DNA of 64,000 bases from Corbicula japonica. Its lineage: Eukaryota > Mollusca > Bivalvia > Venerida > Cyrenidae. The notes under the pieces were generated by a model. The model ran no database searches. It was not told the origin of the DNA and saw nothing but the letters and a program-made list of their open reading frames with translations. The stretch covers positions 454,001 through 518,000 of the forward strand of contig JAZAYU010000175.1 of NCBI GenBank assembly GCA_038501625.1. The letters run 5' to 3'. Below, piece by piece: positions 1 through 64,000 of the stretch; position 1 is the first letter of the stretch, and the number at the start of each line of letters is the position of its first letter. A program made the position numbers and the translations under genes.

Positions 1-965
1 AGTCACAGACATTTACATCTTACCACACTATATAAGTCAGAAAAGGAGAAAAAAACTATCAATTCAGCAAAGCTAACTGGGATAACATCAACAAGGATCT
101 CCAAACCCTAGCCCAAGACTTACAAAAGAACAAAGACAACACTGTAGAATCACTATGGAATCAATTCAAGAAGAAGATCGAGGACATGATATCTAAAGAA
201 CTACCATCAAAGATGTCAAGCAAAAGGAAATTTCTACCCTAGTTCATCCACAAACTTAAGAGAATGGTGAAGAGGAAAGTAAGGCTCTATAAGATGGCCA
301 AAGAGACTGGTAACTGGACCCACTTTAAGACCTAACAACGAGAGTGCAAAAAAGAATTTAAGAAAGCTGAAATCCGACATATTAACACCGCCATAGAAAA
401 AGGACTAGAAGAAAACAACACTTAACCATTTTGGCGATATGTGAAATCAAGAAGACAAGACAACATATGAGTTCAACCGCTTAAACACGAAAGCCAGCTC
501 TTCAACAATAGCAAAGACAAAGCACAAATCTTGGCCGACCAGTTCAAGTCCGTGTTTGCAAAGCACAATAACAACCGACCTCAAACAAGTAAAAGACCCA
601 AATTCCCACTTAACCCACCGATAATAACGACAAAGGGCGTCATAAAACTGTTATCCGGTATTAACATCAACAAAGAAAGAGGACCAGATGATATACCTAA
701 CATCATGTTGAAAAATTGTGCAAAAACTCTAGCTCCCGCCCTCCGTCACATATTCCAGACCTCAGTGGACACAGGGACACTACCAGCTGACTGGTTAAGC
801 CGAACATCACGGCTGTTTTCAAGAAGGGTGACTCTCATCTTACAGGTCTGTCCCCTTGACCAGGGTGAGTTGCAAGCTGCTTGAGCACATCATCTGCAAA
901 CATATTCTTGACCATTTGGAAAACAGCAAGATCTTAACTTCGCTCAACCACGGTTTTAGCCCTTT
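1..965 (+). mobile_element. Decayed non-LTR retrotransposon, reverse-transcriptase N-terminal part
   Basis: The conceptual translation resembles the start of a LINE reverse transcriptase of the CR1/Jockey type. Around 531-800 it reads FKSVF, then RGPDDIPNIMLKNCAKTLAP, then DTGTLPADW. After frame changes it continues as ITAVFKKGDSHL near 805-842 and VSCKLLEHIICKH-LDHLE near 862-925. These are RT motifs 0-2 and the linker before them. At least two frameshifts and several stops (for example near 240, 335 and 424) break the frame. The element stops matching near 965, before the YADD active site, so it is 3'-truncated and cannot code for an active enzyme. It also runs off the left edge of the window. 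Clade assignment is from memory of family motifs. Confidence 0.8.
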
Positions 966-1302
966 AAAATACTGTCGAAAGGTTAAAGTATGGGCAATGT
1001 GGACATTGAAAAAAAAAGACAAAAAAAGGAAACAGGATAACGTGCCGTCACGATTTACATTTCATGAAAATAAATTTATTATATTTATAAGTTTTTTTTG
1101 AAACTATGGTTACAAAAACACTACTCAATTCAACAAAGGCATTAAACAGATGACTACTGGTATGTTTTGTTAAATTTAAGGAAAAGTGAGTACAAATGTC
1201 AAACACGAATATTAATGCAAGATATCTAATTTTAGTAAAGGTGTGGAAAGCAAATAAATTGAAATATTAAAACAGTTTTGAGTATACATATTGTCAAAAG
1301 GG
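966..1302. other. AT-rich stretch without a recognised feature
   Basis: Nothing recognised; short ORFs here are not supported by any family motif. Confidence 0.5.
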
Positions 1303-1745
1303 TGAAATATGCATATCAGGAATCGCCACATTCAGAAAAAACAGCCTCCCCCCACAGTCAAGAAGAAGAGAGGGAGAGAGCATGGTTAATAAAATGATCA
1401 GTTTCAAAAGAGACACCACTAACAATTAACAAAAATGAGAACCCGAAGGGTTACCGCCTTGGAACGGTCATTGGCAAATCTAATTGCCACTGGGGGTTAA
1501 AACCAGGTTCTAGGGTGCAACAACCTCACACGTGCCCCAACAGGTTCTCATAGCACAAAACAAATACAAGTTGTCTTGGTGAAACAACTCCAACCCACTA
1601 ATCGGCTCAACAATGTTGCATGCAAAAGCACACAAACATATAAAACATAAGAATCTAATAGCATTGCAAAGCCAAAGGGCGGGTACTCAATTATCTTACC
1701 GAGACCAGAGCTCCTGGAGTAAAATCAGCAAGAACACGATGACAG
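1303..1745. repeat. Dispersed repeat, copy 1
   Basis: The segment from GTGAAATATGCATATCAG to AGAACCCGA (about 1303-1447) recurs, diverged, at 43448-43585 in the same orientation. The remainder (GGGTTACCGCC to about 1745) is probably part of the same repeat but has no second copy in this window, so its right boundary is a guess. No coding capacity. Confidence 0.55.
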
Positions 1746-3257
1746 AGATAAAAGAAACAAATCGAGCTTCTCGTTTTTTTTTTAAGAAAAGATTTCCCTA
1801 TAAACCTTCATAAACTCTTAAGCGCCTGCCACCGTCGTGCAACCAAAGAGGTCAGCATAATGATCAACTGTAGAAGGGTTAATCACCAAGCATGCAGAGC
1901 GCTGTAAAATATAATGTTAGTAGCCTTTCTTCTTAAATTTACAGATGGTTTTTACGAATAACCGGGAGAAATTAACATTGCCCTTTATTTTCTTAAGTTT
2001 ATAAATTAAATCTCCATAAAAAACTGGCTGTGAAATACCTTGTTGCAATAGTGATTTTAAACTGCACCTTTAGTTATGAATTAGATCTGGGTATCGACGA
2101 TAAAGAACGATTGCTTTATTTCCTTGTAATTCTATTTATTTTATGTTAAAAACCAAAGACAAAACATTCATTAATTATGCAACTTGACCAATGTCTTTGA
2201 ACGTGAAAGCTTGAAATATATTATACAGCTTTCCTTGATTACTACACAACTTAATATATAAAATATATATCTCTACACTGTTTGATTGAAAAACATGTAA
2301 TTATGGACAATGTGATAGTTTTTATTTAACTATTTTATACTAAATGTTAGGCACAGCGTTCAAACTATATAAGTAATCGAAGGTCTTCAAACACCAATTA
2401 TAAAATATTACCTAACCGAAATCAAACTATACCTTTTGAACTGAAGCATCATCAAGTAAACCATTTGTACAGCTCATTTACCAACATTGTCTCTAAAATC
2501 TTCATCTTAGGTACAGGTAAGAAAATCTACAATAATATAGAGTAGCGCATGTAAAGGAGATATTTGAAGGACATGAAACTGGCCTCAAGCCCAGCAACAC
2601 CTACCAAACATTTAGTAAACATCAGGTAAATTATCACATTGTTGCAGAAGAAAATCGAATAGAAAACATATTTTTCATTATATACACAGCGATTCTCGCA
2701 AACGGAGAAAAGTATTTAGTGATTGTTTGTTCTACCCCAATGTTGATTCAATGTATTATTTTCATAAAACTCAAAGGCGATACAATACATGCAATTAATA
2801 AAAAAGCAAAATAATACATCGTTTTATGTTTTAAGATTAAAGAGTATTTTGTTGATATAAAGTGGATAAGAATACGTTAATTTTTAATCAGTTTATTGAG
2901 AACATGGTAAAGAATCTTTGTCAGTGAAGGTATAGCTAGTAAATTGTAAATTATACAATTTATGAAATCTGTTTAAAATTATTAGTCAATTTTCGAATTT
3001 CCAACACCTGTACTTTTTCAAGAAAATTACAGACTTTTTTATTTAGGTTACATCCATTTTGAACAGGGTATTGTTTATATATTTTATATGTATTCGATCT
3101 ACCTGGAATGGAATATTTGATCTCAAGATCACTTTACTCATTTAATCTACGTTAAGCTTACTTTCATCGCAAAGACGATATTACAGAGTCTGGAAGTATT
3201 TAACTGACTTGTCGAATTATTCTTTAACATGTCATAAAAGCAGGTTTCAAATGGAAA
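1746..3257. other. AT-rich intergenic DNA, nothing recognised
   Basis: No ORF with family motifs, RNA gene or clear repeat structure found. A homopolymer T run lies near 1773. Confidence 0.5.
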
Positions 3258-3259
3258 TA

Positions 3260-4497
3260 CGAGGGTTGTTCAATATATAATGAGACTGTCCTCATATATT
3301 TTTATTCTGACATGAAATATATCAAAATTTGGTATCATTATTAAATATAACTTATCCTTGATAAGAATACCGGCTTTGGTAGAAAAAATATAATGCGACA
3401 TAGAAATTATGATCATTCCAAAAACCATAGTAACGCGTTATCGCCCCGTCCATTCTGTATTATAAAGACATACATTATAATATAAAGTAAAGTAAGAACC
3501 TATTTTAGCAATTACATAAAAATCCGCCAATAATTTGTTCGCTATATCAATGACCTCATATGAAAAAATGACGTCATTTGGTTGTAAAACGTTGAAATAA
3601 TCAACATTTGTTTACGGTCACCCTTACACGTTGTCACTTAAAAATGATGACACAAGAACGTATGGAAGTGCGGGCAAACATTAAGTTTTGTATGAATTTA
3701 GGTAAATCGGCAACGAAAACATTTACAATGTTACAAGAGACTAAGGGGAAAGACAGTGCTTGTCGTGTGTTAGTATTTAGATGGCACAAACAGTTTTCTG
3801 AGGGACATACAGCACTAAATGACGAGCAAAGGTTCGGTAGTAAGAAGTCCGTGACAGCGTCATGCGTAGCGTCAATTCAGTCAGCGCTTGATATGGACCG
3901 ACGTTTAATGGTGCGGGAGCTTGCCGAAATTGCTGAAGGAGCTTTGGAACTGCGCATCGCATACTGACAAAAGATTTAAGCATGAGAAAAATTAATTAAA
4001 TATTTAATACATAAAAGTGTTGCATAATTCCTATAGAGGTTCAGTAATATCGTATATATAAGTATATCGGCGTTTTTCTATATAAAATCATAATAAAAAC
4101 ATAAGAATTCATTTATTTAGTTTTAAGACATTTATAATTCCTGCATTAATATTTATCAGTTAATAAGTCATTAATTTGTGGGCTGCACGCCACCAATGAT
4201 GTGTTCTGCATTCGGCAGCTTATTTTGAAAAGCTATGAATGTAACAAAACAATATAGCGACGTTTACAATGCGATCGACGTCGCTAACGTCGCGACATAT
4301 TTGTTGCCCGGGGGCGATGATGCAAACATGACCTTCTTATAAATGCTGTAACTTTAAAGCTGTTTTGTGGATTTTTTAAATATTTTCTGAATGTATTCAG
4401 AAATGAATGAACTTTGTTATTATCTATTGCATATTACCGTTAAATGTTTCAAATAAAAGATATGAACACAGTCTCATTATATATTGAACACCCCTCG
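3260..4497 (+). mobile_element. Non-autonomous mariner-family transposon with TA target duplication
   Basis: The ends form a nearly perfect terminal inverted repeat of about 29 bp: the left end reads CGAGGGTTGTTCAATATATA and the right end is its complement with one or two changes. Each end is flanked by TA (3258-3259 and 4498-4499), the standard mariner target duplication. The interior keeps only the DNA-binding part of the transposase (3644-3967). The region from 3990 to 4460 is AT-rich and shows no DD34D catalytic domain. Total length of 1238 bp is near a full mariner, so the catalytic half seems replaced or decayed beyond recognition. Confidence 0.9.
3644..3984 (+). pseudogene. Mariner transposase, N-terminal helix-turn-helix remnant
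   Basis: The reading frame from the ATG at 3644 contains RANIKFCMNLGKSATKTF and VFRWHKQFSEG, the first HTH of Mos1/SETMAR-type mariner transposases, followed by the second HTH region (DMDRRLMVRELAEIAE). The frame is lost just after AEIAE. The expected continuation (HRILTKDLSM) is readable in another frame at 3939-3984, so a small indel disrupts it. No catalytic aspartates follow. The protein would bind mariner ends but could not cut DNA. It lies wholly inside the element at 3260-4497. Confidence 0.85.
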
Positions 4498-4499
4498 TA

Positions 4500-5266
4500 A
4501 TCCTTGAAGAACAATACAAACAATGAAGTAAATGTACTGTTTTTTTTTAATGGTAGTAAGGACCACGGCTCCAACAATTTACCAGAATAATATGTTTAAT
4601 ACAACGAACTCAATTAAGATAGAGAAGAAAGCAGCCCTTGAACCAGAAGCACACTTGGTTCTCTTCTTATTTATAATATTGCGAAATGCTGATGGCGACA
4701 ACTTAACCGCCACTTGGCATAATCCGTAAGTGATTATGCCATATCGCCACCGAAATAGTAGAAACTGACTTCTAGGCAAGACAGAAACAAAAATTATTTG
4801 TGTTCTCTATTGTCCAAGCAGAGCCACGTCCCATACTCCCCAGTATGTTGAAATACGGTCGAATAATTGAAGGGCCTTTTGTAACCCATGCAGAGAATGG
4901 TACTAGCAAAGAATGGTAGAACCACATCTTTAAACAGACCTGTAGATGACTAAGGAATTTATGGATATCGAATAAATTCGTACCTATATAACATATGTAG
5001 CTACATAACTTTTTAGACTAAACAAGCCTAAATATGAACAAATAAAAAAAACTAGCAACTAATCAGATTTCGACAGGCATACTGCAGGCGATACCTTAAT
5101 GAACCACTGCAACAATTCAAATGTTACAAGAAGTCAATTGTCTTTCTTATCTTATGAACTTTCTTAACCATTAACAGTTTTCTTATGACGAATGCTTAAA
5201 TAAGAACTTCCAGATCTTCATTTTAGGTTCCCATATTAATCAACGAAAAGTGAACAGTAAGGTTAA
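4500..5266. other. AT-rich intergenic DNA, nothing recognised
   Basis: No supported gene or repeat. The overlapping ORFs on both strands at 4532-4779 have no family motif. Confidence 0.5.
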
Positions 5267-5420
5267 TGAGCTGGGGTGGTTGTCTCGAAAATTTCCCGAA
5301 TCGTAAAGTTGCGACAAAGATTACGAGAGTGCAACGATGAAACTAAGTTGTCATTGTTTCATTGTCTGGAAGAGCATCGTAACGTTCTCGTTTCTCAGAC
5401 CCAACATACGATGTCGTATA
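5267..5420 (+). repeat. Dispersed repeat with GGGTG-TTGTCTCGAA end, copy 1
   Basis: Begins GGGGTGGTTGTCTCGAA and contains several CGTAA/TTACGA-type motifs (TTACGAGAG, CATCGTAACG). The complement of 23640-23795 begins with a similar end and carries the same motif set, so the two are inverted, diverged copies of one repeat. Non-coding. Confidence 0.5.
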
Positions 5421-5817
5421 TGCTAAGATGGCTCTGTGTAGTTTATAAATAGCTCGGTTTTCGCCTTGTTGCATACACTTTTTGCGGCACCTAATACAAA
5501 CTGAAAATATGTGTCGGAAATGGCAGATTAAATAAAATGGTTGCTCAAATTTACCGTGTTATCCTATAGTTAGTTCGAGAGCAAAGCCATCCACTGTAAA
5601 AGAAGTTCAACATACTTTCACTTTATCAATTTTAACAGTGTACTAATATGAACTAAGGCACTGCCTCTCTCGGAATCGACGAATTTAAAGAGATGTGCAT
5701 CGAATGTTTAACAGTAAAACAAAGAAACAAGTCATCATTTGTTGTTTTACTTTTTAACCAAAACTGATCAAGGTTGTAAGATGTATTATGAAGAGCTTTT
5801 GGTGTAAAACGACTTTT
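5421..5817. other. Intergenic DNA, nothing recognised
   Basis: No supported feature. Confidence 0.4.
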
Positions 5818-5997
5818 GCATTATTAATCTCTTCTTCTGCGGTGAGCGCTTATTTGAACAGCTGGTGTTACACGGGTTTATTGTTGTTTTACACAGAGTG
5901 GTTTTTTGCATTATTTATCTCTTCTTCTGCGGTGAGCGCTTATTTGAACAGCTGGTGTTACACGGGTTTATTGTTGTTTTACACAGAGTGGTTGTTC
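5818..5997 (+). repeat. Two tandem copies of a 90-bp unit
   Basis: The unit starting GCATTATTAATCTCTTCTTC at 5818 repeats at 5908 with only a few changes. Because 90 is divisible by three, an ORF (5788-6060) stays open through both copies and would encode a hydrophobic 30-residue repeat. I see no start context, family match or neighbouring exon that makes this a gene, so I list it as a tandem duplication. Confidence 0.85.
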
Positions 5998-6416
5998 TAC
6001 ACAAAGTCTTTTCAGGTTTCTAAGCTTTTATTTGCGGTTTATAAAATAAATCCACAATAACAATTTTACAACTAATAATTTTTGATTCACAAAGTAATGT
6101 CTTAAGATTTTTAGCTTAATTTCCCTTTTTAATTTTAAAGTTCACAAAGTCCCTTTAACATTTTGCTACTAAACATGTTATAATTTGATTTTCAATATTA
6201 AATACCAAATTATTTGTTATGAGGCAATTTCAAATAATGTAGAAATTTCAATCATAAAAGATGCAACACTACATCTAAGTGAGCTGAATGATTCTGTGAA
6301 GTTTGGAAGAATATGTTGAATACACCAGTTTTCCTGTAAACTCTTAGTTAAACAGCACTTAGTGACAGTAGAGAAATTTATTATCTAAATAGAATGAAAC
6401 ATTCAAATTAGTCCAG
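5998..6416. other. AT-rich intergenic DNA, nothing recognised
   Basis: No supported feature. Confidence 0.4.
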
Positions 6417-7460
6417 ATTTATATAGCACTCTTCATATGTTCAAAAGTGCTTTACAACAAGCAAGATATAGCAATATAATACAATAAGAATTAATAAAGC
6501 ATGGGCAAATAAAACATAGAGCAAAAAAATAAAATAAAAATAAAAAAAATAAAAAAAATAAAACTTGGATAAAAAAGTTTGCATGAAAAACATAGTAGAA
6601 AGTTAAAAAAACAAGTGCGTTGATGTGTAGATAACACATTATAGCATCACTCTCCGTTCAAAATCAACCCAGTGTCTTATGATTGTTAATATATCCAGTT
6701 AAACTTAATCAACATTATACATAGTATGAGCGGAAAGGGTGTTTTAGCTGTCATTTGAAAGTGTCAAGTGTCTGTTCGGTTCTAAATAACTCTGGCAGTG
6801 CATTCCATAACCTTGTTGCAGCATGGGTAAAGCTACTGTTTCCAAAAGTCACAGTTCTGGTATGTGGTACTACAAGTGTTAAAGAACTGCTAGAACGAAG
6901 GTCTCTAGCTGGTCGGTACACACACAATAAGTCAATAATGTACTGTGGGCACTGTCCATTGAGAGCCTTGTAAGTGTATAGTAGGACCTTGTAATAAATC
7001 TGTTGACATATTGGTAGCCAATGAAGTTCCTTGAACACTGGTGTTATAAGGTCATGACGAGGAGTTTTTATCAAGATTCTGGCAGCTGTATTCTGAACCC
7101 GTTGTAGTTTATTCATTGTCAGTTTTGGAATAACGAAGAGCAATGTATTACAATAGTTAAGCTTTGATGTTACTAGACAATTAACTAATGTTTTTGTAGC
7201 ATCTGTTGTAAGGTAATTCCGTATGCATCCGATGATTCACAGCTGGTGGTAGGCAGATCTACAGACAGTGTTGACATGTTTCTCCATGTCCATTTGTGAA
7301 AATGATGCATTAGACCATGTTAAACACAGATAGCACCTACTGGCTTGGTATACATCGTAAAGTATTTCGGTCCTAATATACCGGTAGATCCCTGTGGAAC
7401 ACTGAAATTCGTAATAACTGGATCGGATAGCTCTTTCTTTTCTTCCCTCTACTGTCTAGA
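6417..7460 (-). mobile_element. Non-LTR retrotransposon, 3' half
   Basis: Read on the minus strand, 7143-6751 encodes the region after the RT palm of LINE proteins: NKLQRVQNTAARIL, then PVFKELHWLPICQQIYYK, YKALNGQCPQYIIDLL and RLWNALPELFR. Upstream in the same frame is LTTDATKTLVNCLVTSKLNY, broken by one stop near 7235. Further upstream (7465-7320) SVPQGSTG and the LGPKYFTMYTKPVGAIC-like stretch are RT motif 4. The segment that should hold the FADD box between them is missing, so there is an internal deletion. The 3' end near 6417 has the structure TTTATATAGCACT plus an A-rich stretch, typical of CR1/L2-type tails. Inactive. Confidence 0.85.
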
Positions 7461-7465
7461 ACAGT

Positions 7466-7800
7466 TAACCTGGTCTTCCCACAGCATTTCATGTGAAGCT
7501 GTTTTCCTGAAATATTAAAATCAACCGCAAATTAATTTATCTTCAAAAATAATTTTATATCTTAAGGCTTTTATAAATTCATTTGTCGACAGTTAAAATT
7601 GATTTAAAATATTAAGACATACATTTCTTTTGCTTATTTAACAAAGGCCTTTACCAATTAAGAAGTTCTGTTTATTTAAAGCTTATCCAATAATAAACCA
7701 TAAATGAAGTACCACTTAGACCCATACAGGGGCTATTGTAAGGGCCTAAAGGATTTTGAATGATTTAAAGAACATTTTGGACAGTTTGGTTGTGAACAAA
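7466..7800. other. Intergenic DNA, nothing recognised
   Basis: No supported feature. Confidence 0.4.
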
Positions 7801-7870
7801 ATTGACCAGTAATGACCAGCATTGACCAGAAATGATCACCTTTGACCAGTTATGACCACTATTGACCACC
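7801..7870 (+). repeat. Seven units of a 10-bp tandem repeat, consensus WWTGACCASN
   Basis: Seven consecutive decamers: ATTGACCAGT, AATGACCAGC, ATTGACCAGA, AATGATCACC, TTTGACCAGT, TATGACCACT, ATTGACCACC. The period is exactly 10 with no indels. A further ATTGACCAGT lies at about 7888. Confidence 0.9.
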
Positions 7871-8926
7871 GGCCCACTCAATACTCAATTGACCAGTCAA
7901 TAGGCCAACCCTGCTATTATACATTCATGCAGCTTTAATAAATGAAAATAAAGAAAATTTATGCAAACCTTTTATCTGTTTACTATGTTAATGTTCATAT
8001 TCTGTGCCGTAGCTGTCTACCAATTCTGCATAAGTTTCTATAGGCTTCATAACCTTGATGATACACATCTCTGAAAATAAATGTTTTATTTTAAATCTTC
8101 GCTGATAACAGTAAACTAATAATTTAGTTATACAGTACCTTTTGTGGCTTATGAAGATGTATATAAATTGCTGTTGCAGTTAACAGTGAACAATTCATAC
8201 TGTTGCCATAATTTATTTATTATATGTAAGGTCTTTTTATTAAAATCACATACAAGGAAGATGGAAATGATGAAACATTTCATGCCATCTTTAATTCCAG
8301 AGTGTTATCACATTTTAAAGACCATATAAAGATGTGCCAGCTGATATGAATCTACATATATGCTATCTGATCTGGATTTACATGGGCTGACCATTTGTGC
8401 TAAAAAGTTGTGTCCATGAAGTATGTTAAGTTATTGACTGTGAAAACTAAAACAGCATTGTTTTCTTCCTAAACAACGTGAACAAAATTTTGAGATTTAT
8501 CCACTAAATAAAGGATTAAATAAGTGACCAAAGGGACCCATAATGTATTTACAACATGGTCTGCAGAGAAACTTTGTGGCTATTGATTCTGTGTCTTCCA
8601 AAAATTTGGCATGTTCAGGTGAGTTTGTGTGAACATGCCAGAGATTATGGTACACCATAGCAGGGCTAAACAAATTTAGATTTTTTAGTAACTACAATGT
8701 AGTCTAAAACTAGCTGGGTAAACATTTCAGCTACAATGTAGTCCCACTTTTGCCCAAATAAGCAAATTCTGATTAGTCAGTATTAACAGTACAGAAAGAA
8801 ACAGGAAATTCAAGAGGAACCATTTATACATGGGGGGCTTGATAATGTTAAAATAGATCTCAAAACATGTTATTTTGTAATAAACTTATTGCTGTTGTAA
8901 TATGATATGCATATAGTGCTAAAAGA
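7871..8926. other. AT-rich intergenic DNA, nothing recognised
   Basis: No supported gene. The ORF at 8144-8329 has no family motif. Confidence 0.5.
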
Positions 8927-8934
8927 GAATTGAG

Positions 8935-9983
8935 CAGGGTTGGCAAAATGCCGGCAAATACGAGTATTGTCCATGCCGGCGGTATTTACCGGTATTTACC
9001 GGCAAATACTGGCAATTACTGGCAAATACTGGTCAATTCAATTTACCAGGCTGGAATTTATACAATATTATCTATTATCAGCATTTATATAGATAATTTC
9101 AAGTTTACCCATTAATTGCCATTATATTTATACTTAAGTTTAACACTTTTATCACTTTATCCATAATAAATAAAAATTTAAGTACTGAACAAGTGGTCAT
9201 TTGAATTGACCACCCATGGAATTTATTCAATACAATGTATCCCTTAAAGTCAGCATATGGACAAATTCAAATTTCAATTATTAACAATAATGCAGTCAGC
9301 ATTTTAGAGGGTTAATTTTAATTATAAACAAGTAATGTACACAACTTACAATAAATATACATGAATACAATAATAAATGAGGTTTAGATACAAAGAAGCC
9401 TCTGTCTACCAGTCAGTCTCTTCTTTCCCCCTAAGATACCTGTAACGGAACACCAGTTTGGCAGCTTTCTGCAGTCACACCAATACACAACCACTTACTT
9501 GCACCAAGACAAATTGTATAGGTTATTTATGACACTTTACTGTTGCCTTTGTTGCCCCTGGCTATTATAGCCCCCCCCCCCCCGTAAAGTTGTTTTAATA
9601 GACTAGACATTATGGCCTTGCTTGTGTCAATGGCCAGGTGCACAGGTGGATCAGCATTAATTTCTTACCTGCTGTATTTTTGGTTCTTAGAGTAAAAAAA
9701 GACAATTCTGTAAGAATTATTTTTACTTTAAAGTGCCTAAAGTGATAACCAGATATGAAATTTAATTAAAATATATGAGTAATTTTATTATTATTATGAT
9801 TATACATTAATAACAGTCAACTAAGTTAAGATTTCTGCAGTATTTTAAGGCAAAAAAACTCATCTGAGTAGTATTTGCCAGTATTTTCCAGTATTTGCCA
9901 CTTTGGGGAGTATTTTCCAGGGCGGTAAATACCGGTAAATACCACTGGTAAATACCGGGGGTGGTATTTACTGCCCAAGCCTG
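8935..9983. mobile_element. Non-autonomous hAT-type transposon with 8-bp target duplication
   Basis: The element starts CAGGGTTGGC and ends GCCCAAGCCTG, so both ends open with CAG as in hAT elements. The flanks are an identical 8-bp duplication GAATTGAG at 8927-8934 and 9984-9991. Next to each terminus are many short motifs of the form TACCGG/TACTGG (8947-9045 and 9880-9965, mostly inverted between ends), as expected for subterminal transposase-binding sites. The roughly 800 bp between them has no transposase ORF. It includes a C run near 9571. Length 1049 bp. Confidence 0.92.
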
Positions 9984-9991
9984 GAATTGAG

Positions 9992-10906
9992 CATATCAAA
10001 TTAACGTTTAAACTAGTCTACACTAAAAAAATTGAGCTATCCCACAGACAAGCAATCAGATATTTTGAGATTGTCCGATACAATTTTCAGCTTGTCCAAG
10101 GCGTCGGGCTAGTGGGTTTGTCCAGCCATGCATAGTCATGTAAAGGAAGGGCAAATTCTGTGCTGTTTGAGTGTTTGTACAGTTTATTATAGGTAAATTA
10201 AAAAAAAATTCCTCTCCAGTAGTCTAATTTTTCTCCTATTCCAGTTTCATGCTCTTTGAACCAGATTTGTCAGGCATCTTTTATATGTATACTTCAAACT
10301 GAAATACAAATTACAAAAAACAAAATTTATAAATGATATTATTTGCCTATACATGCATATACCTTCCAATGACTTAATTTATATTTCTTAGTGACAGACT
10401 TCTTTAAAGTCGCCGGACTGTCGGACCTGTCCGGTAAAATTTGGACTGGTCTGATGGGATTTTCAATGTTGTAGGACCAAATATCCGGCAAAAATTTGAT
10501 CGGCATATTCCAATTTTACTCCCTAAATTACAATTTTACTCGCTGTTTTGATTCGAGACTGTTCTGAGGGAAATGAGTGGATATCCAAATGAAATATTTT
10601 ACGTATTTGTCATAATGACAATTTGTTATTTTGTTCCACTGAAAAAAAACAACAACAAAAACACCCTCAATACTGTGTTTTGCTTACTAAATCATTAATG
10701 TGTTAAATGTTTCAGTCGGACAGAAATTGTTTTGGTCAGACAGATTTTCACATCTTGTCTGACACTTTTTTTACAATTTTTAGGAAGTCTGTAGTGATCA
10801 TTACACTCAAACATCTAGACCAAGGCATGTATACAAAAGTTCGACACAATTTATTGGACTGTGAAAAACTAATTAAAATAAATAAATTTTCAAATTTATA
10901 TCAATT
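9992..10906. other. Intergenic DNA with scattered GTCCG/GTCGGAC motifs
   Basis: No gene supported. Segments near 10065-10130 and 10395-10500 share GTCCG, CTTGTCC and GTCGGAC words and may be a decayed repeat, but I could not define ends. The ORF at 10707-10946 has no recognised motif. Confidence 0.4.
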
Positions 10907-11070
10907 AATTAATGGTCAACACGGCTTCACCATGCAACACATTTGAACTTGTTTGACAAATCAGAGGTGTAGAAATCCACTCGACTGCTCGCCATGGCAA
11001 GTAAATGATCCGTTGGGTCGAAGGAAGCAGCCAAAACACTCGACCGGCAGGGCCAGGGTTTTTCTAACCT
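10907..11070 (-). repeat. CACGG-hairpin repeat, diverged inverted copy
   Basis: Its complement shares with 20440-20560 the order: CCTG(C)CGGTCGAGTG-like start, TTTCTACACCTCTG, then a GGTGAAGCCGTGTTGACCA stretch equivalent to the hairpin ACGGCTTCGCCGT of the other copies. Divergence is high. It lies just outside the left end of the large transposon. Confidence 0.55.
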
Positions 11071-11283
11071 TTTTGAGAGTCCGGAAAACAGACCCTTTCC
11101 CAAAGTTAACGGACCCATTCCCAATAGGAAATTTCTTCCACTTTTCCCAAATGAATCCACTGATAATTTTCAAAACATTAGAAACGGTGTTAACTTTCGC
11201 TTTACGGTGTATTTTGTTGATAAAAATTCCTAGAAGTTTCACGCGCAAAAATTTTCCCGATTCTAGCTAAGGTACTTTTCCCA

Positions 11284-11317
11284 CATCCTCGGAGACCCAG
11301 TGGTGATTCCGCTCGCT
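11284..11317 (+). repeat. Left terminal inverted repeat of the large transposon
   Basis: 34 bp identical to the complement of 19975-20008. After it the similarity resumes as CCCCTGGGACAATTAG beyond a short indel. Confidence 0.95.
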
Positions 11318-11463
11318 ACATCACCCCTGGGACAATTAGTTTGAATTTCATCGATTTACCGCTTAACGAATACTATCATTTCATTGGTTTCATCCTAATT
11401 TTCGGATGCGCGAGATCACCAATGAAAATGATCCTTACAAATCGCTTCGGTTAAACTGCCAAG

Positions 11464-13333
11464 ATGGAGGATTATTGTCGTTTAGCATGTGAAAAATTTG
11501 GTGTTTTGAATTTAAAGGATTTTCAACAAGAATGTGTGAAGCAATTAACGCGTAACAGGGACGTTTTCTTATCTGTGAAAACTGGAAGTGGAAAGAGTTT
11601 ATGTTATCAATCTTTTTTTATCATATGGCGTGCGATGAACGAAACATTGAAGTGTCAAGTGCTCGTGGTTACGCCGCTTATTTCTATAATGAAAGAACAG
11701 TGTGAATACCTTAATTCTCTCGGAATAAGAAGTACATATTTGGGGAAAGATAATTCAGAGGATTCTGATATCATTAATGAACAGTATGACTTTATTTTCT
11801 CATCGCCAGAAAACTTGCTAAATGTTTGTAAGTGGCGACAAATGTTGGAGAAAACGGATTCATTTCGCCTCATGGTTGTGGATGAAGCGCACACTGTTTT
11901 GCACTGGTAATTTGTGTGTTTTTTTTACATTAATAATTAAATCTATTTTAAATTTTATTTGCAGGTTCTTTATGATGTATATTTAAAAAAATAATTTTAT
12001 AGTTGTAGTGACTGTAGTGCATATAGGCACTTCCAACAGCCTTGCTATTGGGTTAACCCTTTAGCGACGTGGTTGAGGGCCTGGACTACCAAACTGGCGG
12101 ACCGGATTATTGTCTCCTCCAAGATTTACTTTATAGTTGACAAGCCGTCACCAGTGAAAAACTTTTTTCTGTCCTGTATTATATAAACATACATGTTTAA
12201 ATTAAGGTAAGAACATGTCTGCAAAAGTATATTAAGAGTAAAATAATTTTTAAAAAATATTCACATTTGGAATTAACAATAGTTATTCAAATTTTAATAC
12301 CGGAACAGCATATTTTTGCATCAAAACATGTCAAACAGTTTTGTTCTGGATGCTTTTTAGCATAGATAAATGTGTATGAATATGATGAAGGTGTTGAAAC
12401 ATTTATTTCTATTTCAGGGGAGAAGCTGGCAGAGATGATGAGCCCTTTCGTGTGTGGTACGGGAGACTGAGTGAAGCCCGTTCTCTAATCAAGTGTCCTG
12501 TTTTGCTTATTACAGCAACAGCAAACAAATCAGCACGCAGAAAAATACAGAAGAAATTTGCTATGCATGACTGTTGTGAGTTAATAGATAATCCAGACCG
12601 CCCAAATATTAAGCTGTTTGTACAAAAGTATAAACGAACTGTGCCCATTGAAAGTGTTTTAGAGCAGCTAATATATCTGGTTAATGAAAAGCAAGAGCTT
12701 TGTGACAGATACATAGTGTTTTGTCCATCAATTGCTCTTTGTAGCAAAGTATTTACAGCATTTAGACTGGAAATTGGTAACAAGAAGATAAAGCATGTTG
12801 AAATGTATCACTCAAAAACCACAGACCAAACAAAAGAAAAGATCAGGAAAGACTTGAATGACCCTAGCGGCCAAGTGCGTATCCTTGTTGCAACTAGTGC
12901 AGCAGGCATGGGTGTAAACTTTGTTGGAGTAAATTACGTAATTAATTTCGGGCCACCTAAGGACATGGATAGCTTTGTGCAACAGGTCGGGCGTTGTGGA
13001 CGTGATGGGACACAGGCTATGGCCATGTTAATTTTCAACAAGGCACAATGTCGGGGCTTGGACAGTGAAATGAAGGATTATGTAAATAATAAATCTTCAT
13101 GCAGGCGACAACTTATTCTGAAAACTTACAATGCAAAGTCGCCAGAACTCAAAAAACATTTGTGTTGTGATATTTGTGAAAGCTACTGCGATTGTAAAAG
13201 TGACCAATGCAAAACATTTGACTTCCCAATTGTAATTAGTGAACATGATCCTGAAGAAGTTTACTCAGACACAGAGTGTGATGAGAGAATCAGCAGTAGC
13301 AGTTCAAATGTGTCTGAAAGCGATACAGAATAA
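11464..13333 (+). CDS. RecQ-like superfamily II DNA helicase of the transposon
   Basis: Two exons, 11464-11906 and 12418-13333, joined across an intron with GTAATT donor and TTTCAG acceptor, give an uninterrupted 452-residue frame. An ATP-driven DNA-unwinding role is inferred from the motifs. These are a Q-like FQQECVKQL near 20-28, motif I TGSGKS 40-45, motif Ia VVTPLISIMKEQ near 68-79, motif II DEAH 140-143, motif III TATAN near 180-184, motif IV YIVFCPS near 246-252, motif V VATSAAGMGV and motif VI QQVGRCGRDG at 336-345. After this come cysteines in the pattern C(RR) ... CC..C...C.C at about 376-407, resembling the RecQ zinc-binding subdomain. An acidic, serine-rich tail follows. No HRDC domain is seen, and at 452 residues it is shorter than cellular RecQ proteins. 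The start has a good context (CCAAGATGG) also found at the transposase start. It ends in convergent orientation to the transposase. I expect it to act in transposition (strand unwinding or repair), which is inference. Confidence 0.93.
11907..12417 (+). other. Intron of the helicase gene
   Basis: Splits the W codon directly after the DEAH motif region (LHW|GEAG). The first 3 nt past the donor would give a stop (TAA), consistent with removal by splicing. No nested element recognised. Confidence 0.88.
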
Positions 13334-13591
13334 CAATGTCAATATTTAAGTGATATACTGGTAAAATATTTTACAAGCATGTAAGTGTTAAAAATATGGA
13401 AATATGGGAAAAAATAATAATAAAGAATCTTCACTTCTTCTAAGGCACTTAGTCTTTAACCTCTATGTCATTGGCTGAAGACTAAATGGTCCCAAGTCCA
13501 TGTAAAGCTGAGGGGAAGAAGTGTAAAATTATCATGAAAATTTAGCTTTATCTATTTAGGCAAAGTCTCTTGATGGCTGTTTTAATAGTAA

Positions 13592-13677
13592 AGTCCTATA
13601 GCTTAACTGGCAAAGCGGTCAGCATGACTCTAGTAAAGCATGATCTGACAGTTCCAGGTTCGACTCCTGGTAGGGTT
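13592..13677 (+). tRNA. tRNA-like sequence with enlarged anticodon loop (pseudogene or SINE head)
   Basis: The 86 nt can be folded as a cloverleaf. AGTCCTA pairs with TAGGGTT (with wobbles), GCTT with AAGC in the D arm, GTCAG with CTGAC in the anticodon arm, and CCAGG with CCTGG around TTCGACT in the T arm. The A box (TAGCTTAACTGG) and B box (GGTTCGACTCC) are close to consensus. The anticodon loop is 22 nt and contains a near-duplicated AGCATGA(T/C)CT word, so the anticodon cannot be assigned. It lies inside the large transposon just past the helicase gene. It is most likely a tRNA-derived insertion rather than a working tRNA. Confidence 0.55.
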
Positions 13678-13857
13678 TATAAACAGCTATCCCGAGATTG
13701 GGGGTCTATGAATTTACCAACTGGAATGTGCAAAGCAATACATGTATTGACCACCTCCTTCAGAGAGGGCATAATAAAACAAGCTTTAAAAAGTCATTTT
13801 CTAAGACATCTTCTTCAGGATCATGTTCACTAAATTGTCAACAACAGCAGCAAGTTC

Positions 13858-14225
13858 ACCATCATCATCAGCATTATTATCATAATTATCGATGTCACAT
13901 CTGCCACCGTTTCATCATCATAATCATCATCATCACTGTCATCATCATCATCTTCATCATCATCTTCATCATCACTGTCATCATCATGCCACAAGTTGCT
14001 TGGAAATGATGATCATAGTACATACTGCTTTTCTTAAAGTTCATTTTTCATCATCATAATTATAATCATCATCATCACCCCCACCATTATCAGGATCACT
14101 AAATCATTGTCACCAACACCACCCTCATCAACATTATTATCATCCTCATCATCATCATCAATAACAGCATCATCCTAAAAATTATCATCATCACCAGCAT
14201 CATCATTATCATCATTTGATCATCA
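13858..14225 (+). repeat. Imperfect (ATC/CAT)n trinucleotide repeat
   Basis: About 370 bp of interrupted CATCAT/ATCATC runs with ATT and ACC variants. It occupies the gap between the two convergent genes. The ORF across it is an artefact of the repeat. Confidence 0.95.
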
Positions 14226-14613
14226 TTTTGAAATTAAAGAGTTTAATTGGATATGTGATTATTATTTCCTATCCCTTTATGGATAAACAAAAAGTAGACA
14301 TTTTCTAATGATATAAACAAAGTTGAATTAGAAACAACAATTATGTAGGTTTAAAAAATGTATTCTGTCCTTTCACAAATTCACATACATGTAGATCCAA
14401 TTCATCACAATGTTAGACACAAAAAGTAATTTTCAAGATAGTCTGACATATAAAAAACATTGCACTTGCACATTTGAAATATGAAATAGGCAATGAACTA
14501 ATTAAGCTGTATATGTTATGGTAACACTATACACTGTATTAAATATTTTATAAAATTTCATTGTATTCATCCAATAGTGTTCAACAAATGCATGTACAAT
14601 CACATGACTGAAT

Positions 14614-17600
14614 TCATAAATACATATTTGCAATCTTTTTATTTTGATTGATCCATGTGTGAAGATTTTCAGCATCAATGCACTGTATTGGGTCCTTAAA
14701 CGTGCTAAAACTTGGCCATGTCAGTTCTCTAACCAAGCCTTGTTTTCTCAGGCACACAACCATTTGATGAACATCTTTACACTTGTCCACTGTTGGTCTA
14801 TCACCTTTAGATCTGGCTGTCTTTGTTGTTCTTATCAGTTGCTGTTTTATACTGTCAACAACTTGGGTTGTCATAGCTATTGTTTTAGCAGATTTGAATG
14901 ACTTATTTGCCCCTTGAGTGTCCAATTCTTTTTTTATATTATTGACTTGCAATTCAACGCAATTGTCATTGGGAATATTATTATGAACACCACCTTTTAA
15001 GTTAACTGTCATGTTCCATTTGTACTCAAACGATTCTTTAAACCCCAACAAGGATATGACATAACTAATCATTCGCCAAAGCCACTGTTTATAATGGGTA
15101 TGTTTAAGACTCGCATCATAAAGCCATTCAAAGTAGGCATTGGTGACAATTCGATCACCATCTCCTAACCTGTATGAATCAACAGTGTCACGAAATAGCA
15201 GTGCCATAAAAAGAAAATGATGCACAGAATTAGTGGCATCAATGTTGGTATTCACGGTGTGAAATTCCCAGTTATGTTTTGACCTTAGATGTTTTCTGAA
15301 GCATGCCAAACCTTTGTAAGATTTTTTACAAAAAGGACACTTAAATTCTCCTGTGTCACTCCTCATTGCATTCAGTTCAAGATCATCAGAGCTTAGTCCT
15401 TGCAAATCACTCCTTAGTTGATTGAAATGTGTACAGTCACAAATGTTAAGTTCATTCACAACTTTCGTAGCTACCCCATTTAGCCATTCTACCTTGCAAT
15501 CATCACTCATAAGATCAAGTAAGACTGGTGTTTTCGGCTGACCATCCATCATATCCATTTCCATTTGATCTAGGAATGTTCCGACAATGAAGGCATCAAG
15601 GACATCATCAATGAAGTGATGGTGAGGTCTGAAATGACATTAAAACTTTTACATATAAGCCATATCATGAAAAGCCTGCCTTAAGACGATGGTAACCAGC
15701 ATGGCTCCATATGAGCCTGTGCATTGGTACGGTCTTATCAGGATCTATGTGGTTTGCTATCAGACCGTATAAACATTGTACAATGTAGCACAGAACAACA
15801 TGGATCTTGATGAGACTGTGTGGGTGCACAGGTTTATCTTGAACCATGCTGGTCACAATTGCCTTAAGGTCCATTTTTTGCATGCAACTGCTCAAATACA
15901 TATTTCAAAATGTACACAATAACCGATGTATCAGTTTATTATATTTGGTCCTAAACAGTGCATTACAGTTTACATAATAGGTATATTGAAACAATTTGGG
16001 CCTCAAGTTATTTTAACTACTTTTACTAAAAGACAGTCTGTTCAGGATCATGTTTGCTATAGAACACTTCAAATTATTTTTTATCTGATGATGGATCCAA
16101 AATTTCCAGCAAATGTATGGCACCTTTTATTTTCTTCAATTGGCACAATAAATTGTCAACAATTTAACTAATAGTTTTAACTTAATAGTTTTAATAGTTT
16201 TATCTACCTGAACTTCTTAACAACATCATCAGGACCAGTTACATCTCTGCGATTTACCACATTGCGTAAGTTGTACAGTGAGCCTTGGTCCCTTGCACTG
16301 CCTTCTTTATAGAACAACTTGTATATGACCTGTGTATGAATGTTAGAGTGCAGACAGTAAATATCTGATATCAGCTTAAAAAAGCAAAAGTAATTATACA
16401 AAACAAATTTTAAATAGAATGAAAAGCAAACAAAAATGCTCATTACCGTATTTTTTTTAACAACACACCAGTTCAGTCATAACTAACAATTTTTAAATGA
16501 TTGGAAGAAAGTATTTCTCAATCCTTCAATGCAATACTCCATAGTTATTTCATTGTCATCTTGATTTAAAGGTGGTATCCGACAGTTTGAGCCTATTTTT
16601 TGTGCTCAAACAACCAAGTTAGTTTGTGTTTTCCAGATAGATGTTGTAAATGCTGTCAAATAATTTCCTTTATATGTGGAAAGAGTGGTGTATAAAGCAC
16701 AATTAGTTCTTTAAAACAGGTATTTCCTGTCTTAGCCATGCTGCAGAGTTAGCTATTTTTAGACTACGAAAGCAATGTGACTACCCACTGTTGTATTTGC
16801 GGGCTGTGACATCGATAGATATCTTTAGAAAGAGTTTGTTGTATGCTTGTTTGTAGACTTGAATATGTATTTGATATAGGAAAATTGACAGATACCACCT
16901 TTAAGTCTAGTGAACTGTTATCAAAACAATAATAAACACATAACAGTCCAAAGTAAAAAAAAATAAATGGATTTAAATTCAGTAACTGTTGGTACGCAAC
17001 TACAATATAAGTCAGGGGAATAACAAGTGGCAAATAGCAAAAGGCAACGAAGAAACTAGCGAAGGCAGAAAGCAAGTAGAAAGTTAGAAAGCAGTAAACA
17101 ATTTAAGGTAAAACAAATGAATACAATTGTAGTAACAAAAATACTAACATGAACTGTGAACAAGAACTTCTTCAACAACATCCATTACTGATAGAAAGTT
17201 GAATTGTCTGTGTAGCCCTTCAGGTCTGTGTATTATTCCCAAGACGCAGTCAAATGGAGTGTCATTATTTTGCATTGCTTCCTGTGCTGTAAATGCTCGG
17301 ATATTAGTCAGAACATCTCCTCCAAACACAACCTTTTGGCTTATGTCATTGTTTAAATGTGGTACAACCATTTCATGCACTTTTTCCAGAATTGTTATCA
17401 TGCCAGTGTTAGAATTTTCACTTTCATCGATCAGATCACAGTTCAAAACTGTAGATTTTTTCTTAGTTTTTTCCATAAAAGGATGAGTGATGTACTCAGG
17501 ATAGTGAATGTTTGCTTCCTGTATGAATTTAATATATTTAAGTAGAACCTGGGAAATGTGGAATACAAAGTTCTTTTTCACAGACTGCATTTGTTCTACT

Positions 17601-19835
17601 GATGGAATGTAATTGTATGACAGAATATTCATTATACTTTCTTGAGCAGGTGGAGGTCCTTGGATATTCAAATCCTCATATGTTACACGTCGTTGCTTCA
17701 CCATAGTGAGGAACCAATGTAGACTTTTTCTTTGTTTGTCAATGCTCATAACCTTAGGTGCAATAGAAATATCCAAATTGTCACCAATTATTTCTATGGT
17801 ACTTGTTGCCCTTTCCTTGAAAGCATCTATCAGGTTGCCCACCTTTTGTTGCTGAACCTCCATAAGCATTTTCTTTTTATTTCTAACACTGGTGGCAGAC
17901 ACAGATAAACCTAGATCATGAATGATGTTCAAACCCTGTAACAAAATGAATATATGTTGTTGGCCTTTATTAAAATATGTTCTTTGGAGTTTGCAGAAAA
18001 AAGTTTAAAAAGGATGTCAGCAGGTTGGATGCAAGTAATTTTAACATGTAAAGATGCAAGTCATTTTAACATATAAATCAAACCTACCCCTGCAAGATTT
18101 GTTAAAAAAAATATGAACATAATTTAGTCTTTTTATCTTTTCAAAAGTTAACAAAAATTTACTTTATCAAAAACTGCCACTTGTTTACCTGCTTATTCAA
18201 GCCAGAGCTATCTAGTACCAAGCCAAGAACAAACTGCAACAGGTTTAGGAATTGACATCTGGTATAGAGCAGGATGCTCACAGCCACTGCTAATCTAAAC
18301 TCTTTTTTCTTCTTTCCCACTACCACTGATCTAAGCACATTGGATAGTGTAGGTAGCTTTTCATTGATCGTTTTCAATTGATCTTCCCATTTAAATCCTA
18401 TTAAGTCATCTACACTTGTCACTTTAAATGAAGTTGAGGATCTCTTTGACAGCTGTGCTACTTCATTGGTAATTTGTTTCCCCACAAATTTGGTAAATTC
18501 ATTTCTATAACTCTCTTTCTTAGATAAATGTTTGATAACAGCATGATGAGTTCCTGCATTCATAATATTTCTCACTACTGCTTTATCAGCATTGTCTGTG
18601 ATAATTTTTGATCGCTCTATATTTTTGGCAGATTTCACTGTTATCTGTAATGAAGAAATAAAACAATCATTTGCAATGGCAAATTATAAAAATATACTTG
18701 GATGCAGTCTTTCTTGATGTTTCGAATAATGAAATATATAATTATTTTAATTTTAAAGGTTTTCACTATCTTCTATGGCTGGCAGAAATTGACATGTTTT
18801 ATTTTTAATTTCCTCAAAATATATATTATAATATTAAATAAAGATATTTTGGAAATGAAACATAATGTTAATTATCTAATAAATTATATATATTATAATA
18901 AAAAGTGATGGTGTATAAATACTTGCCTTTACATTAAAATCTTTTTGAATTGTTGTTTGAGTGCCTATTTCCACAGTAGTCCGAACTTTGACTGGCGTCT
19001 TGGATGCAGTCTTTCTTGGTGTTTCGAATAATCTTTTTTTACTTTTTGGCGTAACACCACTAGGGGATCGTAGACTACAGGGTCGTTTCATACAATAACC
19101 AGGACCTGACAGAGAAGAAGAGAATTCTAAGAAATATATTTTACAAATAATGAAATAAAACTTGTGAAATAATGTAGAAAAAGTGTTTGAAGTACTTTGA
19201 AAAAGCCTTTTCGGCGAAATATTAACAATAAAAAGAGTAAACTTACAGAGTTTTGTTTGAGGTCCTTTTAAGGACTAGTACAAGTAATGAAATATATAAT
19301 TAATTTAATTTTAAAGGTTTTCAATATCTTCTATGACTGGCAGAAATTGACATATTTTTTTTTATTTCTTCAAATAAAGTTTAAGGCAATTTACAATGCA
19401 AAATGAATAAAAAAATATTTATAGAAATATCATTGCTATAAGCTGTGGCTATAATGCTACTTTTTATAGCTAAATCAATAAATGAATAGATGACTGTACT
19501 GTTGCTTAGTTTGATTGTAAACAAAACTTACTACTTCTGGGTATAGTCGCCGTCTTGAGCATCGCTTGAACACCCGGCATGTCCCTTAGATTGGAAATAT
19601 GTTTTTTTTGTTCCGTGACAAGTTTTTCCACTTTCACTTTAACTTCGGCAGCAAAGTAGCTAGCCCGGTTCAATTTATTGGTGCATTGTTTACAAGAAAA
19701 CCCTGTTGGGTTAATATTTATCTCGTTGTATAACTCCCCCCATCTTTCAAAAGCCGTACTTGATGTCAGTGATCTATAGTCTCTATTTTTTATTTCAGAA
19801 TCACACAGCTGACATTTAATCATGGGCGCAGCCAT
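14614..19835 (-). CDS. Putative transposase of the large transposon (Academ-type), six exons
   Basis: Minus-strand exons: 19835-19532, 19105-18927, 18644-18189, 17935-17149, 16364-16208 and 15628-14614. Phases agree at every junction and give an open frame of about 965 residues. Four introns are GT-AG. Intron 2 appears to use a GC donor (AAG|GCAAGT). I prefer the ATG at 19835 for its CCAAGATGG context; another in-frame ATG lies at 19847. Residues 8-51 hold paired CxxC motifs (CQLC, CKQC), likely a zinc-binding domain. Exon 4 has GDNLD (D near 365) and FGGDVLT (D near 520), which look like the first two acidic residues of a DDE-type nuclease of the GDQLT-containing kind. The third acidic residue is not clear to me. 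Exon 6 contains a C2H2 finger, CPFC at 725-728 with H741 and H746, placed after the second aspartate. I infer that the protein binds the ends and cuts DNA. It might match a DUF6589-like family, but this is from memory. Confidence 0.82.
15685..15863. mobile_element. MITE with TTAA target duplication, in transposase intron 5
   Basis: TTAA at 15681-15684 and 15864-15867 flanks inverted ends in which GACGATGGTAACCAGCATGG matches the complement of the right end, GGCAATTGTGACCAGCATGG. The interior has CTTATCAGGATCTATGTGG and GATCTTGATGAGACTGTGTG words resembling the foldback family at 35-40 kb. Non-coding, about 180 bp. Confidence 0.8.
16570..16900. mobile_element. MITE with TTAA target duplication, in transposase intron 4
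   Basis: Ends AGGTGGTATCCGACAGTTT and, in complement on the right, AGGTGGTATCTGTCAATTTT. Flanked by TTAA at 16566-16569 and 16901-16904. 331 bp, no coding capacity. The TTAA duplication suggests mobilisation by a piggyBac- or Kolobok-type transposase. Confidence 0.88.
18696..18805 (-). repeat. Partial duplicate of exon 2 plus intron 1 sequence, inside intron 2
   Basis: 18696-18730 repeats most of a coding stretch of exon 2 (TTGGATGCAGTCTTTCTTG, also at about 18999-19030), and 18724-18805 repeats 19284-19365 of intron 1. In transposase orientation the copy reads intron-1 piece then exon-2 piece, so it derives from a duplication that lost the DNA between them. It does not interrupt the gene, being intronic. 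Confidence 0.85.
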
Positions 19836-19974
19836 CTTGGTAGTCATTGACAACCCATTGACTTATGAGAGCGGTTATCTGATTGGACCGCACGCTATCA
19901 CGCTTCGTATCGATTTTCCGGCGCCAGATTCAAAGCTTTTCTAGCTAATTGTCCCAGGGGTTAATGAAGCGAGC

Positions 19975-20008
19975 AGCGAGCGGAATCACCACTGGGTCTC
20001 CGAGGATG
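19975..20008 (-). repeat. Right terminal inverted repeat of the large transposon
   Basis: Complement is identical to 11284-11317; directly followed by the 9-bp duplication CTTTTCCCA at 20009-20017. Confidence 0.95.
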
Positions 20009-20370
20009 CTTTTCCCAAAATGGCTAGGAAAACCAGTGAGGGTGTGTAAATTTTTCAGCAAAGCACATGTGTTTTCTTAGAATAATGAAATATTCTCAAG
20101 TTGTTTACAAATTTCAATTTGATTTCCGGAATTTCGGTCGATTTCCATTGTATTCAGAATGTTTCTGATGTAAAGATAACAGCAGCATTTTATTTTTACC
20201 CAAATCAGAACAAGGCTGAAAGTGCACCTTTTTTCCCGCTGTATGTTAAAAATTATGTAGAAACAAAATAATTGAAGGTGAAGTTTTTTACACAAGATAC
20301 AGGTGATTATGAAAAGCGAGAGAGCGAGCAGGACAGTAAGAAAGAGATCGAATGGAAAAAAAGAAAATTG

Positions 20371-20945
20371 TTACAGAAAGAGTATTTTATTTATAAGGGC
20401 GAGTGTACTTTCTGTAAGGGCTAGTGCACTTGCTCATTCACCTGACCTGTAGGGCGATTGAGTTAAAGAAAATTTATACACCTCTGTCAGAGCAATTATT
20501 CCTAAAATCTGAAATAAATAATTAGTGGTAAACACGGCTTCGCCGTGCTTCCTATTAAATCATTCAACACTATGCCTCATTTATTTTATGAAATGTAGCT
20601 CTAATAATTTTTATTTGTTGTAAATGAAGCATTATTCAGATAGCATTTGGTAAACAAAGCTTTACAGAAAGAGTATTTTATTTAAAATGTAAGGCAGAGT
20701 GTACTTTCTGTAAGGGGGAGTGCACTTGAGCATTCACTCGACCTGCAGGGTGAGTGGGTAAAACAAAATTTTTACACCTCTGCTGAGCAGTTATTCCTAA
20801 AATCTGAAATAAATAAAAAGTGGTTAACACGGCTTCGCCGTGCTTTTAAATAATTCTACAATATGCCTCATTTTTTGGAAAGGCAGCTCTAAAAAATTTT
20901 ATTTGTTGTAAATGAAGCATTTTTCAGATACACAGCTTTACCATG
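20371..20945 (+). repeat. CACGG-hairpin repeat, two tandem copies of about 291 bp
   Basis: Copy 1 (20371-20661) and copy 2 (20662-20945) both start TTACAGAAAGAGTATTTTAT. They share GTGTACTTTCTGTAAGGG, CACCTCTG, ATTCCTAAAATCTGAAATAA and the perfect palindrome CACGGCTTCGCCGTG. A third, diverged copy lies inverted at 10907-11070. Confidence 0.9.
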
Positions 20946-21070
20946 CCTCTAACAACTTATATTAGCAGAGTAGATTTATGCTTAATCTGCAAACTTTGGG
21001 TTCAAGTCCTGATCATGAAAACACTTGTATCTTCAAAAATTGTGGTCAGATTTCATTTGACCAGTTTTGT

Positions 21071-21712
21071 CCAGAGTTAATTTCAACGTAATACCTTATC
21101 GCTTTCCCTCACCAAATTAAAACGAAAGCAATCGATATTACCATCTAATCTGTAATGTTAAACTTACTGTTCTTGTTGATGATTGCAGTAAAATAAATAA
21201 AAACGTCGTAAAATTCCAATGTTTAGAATATTGTGGAAACCGGTGTAACTGCAATAAACCAAATTTCGAACAACTACCGTAATGCTCATCGCTACAGTAC
21301 GGTGAAGCCTACAGTTAGACTCTAACTCTGTGACAATATTATATTTTAATCAATGTTGAAACTTATTAACCTGATTTTTAGGGCGAGTTCAATCTTAATT
21401 GTTATCTAACATATGGAATCAGAACTTCTGAAAATGTGAATCGAGAAACAAAATGGCGGCTTTTCAGTTTTAAAATCCAGAAGCAAGCAATCTGGATTCA
21501 AGTCATATTGTCCAATCAGAAAAGGCCTTACTTTGCAAGGTTTTTTTATTGTCCAATCAGAAAAGCCGTATTTAACAGGGTATTTTGCAAACCGGAAATT
21601 CACGGTTTCCAATTGTCTTGGTATAGACCGTTAGACATGCGCAATACCGTAATCGGAATCGACACGATTTCGACGCGCTTCGCGCGTCGAAATCGTAGGG
21701 TCGATTCCGTAT
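21071..21712 (-). repeat. 640-bp dispersed repeat ending in a perfect hairpin; unoccupied counterpart of the LTR-element site
   Basis: Nearly identical, in inverted orientation, to 57047-57082 joined to 61406-62015. The end at 21655-21710 is an inverted repeat with about 24-bp arms (GACGCGC TTC GCGCGTC at the tip). In the other copy an LTR retrotransposon sits at this tip. ORFs inside (21406-21738) are not conserved as protein families and are ignored. The two copies are nearly identical, so the family moved or duplicated recently. Confidence 0.92.
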
Positions 21713-21924
21713 TATTATGGCATTTAACACCATGCTAAAATTATGGTTTGCATCTACATTTCGATTGCCCGTAGACGTTTATTCTTTCAATAATACATAG
21801 ATCTTCAAATGCAAAGTAATAATTGTACAAAGATCTGATAACAAAAGATGCATCCGTAATAGTGTCGTATCCACATCTCCTGAATATTCCATACGAAATG
21901 ATGTTAATTTTACGAAATAAAATA

Positions 21925-22480
21925 CACTTAACCAATGTTCTAACTACACCGATAAATGTTAATTTTTACCGCATAGAATTCGAGTGTAATGTTCAAATTT
22001 GAAACACATTAATAACTATTATTTTTAAATCTTTTTATGAAATTGCCATTAAAATCCACATGTGCATTCATAAACCAGCGACATTTTATCGAGGTTAGTC
22101 TGAAACCAAAATTCACTAAATTGACCTCAGTGTTTGTCATTCGACTAAAACTGCTGAAACATCTTCTGTGTAACAGCTAAGCAATCGCGTTATTACAGAA
22201 TTGCTTAGATTTGTTCAAAACTACGTAAGAATCCATATTTAAATAAGGAGACATGAATTTTCGTTAACAGATACTATACGCGCTATTCCGTTTTTGTGAC
22301 TGGTCTTTACCCCTACCTTTATTAATGGCCTGTGGTATCGAAACGGATGTAGCTCTGAAATTTTATGATTCTGAAAATTTTGTATCTTATTATGTTCCAA
22401 GTTTGGAGAGTATACTCGGAATACTTGCTGGGAATACAAAAAAAAAATGTGATCGATGTAGTTAGAACATTGGTTAAGTG
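21925..22480. mobile_element. MITE with TA target duplication and 30-bp inverted ends
   Basis: Left end CACTTAACCAATGTTCTAAC continuing TACACCGAT; right end is its complement with one change (TACATCGAT). TA at 21923-21924 and 22481-22482. 556 bp, no transposase. TA suggests a Tc1/mariner-type enzyme. Confidence 0.9.
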
Positions 22481-22839
22481 TATAATACAATTTTGAGCAC
22501 TTTCTTGAACCTTAGTCTTAGTACATGTATTAGATTTTAACCCAGCATGAACTTTGCCTATTATGGTCTTTAAAAACGACATTATGTCGCGCTACTTATT
22601 TCGATACATTTAAATGGGATTAGCTCCTTATTAATGCTTTCTATCGGTACCTACATTCGGCCATTGGTTTAACACACTGAGGCAATCCCGCGACACATCA
22701 CTGTTTTCTTGACTTTGACACTTGACAGTATATTAGATAAGCCGATAGCGATGTTGATGTGAAAACGACGATATGGCAAGATTTTACTGTTTATGGCATT
22801 TTATGGCATAATCGCCATAAAACCGTATATTGAAGTATT
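22481..22839. other. Intergenic DNA, nothing recognised
   Basis: No supported feature. Confidence 0.4.
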
Positions 22840-22911
22840 TTCAGCCGTGGCCGTTGCCGAAATATTGGGGCATCGACCGCGGCTCCTGCGGCCCCTGCTC
22901 CTACGCGCCTG
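22840..22911 (-). repeat. Terminus of a CAGGCGCGTAGGAGC-type repeat
   Basis: The complement reads CAGGCGCGTAGGAGCAGGGG followed by GCCGCAGGAGCCGCGG, matching the left end of the element at 32058-33194. Only one end is visible here. Confidence 0.75.
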
Positions 22912-23639
22912 TGCCGGATTACTGAATTAATGCGGTCAATATGATTTATTAATTGTATGCTCGTGAATTCATTTTTCATTTCGGTCTCTTTTATTTTTAA
23001 CTTAATATAAAGCAGAGATTATGACGCTATTTATTTAACCCGACAGCTTGAATGATCATTCGTAATCGTGTAAACAAAGACATTAAAAATGTACATCTGT
23101 ATGCATGTTTGTACCAAATATTCAACATTCTTCTTTAACAAAAATATATGTTTAGTATAAGTATAACGTGCGTGCTGTGTCTTATTTCTTTTATAAAGAA
23201 GGCCACAAGATACAATGAAAAAGGTCAACTGAAGCGATAAAGTGCTATATCAACAGTTGCATTAATAACTAGTTGTGTTTGTGTCGCCTGCGACAGCAGG
23301 TACGCACATAGGGATCCAATTGTCCGCTGGCGGCGTCGGCGGCGTCAGTGTACGGTAGAACCCCAACTTTAATAAGAAACCTATTATTTCCTATAGCTTT
23401 TAAAGTACTTGCCCTATCAACTCTATTAACTAAATGAAATGCATCACATGCATAAACAAAGCAGTCTGTGACATTAAGAATAATAACTCCAGTTTTACTT
23501 TTTTTAGTTATTCTCCTTCCTTCAGATGACTTTAATATTTAACTTATTGATGTCGTTAACATTGAAAGAACTTGGCCTATAATAGAATCAACTAAATTAT
23601 TGGAATGTATCATCATCGTTACTTTATTAAGATACTTAT
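22912..23639. other. Intergenic DNA; short GGCGTC run
   Basis: No gene seen. 23326-23350 has GGCGGCGTCGGCGGCGTC, a short GC-rich repeat of the kind that starts the composite repeat at 62091. Confidence 0.4.
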
Positions 23640-23795
23640 GGGGTCGATATTTTTACCGTAACTTTGCGAGAGTGTTACGATGTTGCGTAAATTACGAACT
23701 CTTCGAGACAATAAGAAAAATCACTACGATGGTCTTACGACAGAGATACGAACGTCGTAAGAGATACTAGCCCTTCGAGACAATCACCCCTGGTC
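23640..23795 (-). repeat. Dispersed repeat with GGGTG-TTGTCTCGAA end, copy 2 (inverted)
   Basis: Complement starts CCAGGGGTGATTGTCTCGAA and carries repeated CGTAA/TTACGA motifs like 5267-5420. Confidence 0.5.
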
Positions 23796-23904
23796 TAGAG
23801 GAGTGGGTATTCTGGTTGTTTTACATCACCCTGAAAAATTTACTGGCCAGGGATGCTCCTTGTTACAATGCATTCATTTACATGTATGTGAATAAACGCA
23901 ATTT

Positions 23905-24591
23905 TCAATTGAACATAAACATTTTTAGTTAAAATCATAGCATTTTCTTTCTTGTGAGTAGTGAACATACAATAACCATAATTCTTGGTCTACTTTGCCC
24001 AAGCATGTTATGGTTACGTGCCTTTTTGTACCGGAAATGTTCGTCATATGTTAACCAGCTTCGGCTAATGACCCTGGATGCAGCGATCGTGACATTATAC
24101 ATATACTTAAGAACACCCTGAACATCAGTTGTGTGAACTAAACAATAAATGCTGACATAGACCAGAAAATCATCTGCCCATATGTTAATATCAAAAGGGG
24201 CTTTAGCTTTCTTCATTTGAATATTATCATCAACAATTACACTATATTTGTCCTCGCTGTCTTTAAAAGACGGCAAAAGAGTAACTACTTCAATAAATTC
24301 GCCATTTACAATTTGTGTATTCCCTGCATTAGTCAAATGGATCCCAAGACTTTCGTTAAGACTTGGTTGCTCACCTGAGATGCAATCTCTAGGTCCCTCC
24401 AAAAGCGGACTTTCGTCATTCTGGCTAGCCCCCAAGTGCTTAGCCACCCGCCTGGCCACATCAACCAGTTGATCATCAGATAATGAAACCATCCCGCTCG
24501 AGACATTCTTTGCAGTTGAAGTGTTGGCCCCAGCTAGAGAGAAGAGCGCCTCCTGTACCTCATTGCGATGTCTTTTCCTTTTAATTGACAT
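23905..24591 (-). pseudogene. Frameshifted unknown protein of a mollusc mobile-element-associated type
   Basis: The frame opens at the ATG at 24591 with a basic start (MSIKRKRHR). It contains PFDINIWADDFLVYVSIYCL, GVLKYMYNV, and SRSWLTYDEHFRYKKARN. After LGQ the frame is off by one: the expected continuation VDQELWLLYV is readable in another frame at about 23960-23985. I recall similar W-YDE-FR-KA-N ... W-VD-ELWL proteins in molluscs and cnidarians, often near tyrosine-recombinase retroelements, but I am not certain. No recombinase or RT is adjacent. I do not assign a function. Confidence 0.6.
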
Positions 24592-26566
<1,975 letters not shown>

Positions 26567-26635
26567 GTCCCTTCCGAGTATTGAACCCGGTGCCTCCGCC
26601 TGTGAGGCGAGTGATATAACCACTGCATCAAAAAC
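26567..26635 (-). tRNA. tRNA-Val(CAC)-like sequence, probably a pseudogene
   Basis: On the minus strand GTTTTTG pairs mostly with the 3' AAGGGAC. The segment GCAGTGGTTATATCAC resembles the D arm of tRNA-Val. CTCGC-CTCACAG-GCGGA forms an anticodon arm with CAC in the loop, and CCGGG-TTCAATA-CTCGG forms the T arm. Several acceptor pairs are wobbles or mismatches and the D stem is irregular. It could be a diverged gene or the head of a SINE. Confidence 0.5.
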
Positions 26636-27967
26636 ATTTGTGTTTCTGGACCTTTTTGACTGTGTGGGAAAGTGTGCTTACTGGATACTAGATGTGGGCA
26701 TTCCTGATATGCATATTTACTTTTTTTCAATCTGGGTTTTCGTATTTATAGAAGATTATATACCTGATTAGGTTTGTTAACAGCAACCTGTTGTTTTAAT
26801 CACTTGCAAAGTGCACAGAATACTTCAACAATTCAGTTAGATCATCTATGCAGCAGGTATAGATAGCTGCAGGGCATGCCTGATAGTACTTCCCTGTGTT
26901 CGTGCATTAAACATTATCATTTATACAAGGTATAATGCTTGTTGTCTTATTTAAAATAAATTGATATTCTTATTAAAATGCTCTCTTTTCCTCTCTACTA
27001 TTTCGATGCGTTGGAAGGCTGTGTTTTTAGTGTAGCGATTCCTGATAATCATATTTCTCTCTTTTTTTTTTATAAGAAACAATATTATAATCCTGTTTAG
27101 ATTTAAAATAAATAGTTTAATAAAAACAATGTTATATATGCAAATCATTTAATAAATATTTGACAAAACCGCACAGGGTATTCATGTGTTCTGGCTTCGT
27201 GTTTACCTCTTATGTTTACCTCTTAATATGTGATTTACCCCTTAATTGATCTTAAAAAGTTTCTCCATTATTTGAACCAATGATTTTATTTATTAAATTT
27301 ACAAATCATAACAATCCCAATCCATTTCAAATTGAATACGTACGTGCAGGTTACATTGAAAACAAGTTGTTGACAACATCAATGCAAAATAGGCGAGTTT
27401 AAACTTGGCAGTTAGTGAAATTATTTTCAAAAAATGCTATAAAATCAGGAACGAATTTAAAGGTCATCGCCCATAATCTTTCACATATCAATCTCTACAT
27501 ATAAAACATTGACGAGAACTTGGCGCAATCGTTTATAGCGTCTGTGGTTGGAGTTCATGTGTTGCTAAGAGCTGTTGCCATTAAGGTTAGAGTATTAGTG
27601 TTGGTCTTTGTCATTTATACTTCCAAGTTACAGTACAACTGTGTGTGCAGTGTGACAGCCATTATAGACAGTTTCCCGTGCAAATAAATTAGTTGGTCAG
27701 TAAAAATCTGTTACCTTAAGTGCCAAGACATGTTATCACTAAAAATCGCAAAACAAACATTTTCTCTACCTTTATGTCTGTTATCAGATTGGTCCCTTTT
27801 ATATTCGTCAATCCTGTGCCAATAATATTGTTTACTTTGCTTGGTTAATTTTAGTCGCGCACAAAATAAAAATAAAATACATTTTGGAGTAAATATTAGA
27901 CGCGTTCGCTTGTGTTACATTACCTTACCTTGGAGAATTGCGCAAAAGAGTTAAAACCAAACCTACA
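26636..27967. other. AT-rich intergenic DNA upstream of the Ly6 gene
   Basis: No supported feature; no convincing TATA box or CpG island was assigned for the gene that follows. Confidence 0.4.
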
Positions 27968-29679
27968 ATGGAATTTAGCTTAGCTTTCGTAGTTTTTTGT
28001 TTAGCGACTTCTTGCATATTCTGGAAAGGTATTTACGTAAAATTATTGAATTTAAATTATTAAGTTATACATCAATAAATTTATGATACTTCAGACAACT
28101 GGAGATAGTTTCAACTTATAATCTCACAGTCGTAAAGCTACTTGGACTGTTTTATCAAATCTACGTCCCCCGACTTTTTTTGATAAAGCGAAGACTTTAA
28201 ATGATTTTTATGATATTAAAAATAAACAATGAGCCGATGATTAACAAAATCACTATAAACTCTGGTGAGTTTGAACACTTAGCATCTAAAAGAAATATTA
28301 GGATATTTCATCCGTTTATACCAGATACATCGTTTTAGTTATAAATATAACTCGTGGTTTTCTGCAAAGAAAGTCGGGCTTCAGTCATACTCTGTGTATA
28401 TTTCACCGAGTTGCATTTATACTTTAATTTCTAGAAAACATGGCTAGTGCTAATTTGCAATATTATTTTCAAAATAAGTTTTGAAAAATGTACAGGGTTC
28501 ATTGAAAATCTTTCAATGCCTTTCCGCATCTTGATATATTGTATTGGTATATTGCGATTTAGTAATTCTTTGTTAATAAAAAGGTACCAATTTTTCTAAA
28601 ATATAGCACTTATTTTTTATAAGCAAACCACTGTGACATTCCGTCATGCATATAAAAATCATTCAACACATAATCATTAAAAGTCCTTCTGTTGAACAAA
28701 AAATGTGGGGACGTAGATTTGTCCGAGTAGCTTAACCACCGTGAGTCCAATGAAGTTTCCTTGCCCCTGTAGACAATGCATTTTATAGTTTTGGAATGTA
28801 ATTGTATCTTCATATATTTCCGCAATTAATAACTACGTGTACCAACATACTTACATGTATTTAACAAATTTAAACATTTAATTTTGATTAATATTATATA
28901 ATAACTTGTTGAAACAGTAAATGGAGACATATTTAACAACAAAAAAGACAACATCATAACTATTCTATTGAATGTATGTTTGTTTTATATATGTAAATGC
29001 ATTGAATCTGTTTGCGAATTTCAGAGCTTCTTTTTTATTTTTATTAATATTTATAGAAGCGGCAGCAGTGCAGTGTTACTCGTGCACCGATTGCAACGAT
29101 CCGTTCAAAGAATCACAAGCTACTGTTACTACCTGTCCTTACTCTTGCTTGAAAGTCAAAGCAGCAAGTGGTGAGTATCCAATTCATAACCGACCATATC
29201 CCGAAAAACTTTGCCTTCTTACTTCAAACAATAAGCAAATTTAGTTGAGGTATACTTGAAGAAATTGTCTTTTTTGTTATTATTCTGAGAGGTTCTCCGC
29301 CGTTTTAAAGAAGAATGACCATCGGTTATCATGTATATTCATGCTGCCCGATATGTTATTTTTACACGAGTATTTTTGTGCGTACATTTACTTTTTGGGA
29401 TTTGATATATTTCATAAGTCCATAAACTCAAGATACTTTTGCGAAGAAAGTACTTATTCTCAATTCTCTGTCTTTGCAGATTCTGTACAGTATATAATCA
29501 GAGGTTGCTGGACTAAGGCTGAAAATACCTGCGTTAAAGAAAATTACCAGGGAGTCGAGGCAAACGTATGTGCATGTACAACCGACAAGTGCAATGGCTC
29601 CGAGTCGCACTCTGCACAAAAGTCCATGATCGTTGTTATGAGTGCACTACTATTTACATTTGGAAAACTGTTCTTTTAA
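27968..29679 (+). CDS. Ly6/uPAR-type three-finger protein, predicted GPI-anchored
   Basis: Three exons, 27968-28028, 29057-29170 and 29480-29679, join in phase (GTATTT, GTGAGT donors; TTATAG, TTGCAG acceptors) to give 124 residues. Exon 1 encodes a hydrophobic signal peptide (MEFSLAFVVFCLATSC). The mature part starts near VQCYSC and has ten cysteines: CYSCTDC, CPYSC, GC, TC and the closing CACTTDKCN, the conserved end of the LU (Ly6/uPAR) domain. After CNG comes a short linker and a hydrophobic C-terminus (about IVVMSALLFTFGKLFF), as in GPI-anchored proteins. Such proteins usually sit on the outer cell surface and modulate receptors or channels; the partner here cannot be told. Exon borders after the signal peptide and within the domain match the usual LU gene pattern. 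No damage seen. Confidence 0.9.
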
Positions 29680-31461
29680 AAGTGTTTGGATATCTCAAAC
29701 ACTTCTGAATAACATGATTCCATGTATAGATTTTTTACTCATAAGTAAGCTTGCAACAGAACAATTTGTTATTGGTGTTAAGAAAGTATTAAGCTTTGTT
29801 TCCAGTAAGGTTACGCAGCAAGGAAACTTGGTTACTGGAGTCTAAACAAAGAAAGTACAACACATATAATACCGGTTTTGGCAATATTGACAGCAGAAAG
29901 TGCTGTAACATTTAAATATGCACACATACCACATGAAAAAAATCTAATTTTAGTAATCTTAAAGAAAGCATAAAAGTTGAGATATGAACATTTAGTATAT
30001 GACTTCATGTATACACTTTCAAACATGTTAAACTTTGCTTTTTTCTACTAGTCGTACTTATACATGTATTTAAACTACATAGGTATTAAGTATGTCACAT
30101 GACTAAAAAATGCACGACAAGCTTTGATTATTTTACAAATTTAGTTAAATATACCTTTCACTTCTTGACTTATCTATCTAAGTAATTTAAGCCTTGGTTT
30201 TGAGTTTCTTGGGACGATTTTATTATGAAAACACGGCAAAATAGTCCTACATACTTAATCAACGATCTTCATGCACCAATCATAATTATTATTATTGTAC
30301 ATTTCCTTGAATTCCGAATGAACTCTTTAAATTTGAAGCAATATCAAGGACCCAGTTTACATTTTTTTACAACTTGAGCATCTAAACATAAATTTAGCCA
30401 CGTGACGCTATATTTCTTTACTTTCATTGGTCTGCCAGTGGAAATTAATGTCGAGTTTTTAAAGAGATACGTCACAATGATTTGCCTTTGAAACCGAAAG
30501 TAGACCAGGAAGTAAGGTTTTCTTGAATTTCTAGAAAATCCTTCCATTATTTTGACGAATTGTCAAAAATTATTGTAGATCAGTATATACTTATTTTAGG
30601 TATGAGTTGTCTTAGTATATTAACCATGAATTTCAGAGTTCTAATGCTAACGGTTTTTCTTTTGTTTTAGTATGTGCTTGGTAATTAGAATATGAAAAAG
30701 AGTAAATTGAGCTTGAAAAGTTAGTACATCCTTAGATAAATAAATTTCTTCACTTTAATCTAGTTTGGCAATGTATATTTTCCCCAAAACTCATTTTTGA
30801 AATTTTAGCCAGTTTTCGCCTTTAGCAATGTTAGAGCCCCCAAGTTATAATATTGTTGTCTTTTTCCGCCTCGCATTCGGGCATTTCCGATGTACCGTTG
30901 TAAACTGATCCCCATAGAAAAATGATCCCGGTGCCTTATTTTGCAGAAATAAAGAAAACGATCCGCTTGCTTGATATGAGATGTTTAAAGCCATATGGTT
31001 GATTGGGTTGATGGGGGCCTACAGATATACAGAATTATCTCAATATTCTGTCTTAAGTTGCCTCCCTTTGTAACGCATGTTTTAATTCATTTTTAAGTTC
31101 ACCTATATGATTGTCGCATTTTTTCAAAGTGGCCATTAATTATGCGTCTCTTTGTAATCTTTACCAAAACAAGCTCATTTAAAGTGGTTGTCATATTTAT
31201 AGTACTTTTCATTGCCTGTAAAGTATATGCAAATAAAACAAGTTTACCTTAAACAAATAAATATACTTTAACTAGTCGCTGAAAAGCATATTAGTTCATT
31301 ATTTGCTCGTTTCCATCGGTCTTTCTACAATATGTTTGTGCTGTATTTTTGCTTCTTCTGACGGTTTAATCAGTTATTTGAAAAATTGGTACCAAGGAAT
31401 AATGGTACGTACTGGTACATTCGCGATGCTGTATATTAGGGAAACAATTCACCAGGCTCGT
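29680..31461. other. AT-rich intergenic DNA, nothing recognised
   Basis: Includes the 3' UTR of the Ly6 gene, whose end I could not fix. No other supported feature. Confidence 0.45.
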
Positions 31462-31665
31462 ACAGCTAAGCCTGCGATTCAGTTCCCCGATTTTGCGTGA
31501 AAAACCGTGTGGCCAACGATAACGATCGTGTAACGTGTGCGTGAAGCTTGTACCGCAAACCGTGAAGCGTGATGCGACAGAGCATGCGCACCGTGAAACG
31601 ATCATGTTATTGCGCATGCGTACCGTGAACCGTGAGATCTCAATACGCACGCGCACCGTGAAGCG
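31462..31665 (+). repeat. CCGTGAAGCG-rich repeat, left-facing copy
   Basis: Starts CAGCTAAGCCTGCGATTC preceded by TA, and then holds repeated words ACCGTGAA(G/C)CGTGA and GCGCACCGTGAA. The complement of 43180-43404 starts with the same sequence. Confidence 0.8.
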
Positions 31666-32057
31666 TTAATTGATCGAAACAAAACTAAGTAATAATGGCA
31701 ATTTCTCGACTACATCCAAACAATTGCTATTTCTCAATGCATTTCTACCGTTTATTTGTCATCTCTAATATGAAAACCGAAACAAGTCCACGAAAATAAC
31801 ACTTGCATATAAGGCAATCTGTATTTTGTAAGGTCGTAGGCCGAAACGTAAAGAGTTCGAGATTGAAATGATTTTGATGATTATATCCCTTATGATTATA
31901 ATTAAAGTGTATTCCCCGAAAATCAGTTAATACTGAAGAAGAAGGTTGAGATTTAATTTACCGAACTTAATTGGTATTTGACATTTTCAAATCGGATGAA
32001 AATTTAGCGGAGATTCGACACATCCTGCACCATACGCTCAATATATTAAGGTTGAAA
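31666..32057. other. Intergenic DNA, nothing recognised
   Basis: No supported feature. Confidence 0.4.
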
Positions 32058-33194
32058 CAGGCGCGTAGGAGCTGGGGCCGCAGGGGCCGCGACCGCGGCT
32101 CCAATATATTAGCAAGTCAATGGCCCCAGTCGCGGCTCCAAAAAGAGGTTCTTAAGCGCTAATGCGATGCCATAGAAGTGAAATTGAACCAAAGATCATC
32201 GTTTTTACAAATACCGGTAGCTAATACACAGCCAAGTGTCAACGCCTATAAAACAGTAATGTTTCGCAGAATTGCCCCAGGGTGTTAACGCCGCGACTTA
32301 GTAATGTGCAAAAGTATGTAAAACATATATAATTGTTTTATCGTAAATTGGGATATTTTGGCGTCGTGGTATTTCGCAATTTTGGCACAAACTGCTTAAG
32401 TCTTTTTTTCGCCAGTTAAATTTTCGTCATTTATCATCGTGCGGCGAAAATTGACCACAGATACTTTCCTTTTTACTTATGTTGATTTGCCGGTACACGT
32501 TTGCGCAGATTGGTCGGCATTTATTGAAAAAATACGATGAACCGTGCATACAGGAGAAAAAGACAAAAATACACCAAAATGATTCTTATTTGCTGTTTTC
32601 ATATACATGTACAAAATTAATGCTTCAAATGCAGAAAAAATGCATACAAATTAAGTTACGTGTCTAAACTGCAAAAACAAAACATTATGTTTATCATTCC
32701 GTTAAACTATTTGTGCTAATCCTGCCGTAAGCTTGAATTTTCTATATTTAGTAATAGGATGAAATATTTCAAAATCGACATTTAAAATATATTCCCAACG
32801 CGACAATTTAAATAAATTGAAACTAATTTAAATGTAAATTAAAATCACGAGCTTTATTGAGCAGCTTTGATAAGCGATACACAGCGTAAACGTTGATGAA
32901 GACTTAGTGTGAAAACACGCTGCGTAATGGCCGTCTACAGTCATTGCACGTTCATTAATAAAAGAAAAATTACCATAATCTCTTTAACGGCAAATGCAGT
33001 TCAAAAGAACTTTGCATAAATACATGCTATTAATGTATCTTTATTTCGCATATATTAAAATAGATGAAAAGGGAACTTTAAAAGCCTCATTCGAACAGTT
33101 TGTTACGGTATTTTGTCGATATACCACTTTGCATTTTTGCAGCACTCATTATCACTTCCGCGGCTTCAATGTTAAAATTGCTCCTACGCGCCTG
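32058..33194. mobile_element. Putative non-autonomous transposon with CAGGCGCGTAGGAGC ends
   Basis: A perfect 15-bp inverted repeat (CAGGCGCGTAGGAGC and its complement) bounds 1137 bp. The left part also has GACCGCGGCTCCAAT, and the right part CCGCGGCTTCAAT in the same orientation. TGAAA occurs immediately outside both ends and could be a 5-bp target duplication, but no 8-bp duplication matches, so the class is open. No transposase ORF. One end of another copy lies at 22840-22911. Confidence 0.65.
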
Positions 33195-33224
33195 TGAAAG
33201 TGAACAAGACAACGAACACATCGG

Positions 33225-34100
33225 TTTTATCAGGATCTATGCAAGCCCTCTCTAGTTTAATGAGGTTATTCTTGACCAAATGTGGATGGTGCAAATTCTG
33301 ATCAGACAGCACTAAAGTACAGAATGATCTGGACCTACGTACATTTTTCGGACTTCCTTGCAGCTTGGTCAGCTAGGGTATGCACAATAGTCGCATTTCG
33401 TCTCATGGCGTTATTTCTAACCAAAAAAATGAAGCAGTATGTGTATCCTTATCAGACAGCATGTATGTGCATGCTGATCTGGATCTACACTAGCTGCAAT
33501 GAGATTGATCGGGGCTCTTCTAGATGCTTTTAAAAATTCACAAGATTATTCTTGACCAGGATTTGTCTAGATTTATAAAGTTTTATTCCTGACAAATAAA
33601 TGGATGGTGTAAATCGTGATCAGACTGCACAAAGCACAGGCAGACCTGGATCTACAGTGGACTCCCATCTGTGTTGCTTGATGAGCTAGGAAATAAACTA
33701 GTGTCTTCTTGTTACAAAGGTTATTTTTGACCGAAAAATAGAACAGTAAGAGGATCCTTATCAGTTGGCATGGATGTGCATGGTAATCTAGATCTACACT
33801 GACACATCATTGAGATTGGGGTTTCATTCAATTCTTCTAGATTTATAAGATTATTCTTGACAAGGCCGTGTCTACATTCATAAGTTTATAACTGACCAAT
33901 AAGACTTCCTGACTTCATGAATGTACAGACAGATCTGGATCTGTGGAGCGCAGATCCCTGTGGTTTATCAGCTAGGTTATGAACTAGTCGCTTCTCGTCC
34001 CATAAGGTTATTTCTGACCAAGAATGAATCAGTGTGGATTCTTAACAGCTGGCACAGATGTGCAGGCTGATGTGGATCTACACTGATGGCCACTAGATAT
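33225..34100 (+). repeat. Tandem array, about three units of roughly 300 bp
   Basis: Each unit has TTATT(C/T)(T)TGACCAA..., GATCAGAC, GATCTGGATCTAC, AGCTAGG, ACTAGTCGC-like and a second GATCTACACT word. Units start near 33255, 33570 and 33880. The words are those of the foldback MITEs at 35-40 kb, so the array derives from that family. Confidence 0.75.
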
Positions 34101-35058
34101 AATCTGTTAATTCCTTGTTTTTATTTCTTTCCCGAATTATGTTCAGATTTATGTAAGATGGGCACAAATTTGCTGCATCTGAATTGGCATTCCAATATAC
34201 ATAATAAAAGGTTTTTACTCTTACTACAGCAAAGACCTATATTATTTTATATATAAGTAGATATGCATAATCGCATTTTCTCGCCTATGCACGCGGCCTG
34301 CGTTATCTTGAATCACATGATCGCCATTTTTGATACCGAAAGCCTTCATCAATTTTGTCTATGATTGAAGCTTTTTTAATGAATGTTAAATACAAATTTG
34401 ACTTGCATTAATTTAAAGAAAGATGCATATTCTTTATCATTAAACTCAGGTTTACTATTTTCTTATTGATATAACAATCAAAATCACCACAATTGCACCA
34501 TGTAACTGTTCAAAGTGCCTTAGCCTGCAGAAAGCAAACATACAATATGAAATGCCGATCATATAAGGGCCTTAAAAAGATGTGATAATTTAATCAATGT
34601 GTTCAAGAAGTATATCAAAATAACATAATAACATGAAGATCGATTAAAAGTGATGTAAACATCATTAAAATCAAGTCAACACGTAATTATCAGCTACAAT
34701 ATGGTGCATTATATCAAGTGAAAATAGCGATTTGTCACGTGACGAAATTCTCGTCCAGTCCACATATCAAAATGAGATTTACTAGATCAGTTAAAGAGCG
34801 ATGCGAATCTGTGTAATATATAAGTCATTCACTAGAGCAAAATGCATACGACAAAGTGAGTGGAATAGCTAAAAAATATTCTGGCTTTAAGGCTGCAAAG
34901 ATTCACTGGTGCACCAAATAATAGTGATCAAAGTGAGATGATGTTAACCGTGGTATCCCCATTATCATGATTTGTCTTTGGCAAAAGTAAAAAAAAAGAA
35001 CCTTTTTAAATAAGACCAGAACATGCAGTCTTACTGTAAATACATTACACAACTATGT
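34101..35058. other. AT-rich intergenic DNA, nothing recognised
   Basis: No supported feature. Confidence 0.45.
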
Positions 35059-35276
35059 TTAACCATTTACTTCACATACTGGTATACAGGCTTAAAAGTG
35101 TTTGCAAACAATGTTGATCCAGATCAGCCTGCACATATATGTGGTCTGATCTGGATCTGCATTGGTCACATCAATAATAAACTAATGAAATGCGAACAGT
35201 GTTGATCCGAATCAGACTGCTTGATCTACTATGTTGGTTCATGCAACAAAGGTGTATCTATGGAGTAAAAGGTTAA
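35059..35276. mobile_element. Foldback MITE with TTAA, copy 1
   Basis: TTAA at 35059-35062 and 35273-35276; ends CCATTTACTTCACATA and TATCTATGGAGTAAAAGG. Interior GATCCAGATCAGCCTGCAC and GTCTGATCTGGATCTGCA. Non-coding. Confidence 0.8.
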
Positions 35277-35550
35277 ATCCCATTTTTATGTAAAAACATC
35301 AGTATTACATATAGATTTAGATTTGTTTCATATTCAATCTTAATATAGAAAATAACAATACAAACAGTTGTTAGAAAAAAAATTAATATCACAAAAAAAA
35401 CAGAAAAATACATGTCATCATATCAGAAATACATTGCTTATAGCATTGCAGGTTGCCTAGAGATTCACAGTCCTATTCTTTGAATAATCAAGCTAAAAAC
35501 CATTGAAAGTACATAGTACAAAGTTGTATCTATGAAGTAAATGTATAGGG

Positions 35551-35783
35551 TTAACACTTTCCTCCATAGATACACCTTTATTGCTTGGGCAAACAGTTTA
35601 GATCCAGATCAGCCAGCACATCCGTACTGTCTGATCAGGATCTAAACTGTTCGCTTTTTGATTCATTAGGTTATTTCTGATCAGAATGCGACCAGTGCAG
35701 ATCCTGATAAGATGGCACAGATGTGCTGGATCTACACTGGTCGCACATGCGTAAAAATGCGTATATATGGAGGTAAGAGTTAA
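35551..35783. mobile_element. Foldback MITE with TTAA, copy 2
   Basis: TTAA at both ends (35551-35554, 35780-35783). Left end CACTTTCCTCCATAGATACA; the right end is the inverted counterpart, TATATGGAGGTAAGAG. The interior is largely self-complementary (GATCCAGATCAGCC ... GGATCTACACTGG). Just outside, 35526-35550 resembles the end of a further, truncated copy. Confidence 0.88.
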
Positions 35784-36837
35784 ACAATTCTTGGCAATGA
35801 CTAGACGATCCCCAAAACTTTTTTGAGACATAATAATGGATGTTAATATGTATGTAATACACGGGTAAACAACAAAAAGTAGCCCCGTTTTCTTTATGAG
35901 GTTTAATTAGATAAATTCAAGTTAAATTAAGTATGTGTATCAGCTATGTAGTTTAGTGTCTTTAAAGTGTTTTAAAGACGATTCATTAGCTGCTGGTTGC
36001 CATTTGATGCAGACTTGCTGTTTGTTGCTTCACTCGCAAATCTGGATCTCTGGGTGCCGGCTCAACGGTTGAATTATTTAGTTCTGTGGCTGCTGGCTGC
36101 TTTGGCGAGGAGACATTTCAGGAAAGTGCTGACTGACATGTGAAACACATAAATTTTGCTTGAGACAGAATTCTTGCTTTATTTTTGCTGGCAACTAGGT
36201 TTCAGTGAAAGACTGTGAGGTTCCTGTCCTGCTTGGGAAGTAGTATTCTTCTGAGAAGTCTCGATCAGTAGCTTAAATGAAGTAGTTTCTTGCTGGAATA
36301 TGCCTTTATTTGTGCATAATAATAACACTTCAGACTGTTCGACGTACAAGGCTCCACTGGCTGCTGGCTTGTGGAAATATTCTTGACAACTTCATAAAGT
36401 TTTAATATTTTATCCAATATCTTCAAGAATACTTTGTTAATTTCAATGTCTTTCACGTTCCAAGATTTCAAACAAAATACTTTCCAAAGGATAAGTCTGC
36501 ATAGCGACATTCACTTTATGTTTTGATAATAATCAAATCTGTTGCACAACACAGTCCATCTTGACAGTTGCAAGGTGTTTAGTCATACTGGATTTCTTTT
36601 TGGGTGATGTGTCGAAATAGAAGTTTCCATATCCCTTCATAAAACACTACAAGTTCTCTTTCTTGTTGCCCTGAAAAAGAAGTTAGGTATTTAAAAAGTG
36701 TGAAAAGACAAAGTTGATGCATGAATATATAATTATATTAGCTGTCTGCTGGAATCAAAAGTTGAAATGTTTGCCTATGCTTTATAATTTATGACAAAAA
36801 AGGTTTAACATTAATAAATATAACATAACCTCAATAT
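35784..36837. other. Intergenic DNA, nothing recognised
   Basis: No supported gene or repeat; several CTGCTGGCTGC-like words near 35990-36100 and 36360 are too short to call. Confidence 0.4.
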
Positions 36838-36975
36838 CTGATCTGGATTTACACCTTTCTTTTCTTAGTCAGAAATTATCTATTGAATCAAAAAGTGAAG
36901 AGTAGATCCTGACAAGATGGTACAGCTGTGCTGGTTGTTCTGGATCATTGTTCACCTATGGATAACAGCCTTATT
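36838..36975. repeat. Degenerate foldback MITE fragment
   Basis: Contains CAGAAATTATCTATTGAATC, GTAGATCCTGACAAGATGG, GCTGTGCTGGTTG and TGTTCACCTATGGA, in the order seen in the intact copies, without recognisable ends. Confidence 0.65.
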
Positions 36976-38078
36976 CCATTGAGTAGATAGGCTGGGAATA
37001 GCTTAGGTCGTGAGAACAGAGAGAAGTTTCTAGTTTAGGGAGAAGTCATGGACCTGCTCACTTATTAAATAAGAAACACACAAGAAAAAACTTCTGCATG
37101 GTCTCTGCATGTATGCAAAAGTCATAATTGACCTGCGATCGGAATGAAGTGAGTGAGATTGTTGTTGTTGTTTTTCTTTGGGGTCTACACTGGGTTTACT
37201 TCAGCATTAGAGGCTGACCGGGGATTTGGGGAATTAATTAGCACAATGCCCATGCGTAGACACACCCTCTATAACATTCACTCAGTCTAGGGGTCCACTC
37301 TGCCAGTTATTTAGCAGAGGGTAACAACAGTACTTTCCATAAATTTACTTTATGATGTCAAAATAATACAACACAGCAAATAGTTCTTATTCTTTATGTA
37401 TCCAGTATTCCAAAATTCCATATATCCCAATATAATTGTCCAAGTAATATTTCAAAAGTTATTCTGAAGACTTAAAATGAAGTAACAAATGTCCAAGTTG
37501 TTTTTCCTACTTATGTTCTAATAAGACGGACTAAATTCTACAAAATTATTCTATATAAAAATAAAGGTTTTCTTAAATAACCAATAAAATTCTATGTAAC
37601 AAATATGCAAATATAAAACCCCCAAAACCCTAATCAGTCTGTGGACACTTAGTTAATCAAATATCTGTCATTATGCAGCCAAGCTGATAAAACCGTAAAA
37701 GTGACAAAAGGAAATTTCTTTGTATATTAATTGCAATAAGTTCAACAGACAATTTACTTAGTCTGTAAAAAATAAACCAAATACACTGAACAATAATATT
37801 GTCAAACAAAGAAGTATGATAACCTTAATTTTTTACCAATAACATATAGAAAATATTATTAAGACTAAATCTATAAAATTTCTTAACTCTTGAAACTTTT
37901 ATTATGTAATATACAATAAGTGGGGTCCACTTAACGGTGGCAGACCTAAGGGCCGCTTTTGGGGATGAAAGTGCCATAAGAACATAAGTATTTAATTTAA
38001 AATTAAACATGTACCAGTAATTCACATTTTAGGCCATTAAGCATGTGATTTTTTACTTTCACTGTTTTGTCATTCTGT
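36976..38078. other. AT-rich intergenic DNA, nothing recognised
   Basis: No supported feature. Confidence 0.4.
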
Positions 38079-38320
38079 TTAACCCTTTCCTCCATAGACA
38101 CACCTTTATTGCGTGGGTGAACAGTGTAGATCCAGATCAGCCGGCACATCCATGCCATCTGATCAGGATCTGCACTGTTGGCTTTAAGATTCGTTAGGTT
38201 ATTTCTGACCAAAATACGACCAGTGCAGATCCTGATCAGACTGCATAGATGTGCCGGCTGATCTAGATCTATACAGGTGGTTCATGCGTAAAAATGCGTA
38301 AAGATGGAGGAATGGGTTAA
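38079..38320. mobile_element. Foldback MITE with TTAA, copy 3 (best preserved)
   Basis: TTAA at 38079-38082 and 38317-38320. Ends CCCTTTCCTCCATAGACACA and GTAAAGATGGAGGAATGGG form a long inverted repeat. Inside, GTAGATCCAGATCAGCCGGC pairs with GCCGGCTGATCTAGATCTA. The element is one near-palindrome of about 234 bp. Confidence 0.92.
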
Positions 38321-39705
38321 ATCATATACATTTATTTCCTACTATCGGTTTATTTTTAAAATTAAATAATTATGCATAAGGTCATGGATGTGAAGCATTT
38401 TATTATGTTTAAAGCACTTATTTATCTATGATGCAGTAGTCACAACAATTACTTTTACTCTTTTAGTAATATTTAATAATGCCATAATGATGCTTTTTTC
38501 ACAAGGATGTTACAAAAAATCAATTGTTCTATTGAAATAATGTTTTATCTTTAGATATCTACTTTTTGAAGTTTGTTTACAATTAAATTGAATCATTAGA
38601 AAATAATATAATTTTTAATTTGTTTTCAACTTTCCTCTGGCTTGAAAAAAAAACAACTTGCTATTATTACAGTTGAGAAAATTAAATAAATTAATATTCT
38701 CTTACTTCACTGATAGCATGAAATAGTATAATTAATCACAAGTCAGTTCCTTAAAACAACACTTCTACCCTAAATTAGCACATCTTTAATCTCTCACAAA
38801 GTAAACTACTTATCTTCAAAAGGATATTTATGACACCACCTGCTGACCTACTGATAAGACACCCGGTGGATAAGATCAGTGTCTTGCTGATTAGATTATG
38901 TAACATGGTCATAAAACACGAGTATCTTTAAGTAATAAGCACTGTGTGAAAAAAGAATAGTGACTGGTAAAAAATAATTGGATGGTAGTGTTTAAACTAC
39001 GTATATTATCATCCCAAACAATGAATAAAGTCCAAAAAGAGTTTAGTTATGAAAAAATGAAAAGTTGCACTTAAAGAACTTAAATCAGACACTATCTCAT
39101 GATTTAATCTATTTGTTGTACTTAAATTTTCAGTTAAATTACAACATTGTTTTTTGTTTTTCAGTCCCCAAGTCTTAGATTCTGACCAATTTTATTTACA
39201 ACACATGGACACTTATTTAAATAGCACATTAAATCCCCAATAATAATAATATGAGACCCTAATTACTAAAATTAATAAGCTGAAAAAAAATTCTGAATAA
39301 CTAATAAGTGTAACACAGCTTTAAATTGAAAACCACTACATGTACTTCTGAGCCTTGTGGTAAATTTAATTAATCATGGTCCAGCATATTATCCTGTGGG
39401 TGCGGGTTTGCTCCCAGGAAAGGGCAATATCATTCCGAATCCATTTTTGTTGTTGTTTTTTTTGCGGGGGGGGGGGGGGTATTATTTACAGTACAAGAAA
39501 TAAGTCTAAACTTCCCCTAATCTCCAGGAGTTCTTATCCATGAAATTATAATATCATGCTTGACCCCAGGAATCATTCATTTGCCCAGTGATGCTTTAAT
39601 GGCCTGTATCAAATTACAAAGTAAGGTGTACTTGGTCAGTTTGGAGAATTTATATAACAGAAATCATTGGAAAGAAATCAGATGGGATATTTAGAATTAT
39701 TTCAA
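38321..39705. other. AT-rich intergenic DNA; G homopolymer and a SINE-like B-box remnant
   Basis: No gene. A run of G lies at about 39466-39479. GTGGGTGCGGGTTTGCTCCC near 39397-39416 resembles the B-box region of the tRNA-like repeat at 44.6 kb. Confidence 0.45.
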
Positions 39706-39935
39706 ACATTTCCTCCATATATATACCTTTATTGCGTGGGCAAACAGTGTAGATCCAGATCAGCCGACACATCCTTACCACCTGAGCAGGATCTACACAG
39801 TTTGCTTTTTTATTTGTTTAGTTATTTCTGACCAAAATGTTACCAGTGGCAGTGCAGATCCTGATCAGCCTGTACATTCACGCAGTCTAATGGCTACACA
39901 TCCGTAAAAATGCCTTTATATGGAGGAAAGCAATA
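39706..39935. mobile_element. Foldback MITE, copy 4 (ends decayed)
   Basis: Starts TTTCCTCCATATATATACCT and ends CTTTATATGGAGGAAAGCA, with the usual GATCCAGATCAGCCGACAC interior. The flanking TTAA is no longer recognisable. Confidence 0.82.
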
Positions 39936-39994
39936 AATCTATATTAAAGTGAAATAATCAGGCATATATGACTAAAACACTATAAAACTGTTTA

Positions 39995-40952
39995 CCGTAA
40001 TCACCCTAAGTATTGGGACACCCTAAATATTGGGACACCCTTATTTTTCATGAAAATAATTATTTTTTGCGTCCCAAAATATTGGGACACTTTTAGGATC
40101 AGTATTTTTAGGTGTCTCTAAGTTTTGGGACACTTTGAGAAATGGTATTTTCGTGTTCCTAAATTTTGGGACACGGGAAATGCGCTCGGTAATTATGCAA
40201 TTATTTAAAATGCTTTTGCGTAGTTTATCTTATTATACTGTGTATTTGCAAAACAAATCTTTTAAACGTTGAGAGATATTCAACATTAGGGATTCTGGAA
40301 GAAAACAAATATATATTAAGAACCGATGTATCTTCTTTTTATATTAAACTTACATTTCTCCGTATTAATAAAGGCCAACATTTTAAGTTTTAGTTAATTA
40401 TATACCAGTATCCAAAATTATTTTATTCTGAGACTTGATTGTTTTAATCTGTTTATTGTAAGGAACTCGCTAAACTGATTATGCAGGTGCAGATAACAGC
40501 CTAAGGCAAGTGTCAGTGTCAGTCCTAAGTATTAAAGTTAATTCTTATGAAAACAATCTTTCTAATGATCGACAAAGGTGTGAAAACATCCCAAATTAAG
40601 ACACCTGTTTCAACTGTGCAAGCTATGTCATCAAACATATGCAAAGGAATAAACATAATTTCAATTACCACTCAATTAAATAATGCTCGATAATTTTTGA
40701 CACAAAAATAAATCATTTTACCTTCCAAAGGGTAAACACAAAATAAATATTAAGTATTTTAAATTATTTGATTTCGTATTATCATTTATAACGTCCTATT
40801 ATGTTTTAAAAATAACTGATGCATGCATACAAATCGACAATACCCAAAATATTGGGACACTTTTTTAACAAATATTTTTTTGCAACCCTAAATCTTGGGA
40901 CACGAAAAATTTTAATTATTTTTAACTGTCCCAATACTTAGGGTGATTACGG
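39995..40952. mobile_element. MITE with TA target duplication and repeated TTGGGACAC motifs
   Basis: Ends CCGTAATCACCCTAAGTATT continuing GGGACA form a perfect inverted repeat of at least 26 bp, flanked by TA at 39993-39994 and 40953-40954. The motif (T/A)A(A/G)(T)NTTGGGACAC occurs about five times near the left end and three times near the right, mostly direct. 958 bp, no transposase. Confidence 0.92.
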
Positions 40953-40954
40953 TA

Positions 40955-42839
40955 CATACCGGTAAATGGATTATTGTTTTAAACTTTATCAAAATCCTTG
41001 TTGGTGTTTTGAATAACATTTTCAGCTAAGACATGGTCTGAAAAGAAAACAACACAGAAACATAAGAAATGTTCAAGATGATTTCAGTTTTATCATAAAT
41101 AGATTTTTAGGGTCAGTCCTGACACTGCGTATAACTTTGTCATTTTGCATTAGAAAAAAACTAACAATATTTTACAGATACTTCACCTCTAAATTGGCGG
41201 CAAAATTAACTGTATTAAAATGTGTACTTAAATTTTGCACAAACTGCCAAATATTAACTATTTCTTTTTGATTTGTTTCACTGAAAAAAATCTGCCCCCC
41301 CCCCCCCACACACACACACCCGATACCTGAAATCAACAAAGGATTCCCATGTGTTTTGCACCAACCAAAAAGTGCCTTAGTTTTGATTTATGTTAGTTTT
41401 TATTTACAGTGTAAATGCACTTGTCAGTCCACGTCTCAAAAAAAGTTCAAACTTGAGCTTAAACATAGCAAATTCTTGGTAACAAAGCAGCATCGAGCTT
41501 CAGAGAGGTTAAGGAACTTGAAACTTTTCAATAAATTACTTCAATTCAAATTTGCTGTACTGCAAGCAATTTCTAGTAGAATACTCTGATTGTATTATTA
41601 TTTTTAGGGTACTAATTTTCCCAGATTTCATTGACATGTTATCAACAGGTAAATGTAACCATTTACTCTATGGGGTATAGCCATTATCACATAGGTGAAC
41701 ATTCTAGATACTAATATCCGTCAGATGGCAATTAGCTTAATTTGTATAATTAATAGTTAAACTGTTGCCATTTTTGCATATATTGGTGGATTAAAAAAAA
41801 CGACCAACCGACCCAAATTTTTTAGAGACCTGTGAATGGAAACATCTTTCTTATCTTTCCGATGACATAAGAAACTAAAAATAAGTCCATAATTAGCAGA
41901 GAAAATCCAAATTTATTATCAAAATACACTGAGGTTTTCACATTCTTGTCCGCGGAATCTGTTCTATTCCAGAAATAGATGCAAATGAGGTTACTTGTTT
42001 TGATTGTCAACATTCTATTTACCTGATTTTTATTTAAATCACACCGTATGTACAAAAAATATACCGACGTTTTGCTAACATTCAAGTTTTCGCCAATTTT
42101 AACATTTTTTGAACCTGGCTAATGCACAGTCAACTCGTTTTTTTTTTAAATAAACCAGTCTTACCGGTAATCGGAATAGAAAAGATTCAGAGTGAAAACT
42201 TCCATATAAATTTGATAATAAACTTGGATATTCACTACTAATAGACAAATTCATGTTTTCTTACTGGTTTCATAGGAAAGATTAATAAAAGGACCTATCA
42301 ACGACAATCAACATTTGATTGGTAAGTTATGATTTTGTCTTCAAAATCGATGTGCAACTGGGATTATGCTTTTTTTGTGATCTGTTTTTTTTGTTATCTT
42401 TACAGTAGTTGTTTAGGACAACGAGCAATTTGTTGGGTTTTTTTCGGAAACAGGGATATTTTGTGTTCTGGGTGATTGTAGTTCCATCTAATAATACAAA
42501 TATCCCATTTATTAGCTGAAATTGACCAAATCTGACATACTGGCCAGAAAAGAACCGGCCAGTTGAACACACGATTGTGAAATCTAATAACAATAATCAA
42601 AACTTCCATTTATCCGGCATGACAGCAACCGTTTATACCGTTTTGCAAGTTTTTGACTGTGTTTTAATTGTAAAATACAACATATAGACTCACGATCAGT
42701 TTTGATTTACCGCAGATCAATAATCAAACGATTCAAAATATTATATACACGTTTTCTACATGTAGAGCATGAGTAAAACCCAGATCAGCGTACACCACTG
42801 TACTCAGTACAGTATATAAAACACAGAACGCGGTCCAAG
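40955..42839. other. AT-rich intergenic DNA; C/CA run and a decayed foldback fragment
   Basis: No gene supported. 41293-41321 is a C run followed by (CA)n. 41655-41765 has words like the foldback MITE (ACCATTTACTCTATGGG, ACATAGGTGAACATTCTAGA). Overlapping ORFs near 42327-42609 have no family motif. Confidence 0.45.
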
Positions 42840-43068
42840 ACAAGGGTCTATTTTTAAGCCCTTTAAAATATTAAGTTAATGTTTATTACGGGTAATTTCT
42901 TCGCATCAGATCTATTTCAAAAGGAAAATTAAATTATTTGACTATGAACCACAAGGGTTTATATTTAAGCGGCCCTTTAATATACTTCATTGAATACTTT
43001 ATTACCGGTAATTTCTTTCCATCAGAATTATTTCAAGGGACAATAAAATTACTAGGCTATGAACCGCT
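42840..43068 (+). repeat. Two tandem copies of about 112 bp
   Basis: CAAGGGTCTATTTTTAAG at 42841 and CAAGGGTTTATATTTAAG at 42951 begin two units that share ACTTTATTAC-GGTAATTTCTT, CATCAGA and CTATGAACC. Confidence 0.8.
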
Positions 43069-43179
43069 TTAGTTAGACATTGTTTTCGTGATCTGGTTTA
43101 TAGAAATGTCACCGTACAGGGTTAGACGTACGTACAAGGTGCGTGTGTGGTGCATAATAGCGACACTGTTATCTCAACC

Positions 43180-43404
43180 TCGTTACAATCCGTCTGCGAT
43201 ATGATTGGGCACACGGTTCATGGTTAAACCGCTCTGTGATTTGATTGGTCACACGGTTCGAACCGTGAAGCGCTAATTAAAAGCGTGCATCGTGAAAGTT
43301 TAACGTAAACCGCTTAGCGTGTACCGTGAAGCGTTTTGCGTGCGTGTCACGCCGATCAAAACCGATTTTACACGGAACCGAATCGCAGGCTTAGCTGTAT
43401 AGAT
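43180..43404 (-). repeat. CCGTGAAGCG-rich repeat, right-facing copy
   Basis: The complement starts CAGCTAAGCCTGCGATTC followed by GGTTCC and contains CGCTTCACGGTAC and CGCTTCACGGTTCG words, matching 31462-31665. TA lies immediately outside (43405-43406). Confidence 0.78.
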
Positions 43405-43447
43405 AAAGGCATCAAATCATTGGTCATTGGTCTCAGTTATATAAAAA

Positions 43448-43585
43448 TGTGAAATATGCGTATCAGAAATTGGAACATCCAGAAGACACAGCAAACAAAT
43501 GGAGAGAAAAATACCATGAGTAATAAATTAATCAATTTCAAAATAGACACCACAAACAATTTACGAGAAAGAGAACCCGAGGTAT
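43448..43585. repeat. Dispersed repeat, copy 2 (partial)
   Basis: Diverged copy of 1303-1447 in the same orientation, sharing GTGAAATATGCGTATCAG, TTAATCAATTTCAAAATAGA and GAGAACCCGA. Confidence 0.75.
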
Positions 43586-44486
43586 AAGGATGACTCATTT
43601 TAATTTATCATCGACACGAAATGACACGCTTGATTCCAAAGAATAATACAGTAGAAGGTATTGATTGTCCGGGTATCAAATCATACAATTTAAGTTATAG
43701 GTTGCACGGGAATCAAACGCAACAGGTTTTATGGGACGTCGTTCGTGCTGTATCTGTTTTGAAACTACAAGAATAGATTAGACTTCGATATGTGCCGAAT
43801 TATTTAAGGTAAAAATATGAAACATTACAAACGTCGGCTTAATCCTTTTATTTCAAAGAGTCTGACTCACTCATTTCAAGTACAATATTGGGCAGTACTA
43901 ACAGAGGAATAATAATAAATGACAGACCATAACAAACAAAATAATGTACACAGTGATATATTTGGCTTAAATTTACTATTGAAAAAGGCGAATATAAATA
44001 TACTTTTGATGAGGGCGAATAGACACTATATAACATATAATATAACCGTTACAGTAAAATACTAAGCACTTCTCAAGTTTCAAACAGTATGTAATACAAC
44101 GTGCAGGTAAGAATATAAATATTACATGATACAATGGATGGTAATAAAACCAACAGTGTAGTGATTATAAATGAAACAAGGAAATTTGTAATTTAAAGTT
44201 TATATTTCAATAATGATCTGTTCAAATCGATAAATAAAATACGGAGAGCAGTTACATTCCGCTTTCTGAAGAAGGGACGTTAAAAATTTCTTTTAAAAAG
44301 CTTGCACAATGCATATCAATAATAATATAGTAGCAATTGAGATATATGTGAACACAACTCATGGTAGAAAATCGCAATCACTCGTTCAATACGCTAGCTC
44401 CGGCGGGTCGCCTAGAGCAAATTTGGAATGTACTAAAGGTAAGGATTTCAATTAGATTTTGACCCGAACAGCGACCTCTTAAAACT
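43586..44486. other. Intergenic DNA, nothing recognised
   Basis: No supported feature. Confidence 0.4.
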
Positions 44487-44994
44487 CAGTAGCGCTATTT
44501 GTGCAGTGTGGCGGCCGTAAAAAGTCTCCCCGTACATATAGTCAGTACTGTTATCAGTAAATTAACCCGTTACCGATGTCTTGCAGTGATTGTTACGTAT
44601 ATCAGGGCTATCCGGTCAACCTTTTTTGGGGTTGTCCCGGCTAGCTCAGTTGGTTGCGTCGCAGGAATTGCAGGGCTAGGCGCTGTCGCCGTGACGGTGC
44701 GGGTTCGCTCCCAGCTAGAGGCACTTTCATTTGAAATTCACAGTAGCGCTATTTGTGCAGTGTGGCGGCCGTAAAAAGTCTCCCCGTACATATAGTCAGA
44801 ACTGTTATCAGTAAATTAACCCGTTACCGATGTCATGCAGTGATTGATACGTATATCAGGGCTATCCGATCAACCTTTTTGGGGTTGTCCCGGCTAGCTC
44901 AGTTGGTTGCGTCGCAGGAATTGCAGGGCTAGGCCCTGTGGCCGTGACGGTGCGGTTTCGCTCCCAGCTAGAGGCACTATCATTTCAAACACTT
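44487..44994 (+). repeat. Two tandem copies of a 254-bp unit with tRNA-like promoter boxes
   Basis: 44487-44740 and 44741-44994 are nearly identical. Each contains GGCTAGCTCAGTTGGT, matching an A box, and GCGG(G/T)TTCGCTCCC, a B box, about 59 nt apart. That spacing fits a tRNA with a long variable arm. A full cloverleaf is not convincing, so I call it a tRNA-derived SINE-like unit. ORFs across it are artefacts. Confidence 0.8.
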
Positions 44995-47112
44995 CAAAAG
45001 ACGCCATTCACGTTTTACGTCACACATCTACTGTAACATTAGAACTGTCAGAAGGACCTGCGTTCAAATTTTTGTCGCTATGGGTTCATTCTCCTTTCGG
45101 ATGTGGAACTGATTTTGTTTTAATTTTCTATAGATTTGTATGGTACACGTAGCACTGAAGCATTAACAAAATGTGAGGCCTAAAGTAAAGCAACCTGAAG
45201 GCGTGATTATCTATGAAAGCGCTGTGCCAATTAAACGTTTCCGCTTCTTCTCAACGTAAATAACAGTCGCCACACCACGCGTTTGATGATTTGGTTGCAA
45301 GCCAAAGTGTAACTGAAATTGAAATAAGTAGTGAGTAGGCAACATGATATCAATAAAATTCAATGGATTATTTCATCTCGAAAAAAAGATAAGTAAACTC
45401 GTTTCTCTGGACCAACTTCATAAGTGTCGTTAAAAACTCACCATTCTTACATCTAAAAAAGTATGAAATCTCTTTTATCACATACCTTCCGGTGTGGGAG
45501 TGTAATAACACCCGTTATATATTTTCGATATATAACTAGTTATATATCGTAGCCGAATCACTATTCATCCGCGTTATCAGCGATCAAAACAAACTTATGA
45601 AAATGACTTACTTCTGCCATCTGACCACATCAGGCAAGCAATCAACTTCTGTAAGGAACTTAAGCATCCATTATATTGATAATATCCACGGAAAATATAA
45701 CTTACTGGCATCTTGTTTACTCCGTACGATAGCAATACGCCGAAAGTCTATGATGAAATTTAACAACAGCAACAAAGCCATTTTAATATCGTTTAATAAA
45801 TCGAAAACAAAATGACCCAGACGCTGATATCGTTTTCAGAACATCGTCGGTGTGATCTTACAACATCCCCGAAACAAAATAAAATCACTAGAAACACATT
45901 TTTAATCCAAATTATGAGTTTATATCCAGCAAATTTCAATGTTGTCATTAGTCCTAAACAAATGACGTCGTAAATGCTTATTTATCTTTTGTTTTATTTT
46001 ATGGCATTACGACGTCATATCGCCGAACGCAGTTTTCCTGTCGCATGTTCCGACCGATTTTCAGTCGGGACAATTATCTAAGTTATCTGCAAATTTACAA
46101 CATGACAGGCCTAAATATAGCAATAGTTCATTGATATTACGCTTATTCTTGCTTCAGACATAAAAATTACTTACATTATCCAGTTATAAACTACGATAAT
46201 CCATTTTTATTTCAACCACAGTATTTTTGTATATGCGGCTCTCAGCCGTGTAGACATTGCTCTATTCCGATTGCCTCACGCAAATCATGCAACCGCCTCA
46301 TGTTATACAATACTAATTGGACGAATTACAAATAAATAGATGTTTTTTATAATATAAATCATACTTCCCCATAAAATCGGACATAAATATATATTTTCTT
46401 GATAATTAAAGTTAGCCTACAATAGTCTGATTGTTTTTCTTTGTGTTTAAAGGACATAACCTGACTATTGAAAATATTATTTTCGTCGACGAAATTTTTA
46501 CGCAACTGTCAATCGGGAATATGTCAAGTGAAAGTTCTGCATACACAGTACTTGAATATAATTTCTTACGGATTTAATTTATGTTTACCGATGATTTGAT
46601 GCTTAAAGGTGAATTTTGTTATATATTTTCAGTGTCTAACCATTTAAAGCTGAGATTATGACTTTCTGTAAAGTTTTTGTTAAAACTAAATATGCGACAT
46701 GTTTTGGATTCATCGCGTTTAGAGGTAAAGCTTGCCAATAAATGAAAAATATAAAATGTCAAAATATTAAATGTTAAAGGTTAAAGAAGCATGCGTTCCT
46801 CTAAATATTTGGAGTATGTTGTCATATGCCGCTATGAAAGTTTACACAAATGACGTCATACAGAAGATTGATTTATTTAATTAAACACAACTTCAGAAGC
46901 CTATAACTGGTAGATTCTTTCATCTAGACTCTAGCGCAGTTAATATTATTTATTTATTTTTACTTATTTTGGCAATAATAAAACGGTAGGATAAATTCTT
47001 TGGGGACTAGCTTATGTAACATCCGATACGACCGAATTACACACGTTTTAATTTCGCTCTACTAGGCGATAGAAAGGGACACTTCATGGATTTTTTTTTT
47101 TCAGTGTATGTG
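44995..47112. other. AT-rich intergenic DNA with one small hairpin
   Basis: No gene. 45961-46018 has ATGACGTCGTAAATGC and GGCATTACGACGTCAT as inverted arms around about 26 nt. Confidence 0.5.
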
Positions 47113-47275
47113 ATAAATAGAATACATCATTCGTGTTCATTTTATACTGAAATTATTAAACTCGTCATCTTAATCGATATAAAACTCGGCAAAAGCCTCG
47201 TTTTATATCGATTTAGACGACTCGTTTAATAAGTTCAGTATAAAATGATCACTCATGTTGTATGCTCTATTTATT
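47113..47275. repeat. Foldback element with arms of about 75 bp
   Basis: Almost a complete palindrome: ATCGATATAAAACTCGGC pairs with GCCTCGTTTTATATCGAT at the centre, and the match continues outward through TTTATACTGAA and ATAAATAGA. Non-coding. It ends 40 bp from the Toll-like receptor remnant. Confidence 0.9.
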
Positions 47276-47315
47276 GCTCCGATTGAATTTTGTCCAAAAC
47301 GGCTTCGCAAATCGG

Positions 47316-48430
47316 CTACCATGGTGGTGTCACCACAAACTGTCCATTTTCTTCCGTGCAAATAATTCTTACAGTTCTTTGGTACAAATCGAGAATCGTC
47401 GGTGTCATAAAGGCTTCATCCACTCGATCTTTTAACATTAATAAAATCGGCATCCTCCTTTCAAAGGCAAAAGCCAATTCGTTTTGACAATATGCACTTT
47501 GACAAAATCCATCTGATACCACAAAGACCAGGACAGAAGCTCTTTCAAAACACCGAATCATTTCATCTAACACTGCACGTCCAGGGCGAAAATGCATATC
47601 ACCTGTGCAGACTAGACATCGATCCACCCCTGTCATTGTCTTAAGTCTTTCAATAAAGTTACCAATAATATTTTTGTCCACAAACTCTTCATCCCTGCTG
47701 CTGAAAGACAAAAACACTGCAAACTCGTATCGTCCTTCGCCTCCGTTGAGATTAAGGATAACATTTGCCCTGTTGCGCCGCGCTTTAATCTTTTGTCTAC
47801 ACTTGTTGGCAGAAATTGTTGATACAACTATAACAAATGTCCCCGTGCAAGAGCATATGATTGCAATCAATACGTAAATGTGTCTTTGACATATTGAATG
47901 AACTTCTTTAGCAACTGCTTGATCTATTTCTACTCTTTTCCCATCTTCGTTCTGGCATTTGAGTCATTCCATTGAAAAGCTTAGAGGCTTTGGACATAAA
48001 ATCCAAGAAATGCTGGTCTTAGATTCACATAACGAACAGTCCAGCGGGTTTCCACCAAGTGAGATTGTTGATTTAATACTACGTATAATTGTCGAACAGA
48101 TGTTGGAAATTATTTAATATCCGTAGAGAGTTTTCGTCCAAAATCTTTATTCTTTATAGGCGAAGTTTAGATATCTTAATCTGTTTAGGGGTTTTAGTGT
48201 AAAACGTATTTGTTGCAATTTATTCTCTGACAGGTCTATAGTTTCAATGTTAGGAATATTTGTAAACATCTTTGGACGAACGGATATTATTTTATTGTTT
48301 AATAAGTTAATATATCGAAGGGAATGCACATTTGTTAAAAGATTCTACCACATTGCTGGTTGATTCGATGCCATTTTACCAAGCTGGTTATTGGAAAAAT
48401 CAATATTCTCTTAAGCCGGCAAACACGAGA
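47316..48430 (-). pseudogene. Toll-like receptor, 5'-truncated and broken
   Basis: Read on minus from 48430: LRR sequence (ENIDFSNNQLGKM; HSLRYINLLNNKIISVRP; IETIDLSENKLQQIRF), a C-terminal LRR cap (SLGGNPLDCSLCES, ISWILCPKPL), a transmembrane segment (IAIICSCTGTFVIVVSTI, about 47816-47870) and a TIR domain. TIR box 1 is YEFAVFLSFSSRDEEF, box 2 ends FRPGRAVLDEM and box 3 is near FVVTPPW. Damage: a stop near 48341, frame changes near 48150 and 48080, a TGA at 47964-47966 in the cap and a TAG at 47316 where similarity seems to continue. Only the last few LRRs are present. A Toll-like receptor would sense ligands outside the cell and signal through TIR adaptors; this copy cannot. The TIR-plus-membrane part remains open for 184 codons. 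Confidence 0.85.
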
Positions 48431-48725
48431 AAACTGGTTATTAACGTGAAGTAATTACACACAATTTGAATATCGAAGTACTTGATTCAATTGTTTTTAA
48501 GAATTAGTTCTTCTTTAATGTTTCATTTATTCGTCTCGAAAGTAGAAAGGCTAACACGCGATAGATAAGCAGTTTTCGACATTTTATGTTTTCGTGTCTA
48601 TGACATTTCGGCCTGCCGGCACGAACAAATACCAGTACGCATTATTTCGGCATTTTGTGTTTTCTTCTCTTGGACATTTCGCCCCGCCGATACGAACACA
48701 CGAAATAGCAGAAATCAGCCACCGT
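48431..48725. repeat. Intergenic DNA with a duplicated segment of about 70 bp
   Basis: TTTCGACATTTTATGTTTTC at about 48576 and TTTCGGCATTTTGTGTTTTC at about 48646 begin two diverged copies that both contain GACATTTCG(G/C)CC(T/C)GCCG and ACGAACA. Confidence 0.7.
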
Positions 48726-50137
48726 GGTCTTGCTACATAAATGTCTACAATGCCAAGATTTGCCGAGGCAGTCGATTCGTCTGTCGTTTATATTTTCTGA
48801 AGATGGTGTGTAACAGTCTGTGCATCTTTCTACTGGTGTTATGAATCTTGCAGGAGGCTGTCGCGGCCCGTCTTCAACTCGGCTGGTACGTTAATACTTA
48901 AACGACTTCATATTGCGGATATATAAAATATATGCAAAAGTCTGCTGCATTTTTTAATAATCTAACATTTTAAGGATTACCGTTATAATATTATATTGCA
49001 AGTAAGTTTTGACGCTGTATTATATGTGTCGATTTCTGTAACTTTTTACTTATGCTGATATGCATGATATGCACACTTAATATATTCGTGAGGGTCATAT
49101 TATATCTGTGTTAAAGAACACGTCAAATCTTCTTTGAGTGTACGCTCGTGACATGCCAAACTTGATACAAGTGACAACAAAACTCATTAAAATACAAAAG
49201 GATGGTAAATTAATTTTAAAGGTCACCGAACAAGACAAATTGCAAAATAGTCCAGGGTCGGTTTGCTGTTCATGGGCAATAATTGAAATGCGTATTACTG
49301 TACACGCCGCCTAGCTCCGGGTTGAGAGCATCTTACCCAGACAAAATGCATTTATTATATAACCATCAATGATTTTAGCAAAGTGCATCGTTAATCTGCA
49401 AGATTGATAAAACTCGTCAGGTAAATAATTCCGTATTGGACATTGTCGTTTTCCGTTTCTGTATTTTTGCCGCTTCCGGTAGTTTCTACGTTTCAAAATG
49501 GCCTATTTCAACCCGCGATATTTTCACAAATTTAGATTTGCTGACTCCAATTACACTATTTCTTTAAAAACAATCATTGATTTCACGGCCTTTACAAATA
49601 AAAATAATATGAAATTATCAAACAAATGTGAAAGAAAGTTAAATTAATAGATAGTTAATAATAGATAGTCATTGCGGATATAAATAGAACAAGCAAATGA
49701 TTAGGAGAAAAGAAAATCATATACCGTTCAACTATCCCAATTGAAATAGTAGTATCCATTTGCAACAATCCTTCTTATTTTCTCTTTAAAGCCTGACCCT
49801 ATGATTTGTTGTAAACAAAGCTCGTTGCTGAGGTATAAGAATGAAACACTTTCAAATCCTAATCGTTACATATCGAATACCACGGTAAAACACTTAAGCA
49901 TCTTCGGGTCTTGTCCAAATGTTGGTGTTATTGTTTTTAGACCTTCAAAGATTTGAAACTTAAATAAATTAATTCTTTATTTGACAGAATCGATCACGGC
50001 GCTTGAAAATGTAAACATTTGTTTGATGACGTAGAGTTTATGCTTTATTGTGACGTAATTGCTTTTCACTATTCATTATTGATTTAGTGCTCATTTAGTT
50101 GGAAGTGAAATAAGGGTATATATTTAAAAGTAACATT
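48726..50137. other. AT-rich intergenic DNA, nothing recognised
   Basis: No supported gene, RNA or repeat. Confidence 0.45.
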
Positions 50138-50276
50138 ATAGCAGTATGCAGTTCGTAGGTTTGTAGTATTTATCGTTGCGTATGTAAACCACATCACGCT
50201 CGAACTTCGGTTTCGCGTGATATTGTTTGCATACCCAACTCGACAAATAAAAACCTACAGATTGCATACTGATATA
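50138..50276. repeat. Foldback element with arms of about 65 bp
   Basis: GCAGTATGCAGTTCGTAGGT on the left pairs with ACCTACAGATTGCATACTG on the right, and CACATCACGC with GCGTGATAT nearer the centre. Probably a MITE; the target duplication is unclear (TATA-like). Confidence 0.82.
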
Positions 50277-51597
50277 ATATTCCATATGTATCGTGCAGGT
50301 CGTAATTGACAACAACATTGAGACTTTTTGTAGCTGTTGATTATTGAAAAATATTTATTGTAAATTATTACAATATAATTCATATTTGTTAACAGGTACC
50401 ATATTCAACAAAACGTCAATGTACTTCTTAGAAGACCTATACACATTTTACGACAATTTGGAAGAGCGGAATAAAATGCCAACTGGAAACACTAAAATAT
50501 CACATGCTTTGTATGGACTATTTGATCTGTTACCAAAAACGAGGGGTATGTAAGTTGCAGTGCCGCAAAACAGAAGAAAGAACAAGGTTGCGCACATTTA
50601 TCGTACTATGTATTAGAATCACGTCGATTTAGGAGAAAAGCGATTTCCTTCGTTGTCTGAAATGAAGAAATAATTGTAGGCAAAACATTTTTATTTAGAT
50701 ATTATGAATATGACAATCTGAAATGGAAAACAAAACCTGACAAAAATATTTAAAAGACCGGTAGCATTTGTATCGGACGCCATATTTTGTCGGATACATC
50801 TTGAAGGACTATTACAAAAACGATCAAAAAGACGAAAAATGCGCACACATGTTATATAAAGCCTACCAATCACTAAAGTTTACACAATATCACTAAAGTG
50901 AACTCCTGATCATGTTACACCAAAGCCAATAACTGTATGCTCTGAAATATAGTGTAAATTTCTTTGTTAGCACAACAGATTGCCAAGAGAAACTTAAAAT
51001 AATCATTAATTTCTAATAAAATGATTTCCGTCAAAACTAGGGATTTTATATTCTTTTAAGTATTTCCAATAAAGAATTGATTTTAAATTATAAATTTTAC
51101 CAGAAAAAAATTGCAATGAATTTCAGGGCATAACACCACCTCTCCCTTTAAAATATTTTCACTCCTCTGAAATACAAAATTTCAAATCGAAACATACATA
51201 TAGTTAAACACGTAAGCAACAGAATGAACATGGCACGATCAGAAACAGCAACGCTTAAGTATATGAGAATATAAATACCAAATCATACATATCAGTACAT
51301 ACAAGTATTGAAATTCGTATTAATACCAGCATTCACTGAAACCTTTCACGTCGAATCACTTAACATTTCTGTTGAACGTTCACTCATATACGTATGTTTA
51401 AGCAATATTTTTAGATATTTGAACCAATACTTATTTAATTATGTTTTACGAAAAAATACTATTTAATTTTAATATTGAAAAACTGACATTTTTTGTTTCT
51501 GATGTATTATTTTTAGAAATTTTTCTCAAGTGATTTCATTTAAAATCGATTTCGTCTGCAATTTTATAAAGTAGATTGACAACTTTGGAGTCCAGTT
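50277..51597. other. AT-rich intergenic DNA, nothing recognised
   Basis: No supported feature. Confidence 0.4.
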
Positions 51598-51874
51598 CTA
51601 TAGGTTGGACTGCATTCTTGCACGATGCAGCAAGATGGTTAAGTTTTCCGCAAATACTGCAAGTGTGTCATTTTGCTGCACAGTTTGTGGCCTGGTGGTA
51701 ACTGTTATTTCCACATTTTTGACAGAAGTTATTTTTCCTTGCCTGTGAAGAGTTGTCCCTGTGTTTGGAATAAGCATAATCACTTAAAAATAATTGAAAT
51801 TCCTGTTTTACTTGGTCATGCTGTACTTTAAGTTTTATTGCATAATCATTGAAATCGCGGTTAAATAAGAGCAA
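51590..51874 (-). pseudogene. Retroelement Gag zinc-knuckle remnant
   Basis: On minus, the frame encodes CQKCGNNSYHQATNC, a slightly irregular CCHC knuckle. After one in-frame TGA comes CSICGKLNHLAASC, a canonical CX2CX4HX4C knuckle. Upstream is a charged stretch (DYAYSKHRDNSSQARKNN) typical of the end of Gag. No protease or RT follows, so it is an isolated fragment. Family not assignable. Confidence 0.8.
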
Positions 51875-52004
51875 ATCACGTATTTCTTATTAGCGTCATT
51901 CATATTTCATACGGATCCAGATATCTGACATTTTAACAATTCTTTTCTAATCAGGAAATAAACGGTTTGTTCTTAGGACCTTTCGTAGTTAGTGTAGTGT
52001 ACAC

Positions 52005-54282
52005 TTAGTGGAAGAGCCACCATTTAATCGATAGACGGAACGATGAGTTCTTCAACGCTTGTTCGTGATAATATTTAGGATCCCACCCCACAGTTTCAAA
52101 TATAAAACAGTCATTTTTATCGTAGACCATATTAAACATTGCATGGACCCAAATGCCTTTCTTTATTACAGCATACTGTTCTTTTGGTGTTACTGTACAT
52201 TCTGTCAACATGACACAGACAGGTTTAGTCATTGCGTTTACAGTATTCACTAATCCACTGAATGTTGAGCTCGCCATCGATACTCGAAACAGATCAACAG
52301 TTTGTATCATCAAGAGGCACGGGGACAAAAGAAAGTTTTCATCCTTAATATCAACATGCCAAATTCGAAGATGATAAAGTCGATGTAACTTCGGAATTAT
52401 ATCTTTGATATGGACCCAGTCATCTGTTTGAATTGCTCGTATCAGAAGTGTTTTCAACATGGCAGTCGGCAGTTGCCGTATGAAAAAAGCATTTGATATA
52501 GAAAGACACGCAGTGAGATGTCCTATTTCACATTCTTCTAAGTTTTAGTCTCAACATGTATCGTTGAAATCGGTACTTTAAATACGCAAAACCCAGCTAA
52601 TTTCACATTTCTAGACAGGTCTAGTGCAACACCAGGACAAGAACTTTTATGGTCAATACATTTGATAAGATCCAGTCTTATTTGTTTCATTTCACTCTTT
52701 TTCGAAAGAAAATCTGCCAACTGTTTCAGACGGTCATGTGACATTTTGCAACATTCTACATGTAAATGTTCCAGGAATTTCATGCATGTGATATCAGCAT
52801 TGAAATGGCGTGGAATTATTTTGTTGGTTTTCGGCGATCTGGAAACCATAAATATCTACAGACCGCAAGCCTTTATTATTCAAAAGCAATTGGTCAGCGT
52901 CAATTTCGCTGATGTTTGTACACACTTCCAGTTTTTCCAAACCTGATACGTGCTGCAAATTTAAAGTTTGCACTATATTAGAAAACTCTTCGGACTGAAT
53001 ATCTCGTACAGATAATGTCCTGATAGTATCGTTTCTGCTTGATACTATCTTTTTTAATAAGGACAAACTCTCTTGGTGTTTGGATTTTTCGTTAATGATT
53101 ATATCCTCTAAAGAGGAATGAAATTGTCATTTCCAGTCTTCATATTTTCTTGAACACATTCTAACAAGAGTGATTGGTAACGAAACATTGAGTTGTAAAA
53201 GTTTTGTCTTATCTCGTGAAACTGCAACTGTCTCCTGTACATGCAAACCACTGCGTCACCTAATAGATTAAATCTGTTAAATATAAATGCAAGAGCAGTT
53301 GGGTTTAAACCACTTAGAAAGATAAATACGTTGTTAAATGAATTCAAAGAGTACAGGGAAGTACACTTGCTGTTTACTATAGCTAGTGTGTCATTTAAGT
53401 GAAGAGATATGGACAATGCTGCAAAAAATTCCTGTAGACACTTATGCTGAAACGAAACGTTGCTTTTTCTGCTCGACAGACTCTGGTAGCTCCTAAACTG
53501 AGTCAAAAGTCCCATTTGAAGCAATGCATTCAATATCACGTCCGACTCTATATATTTTAAGGCAATAGATTTTTCAAAAACTAATACTGATTCGTCCGTG
53601 TTACCAAATAGCGTATAAAATGCCAACTTCCCAAGCTTTAACAAAAAAAGTGTCGGGTTGGGGGTTGATGGATGAGTTGACGATTCAATACTTTTTCCTC
53701 ACATAAGCTCAAGCGGTGATTTTATTTTCATTTTCTTTGCTTGCCGTTGTAAAGTGATTTCAATGACGTTTGAATAAATTTCACATATTGAGTTCCCAAT
53801 TTTTTGTCCATCTTGCCATAAACAAACAATTTGTAAATTAATGTATGGTAGACGAAAAATGTCTTCAAGTTTTAATTCAGTTATTCTTTTGTGGAATTCT
53901 TCAAACGACCGGATTGGAACTGAGACAGACTGACTATTTAGCACTTTTAATGCGTTTTTCGCAAGAAACATTGACGTTTCATGATCGAGTTCTTGAATTT
54001 CAATGAGTTGATTTACATGAGTTGATGTTAATCTTACTTGGTCAAATTTCCAAGGACGTGAAGTGGTCAAAACTGTGCAATTTATGCAAAGGGACCAATG
54101 GCACACTTGTTTCACGGTGTGCAAGAACAGAATTACATAGCATATTCGGCATGTATAGGGCCGTATTTGGACGACTGCGATCGACCAGGATCAGATTCTT
54201 TGTCAAGTGCAGCAATCAGCCTACACAGTGTACTGACTTTCGGAAATGTATTATTGGCATATTTGACACTACTACTACTTAG
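52005..54282 (-). pseudogene. NACHT/LRR (NLR-type) receptor, broken and 5'-truncated
   Basis: Read on minus from about 54280: LCRLIAALDKESD and a damaged Walker-B-like ILV-D segment, then CTVLTTSRPWKFDQVRL (NACHT sensor motif), helical segments, and NVSFQHKCLQEFFAAL, the hallmark after the NACHT winged helix. LRR-like repeats follow (LSVRDIQSEEF; LEHLHVECCKM; LYHLRIWHVDI). The Walker A loop is missing. A frameshift breaks the Walker B region near 54170. A single TGA (53699) separates two ORFs in the same frame, and frame changes occur near 53110 and 52800. NLR proteins are cytosolic sensors that oligomerise through NACHT; this copy cannot make one. The lack of introns fits the intronless NLR copies I recall in bivalves. 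Start and N-terminal domain are not in evidence. Confidence 0.82.
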
Positions 54283-54892
54283 GTGTTAATTGTTTGAACT
54301 GTTTATACATGTAAAGTATTTAGAGAGGCTTTTTATGGCGTATATAATTATGCGTCTTTCTTTTATAATAACATTACTCTTACATTTTTGAAAACAATTA
54401 ATATACTCTTGAAATGTAAAATGTTTCATGCTTAAGTGGTTTAGATTTAATTTATTTTACACGTGAAAGCATAATTTGATATTATAATGTAAAGAGTCAG
54501 GGGTATAGATTATGACTCTATATATGTCTGAAACTTCAAATTTCACTTGTATTTATTTCCCTCCTCCACCCCATCTCTGTCTCTTCACTTCGGTACACCG
54601 AAAGATACAGCAACTTTCTTTTTGTTTACAATCTCTAAACGAAGGCAGCGGTAGGCTAAACATTTTAAGTGATCCATAACGTCATTTGTAAAATGAACTA
54701 ACATGTACAAAAACTGCCGAAAAATGGCTCTATTAGGAATGGCAGCTCATGTTTATGTAAAATGCGTTCTTAGCTATGCAAGGCTGCCACGAATATTCAC
54801 AAGATTGTATTTAAGATAGAATTTCTATCAGTCTACAGGATTGATCTTTTGGCTCCTATCTCGCCTGTACGATCTTTGCGTGTACATGTATA
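54283..54892. other. Intergenic DNA, nothing recognised
   Basis: No supported feature. Confidence 0.4.
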
Positions 54893-54900
54893 ATTTTAGG

Positions 54901-55682
54901 TAGTGTTGGGAAATCGGTTGCAAATCATAATCGATCATCGGTTGGAATCGGTTGCCCTTTCCGATGCGATTCCACGATTATAATCGGTTTCTTAATTTAC
55001 GCAGTGTTAGGTTTACAAATGGTCTTAGATCAGTAGCATACATAATTACTGGATACTAATAATTTTCAACTTTCTGACAAAAACCGAATCAAAATCATTG
55101 CTGCCCAAAAAGGTTTGTGCAACTGAACTGAACCCCTCTACATCCGCCACACCACATGAATTCTCAAATGCAAAAATGTTGCGTTTTCCTATGAATAATA
55201 TACTGATTTTAAGGCTGAAGACACAAGATAAGAGGTCTAGTTAATGCAATACATATTTATTCGATGAATTTTTACCATCGTCATTTAGCTACGCGACGAA
55301 ATCAACGCCATTTTGCGTTTTTGATTGTTGCCTGTATTTTTGTACTATTTGCAACAAATACTGCAAAAGCCTTTTGTTAGGTCTAGGTTCTTCTGTGCGA
55401 TGGAAGTTCTTCGTTAATCTTGTAGAATCTAAAGTGCTTCTGATATTTTTTTTTGCCTAGGTTCTCGTAAATCTCTCGGGTCGCCATTTTAATTTTCAAT
55501 TTTTCAAAGGGATTTCCCTTTATGGCCGGTGTAAAAGCCGGAACCCGTACCTTTATATTTTGTCTCTTACACTGCGCATGTCTCAACTGTTAATCGATTA
55601 TGATAGAACGACATCGATCATCGACATCGAGAAGCATTTACACGTCGCTAATCGATGTCTTCCGATCATCGGCACATCACTA
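54901..55682. mobile_element. hAT-type MITE with 8-bp target duplication
   Basis: Perfect duplication ATTTTAGG at 54893-54900 and 55683-55690. Left end TAGTGTTGGGAAATCGG; complement of the right end TAGTGATGTGCCGATGATCGG. Subterminal ATCGAT/AATCGGTT words are frequent at both ends. 782 bp, no transposase. The small ORF at 55383-55586 has no recognised domain. Confidence 0.9.
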
Positions 55683-55690
55683 ATTTTAGG

Positions 55691-56104
55691 GATTCATTAG
55701 TATTGAAAATACCCATTGCTTAATCTACGTTTGACGAGAAGTTTGAGTAACAATTGAAAAAAAAAGATAAAGACGTTCTGTTAAATTACAAAAAGTGACA
55801 ATGGAGATATGAGACAATTTATTGTTTATATTATAACTTACTGAAAACTTTTAATATCGAAATTGCAGTTTCAAATTAATATTTCAACATGACGTTATCA
55901 CTTGGAATGAACTTGAGTATTTAAATATGATGTGTTGGCTATAAATTAAAACTTATTGATTTTGACATAAATGCTTCTTCAAATTTTAATGAGTTTAGGG
56001 GGGTTTGGGTAGGGGTGAGTGCGGGTTAAGATGACAACGATTAACTATTAAATCCCTTAATAACTAACCCCCTTTCCTCTTATTAATAAGGAGTTCCAAA
56101 CAGT
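55691..56104. other. AT-rich intergenic DNA, nothing recognised
   Basis: No supported feature. Confidence 0.4.
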
Positions 56105-56172
56105 GCAAATGGCTAATATGGGCTAAATTTCAACATTTAACACATGGCTAATATGGGCTAAAATTCAACAAT
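56105..56172 (+). repeat. Short tandem repeat, two copies of about 36 bp
   Basis: ATGGCTAATATGGGCTAAA-TTCAACA occurs twice in a row. Confidence 0.85.
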
Positions 56173-56420
56173 TAATACGTTAGGTATAACGTACTCCGCG
56201 ATAAAATACCATAAACATGATAATATTGATCAAAATTATTGTAGTGTATTGAGAAAATAATAGATAAATTGTAATTGTGACATCGTCGAGCAACGCACTT
56301 TTGCAACAAGTTGTTGCGTATTACATGTATCACGAGTTCGTCTCATAATTTCGATACAAAAGAGAGTATTCATTTTTGTTCATATAAGGACTAAATCAAT
56401 GTTTGTTTGTTTGTTTGGGT

Positions 56421-56735
56421 ATTTAAAACATTAAGATTGTTTAAAGTAAGCGTGATGCCCTTAAGACTTTACTACATGTAAGCGTGATGCCCTTCAGACT
56501 TAACTCACTTTAAATAACACAACATGTTTTCTATACTTAACACTTGCAAACATCGCTTCCAGCTTAAATTATAAAATTTATTTAAAACATTAAGATTGTT
56601 TAAAGTAAGCGTGATGCCCTTAAGACTTTACTACATGTAAGCGTGATGCTCTTCAGACTTAACTCACTTTAAATAACACAAAATGTTTTCTATACTAAAC
56701 ACTTGCAAACATCGCTTCCAGCTTAAATTATTGTC
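56421..56735 (+). repeat. Two tandem copies of a 159-bp unit
   Basis: ATTTAAAACATTAAGATTGT starts at 56421 and again at 56580, with near-identical units. Inside each, GTAAGCGTGATGCCCTTAAG is itself repeated once as TGTAAGCGTGATGC(C/T)CTTCAG. A (GTTT)n run precedes the array (56401-56417). Confidence 0.92.
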
Positions 56736-57046
56736 ATGTTTAACTTATACGACATATAGTTATTTAGATTAATGATTTAATGATTTTCTTATCAGGCGGA
56801 TCGAGTGTGTACCTTGCTACCGATCACGTTCAATTTTGTTTGCTTACAAAATATACAAACACAATCATGTTATTATCTCAATGAAAAATACTTCTTTACA
56901 ATTATTTATGTTTAAAATTTAAAAGAGTGGCAGTGCACAGGCTGTTGAACATATAAGGAACATGGAATTGTGCTCAACATGCATTGTTATTTATGGCATT
57001 TTCGGTTTGATTTTAGAAGGTAGGTAAACCATATTTGTTGAGTGAT
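56736..57046. other. Intergenic DNA, nothing recognised
   Basis: No supported feature. Confidence 0.4.
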
Positions 57047-57082
57047 ACGGAATCGACCCTACGATTTCGACGCGCGAAGCGC
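57047..57082 (+). repeat. Left part of the 640-bp dispersed repeat, split by an LTR element
   Basis: ATACGGAATCGACC to GCGAAGCGC matches the complement of 21675-21712. The rest continues at 61406. Last four bases (GCGC) form the target duplication. Confidence 0.92.
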
Positions 57083-57784
57083 TGTACCCCTATGCGTCGG
57101 TGGGTTAAAGGTTCTTTGGTTTAACTGATTTAGACTTCTCGGAGTTACAAACGACAGCTCGTTTTACAGTTCCAATATTTTAATAATTCACAGCAAAATC
57201 GTAGACAAATATGTGCTCATTAATTTAACCAAGTAATGAGTTCTCTTTACAAAACACAGCTTACACAAACAAAAAGCTGTAAACGTATAAATGTTCAATT
57301 CAAAGTCCAAGAATAATTAACGTGATCGTATAGTGGTTTTTAACGTTGCAAGTTGCAAAATAATTCAGCAAAACATTCAAACGCTGTTAAAATTATCCAA
57401 AGTAATTTTACAATTTCTAGAATGTTTATTCCACTGTATATAAGATAAAAACAAAACTCGATACGGTTTTGTAAGACTTATTCCGTAAGTCTTGCTTGCA
57501 CTCCCGTGACGCTAACTTGGGAATCTTGTGCAAAGTAAAGAACAGCGCAATGGACTAACAATTTAGCCCGGTTTTTATACAAAAGAGCGACTGACCATCC
57601 TCGTGATGAAATCAATCACCTTTTCCATAAACTGCCAAGCAATAAAATCTTTAGCAATTAATTTGATATAACTTGTCGATCTCGAGGAGGAAATACAATT
57701 CCTTAAACCCTAGAAACTCCGGTGAGTGACCTGTTGACCGATGTTCACTGAACATCTATCAGCTAGGTAGGCGAAAGTGTTACA
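57083..57784 (-). repeat. 3' LTR (in element orientation)
   Basis: 702 bp, identical by eye to 60700-61401, starting TGTACCCC and ending GTGTTACA on plus. Confidence 0.95.
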
Positions 57785-58236
57785 TACGCCCCTTCCCGAG
57801 AAAATAATTCAATTTAAGAATTATTTTTAAATGACCTAACACTTTTGAACATAACCTTAATACGCGAAGACAGTGGGTTAAACATCCATAGTATACCTTA
57901 ACAATAAGTTCTTTGCTAAAGTTAACCATGAATATACATATGCTATACAATGCATAAAATAACAATTGCACAAAACTCTATAGTTGAATAAAATCCCACA
58001 CCATATAGAAAACACAATGATCATATCACTAAGAGTCACACGTGCTAAACAGTCCTGTTAGGCGAGAGGTCCTTGTCCTTGAATGAAACACGATCACTGG
58101 CACTGGTCTTCGACCTTGTCACGAAATGTTCATGTTCACAGGTATGTCCAGTGGATCGCCTCCCGCTCTTGCACGTGTCTCTGCCCAAGTTCTCGTGATA
58201 TGAAAAGATAAACAAAACGTTATTAACATATTCAAA

Positions 58237-58996
58237 TTACAGTGTATCTGTGGCCTGCGGATACAAAGCAATATAATTCATAAGTTTCTTATTTTGTGAT
58301 GGCCCCACCGTCTCGGTGAAGTTCTCCCCTTCAGGAGCGGAAGCAACAGCCCCAGCCATCAAACCTTTGCCAGGGTCCCCCTTTGCCCCTGACCTCTTGC
58401 CAAATGCAATGAATCTAGTTAACTTGAACTTCTTTCTTTTACATTTGCAATACGCGTACAATATAACAAACACGATGAGTATTAGAGCGACGACTCCGAA
58501 CACAACAAAAGATAAAACATTCATGTACCTCTTAGATTGATTTTCTTTCGCTAAACTTATCTCATTAATTAACGAATCCATGGGAATGTAATTCAAAGAT
58601 GGGAGCGTTTTCGGGATATCAATAGGTTCATAATCAATCAATTTGTCATTAAAGTCCTTCCACATAGTTAAGACTGAAATATTAATAGTTTTAGTCATAA
58701 TATTCACAAAATCATCTTTGACAGGAATGGTGGTTCCATAATCAAATGTTGCGGTGAGCGTTAAGTAATCATTAGTGGCAGTACAACCAGTGGGAATTGA
58801 TACTTTGTCAAAGGGTGATTTAACATCTATCCAACTAGCCTCTAAATTGCTTCCCTGTTTACAGGTGACGGATAACCTAAGTTTCATTGACTGGTACAAA
58901 CACCGCATTATTTCTAACTAAGGGTTGTGAAACTGTCAGTCCGGTAATAAATGTCAATACCATAAGTAGTCGTGTCAATGTCAAGTCATGAGCCAT
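58237..58996 (-). pseudogene. Envelope-like membrane glycoprotein remnant of the LTR element
   Basis: Two overlapping minus frames. The first, 58996-58877, is 39 codons: a basic-hydrophobic start (MAHDLTLTRLLMVLTF) that looks like a signal peptide, ending in a TAG. The second, 58908-58237, has an open frame of 223 codons with two cysteines near its start, an asparagine-linked-glycosylation-like NISV, a strong membrane segment at about 131-153 (FVVFGVVALILIVFVILY) followed by a cysteine/lysine-rich KCKRKK cytosolic border, and an 70-residue tail. The arrangement, signal plus ectodomain plus membrane anchor, is that of a class-I membrane glycoprotein such as the env ORF of errantivirus-like elements. 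The two parts are out of frame and the ectodomain is short, so this is a broken copy. It could alternatively be a captured host membrane protein. Confidence 0.65.
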
Positions 58997-59490
58997 TTTC
59001 TGAAAATATAGCAGACATTAACGTCAGTTTAACGTCGTCGCGTATGAATACAGTTACTACAATAAAAGTTACTAAGATTGACCTATATTCCCTACTATCA
59101 TGGATCTTCTTTACGTGAGTCTCTTCTTAATTATCTCAATTAAGTCTAGTGCAATGTTGTTTTTCGTCGCGGAACGGTCACGTCCACTCGTTCGCGATTC
59201 GGTACGCTGAATTACGTTTATTTCCATGTCGGAGTGCTCTCTATTACTACCAGTTGACGCATCACTGGTATTTCGTGTTTGCCTTAATCTCCTAATAGGC
59301 GTTCCTGCGGAATATCCCATGTCTCAATGTTTAATACTTTTCTTCTGTTTTTTTTTTTGGCTGATTGGTATTAACTGTTAATACCTAAAATAGTCTTTTT
59401 AATTTCCCTTTTTTCTAGTACATTTTTCTCTTTTTTTTTTAAATATTTTTTTTATGCATTTTTTCTATTTGTTTTAAGCTGGTAGTTAAA
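58997..59490 (-). other. Interior of the LTR element without a recognised gene
   Basis: A 69-codon frame at 59111-59320 (minus) is polar and matches nothing I know. T-rich runs and a small palindrome (GGTATTAACTGTTAATACC, 59367-59385) lie between it and gag. This is where pol would be expected. Confidence 0.6.
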
Positions 59491-60258
59491 CTAAACAACC
59501 AGTGTTTGTTCATCACTGTTTTGTGATACTGCTCTTACCGCGCGACAATCTTTGTTTTTACGACCGCAGTTTGTACATTTGCGCGTCGGTCGCGCATGAT
59601 CTACCTCCATAGGTTCGTGCGAAGCTGTATTGTCATCGGAGTGATGACCTGTTCTATTATGAATTCGCTTCAGAAAATTCTGTTCGCGTAAGGCAAGATT
59701 AACGGCATCACTTAATGTTGCCGGATTACCGCGAATTAATTTTGCCCTGACGGCATCACTTATCAGGCCATCAGTGAACTGGCCTATCAGAACGCGTTGC
59801 ATTGGGTTTGCTACGTCTAAGTCACCCTCACAGGCGTCCTTAGCTAGCATCAGAATGCGTTCGCCATAAGTGGCTATGTTTTCGCCTTGCCTTTGCCTTA
59901 CATTACGGAGTAATTTCAATGCATACTGTGGGTCCGTTATTTCACCATAACGTAACCTCAACTCCGCTGTCAGTTGCTCATACCGGACCGAATTGTTATC
60001 AGTAAGATACCTTTTTAAGAATTCGCAAACCGGTCCCGCTGATGATTGAAATGTGACCTTAATCTTGCGATTTTCGTCGCAGTTGTGAATAATAAAATAC
60101 CTCTCTAATTCGAGAATCCAATTTTGGAATTCTTGCGATTTTCCCGCGAATCGCGGCAACTGTGTTAACGCGGTATTCGCGAAAATTGTCTCTGGCAAAT
60201 TGAGTAAACTTTCTGTCAAAACTTGGAAAGGTGGCGGCGATTGTGATCCGGTCGCCAT
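59491..60258 (-). CDS. Gag-like protein of the LTR element
   Basis: 255 residues from an ATG in good context (AAAATGGCG). The central region LPRFAGKSQEFQNWILELER, then LKRYLTDNNSVRYEQLTAEL and LRNVRQRQGENIATYGERIL, is the retrotransposon Gag capsid type seen in Ty3/gypsy elements. Near the C-terminus PMEVDHARPTRKCTNCGRKN precedes KDCRAV: only half of a CCHC zinc knuckle remains (no histidine), so the interior deletion probably ends there. The protein should form the particle that packages element RNA; loss of the full knuckle may reduce RNA binding. The frame is otherwise open. Confidence 0.85.
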   Translation of the reverse strand: MATGSQSPPPFQVLTESLLNLPETIFANTALTQLPRFAGKSQEFQNWILELERYFIIHNCDENRKIKVTFQSSAGPVCEFLKRYLTDNNSVRYEQLTAELRLRYGEITDPQYALKLLRNVRQRQGENIATYGERILMLAKDACEGDLDVANPMQRVLIGQFTDGLISDAVRAKLIRGNPATLSDAVNLALREQNFLKRIHNRTGHHSDDNTASHEPMEVDHARPTRKCTNCGRKNKDCRAVRAVSQNSDEQTLVV

Positions 60259-60699
60259 TTTGTTTCAGACTTAAATAGAAGCTAACCTAAATTATTTGGC
60301 AACAGGTCAAGAACAAAAGGTAAAGTAAATTTTCTGACCTGGCTCCGGTTTAGGCTGCCTCTTCTTGCTCGCTTCCTGTTGACTTTATTTGCTTTTCTTC
60401 AGGACCCCGGAGAACTCCCCAATACAGTGCGACCTGCAATTTTAAATATACAATATTTAAATATTTCAAAATTTAAAATATATTATTTTAAACAATAATG
60501 AAATAAAAAATGATATGGGGTCCTCGTCTCCGTCGTTGCCCTCGTCTTGTGGTCGTCTGGTCCTGGTGGAAGGAAACGTCTGCAACAAGGAAAAGCGTTT
60601 GACTGTTTTGGCGGTCTGCTACTGCCCGTGAATTGCGACTCTGCTATTGGAACTTCCGGAACTCCAAGAATCCTGGCTACACGGCTCCAAAACGACGCA
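60259..60699 (-). other. 5' leader of the LTR element
   Basis: Non-coding stretch between the 5' LTR and gag in element orientation; would hold the primer-binding and packaging sites. The plus-strand ORF at 60547-60741 is a shadow. Confidence 0.6.
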
Positions 60700-61401
60700 T
60701 GTACCCCTATGCGTCGGTGGGTTAAAGGTTCTTTGGTTTAACTGATTTAGACTTCTCGGAGTTACAAACGACAGCTCGTTTTACAGTTCCAATATTTTAA
60801 TAATTCACAGCAAAATCGTAGACAAATATGTGCTCATTAATTTAACCAAGTAATGAGTTCTCTTTACAAAACACAGCTTACACAAACAAAAAGCTGTAAA
60901 CGTATAAATGTTCAATTCAAAGTCCAAGAATAATTAACGTGATCGTATAGTGGTTTTTAACGTTGCAAGTTGCAAAATAATTCAGCAAAACATTCAAACG
61001 CTGTTAAAATTATCCAAAGTAATTTTACAATTTCTAGAATGTTTATTCCACTGTATATAAGATAAAAACAAAACTCGATACGGTTTTGTAAGACTTATTC
61101 CGTAAGTCTTGCTTGCACTCCCGTGACGCTAACTTGGGAATCTTGTGCAAAGTAAAGAACAGCGCAATGGACTAACAATTTAGCCCGGTTTTTATACAAA
61201 AGAGCGACTGACCATCCTCGTGATGAAATCAATCACCTTTTCCATAAACTGCCAAGCAATAAAATCTTTAGCAATTAATTTGATATAACTTGTCGATCTC
61301 GAGGAGGAAATACAATTCCTTAAACCCTAGAAACTCCGGTGAGTGACCTGTTGACCGATGTTCACTGAACATCTATCAGCTAGGTAGGCGAAAGTGTTAC
61401 A
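60700..61401 (-). repeat. 5' LTR (in element orientation)
   Basis: 702 bp matching 57083-57784. On minus it begins TGTAACACTTTCGCC and ends GGGGTACA. A TATA-like CTTATATACAGTGG lies inside and may serve the promoter. Confidence 0.95.
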
Positions 61402-61405
61402 GCGC

Positions 61406-62015
61406 GTCGAAATCGTGTCGATTCCGATTACGGTATTGCGCATGTCTAACGGTCTATACCAAGACAATTGGAAACCGTGAATTTCCGGTTTGCAAAATAC
61501 CCTGTTAAATACGGCTTTTCTGATTGGACAATAAAAAACCTTGCAAAGTAAGGCCTTTTCTGATTGGACAATATGACTTGAATCCAGATTGCTTGCTTCT
61601 GGATTTTAAAACTGAAAAGCCGCCATTTTGTTTCTCGATTCACATTTTCAGAAGTTCTGATTCCATATGTTAGATAACAATTAAGATTGAACTCGCCCTA
61701 AAAATCAGGTTAATAAGTTTCAACATTGATTAAAATATAATATTGTCACAGAGTTAGAGTCTAACTGTAGGCTTCACCGTACTGTAGCGATGAGCATTAC
61801 GGTAGTTGTTCGAAATTTGGTTTATTGCAGTTACACCGGTTTCCACAACATTCTAAATATTGGAATTTTACGACGTTTTTATTTATTTTACTGCAATCAT
61901 CAACAAGAACAGTAAGTTTAACATTACAGATTAGATGGTAATATCGATTGCTTTCGTTTTAATTTGGTGAGGGAAAGCGATAAGGTATTACGTTGAAATT
62001 AACTCTGGACAAAAC
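61406..62015 (+). repeat. Right part of the 640-bp dispersed repeat
   Basis: Near-identical complement of 21071-21674. Continues the piece at 57047-57082 across the LTR insertion. Confidence 0.93.
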
Positions 62016-62033
62016 CACAGGTGCTTGAAACAA

Positions 62034-62088
62034 ACTATTTTTAGCTCGACTATTCGAAGAATAGGGGAGCTATCCTACTCGCCCCGGT

Positions 62089-62121
<33 letters not shown>

Positions 62122-63925
62122 CGTTAAACAAAATATGCACTTTGGTCCATAACTTGAAAACTACTTATGATATCAACTTGAAACTTGGAATATATATTCA
62201 CCATCAAATTCTACATCATTACCAACAAGACCCATAACTCTGCTACAAATATTTTTCAAGTTATGCCCCTTTTTCACTTAAATTTTGCGTTAAGGAAAAT
62301 ATGCACTTTGGTCCATAACTTATAAACTACTTAAGATATCAACTTGAAATTTGGAATATATATTCACCATCAAATTCTACATCATTACCAACAAGACCCA
62401 TAACTCTGCTGTCAATATATTTCAAGTTATGCCCCTTTTTTCTTATATTTTGTGTTAAGCAAAATATGCATTTTGCCCATAACTTTAAAACTACTTGAGA
62501 TATTGCCTTGAAACTTGAAATATATTTTCACCACCAAAATCTACATCATAACCAACAAGACCCATAACCCTGCTTCCAATATTTTTCAAATTATGCCCCT
62601 TTTTCACTTACATTTAGTGTTAAGCAAAATATACACTTGGCCCTTAACTTCGTTTTGAATGGAGGGATTTCAAAATAACTTGGCACAAATGTTCACCATT
62701 ACAATGCGGTGTGTCGCGTTCAATACCCATGCCTGTAGGTCCAAGGTCAAGGTCACTGTTACTAAAAATAGAATTTTCTTGCAAAATCTTGTCCGCTCTA
62801 ACTTAGTTATTTCTTATTGGATTTTTAAATAACTTGGTATAATTGTTCACCATATCAAGATGGTGTGTCAAGTACAAGCCCATGCCTGTAAGTCGAAGGT
62901 CAAGGTCACTGTTACTAAAAATAGAATTTTCTTGTCCAGGCTGTTACTTTGTTATTAATGGAGGGATTTCAAAATAACTTGCCACAAATGTTCACCATGA
63001 CAAGGCGGTGTGTCCACACAATACCCATGCCTGTAGATCCAAGGTCAAGGTCACTGTTTCTAAAAATAGCATTTTCTTGTCCAGGCTGTAACTTTGTTAT
63101 AAATGGAGGGTTTTCAAAATAACTTGGCACAAATGTTCACCATGACAAGGCGGTGTGTTGCGTACATTACCCATGCCTGTAAGTCCAAGGTCAAGGTCAC
63201 AGTTACTTAAATTGAATTTACTTGTTCAGGCTATAACTCTTTTATGAATGAAGGAATTTCAAAATAACTTGGCACAAATGTTCGCTATGACATTGCATTG
63301 CATTACCACCAACTTCTTCGCAGACATTTCCGTAATGTCAAGACAACAGTGCCACAAATACAAATAATTTACTTATCTTCAAGTTTATGCATATTCTTAT
63401 AATTCCTCCAACATCACTGTCGTTGAAATGCTATTATTCCCATCATTTCACTTGAGTGTCTGAAAATGATGCATAGCAGGGGCATCTGTGTCCTATGGAC
63501 ACATTTCTAGTTTCACTTATATTTTCACTTAAGTGCACCTCATCGATAACTTTGCACAAAATACTTAAGGTATCAACTTCAAACTTCCATTATATTTTCA
63601 TTTCAGTTCTTTTCTTTAACATTACTGAAGTGATTGATATTTGACTAAAAGTAAATGTCTCTCATAAAAAATTACTAACATGTTTTCTAACAAATTCAGA
63701 AATATTTCATAGTTATTCCCCTATTCAGTTTAATATTTATGGTACATTAAGGAATTATTTCTGTTATTTGAAATGAATTTCTCCCTTACCATTCACTTGT
63801 TAATATTTTTCCTGATTTCACACCAATATATGGCCATAGTTGTTATTGTTTTAATCTTCAAATTGCATTTGTTTCAAATGATTCGAATAGTCGAGCATGC
63901 TGTCTCCTCTGACAGCTCTTGTTAA
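62034..63925. repeat. Composite bivalve-type repeat with inverted ends and two tandem arrays
   Basis: Ends AGCTCGACTATTCGAAGAATAG (62032-62053, shown shortened: GCTCGACTATTCGA) and GATTCGAATAGTCGAGCATG (right) are inverted. After the left end comes (GTCGGC)n at 62090-62120. Array A (about 62120-62640) has three to four units of about 165 bp with ATGCACTTTGGTCCATAACT and TTATGCCCCTTTTTCAC. Array B (about 62640-63300) has five units of about 147 bp with AACTTGGCACAAATGTTCAC and CCAAGGTCAAGGTCACTGTT. No coding capacity. Confidence 0.85.
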
Positions 63926-64000
63926 TGTTCTATATGGGCTATATACTATATACGACTAAAGGTAAACAATGGCTGCTATACATGTCCATACAATTTGCTG

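What the first reader, a model, noticed from the sequence alone, without database searches (positions are those of the whole stretch)
11284..20008. Intact-looking two-gene transposon carrying its own RecQ-like helicase
The sequence shows matched 34-bp ends, a perfect 9-bp target duplication (CTTTTCCCA) and two convergent multi-exon genes whose spliced frames are open. Helicase-carrying cut-and-paste elements are rare; the AcademH lineage (Academ superfamily) is the one I recall with this layout and duplication size. Here both partners and both ends survive together, which makes it a candidate active element.
Basis: partly seen in the sequence, partly recalled or inferred. Interest (0 to 1): 0.88.

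Follow-up and report, generated by a model that had tools for sequence, protein, structure and literature searches.

The report
Clam transposon with its own helicase
This is a real cut-and-paste jumping gene in what is most likely a bivalve genome; it carries both its transposase and a RecQ-like helicase and has spread full-length and miniature copies, and it looks like a well-preserved new family of a kind (AcademH) that is already known.

Summary
Confirmed. Window 11284-20008 is an 8,725-bp DNA transposon with perfect 34-bp inverted ends and an exact 9-bp target duplication. It encodes a 452-aa RecQ-type helicase (2 exons) and, convergently, a 944-aa DUF6589 protein (6 exons); a relative's model resembles the DDE transposases Hermes and P element. 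The family has moved: two other long copies sit at unrelated sites with 9-bp duplications, and 33 of 35 miniature (~292-bp) copies have 9-bp duplications, 30 perfect. Of four long copies found, only the window copy has both frames open. DEAD-helicase and DUF6589 hits pair repeatedly in this genome (16 of 48 DEAD hits; 0.05 expected); none of 3 XPG nuclease hits does. Architecture and duplication size fit the published AcademH lineage; comparison with reference Academ proteins was not possible. Present activity is open: a Glu invariant in 24 of 24 relatives is Ile in the three copies that carry the site. A tRNA-Ser-like sequence and a weak twister-ribozyme-like motif lie between the genes.

The parts
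11275..11283 (.). 9-bp target-site duplication, left copy (CTTTTCCCA)
20009..20017 (.). 9-bp target-site duplication, right copy (CTTTTCCCA)
11284..11317 (+). left terminal inverted repeat, 34 bp (extends with interruption to 11345)
   Evidence: chance control
19975..20008 (-). right terminal inverted repeat, 34 bp (extends with interruption to 19939)
   Evidence: a 7-bp stretch at 19966 is absent from long copies C16 and C23
11464..11906 (+). helicase gene exon 1 (motifs I, Ia, II; motif labels recalled)
12418..13333 (+). helicase gene exon 2 (motifs III-VI, Cys-rich RecQ-type zinc region); stop at the end
19532..19847 (-). transposase exon 1, ZAD-like zinc domain
   Evidence: ZAD by fold of a relative; no Pfam ZAD match of the window protein itself
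18927..19105 (-). transposase exon 2 (ends at a GC donor)
18189..18644 (-). transposase exon 3
17189..17935 (-). transposase exon 4: GDNLD and FGGDVLT motifs, start of DUF6589
16208..16329 (-). transposase exon 5
14611..15628 (-). transposase exon 6: C2H2 finger and NDNxVE motif; the stop codon is at 14614-14616
11284..11439 (+). left part retained in the ~292-bp miniature copies
19865..20008 (-). right part retained in the ~292-bp miniature copies
13453..13519 (+). weak twister-P1-ribozyme-like motif 3' of the helicase gene
   Evidence: below Rfam's curated score
13591..13679 (+). tRNA-Ser(UGA)-like sequence between the two genes
13805..14288 (.). TCA-rich stretch present in the window copy, absent from C16, C23 and C17

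Best explanation
An autonomous cut-and-paste DNA transposon of the AcademH type in what is most likely a bivalve genome. Inferred mechanism: the DUF6589 protein, a DDE/RNase-H-fold transposase with an N-terminal ZAD-like zinc domain and a C2H2 finger between the second conserved Asp motif and the last Glu motif, binds the inverted ends, cuts the element out and joins it to target DNA with a 9-bp stagger, leaving the 9-bp duplication. The element-encoded RecQ-type helicase is presumed to unwind or help repair DNA around excision or after insertion, taking the place that a nuclease has in AcademX. The same machinery mobilised ~292-bp internal-deletion copies in trans. Shown here: ends, 9-bp duplications at many independent sites, two open gene frames, fold of a relative, miniature copies, recurrent pairing of the two gene types. 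Inferred: exon junctions, catalysis, role and polarity of the helicase, present activity.
Against: No Academ reference protein could be compared, so the superfamily name is by architecture. Foldseek alone gave no match at E <= 0.001 (best P element, 0.051). In the transposase, I529 replaces a Glu that is invariant in 24 of 24 relatives, in the three copies that carry the site. Only 4 long copies were found and 3 have broken genes. One end-bearing place (C2, L033) is a rearranged piece without a duplication. No expression data. The searches behind the pairing count scored only 50 of 348 (DEAD) and 102 of 129 (DUF6589) candidates, and some of the 16 places look like duplicates of each other.
Confidence: 0.88

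Rival explanations
1. It is a helicase-carrying element of another superfamily (KolobokH-like) that acquired RecQ independently, not Academ.
For: KolobokH also encodes a RecQ helicase, and one rhodophyte Kolobok encodes it on the complementary strand (PMC9587614, passages seen).
Against: [quoted passage not shown] Duplications here are 9 bp without common sequence, whereas Kolobok makes TTAA duplications (recalled). The transposase is DUF6589.
Confidence: 0.05
2. The family is already dead: the window copy looks intact only because it is young; its transposase is inactive (the conserved Glu is lost) and the miniature copies were moved by a different, unseen source.
For: I529 in place of an invariant Glu in the three copies carrying the site; 3 of 4 long copies broken; miniature copies are on average more diverged (2.6% pairwise) than the long copies (0.9-1.9%).
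Against: Three long copies sharing the change sit at separate sites, so elements bearing it were moved after the change arose (possibly in trans). Both frames of the window copy are open.
Confidence: 0.35
3. The two genes are host genes and the repeats around them are coincidental.
For: Relatives are annotated as ordinary genes in other molluscs, amphioxus and hemichordates.
Against: Same ends and 9-bp duplications at independent sites; recurrent pairing of diverged gene pairs in one genome.
Confidence: 0.01

Closest known systems
AcademH (Academ superfamily; Kojima 2020, Mobile DNA 11:15, not held, known here through passages of PMC10045372 and PMC10799480)
   Same: Transposase plus helicase; 9-bp duplications (9 or 10 bp reported); inverted ends; found in an animal
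   Different: Nothing that excludes it was found. Features seen in this family that I could not look up for others: ~292-bp miniature copies, twister-like motif and tRNA-Ser-like sequence between the genes. Not compared with reference sequences.
AcademX
   Same: Presumed same transposase superfamily (recalled)
   Different: AcademX makes 3-4 bp duplications and carries a nuclease; here 9 bp and a helicase, no nuclease family among the Pfam hits
KolobokH
   Same: Transposon with a RecQ helicase
   Different: [quoted passage not shown] TTAA duplications (recalled)
Hermes (hAT) and P element transposases
   Same: Overall DDE/RNase H fold of a relative's model
   Different: 8-bp duplications (recalled), no helicase gene (recalled); sequence identity in the structural alignments 7-10%

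Membership tests
AcademH | Element-encoded SF2 (RecQ-like) helicase | tested here: met
AcademH | 9- or 10-bp target duplications | tested here: met
   window copy and C23 exact, C16 8/9; 33 of 35 miniature copies at 9 bp with at most one mismatch
AcademH | Terminal inverted repeats | tested here: met
AcademH | Transposase homologous to Academ transposases | not testable with these tools
   Repbase and the primary paper are not held; the protein is DUF6589; no paper of the held library contains that name
AcademH | DDE/RNase H-type transposase | tested here: met
   [not shown]
AcademX | 3-4 bp target duplications | tested here: not met
AcademX | Encodes an XPG-like nuclease (that it is XPG-like is recalled) | tested here: not met
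   no nuclease family among Pfam hits of either protein; 0 of 3 XPG_I hits of the genome lie on a contig with a DUF6589 hit
KolobokH | TTAA duplication (recalled) | tested here: not met
Helitron | No inverted ends, no target duplication (recalled) | tested here: not met

The most novel reading that the evidence does not exclude
The element carries, besides transposase and helicase, a functional self-cleaving twister-like ribozyme and a tRNA-Ser-like processing signal downstream of the helicase stop codon, so that a DNA transposon trims its own helicase mRNA or blocks read-through between its two convergent genes by RNA cleavage. The core motif is found only in this element in its genome (4 of 4 hits in 1.07 Gb lie in its four long copies; the patterns were written after seeing the match) and is unchanged in the four, but its covariance score is far below Rfam's cut-off (27.7 versus 67.2) and the stretch on its own prefers another fold.
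Probability: 0.12. Interest if true: 0.75.

Novelty: new member of a known kind. Interest (0 to 1): 0.45.

Why it matters
Helicase-carrying cut-and-paste elements are a little-studied lineage. Here one genome offers a copy with both genes open, damaged sister copies, a miniature family that fixes the ends and the 9-bp duplication, and many diverged helicase/DUF6589 pairs. That makes the question of why a DDE transposon needs its own helicase testable. It also links Pfam's DUF6589, a family of unknown function, to a transposase fold.

Tried and rejected
Host-gene explanation: rejected (copies at unrelated sites). KolobokH, AcademX and Helitron: see membership test. First exon 4/5 junction: replaced after comparison with a relative. 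Relatives in viral contigs: 57 pattern matches, none confirmed. Sequence search of solved structures with the transposase profile: the 60 rows shown of 244 are nearly all zinc-finger proteins matched at the C2H2 finger. Twister-like and tRNA-like motifs in other DUF6589 places: none in 11 of the 20 places held, several of which are short stretches that may not reach the region between the genes. Primary AcademH paper: not held. The DUF6589 name is absent from the held library. Five papers of the listing name AcademH, none about bivalves by title; I read passages of two of them, and passages of PMC10294476, PMC9587614, PMC8905726, PMC9004415 and PMC12730594. Searches were otherwise seen as listings only. 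Not done: genome-wide searches with the right end, the helicase protein, transposase exon 6 protein, transposase exon 4 DNA and a tRNA pattern (all asked, none answered), and an empty-site search (not asked).

Full report
OBSERVATION. The 34-bp ends (11284-11317 / 19975-20008) are perfectly complementary and are flanked by CTTTTCCCA on both sides. The longest such inverted match in 100 Markov sequences of the same composition was 16. The + strand gene has two predicted exons (11464-11906, 12418-13333; GT-AG) and gives 452 aa. The - strand gene has six predicted exons between 19847 and 14611 and gives 944 aa, with one GC donor. The end of exon 4 was corrected with the Mercenaria relative P0001.

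COPIES. DEAD hits in the window's own genome led to two other long copies. C16 and C23 begin and end at the same bases as the window copy and have duplications CTCAAAACT/CTAAAAACT and GGTCCTACC/GGTCCTACC. Substitution differences are 1.20% (window-C16), 1.53% (window-C23) and 0.88% (C16-C23). A fourth, C17, stops matching near window 14699 and differs by 1.87% over 2,509 bases; its right part was not found within the 9.9 kb fetched. A search with the left 180 bases scored 40 of 68 candidates: 4 long copies, 35 miniature copies and 1 rearranged piece, so the true number may be higher. All 35 miniature copies were fetched. 34 of them are 291-294 bp long and consist of the left 156 and right 137-144 bases of the element; L042 has a rearranged left end. 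30 of 35 have a perfect 9-bp duplication, 3 have one mismatch (L043, L062, L063), L051 has 8 bp, and L042 none. Among the flanks of the 37 loci compared, one weak similarity was seen. Mean pairwise difference of 34 miniature copies is 2.6%. 36 target 9-mers show little sequence preference and a GC of 35%, equal to the window.

INTACTNESS. Of the four long copies only the window copy has both frames open. C16 has an open helicase but a frameshifted transposase, and C23 is broken in both. C17 has a broken helicase, and most of its transposase was not found. Between window and C16 the helicase has 2 amino-acid and 9 silent changes (ratio per site 0.06) and the transposase 10 and 4 (0.66), small numbers; the other pairs gave 0.19 and 0.38 (helicase), 0.59 and 1.05 (transposase). 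The transposase of the three copies with that exon has Ile at position 529 (window 17300-17302), where 24 of 24 relatives have Glu. This argues against calling the copy active without a test.

PAIRING. 16 of 48 DEAD hits lie within 10 kb of one of 79 DUF6589 hits, with 0.05 expected; 12 are convergent, 3 divergent and 1 on the same strand (from, which scored 50 of 348 and 102 of 129 candidates). Some are likely duplicate or allelic places, and two belong to this family. The 3 XPG_I hits of the genome (11 of 11 candidates scored) lie on contigs without a DUF6589 hit. So helicase-carrying DUF6589 elements are a varied group in this genome, not a rarity.

NAME. PMC10045372, citing Kojima 2020, states that AcademH makes 9 or 10 bp duplications and AcademX 3 or 4, and relates this to helicase and nuclease (passage seen). 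PMC10294476 reports Academ as expanded in bivalves (passages seen), and PMC8905726 lists Academ-1 in Mercenaria (passage seen). The element therefore works like, and is most probably a member of, AcademH; homology to reference Academ transposases remains untested.

PASSENGERS. Between the genes, 3' of the helicase stop, Rfam finds a tRNA (42.4 bits, cut-off 29) that ARAGORN reads as tRNA-Ser(UGA), and a twister-P1 match of 27.7 bits (cut-off 67.2; E 0.013 for the whole element). Both are in the four long copies, the tRNA weaker in C23 (35.7 bits). The 461-bp region was found only four times in the genome, by a search that skips very common words, and the twister core only four times with up to 1 or 2 mismatches. 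11 other DUF6589 places showed neither. The tRNA folds into a cloverleaf-like shape but no better than shuffles (z -1.03); the twister stretch folds only slightly better than shuffles (z -1.57) and into another structure. I treat the tRNA as a probable old passenger and the ribozyme as an unproven lead.

Noticed in passing
window 13453-13519 (+): Twister-P1-like motif, 27.7 bits versus cut-off 67.2, in the four long copies and nowhere else in the genome by core pattern.
   Followed up: partly
window 13591-13679 (+): tRNA-Ser(UGA)-like sequence inside the transposon, above Rfam's cut-off, in the four long copies.
   Followed up: partly
window 13805-14288: TCA-rich stretch in the window copy, absent from C16, C23 and C17; its borders repeat 'CATTTTCTAA', and its start holds a ~34-bp inverted copy (88%) of the helicase 3' coding end.
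   Followed up: partly
transposase residue 529 (window 17300-17302, -): Ile where 24 of 24 relatives have Glu, five residues after the second conserved Asp, in the three copies with that exon.
   Followed up: partly
window 15679-15869: 76-nt inverted repeat (75%) in the last transposase intron, also the place of a weak miRNA-model match.
   Followed up: no
L033 (C2:14882100-14892000, reverse): Rearranged piece: left 122 and right 58 bases of the element with extra terminal repeats and no duplication.
   Followed up: no
P0025: A JGI protein 100% identical to the helicase over 67% of its length on a 4-kb contig, so a near copy seems to be in a public metagenome.
   Followed up: no
window 47316-47963 (-): Open frame with a TIR domain and, by eye, a membrane-like stretch.
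   Followed up: no
window 59491-60264 (-): Gag-like open frame, PNMA/Ty3 capsid matches below cut-off.
   Followed up: no
window 5814-5993 and 56420-56731: Near-perfect (98%) tandem duplications of 90 and 159 bp.
   Followed up: no
window about 1-850 and 3640-3960: By eye, a LINE reverse-transcriptase remnant and a mariner-like transposase N-terminal fragment; not searched.
   Followed up: no
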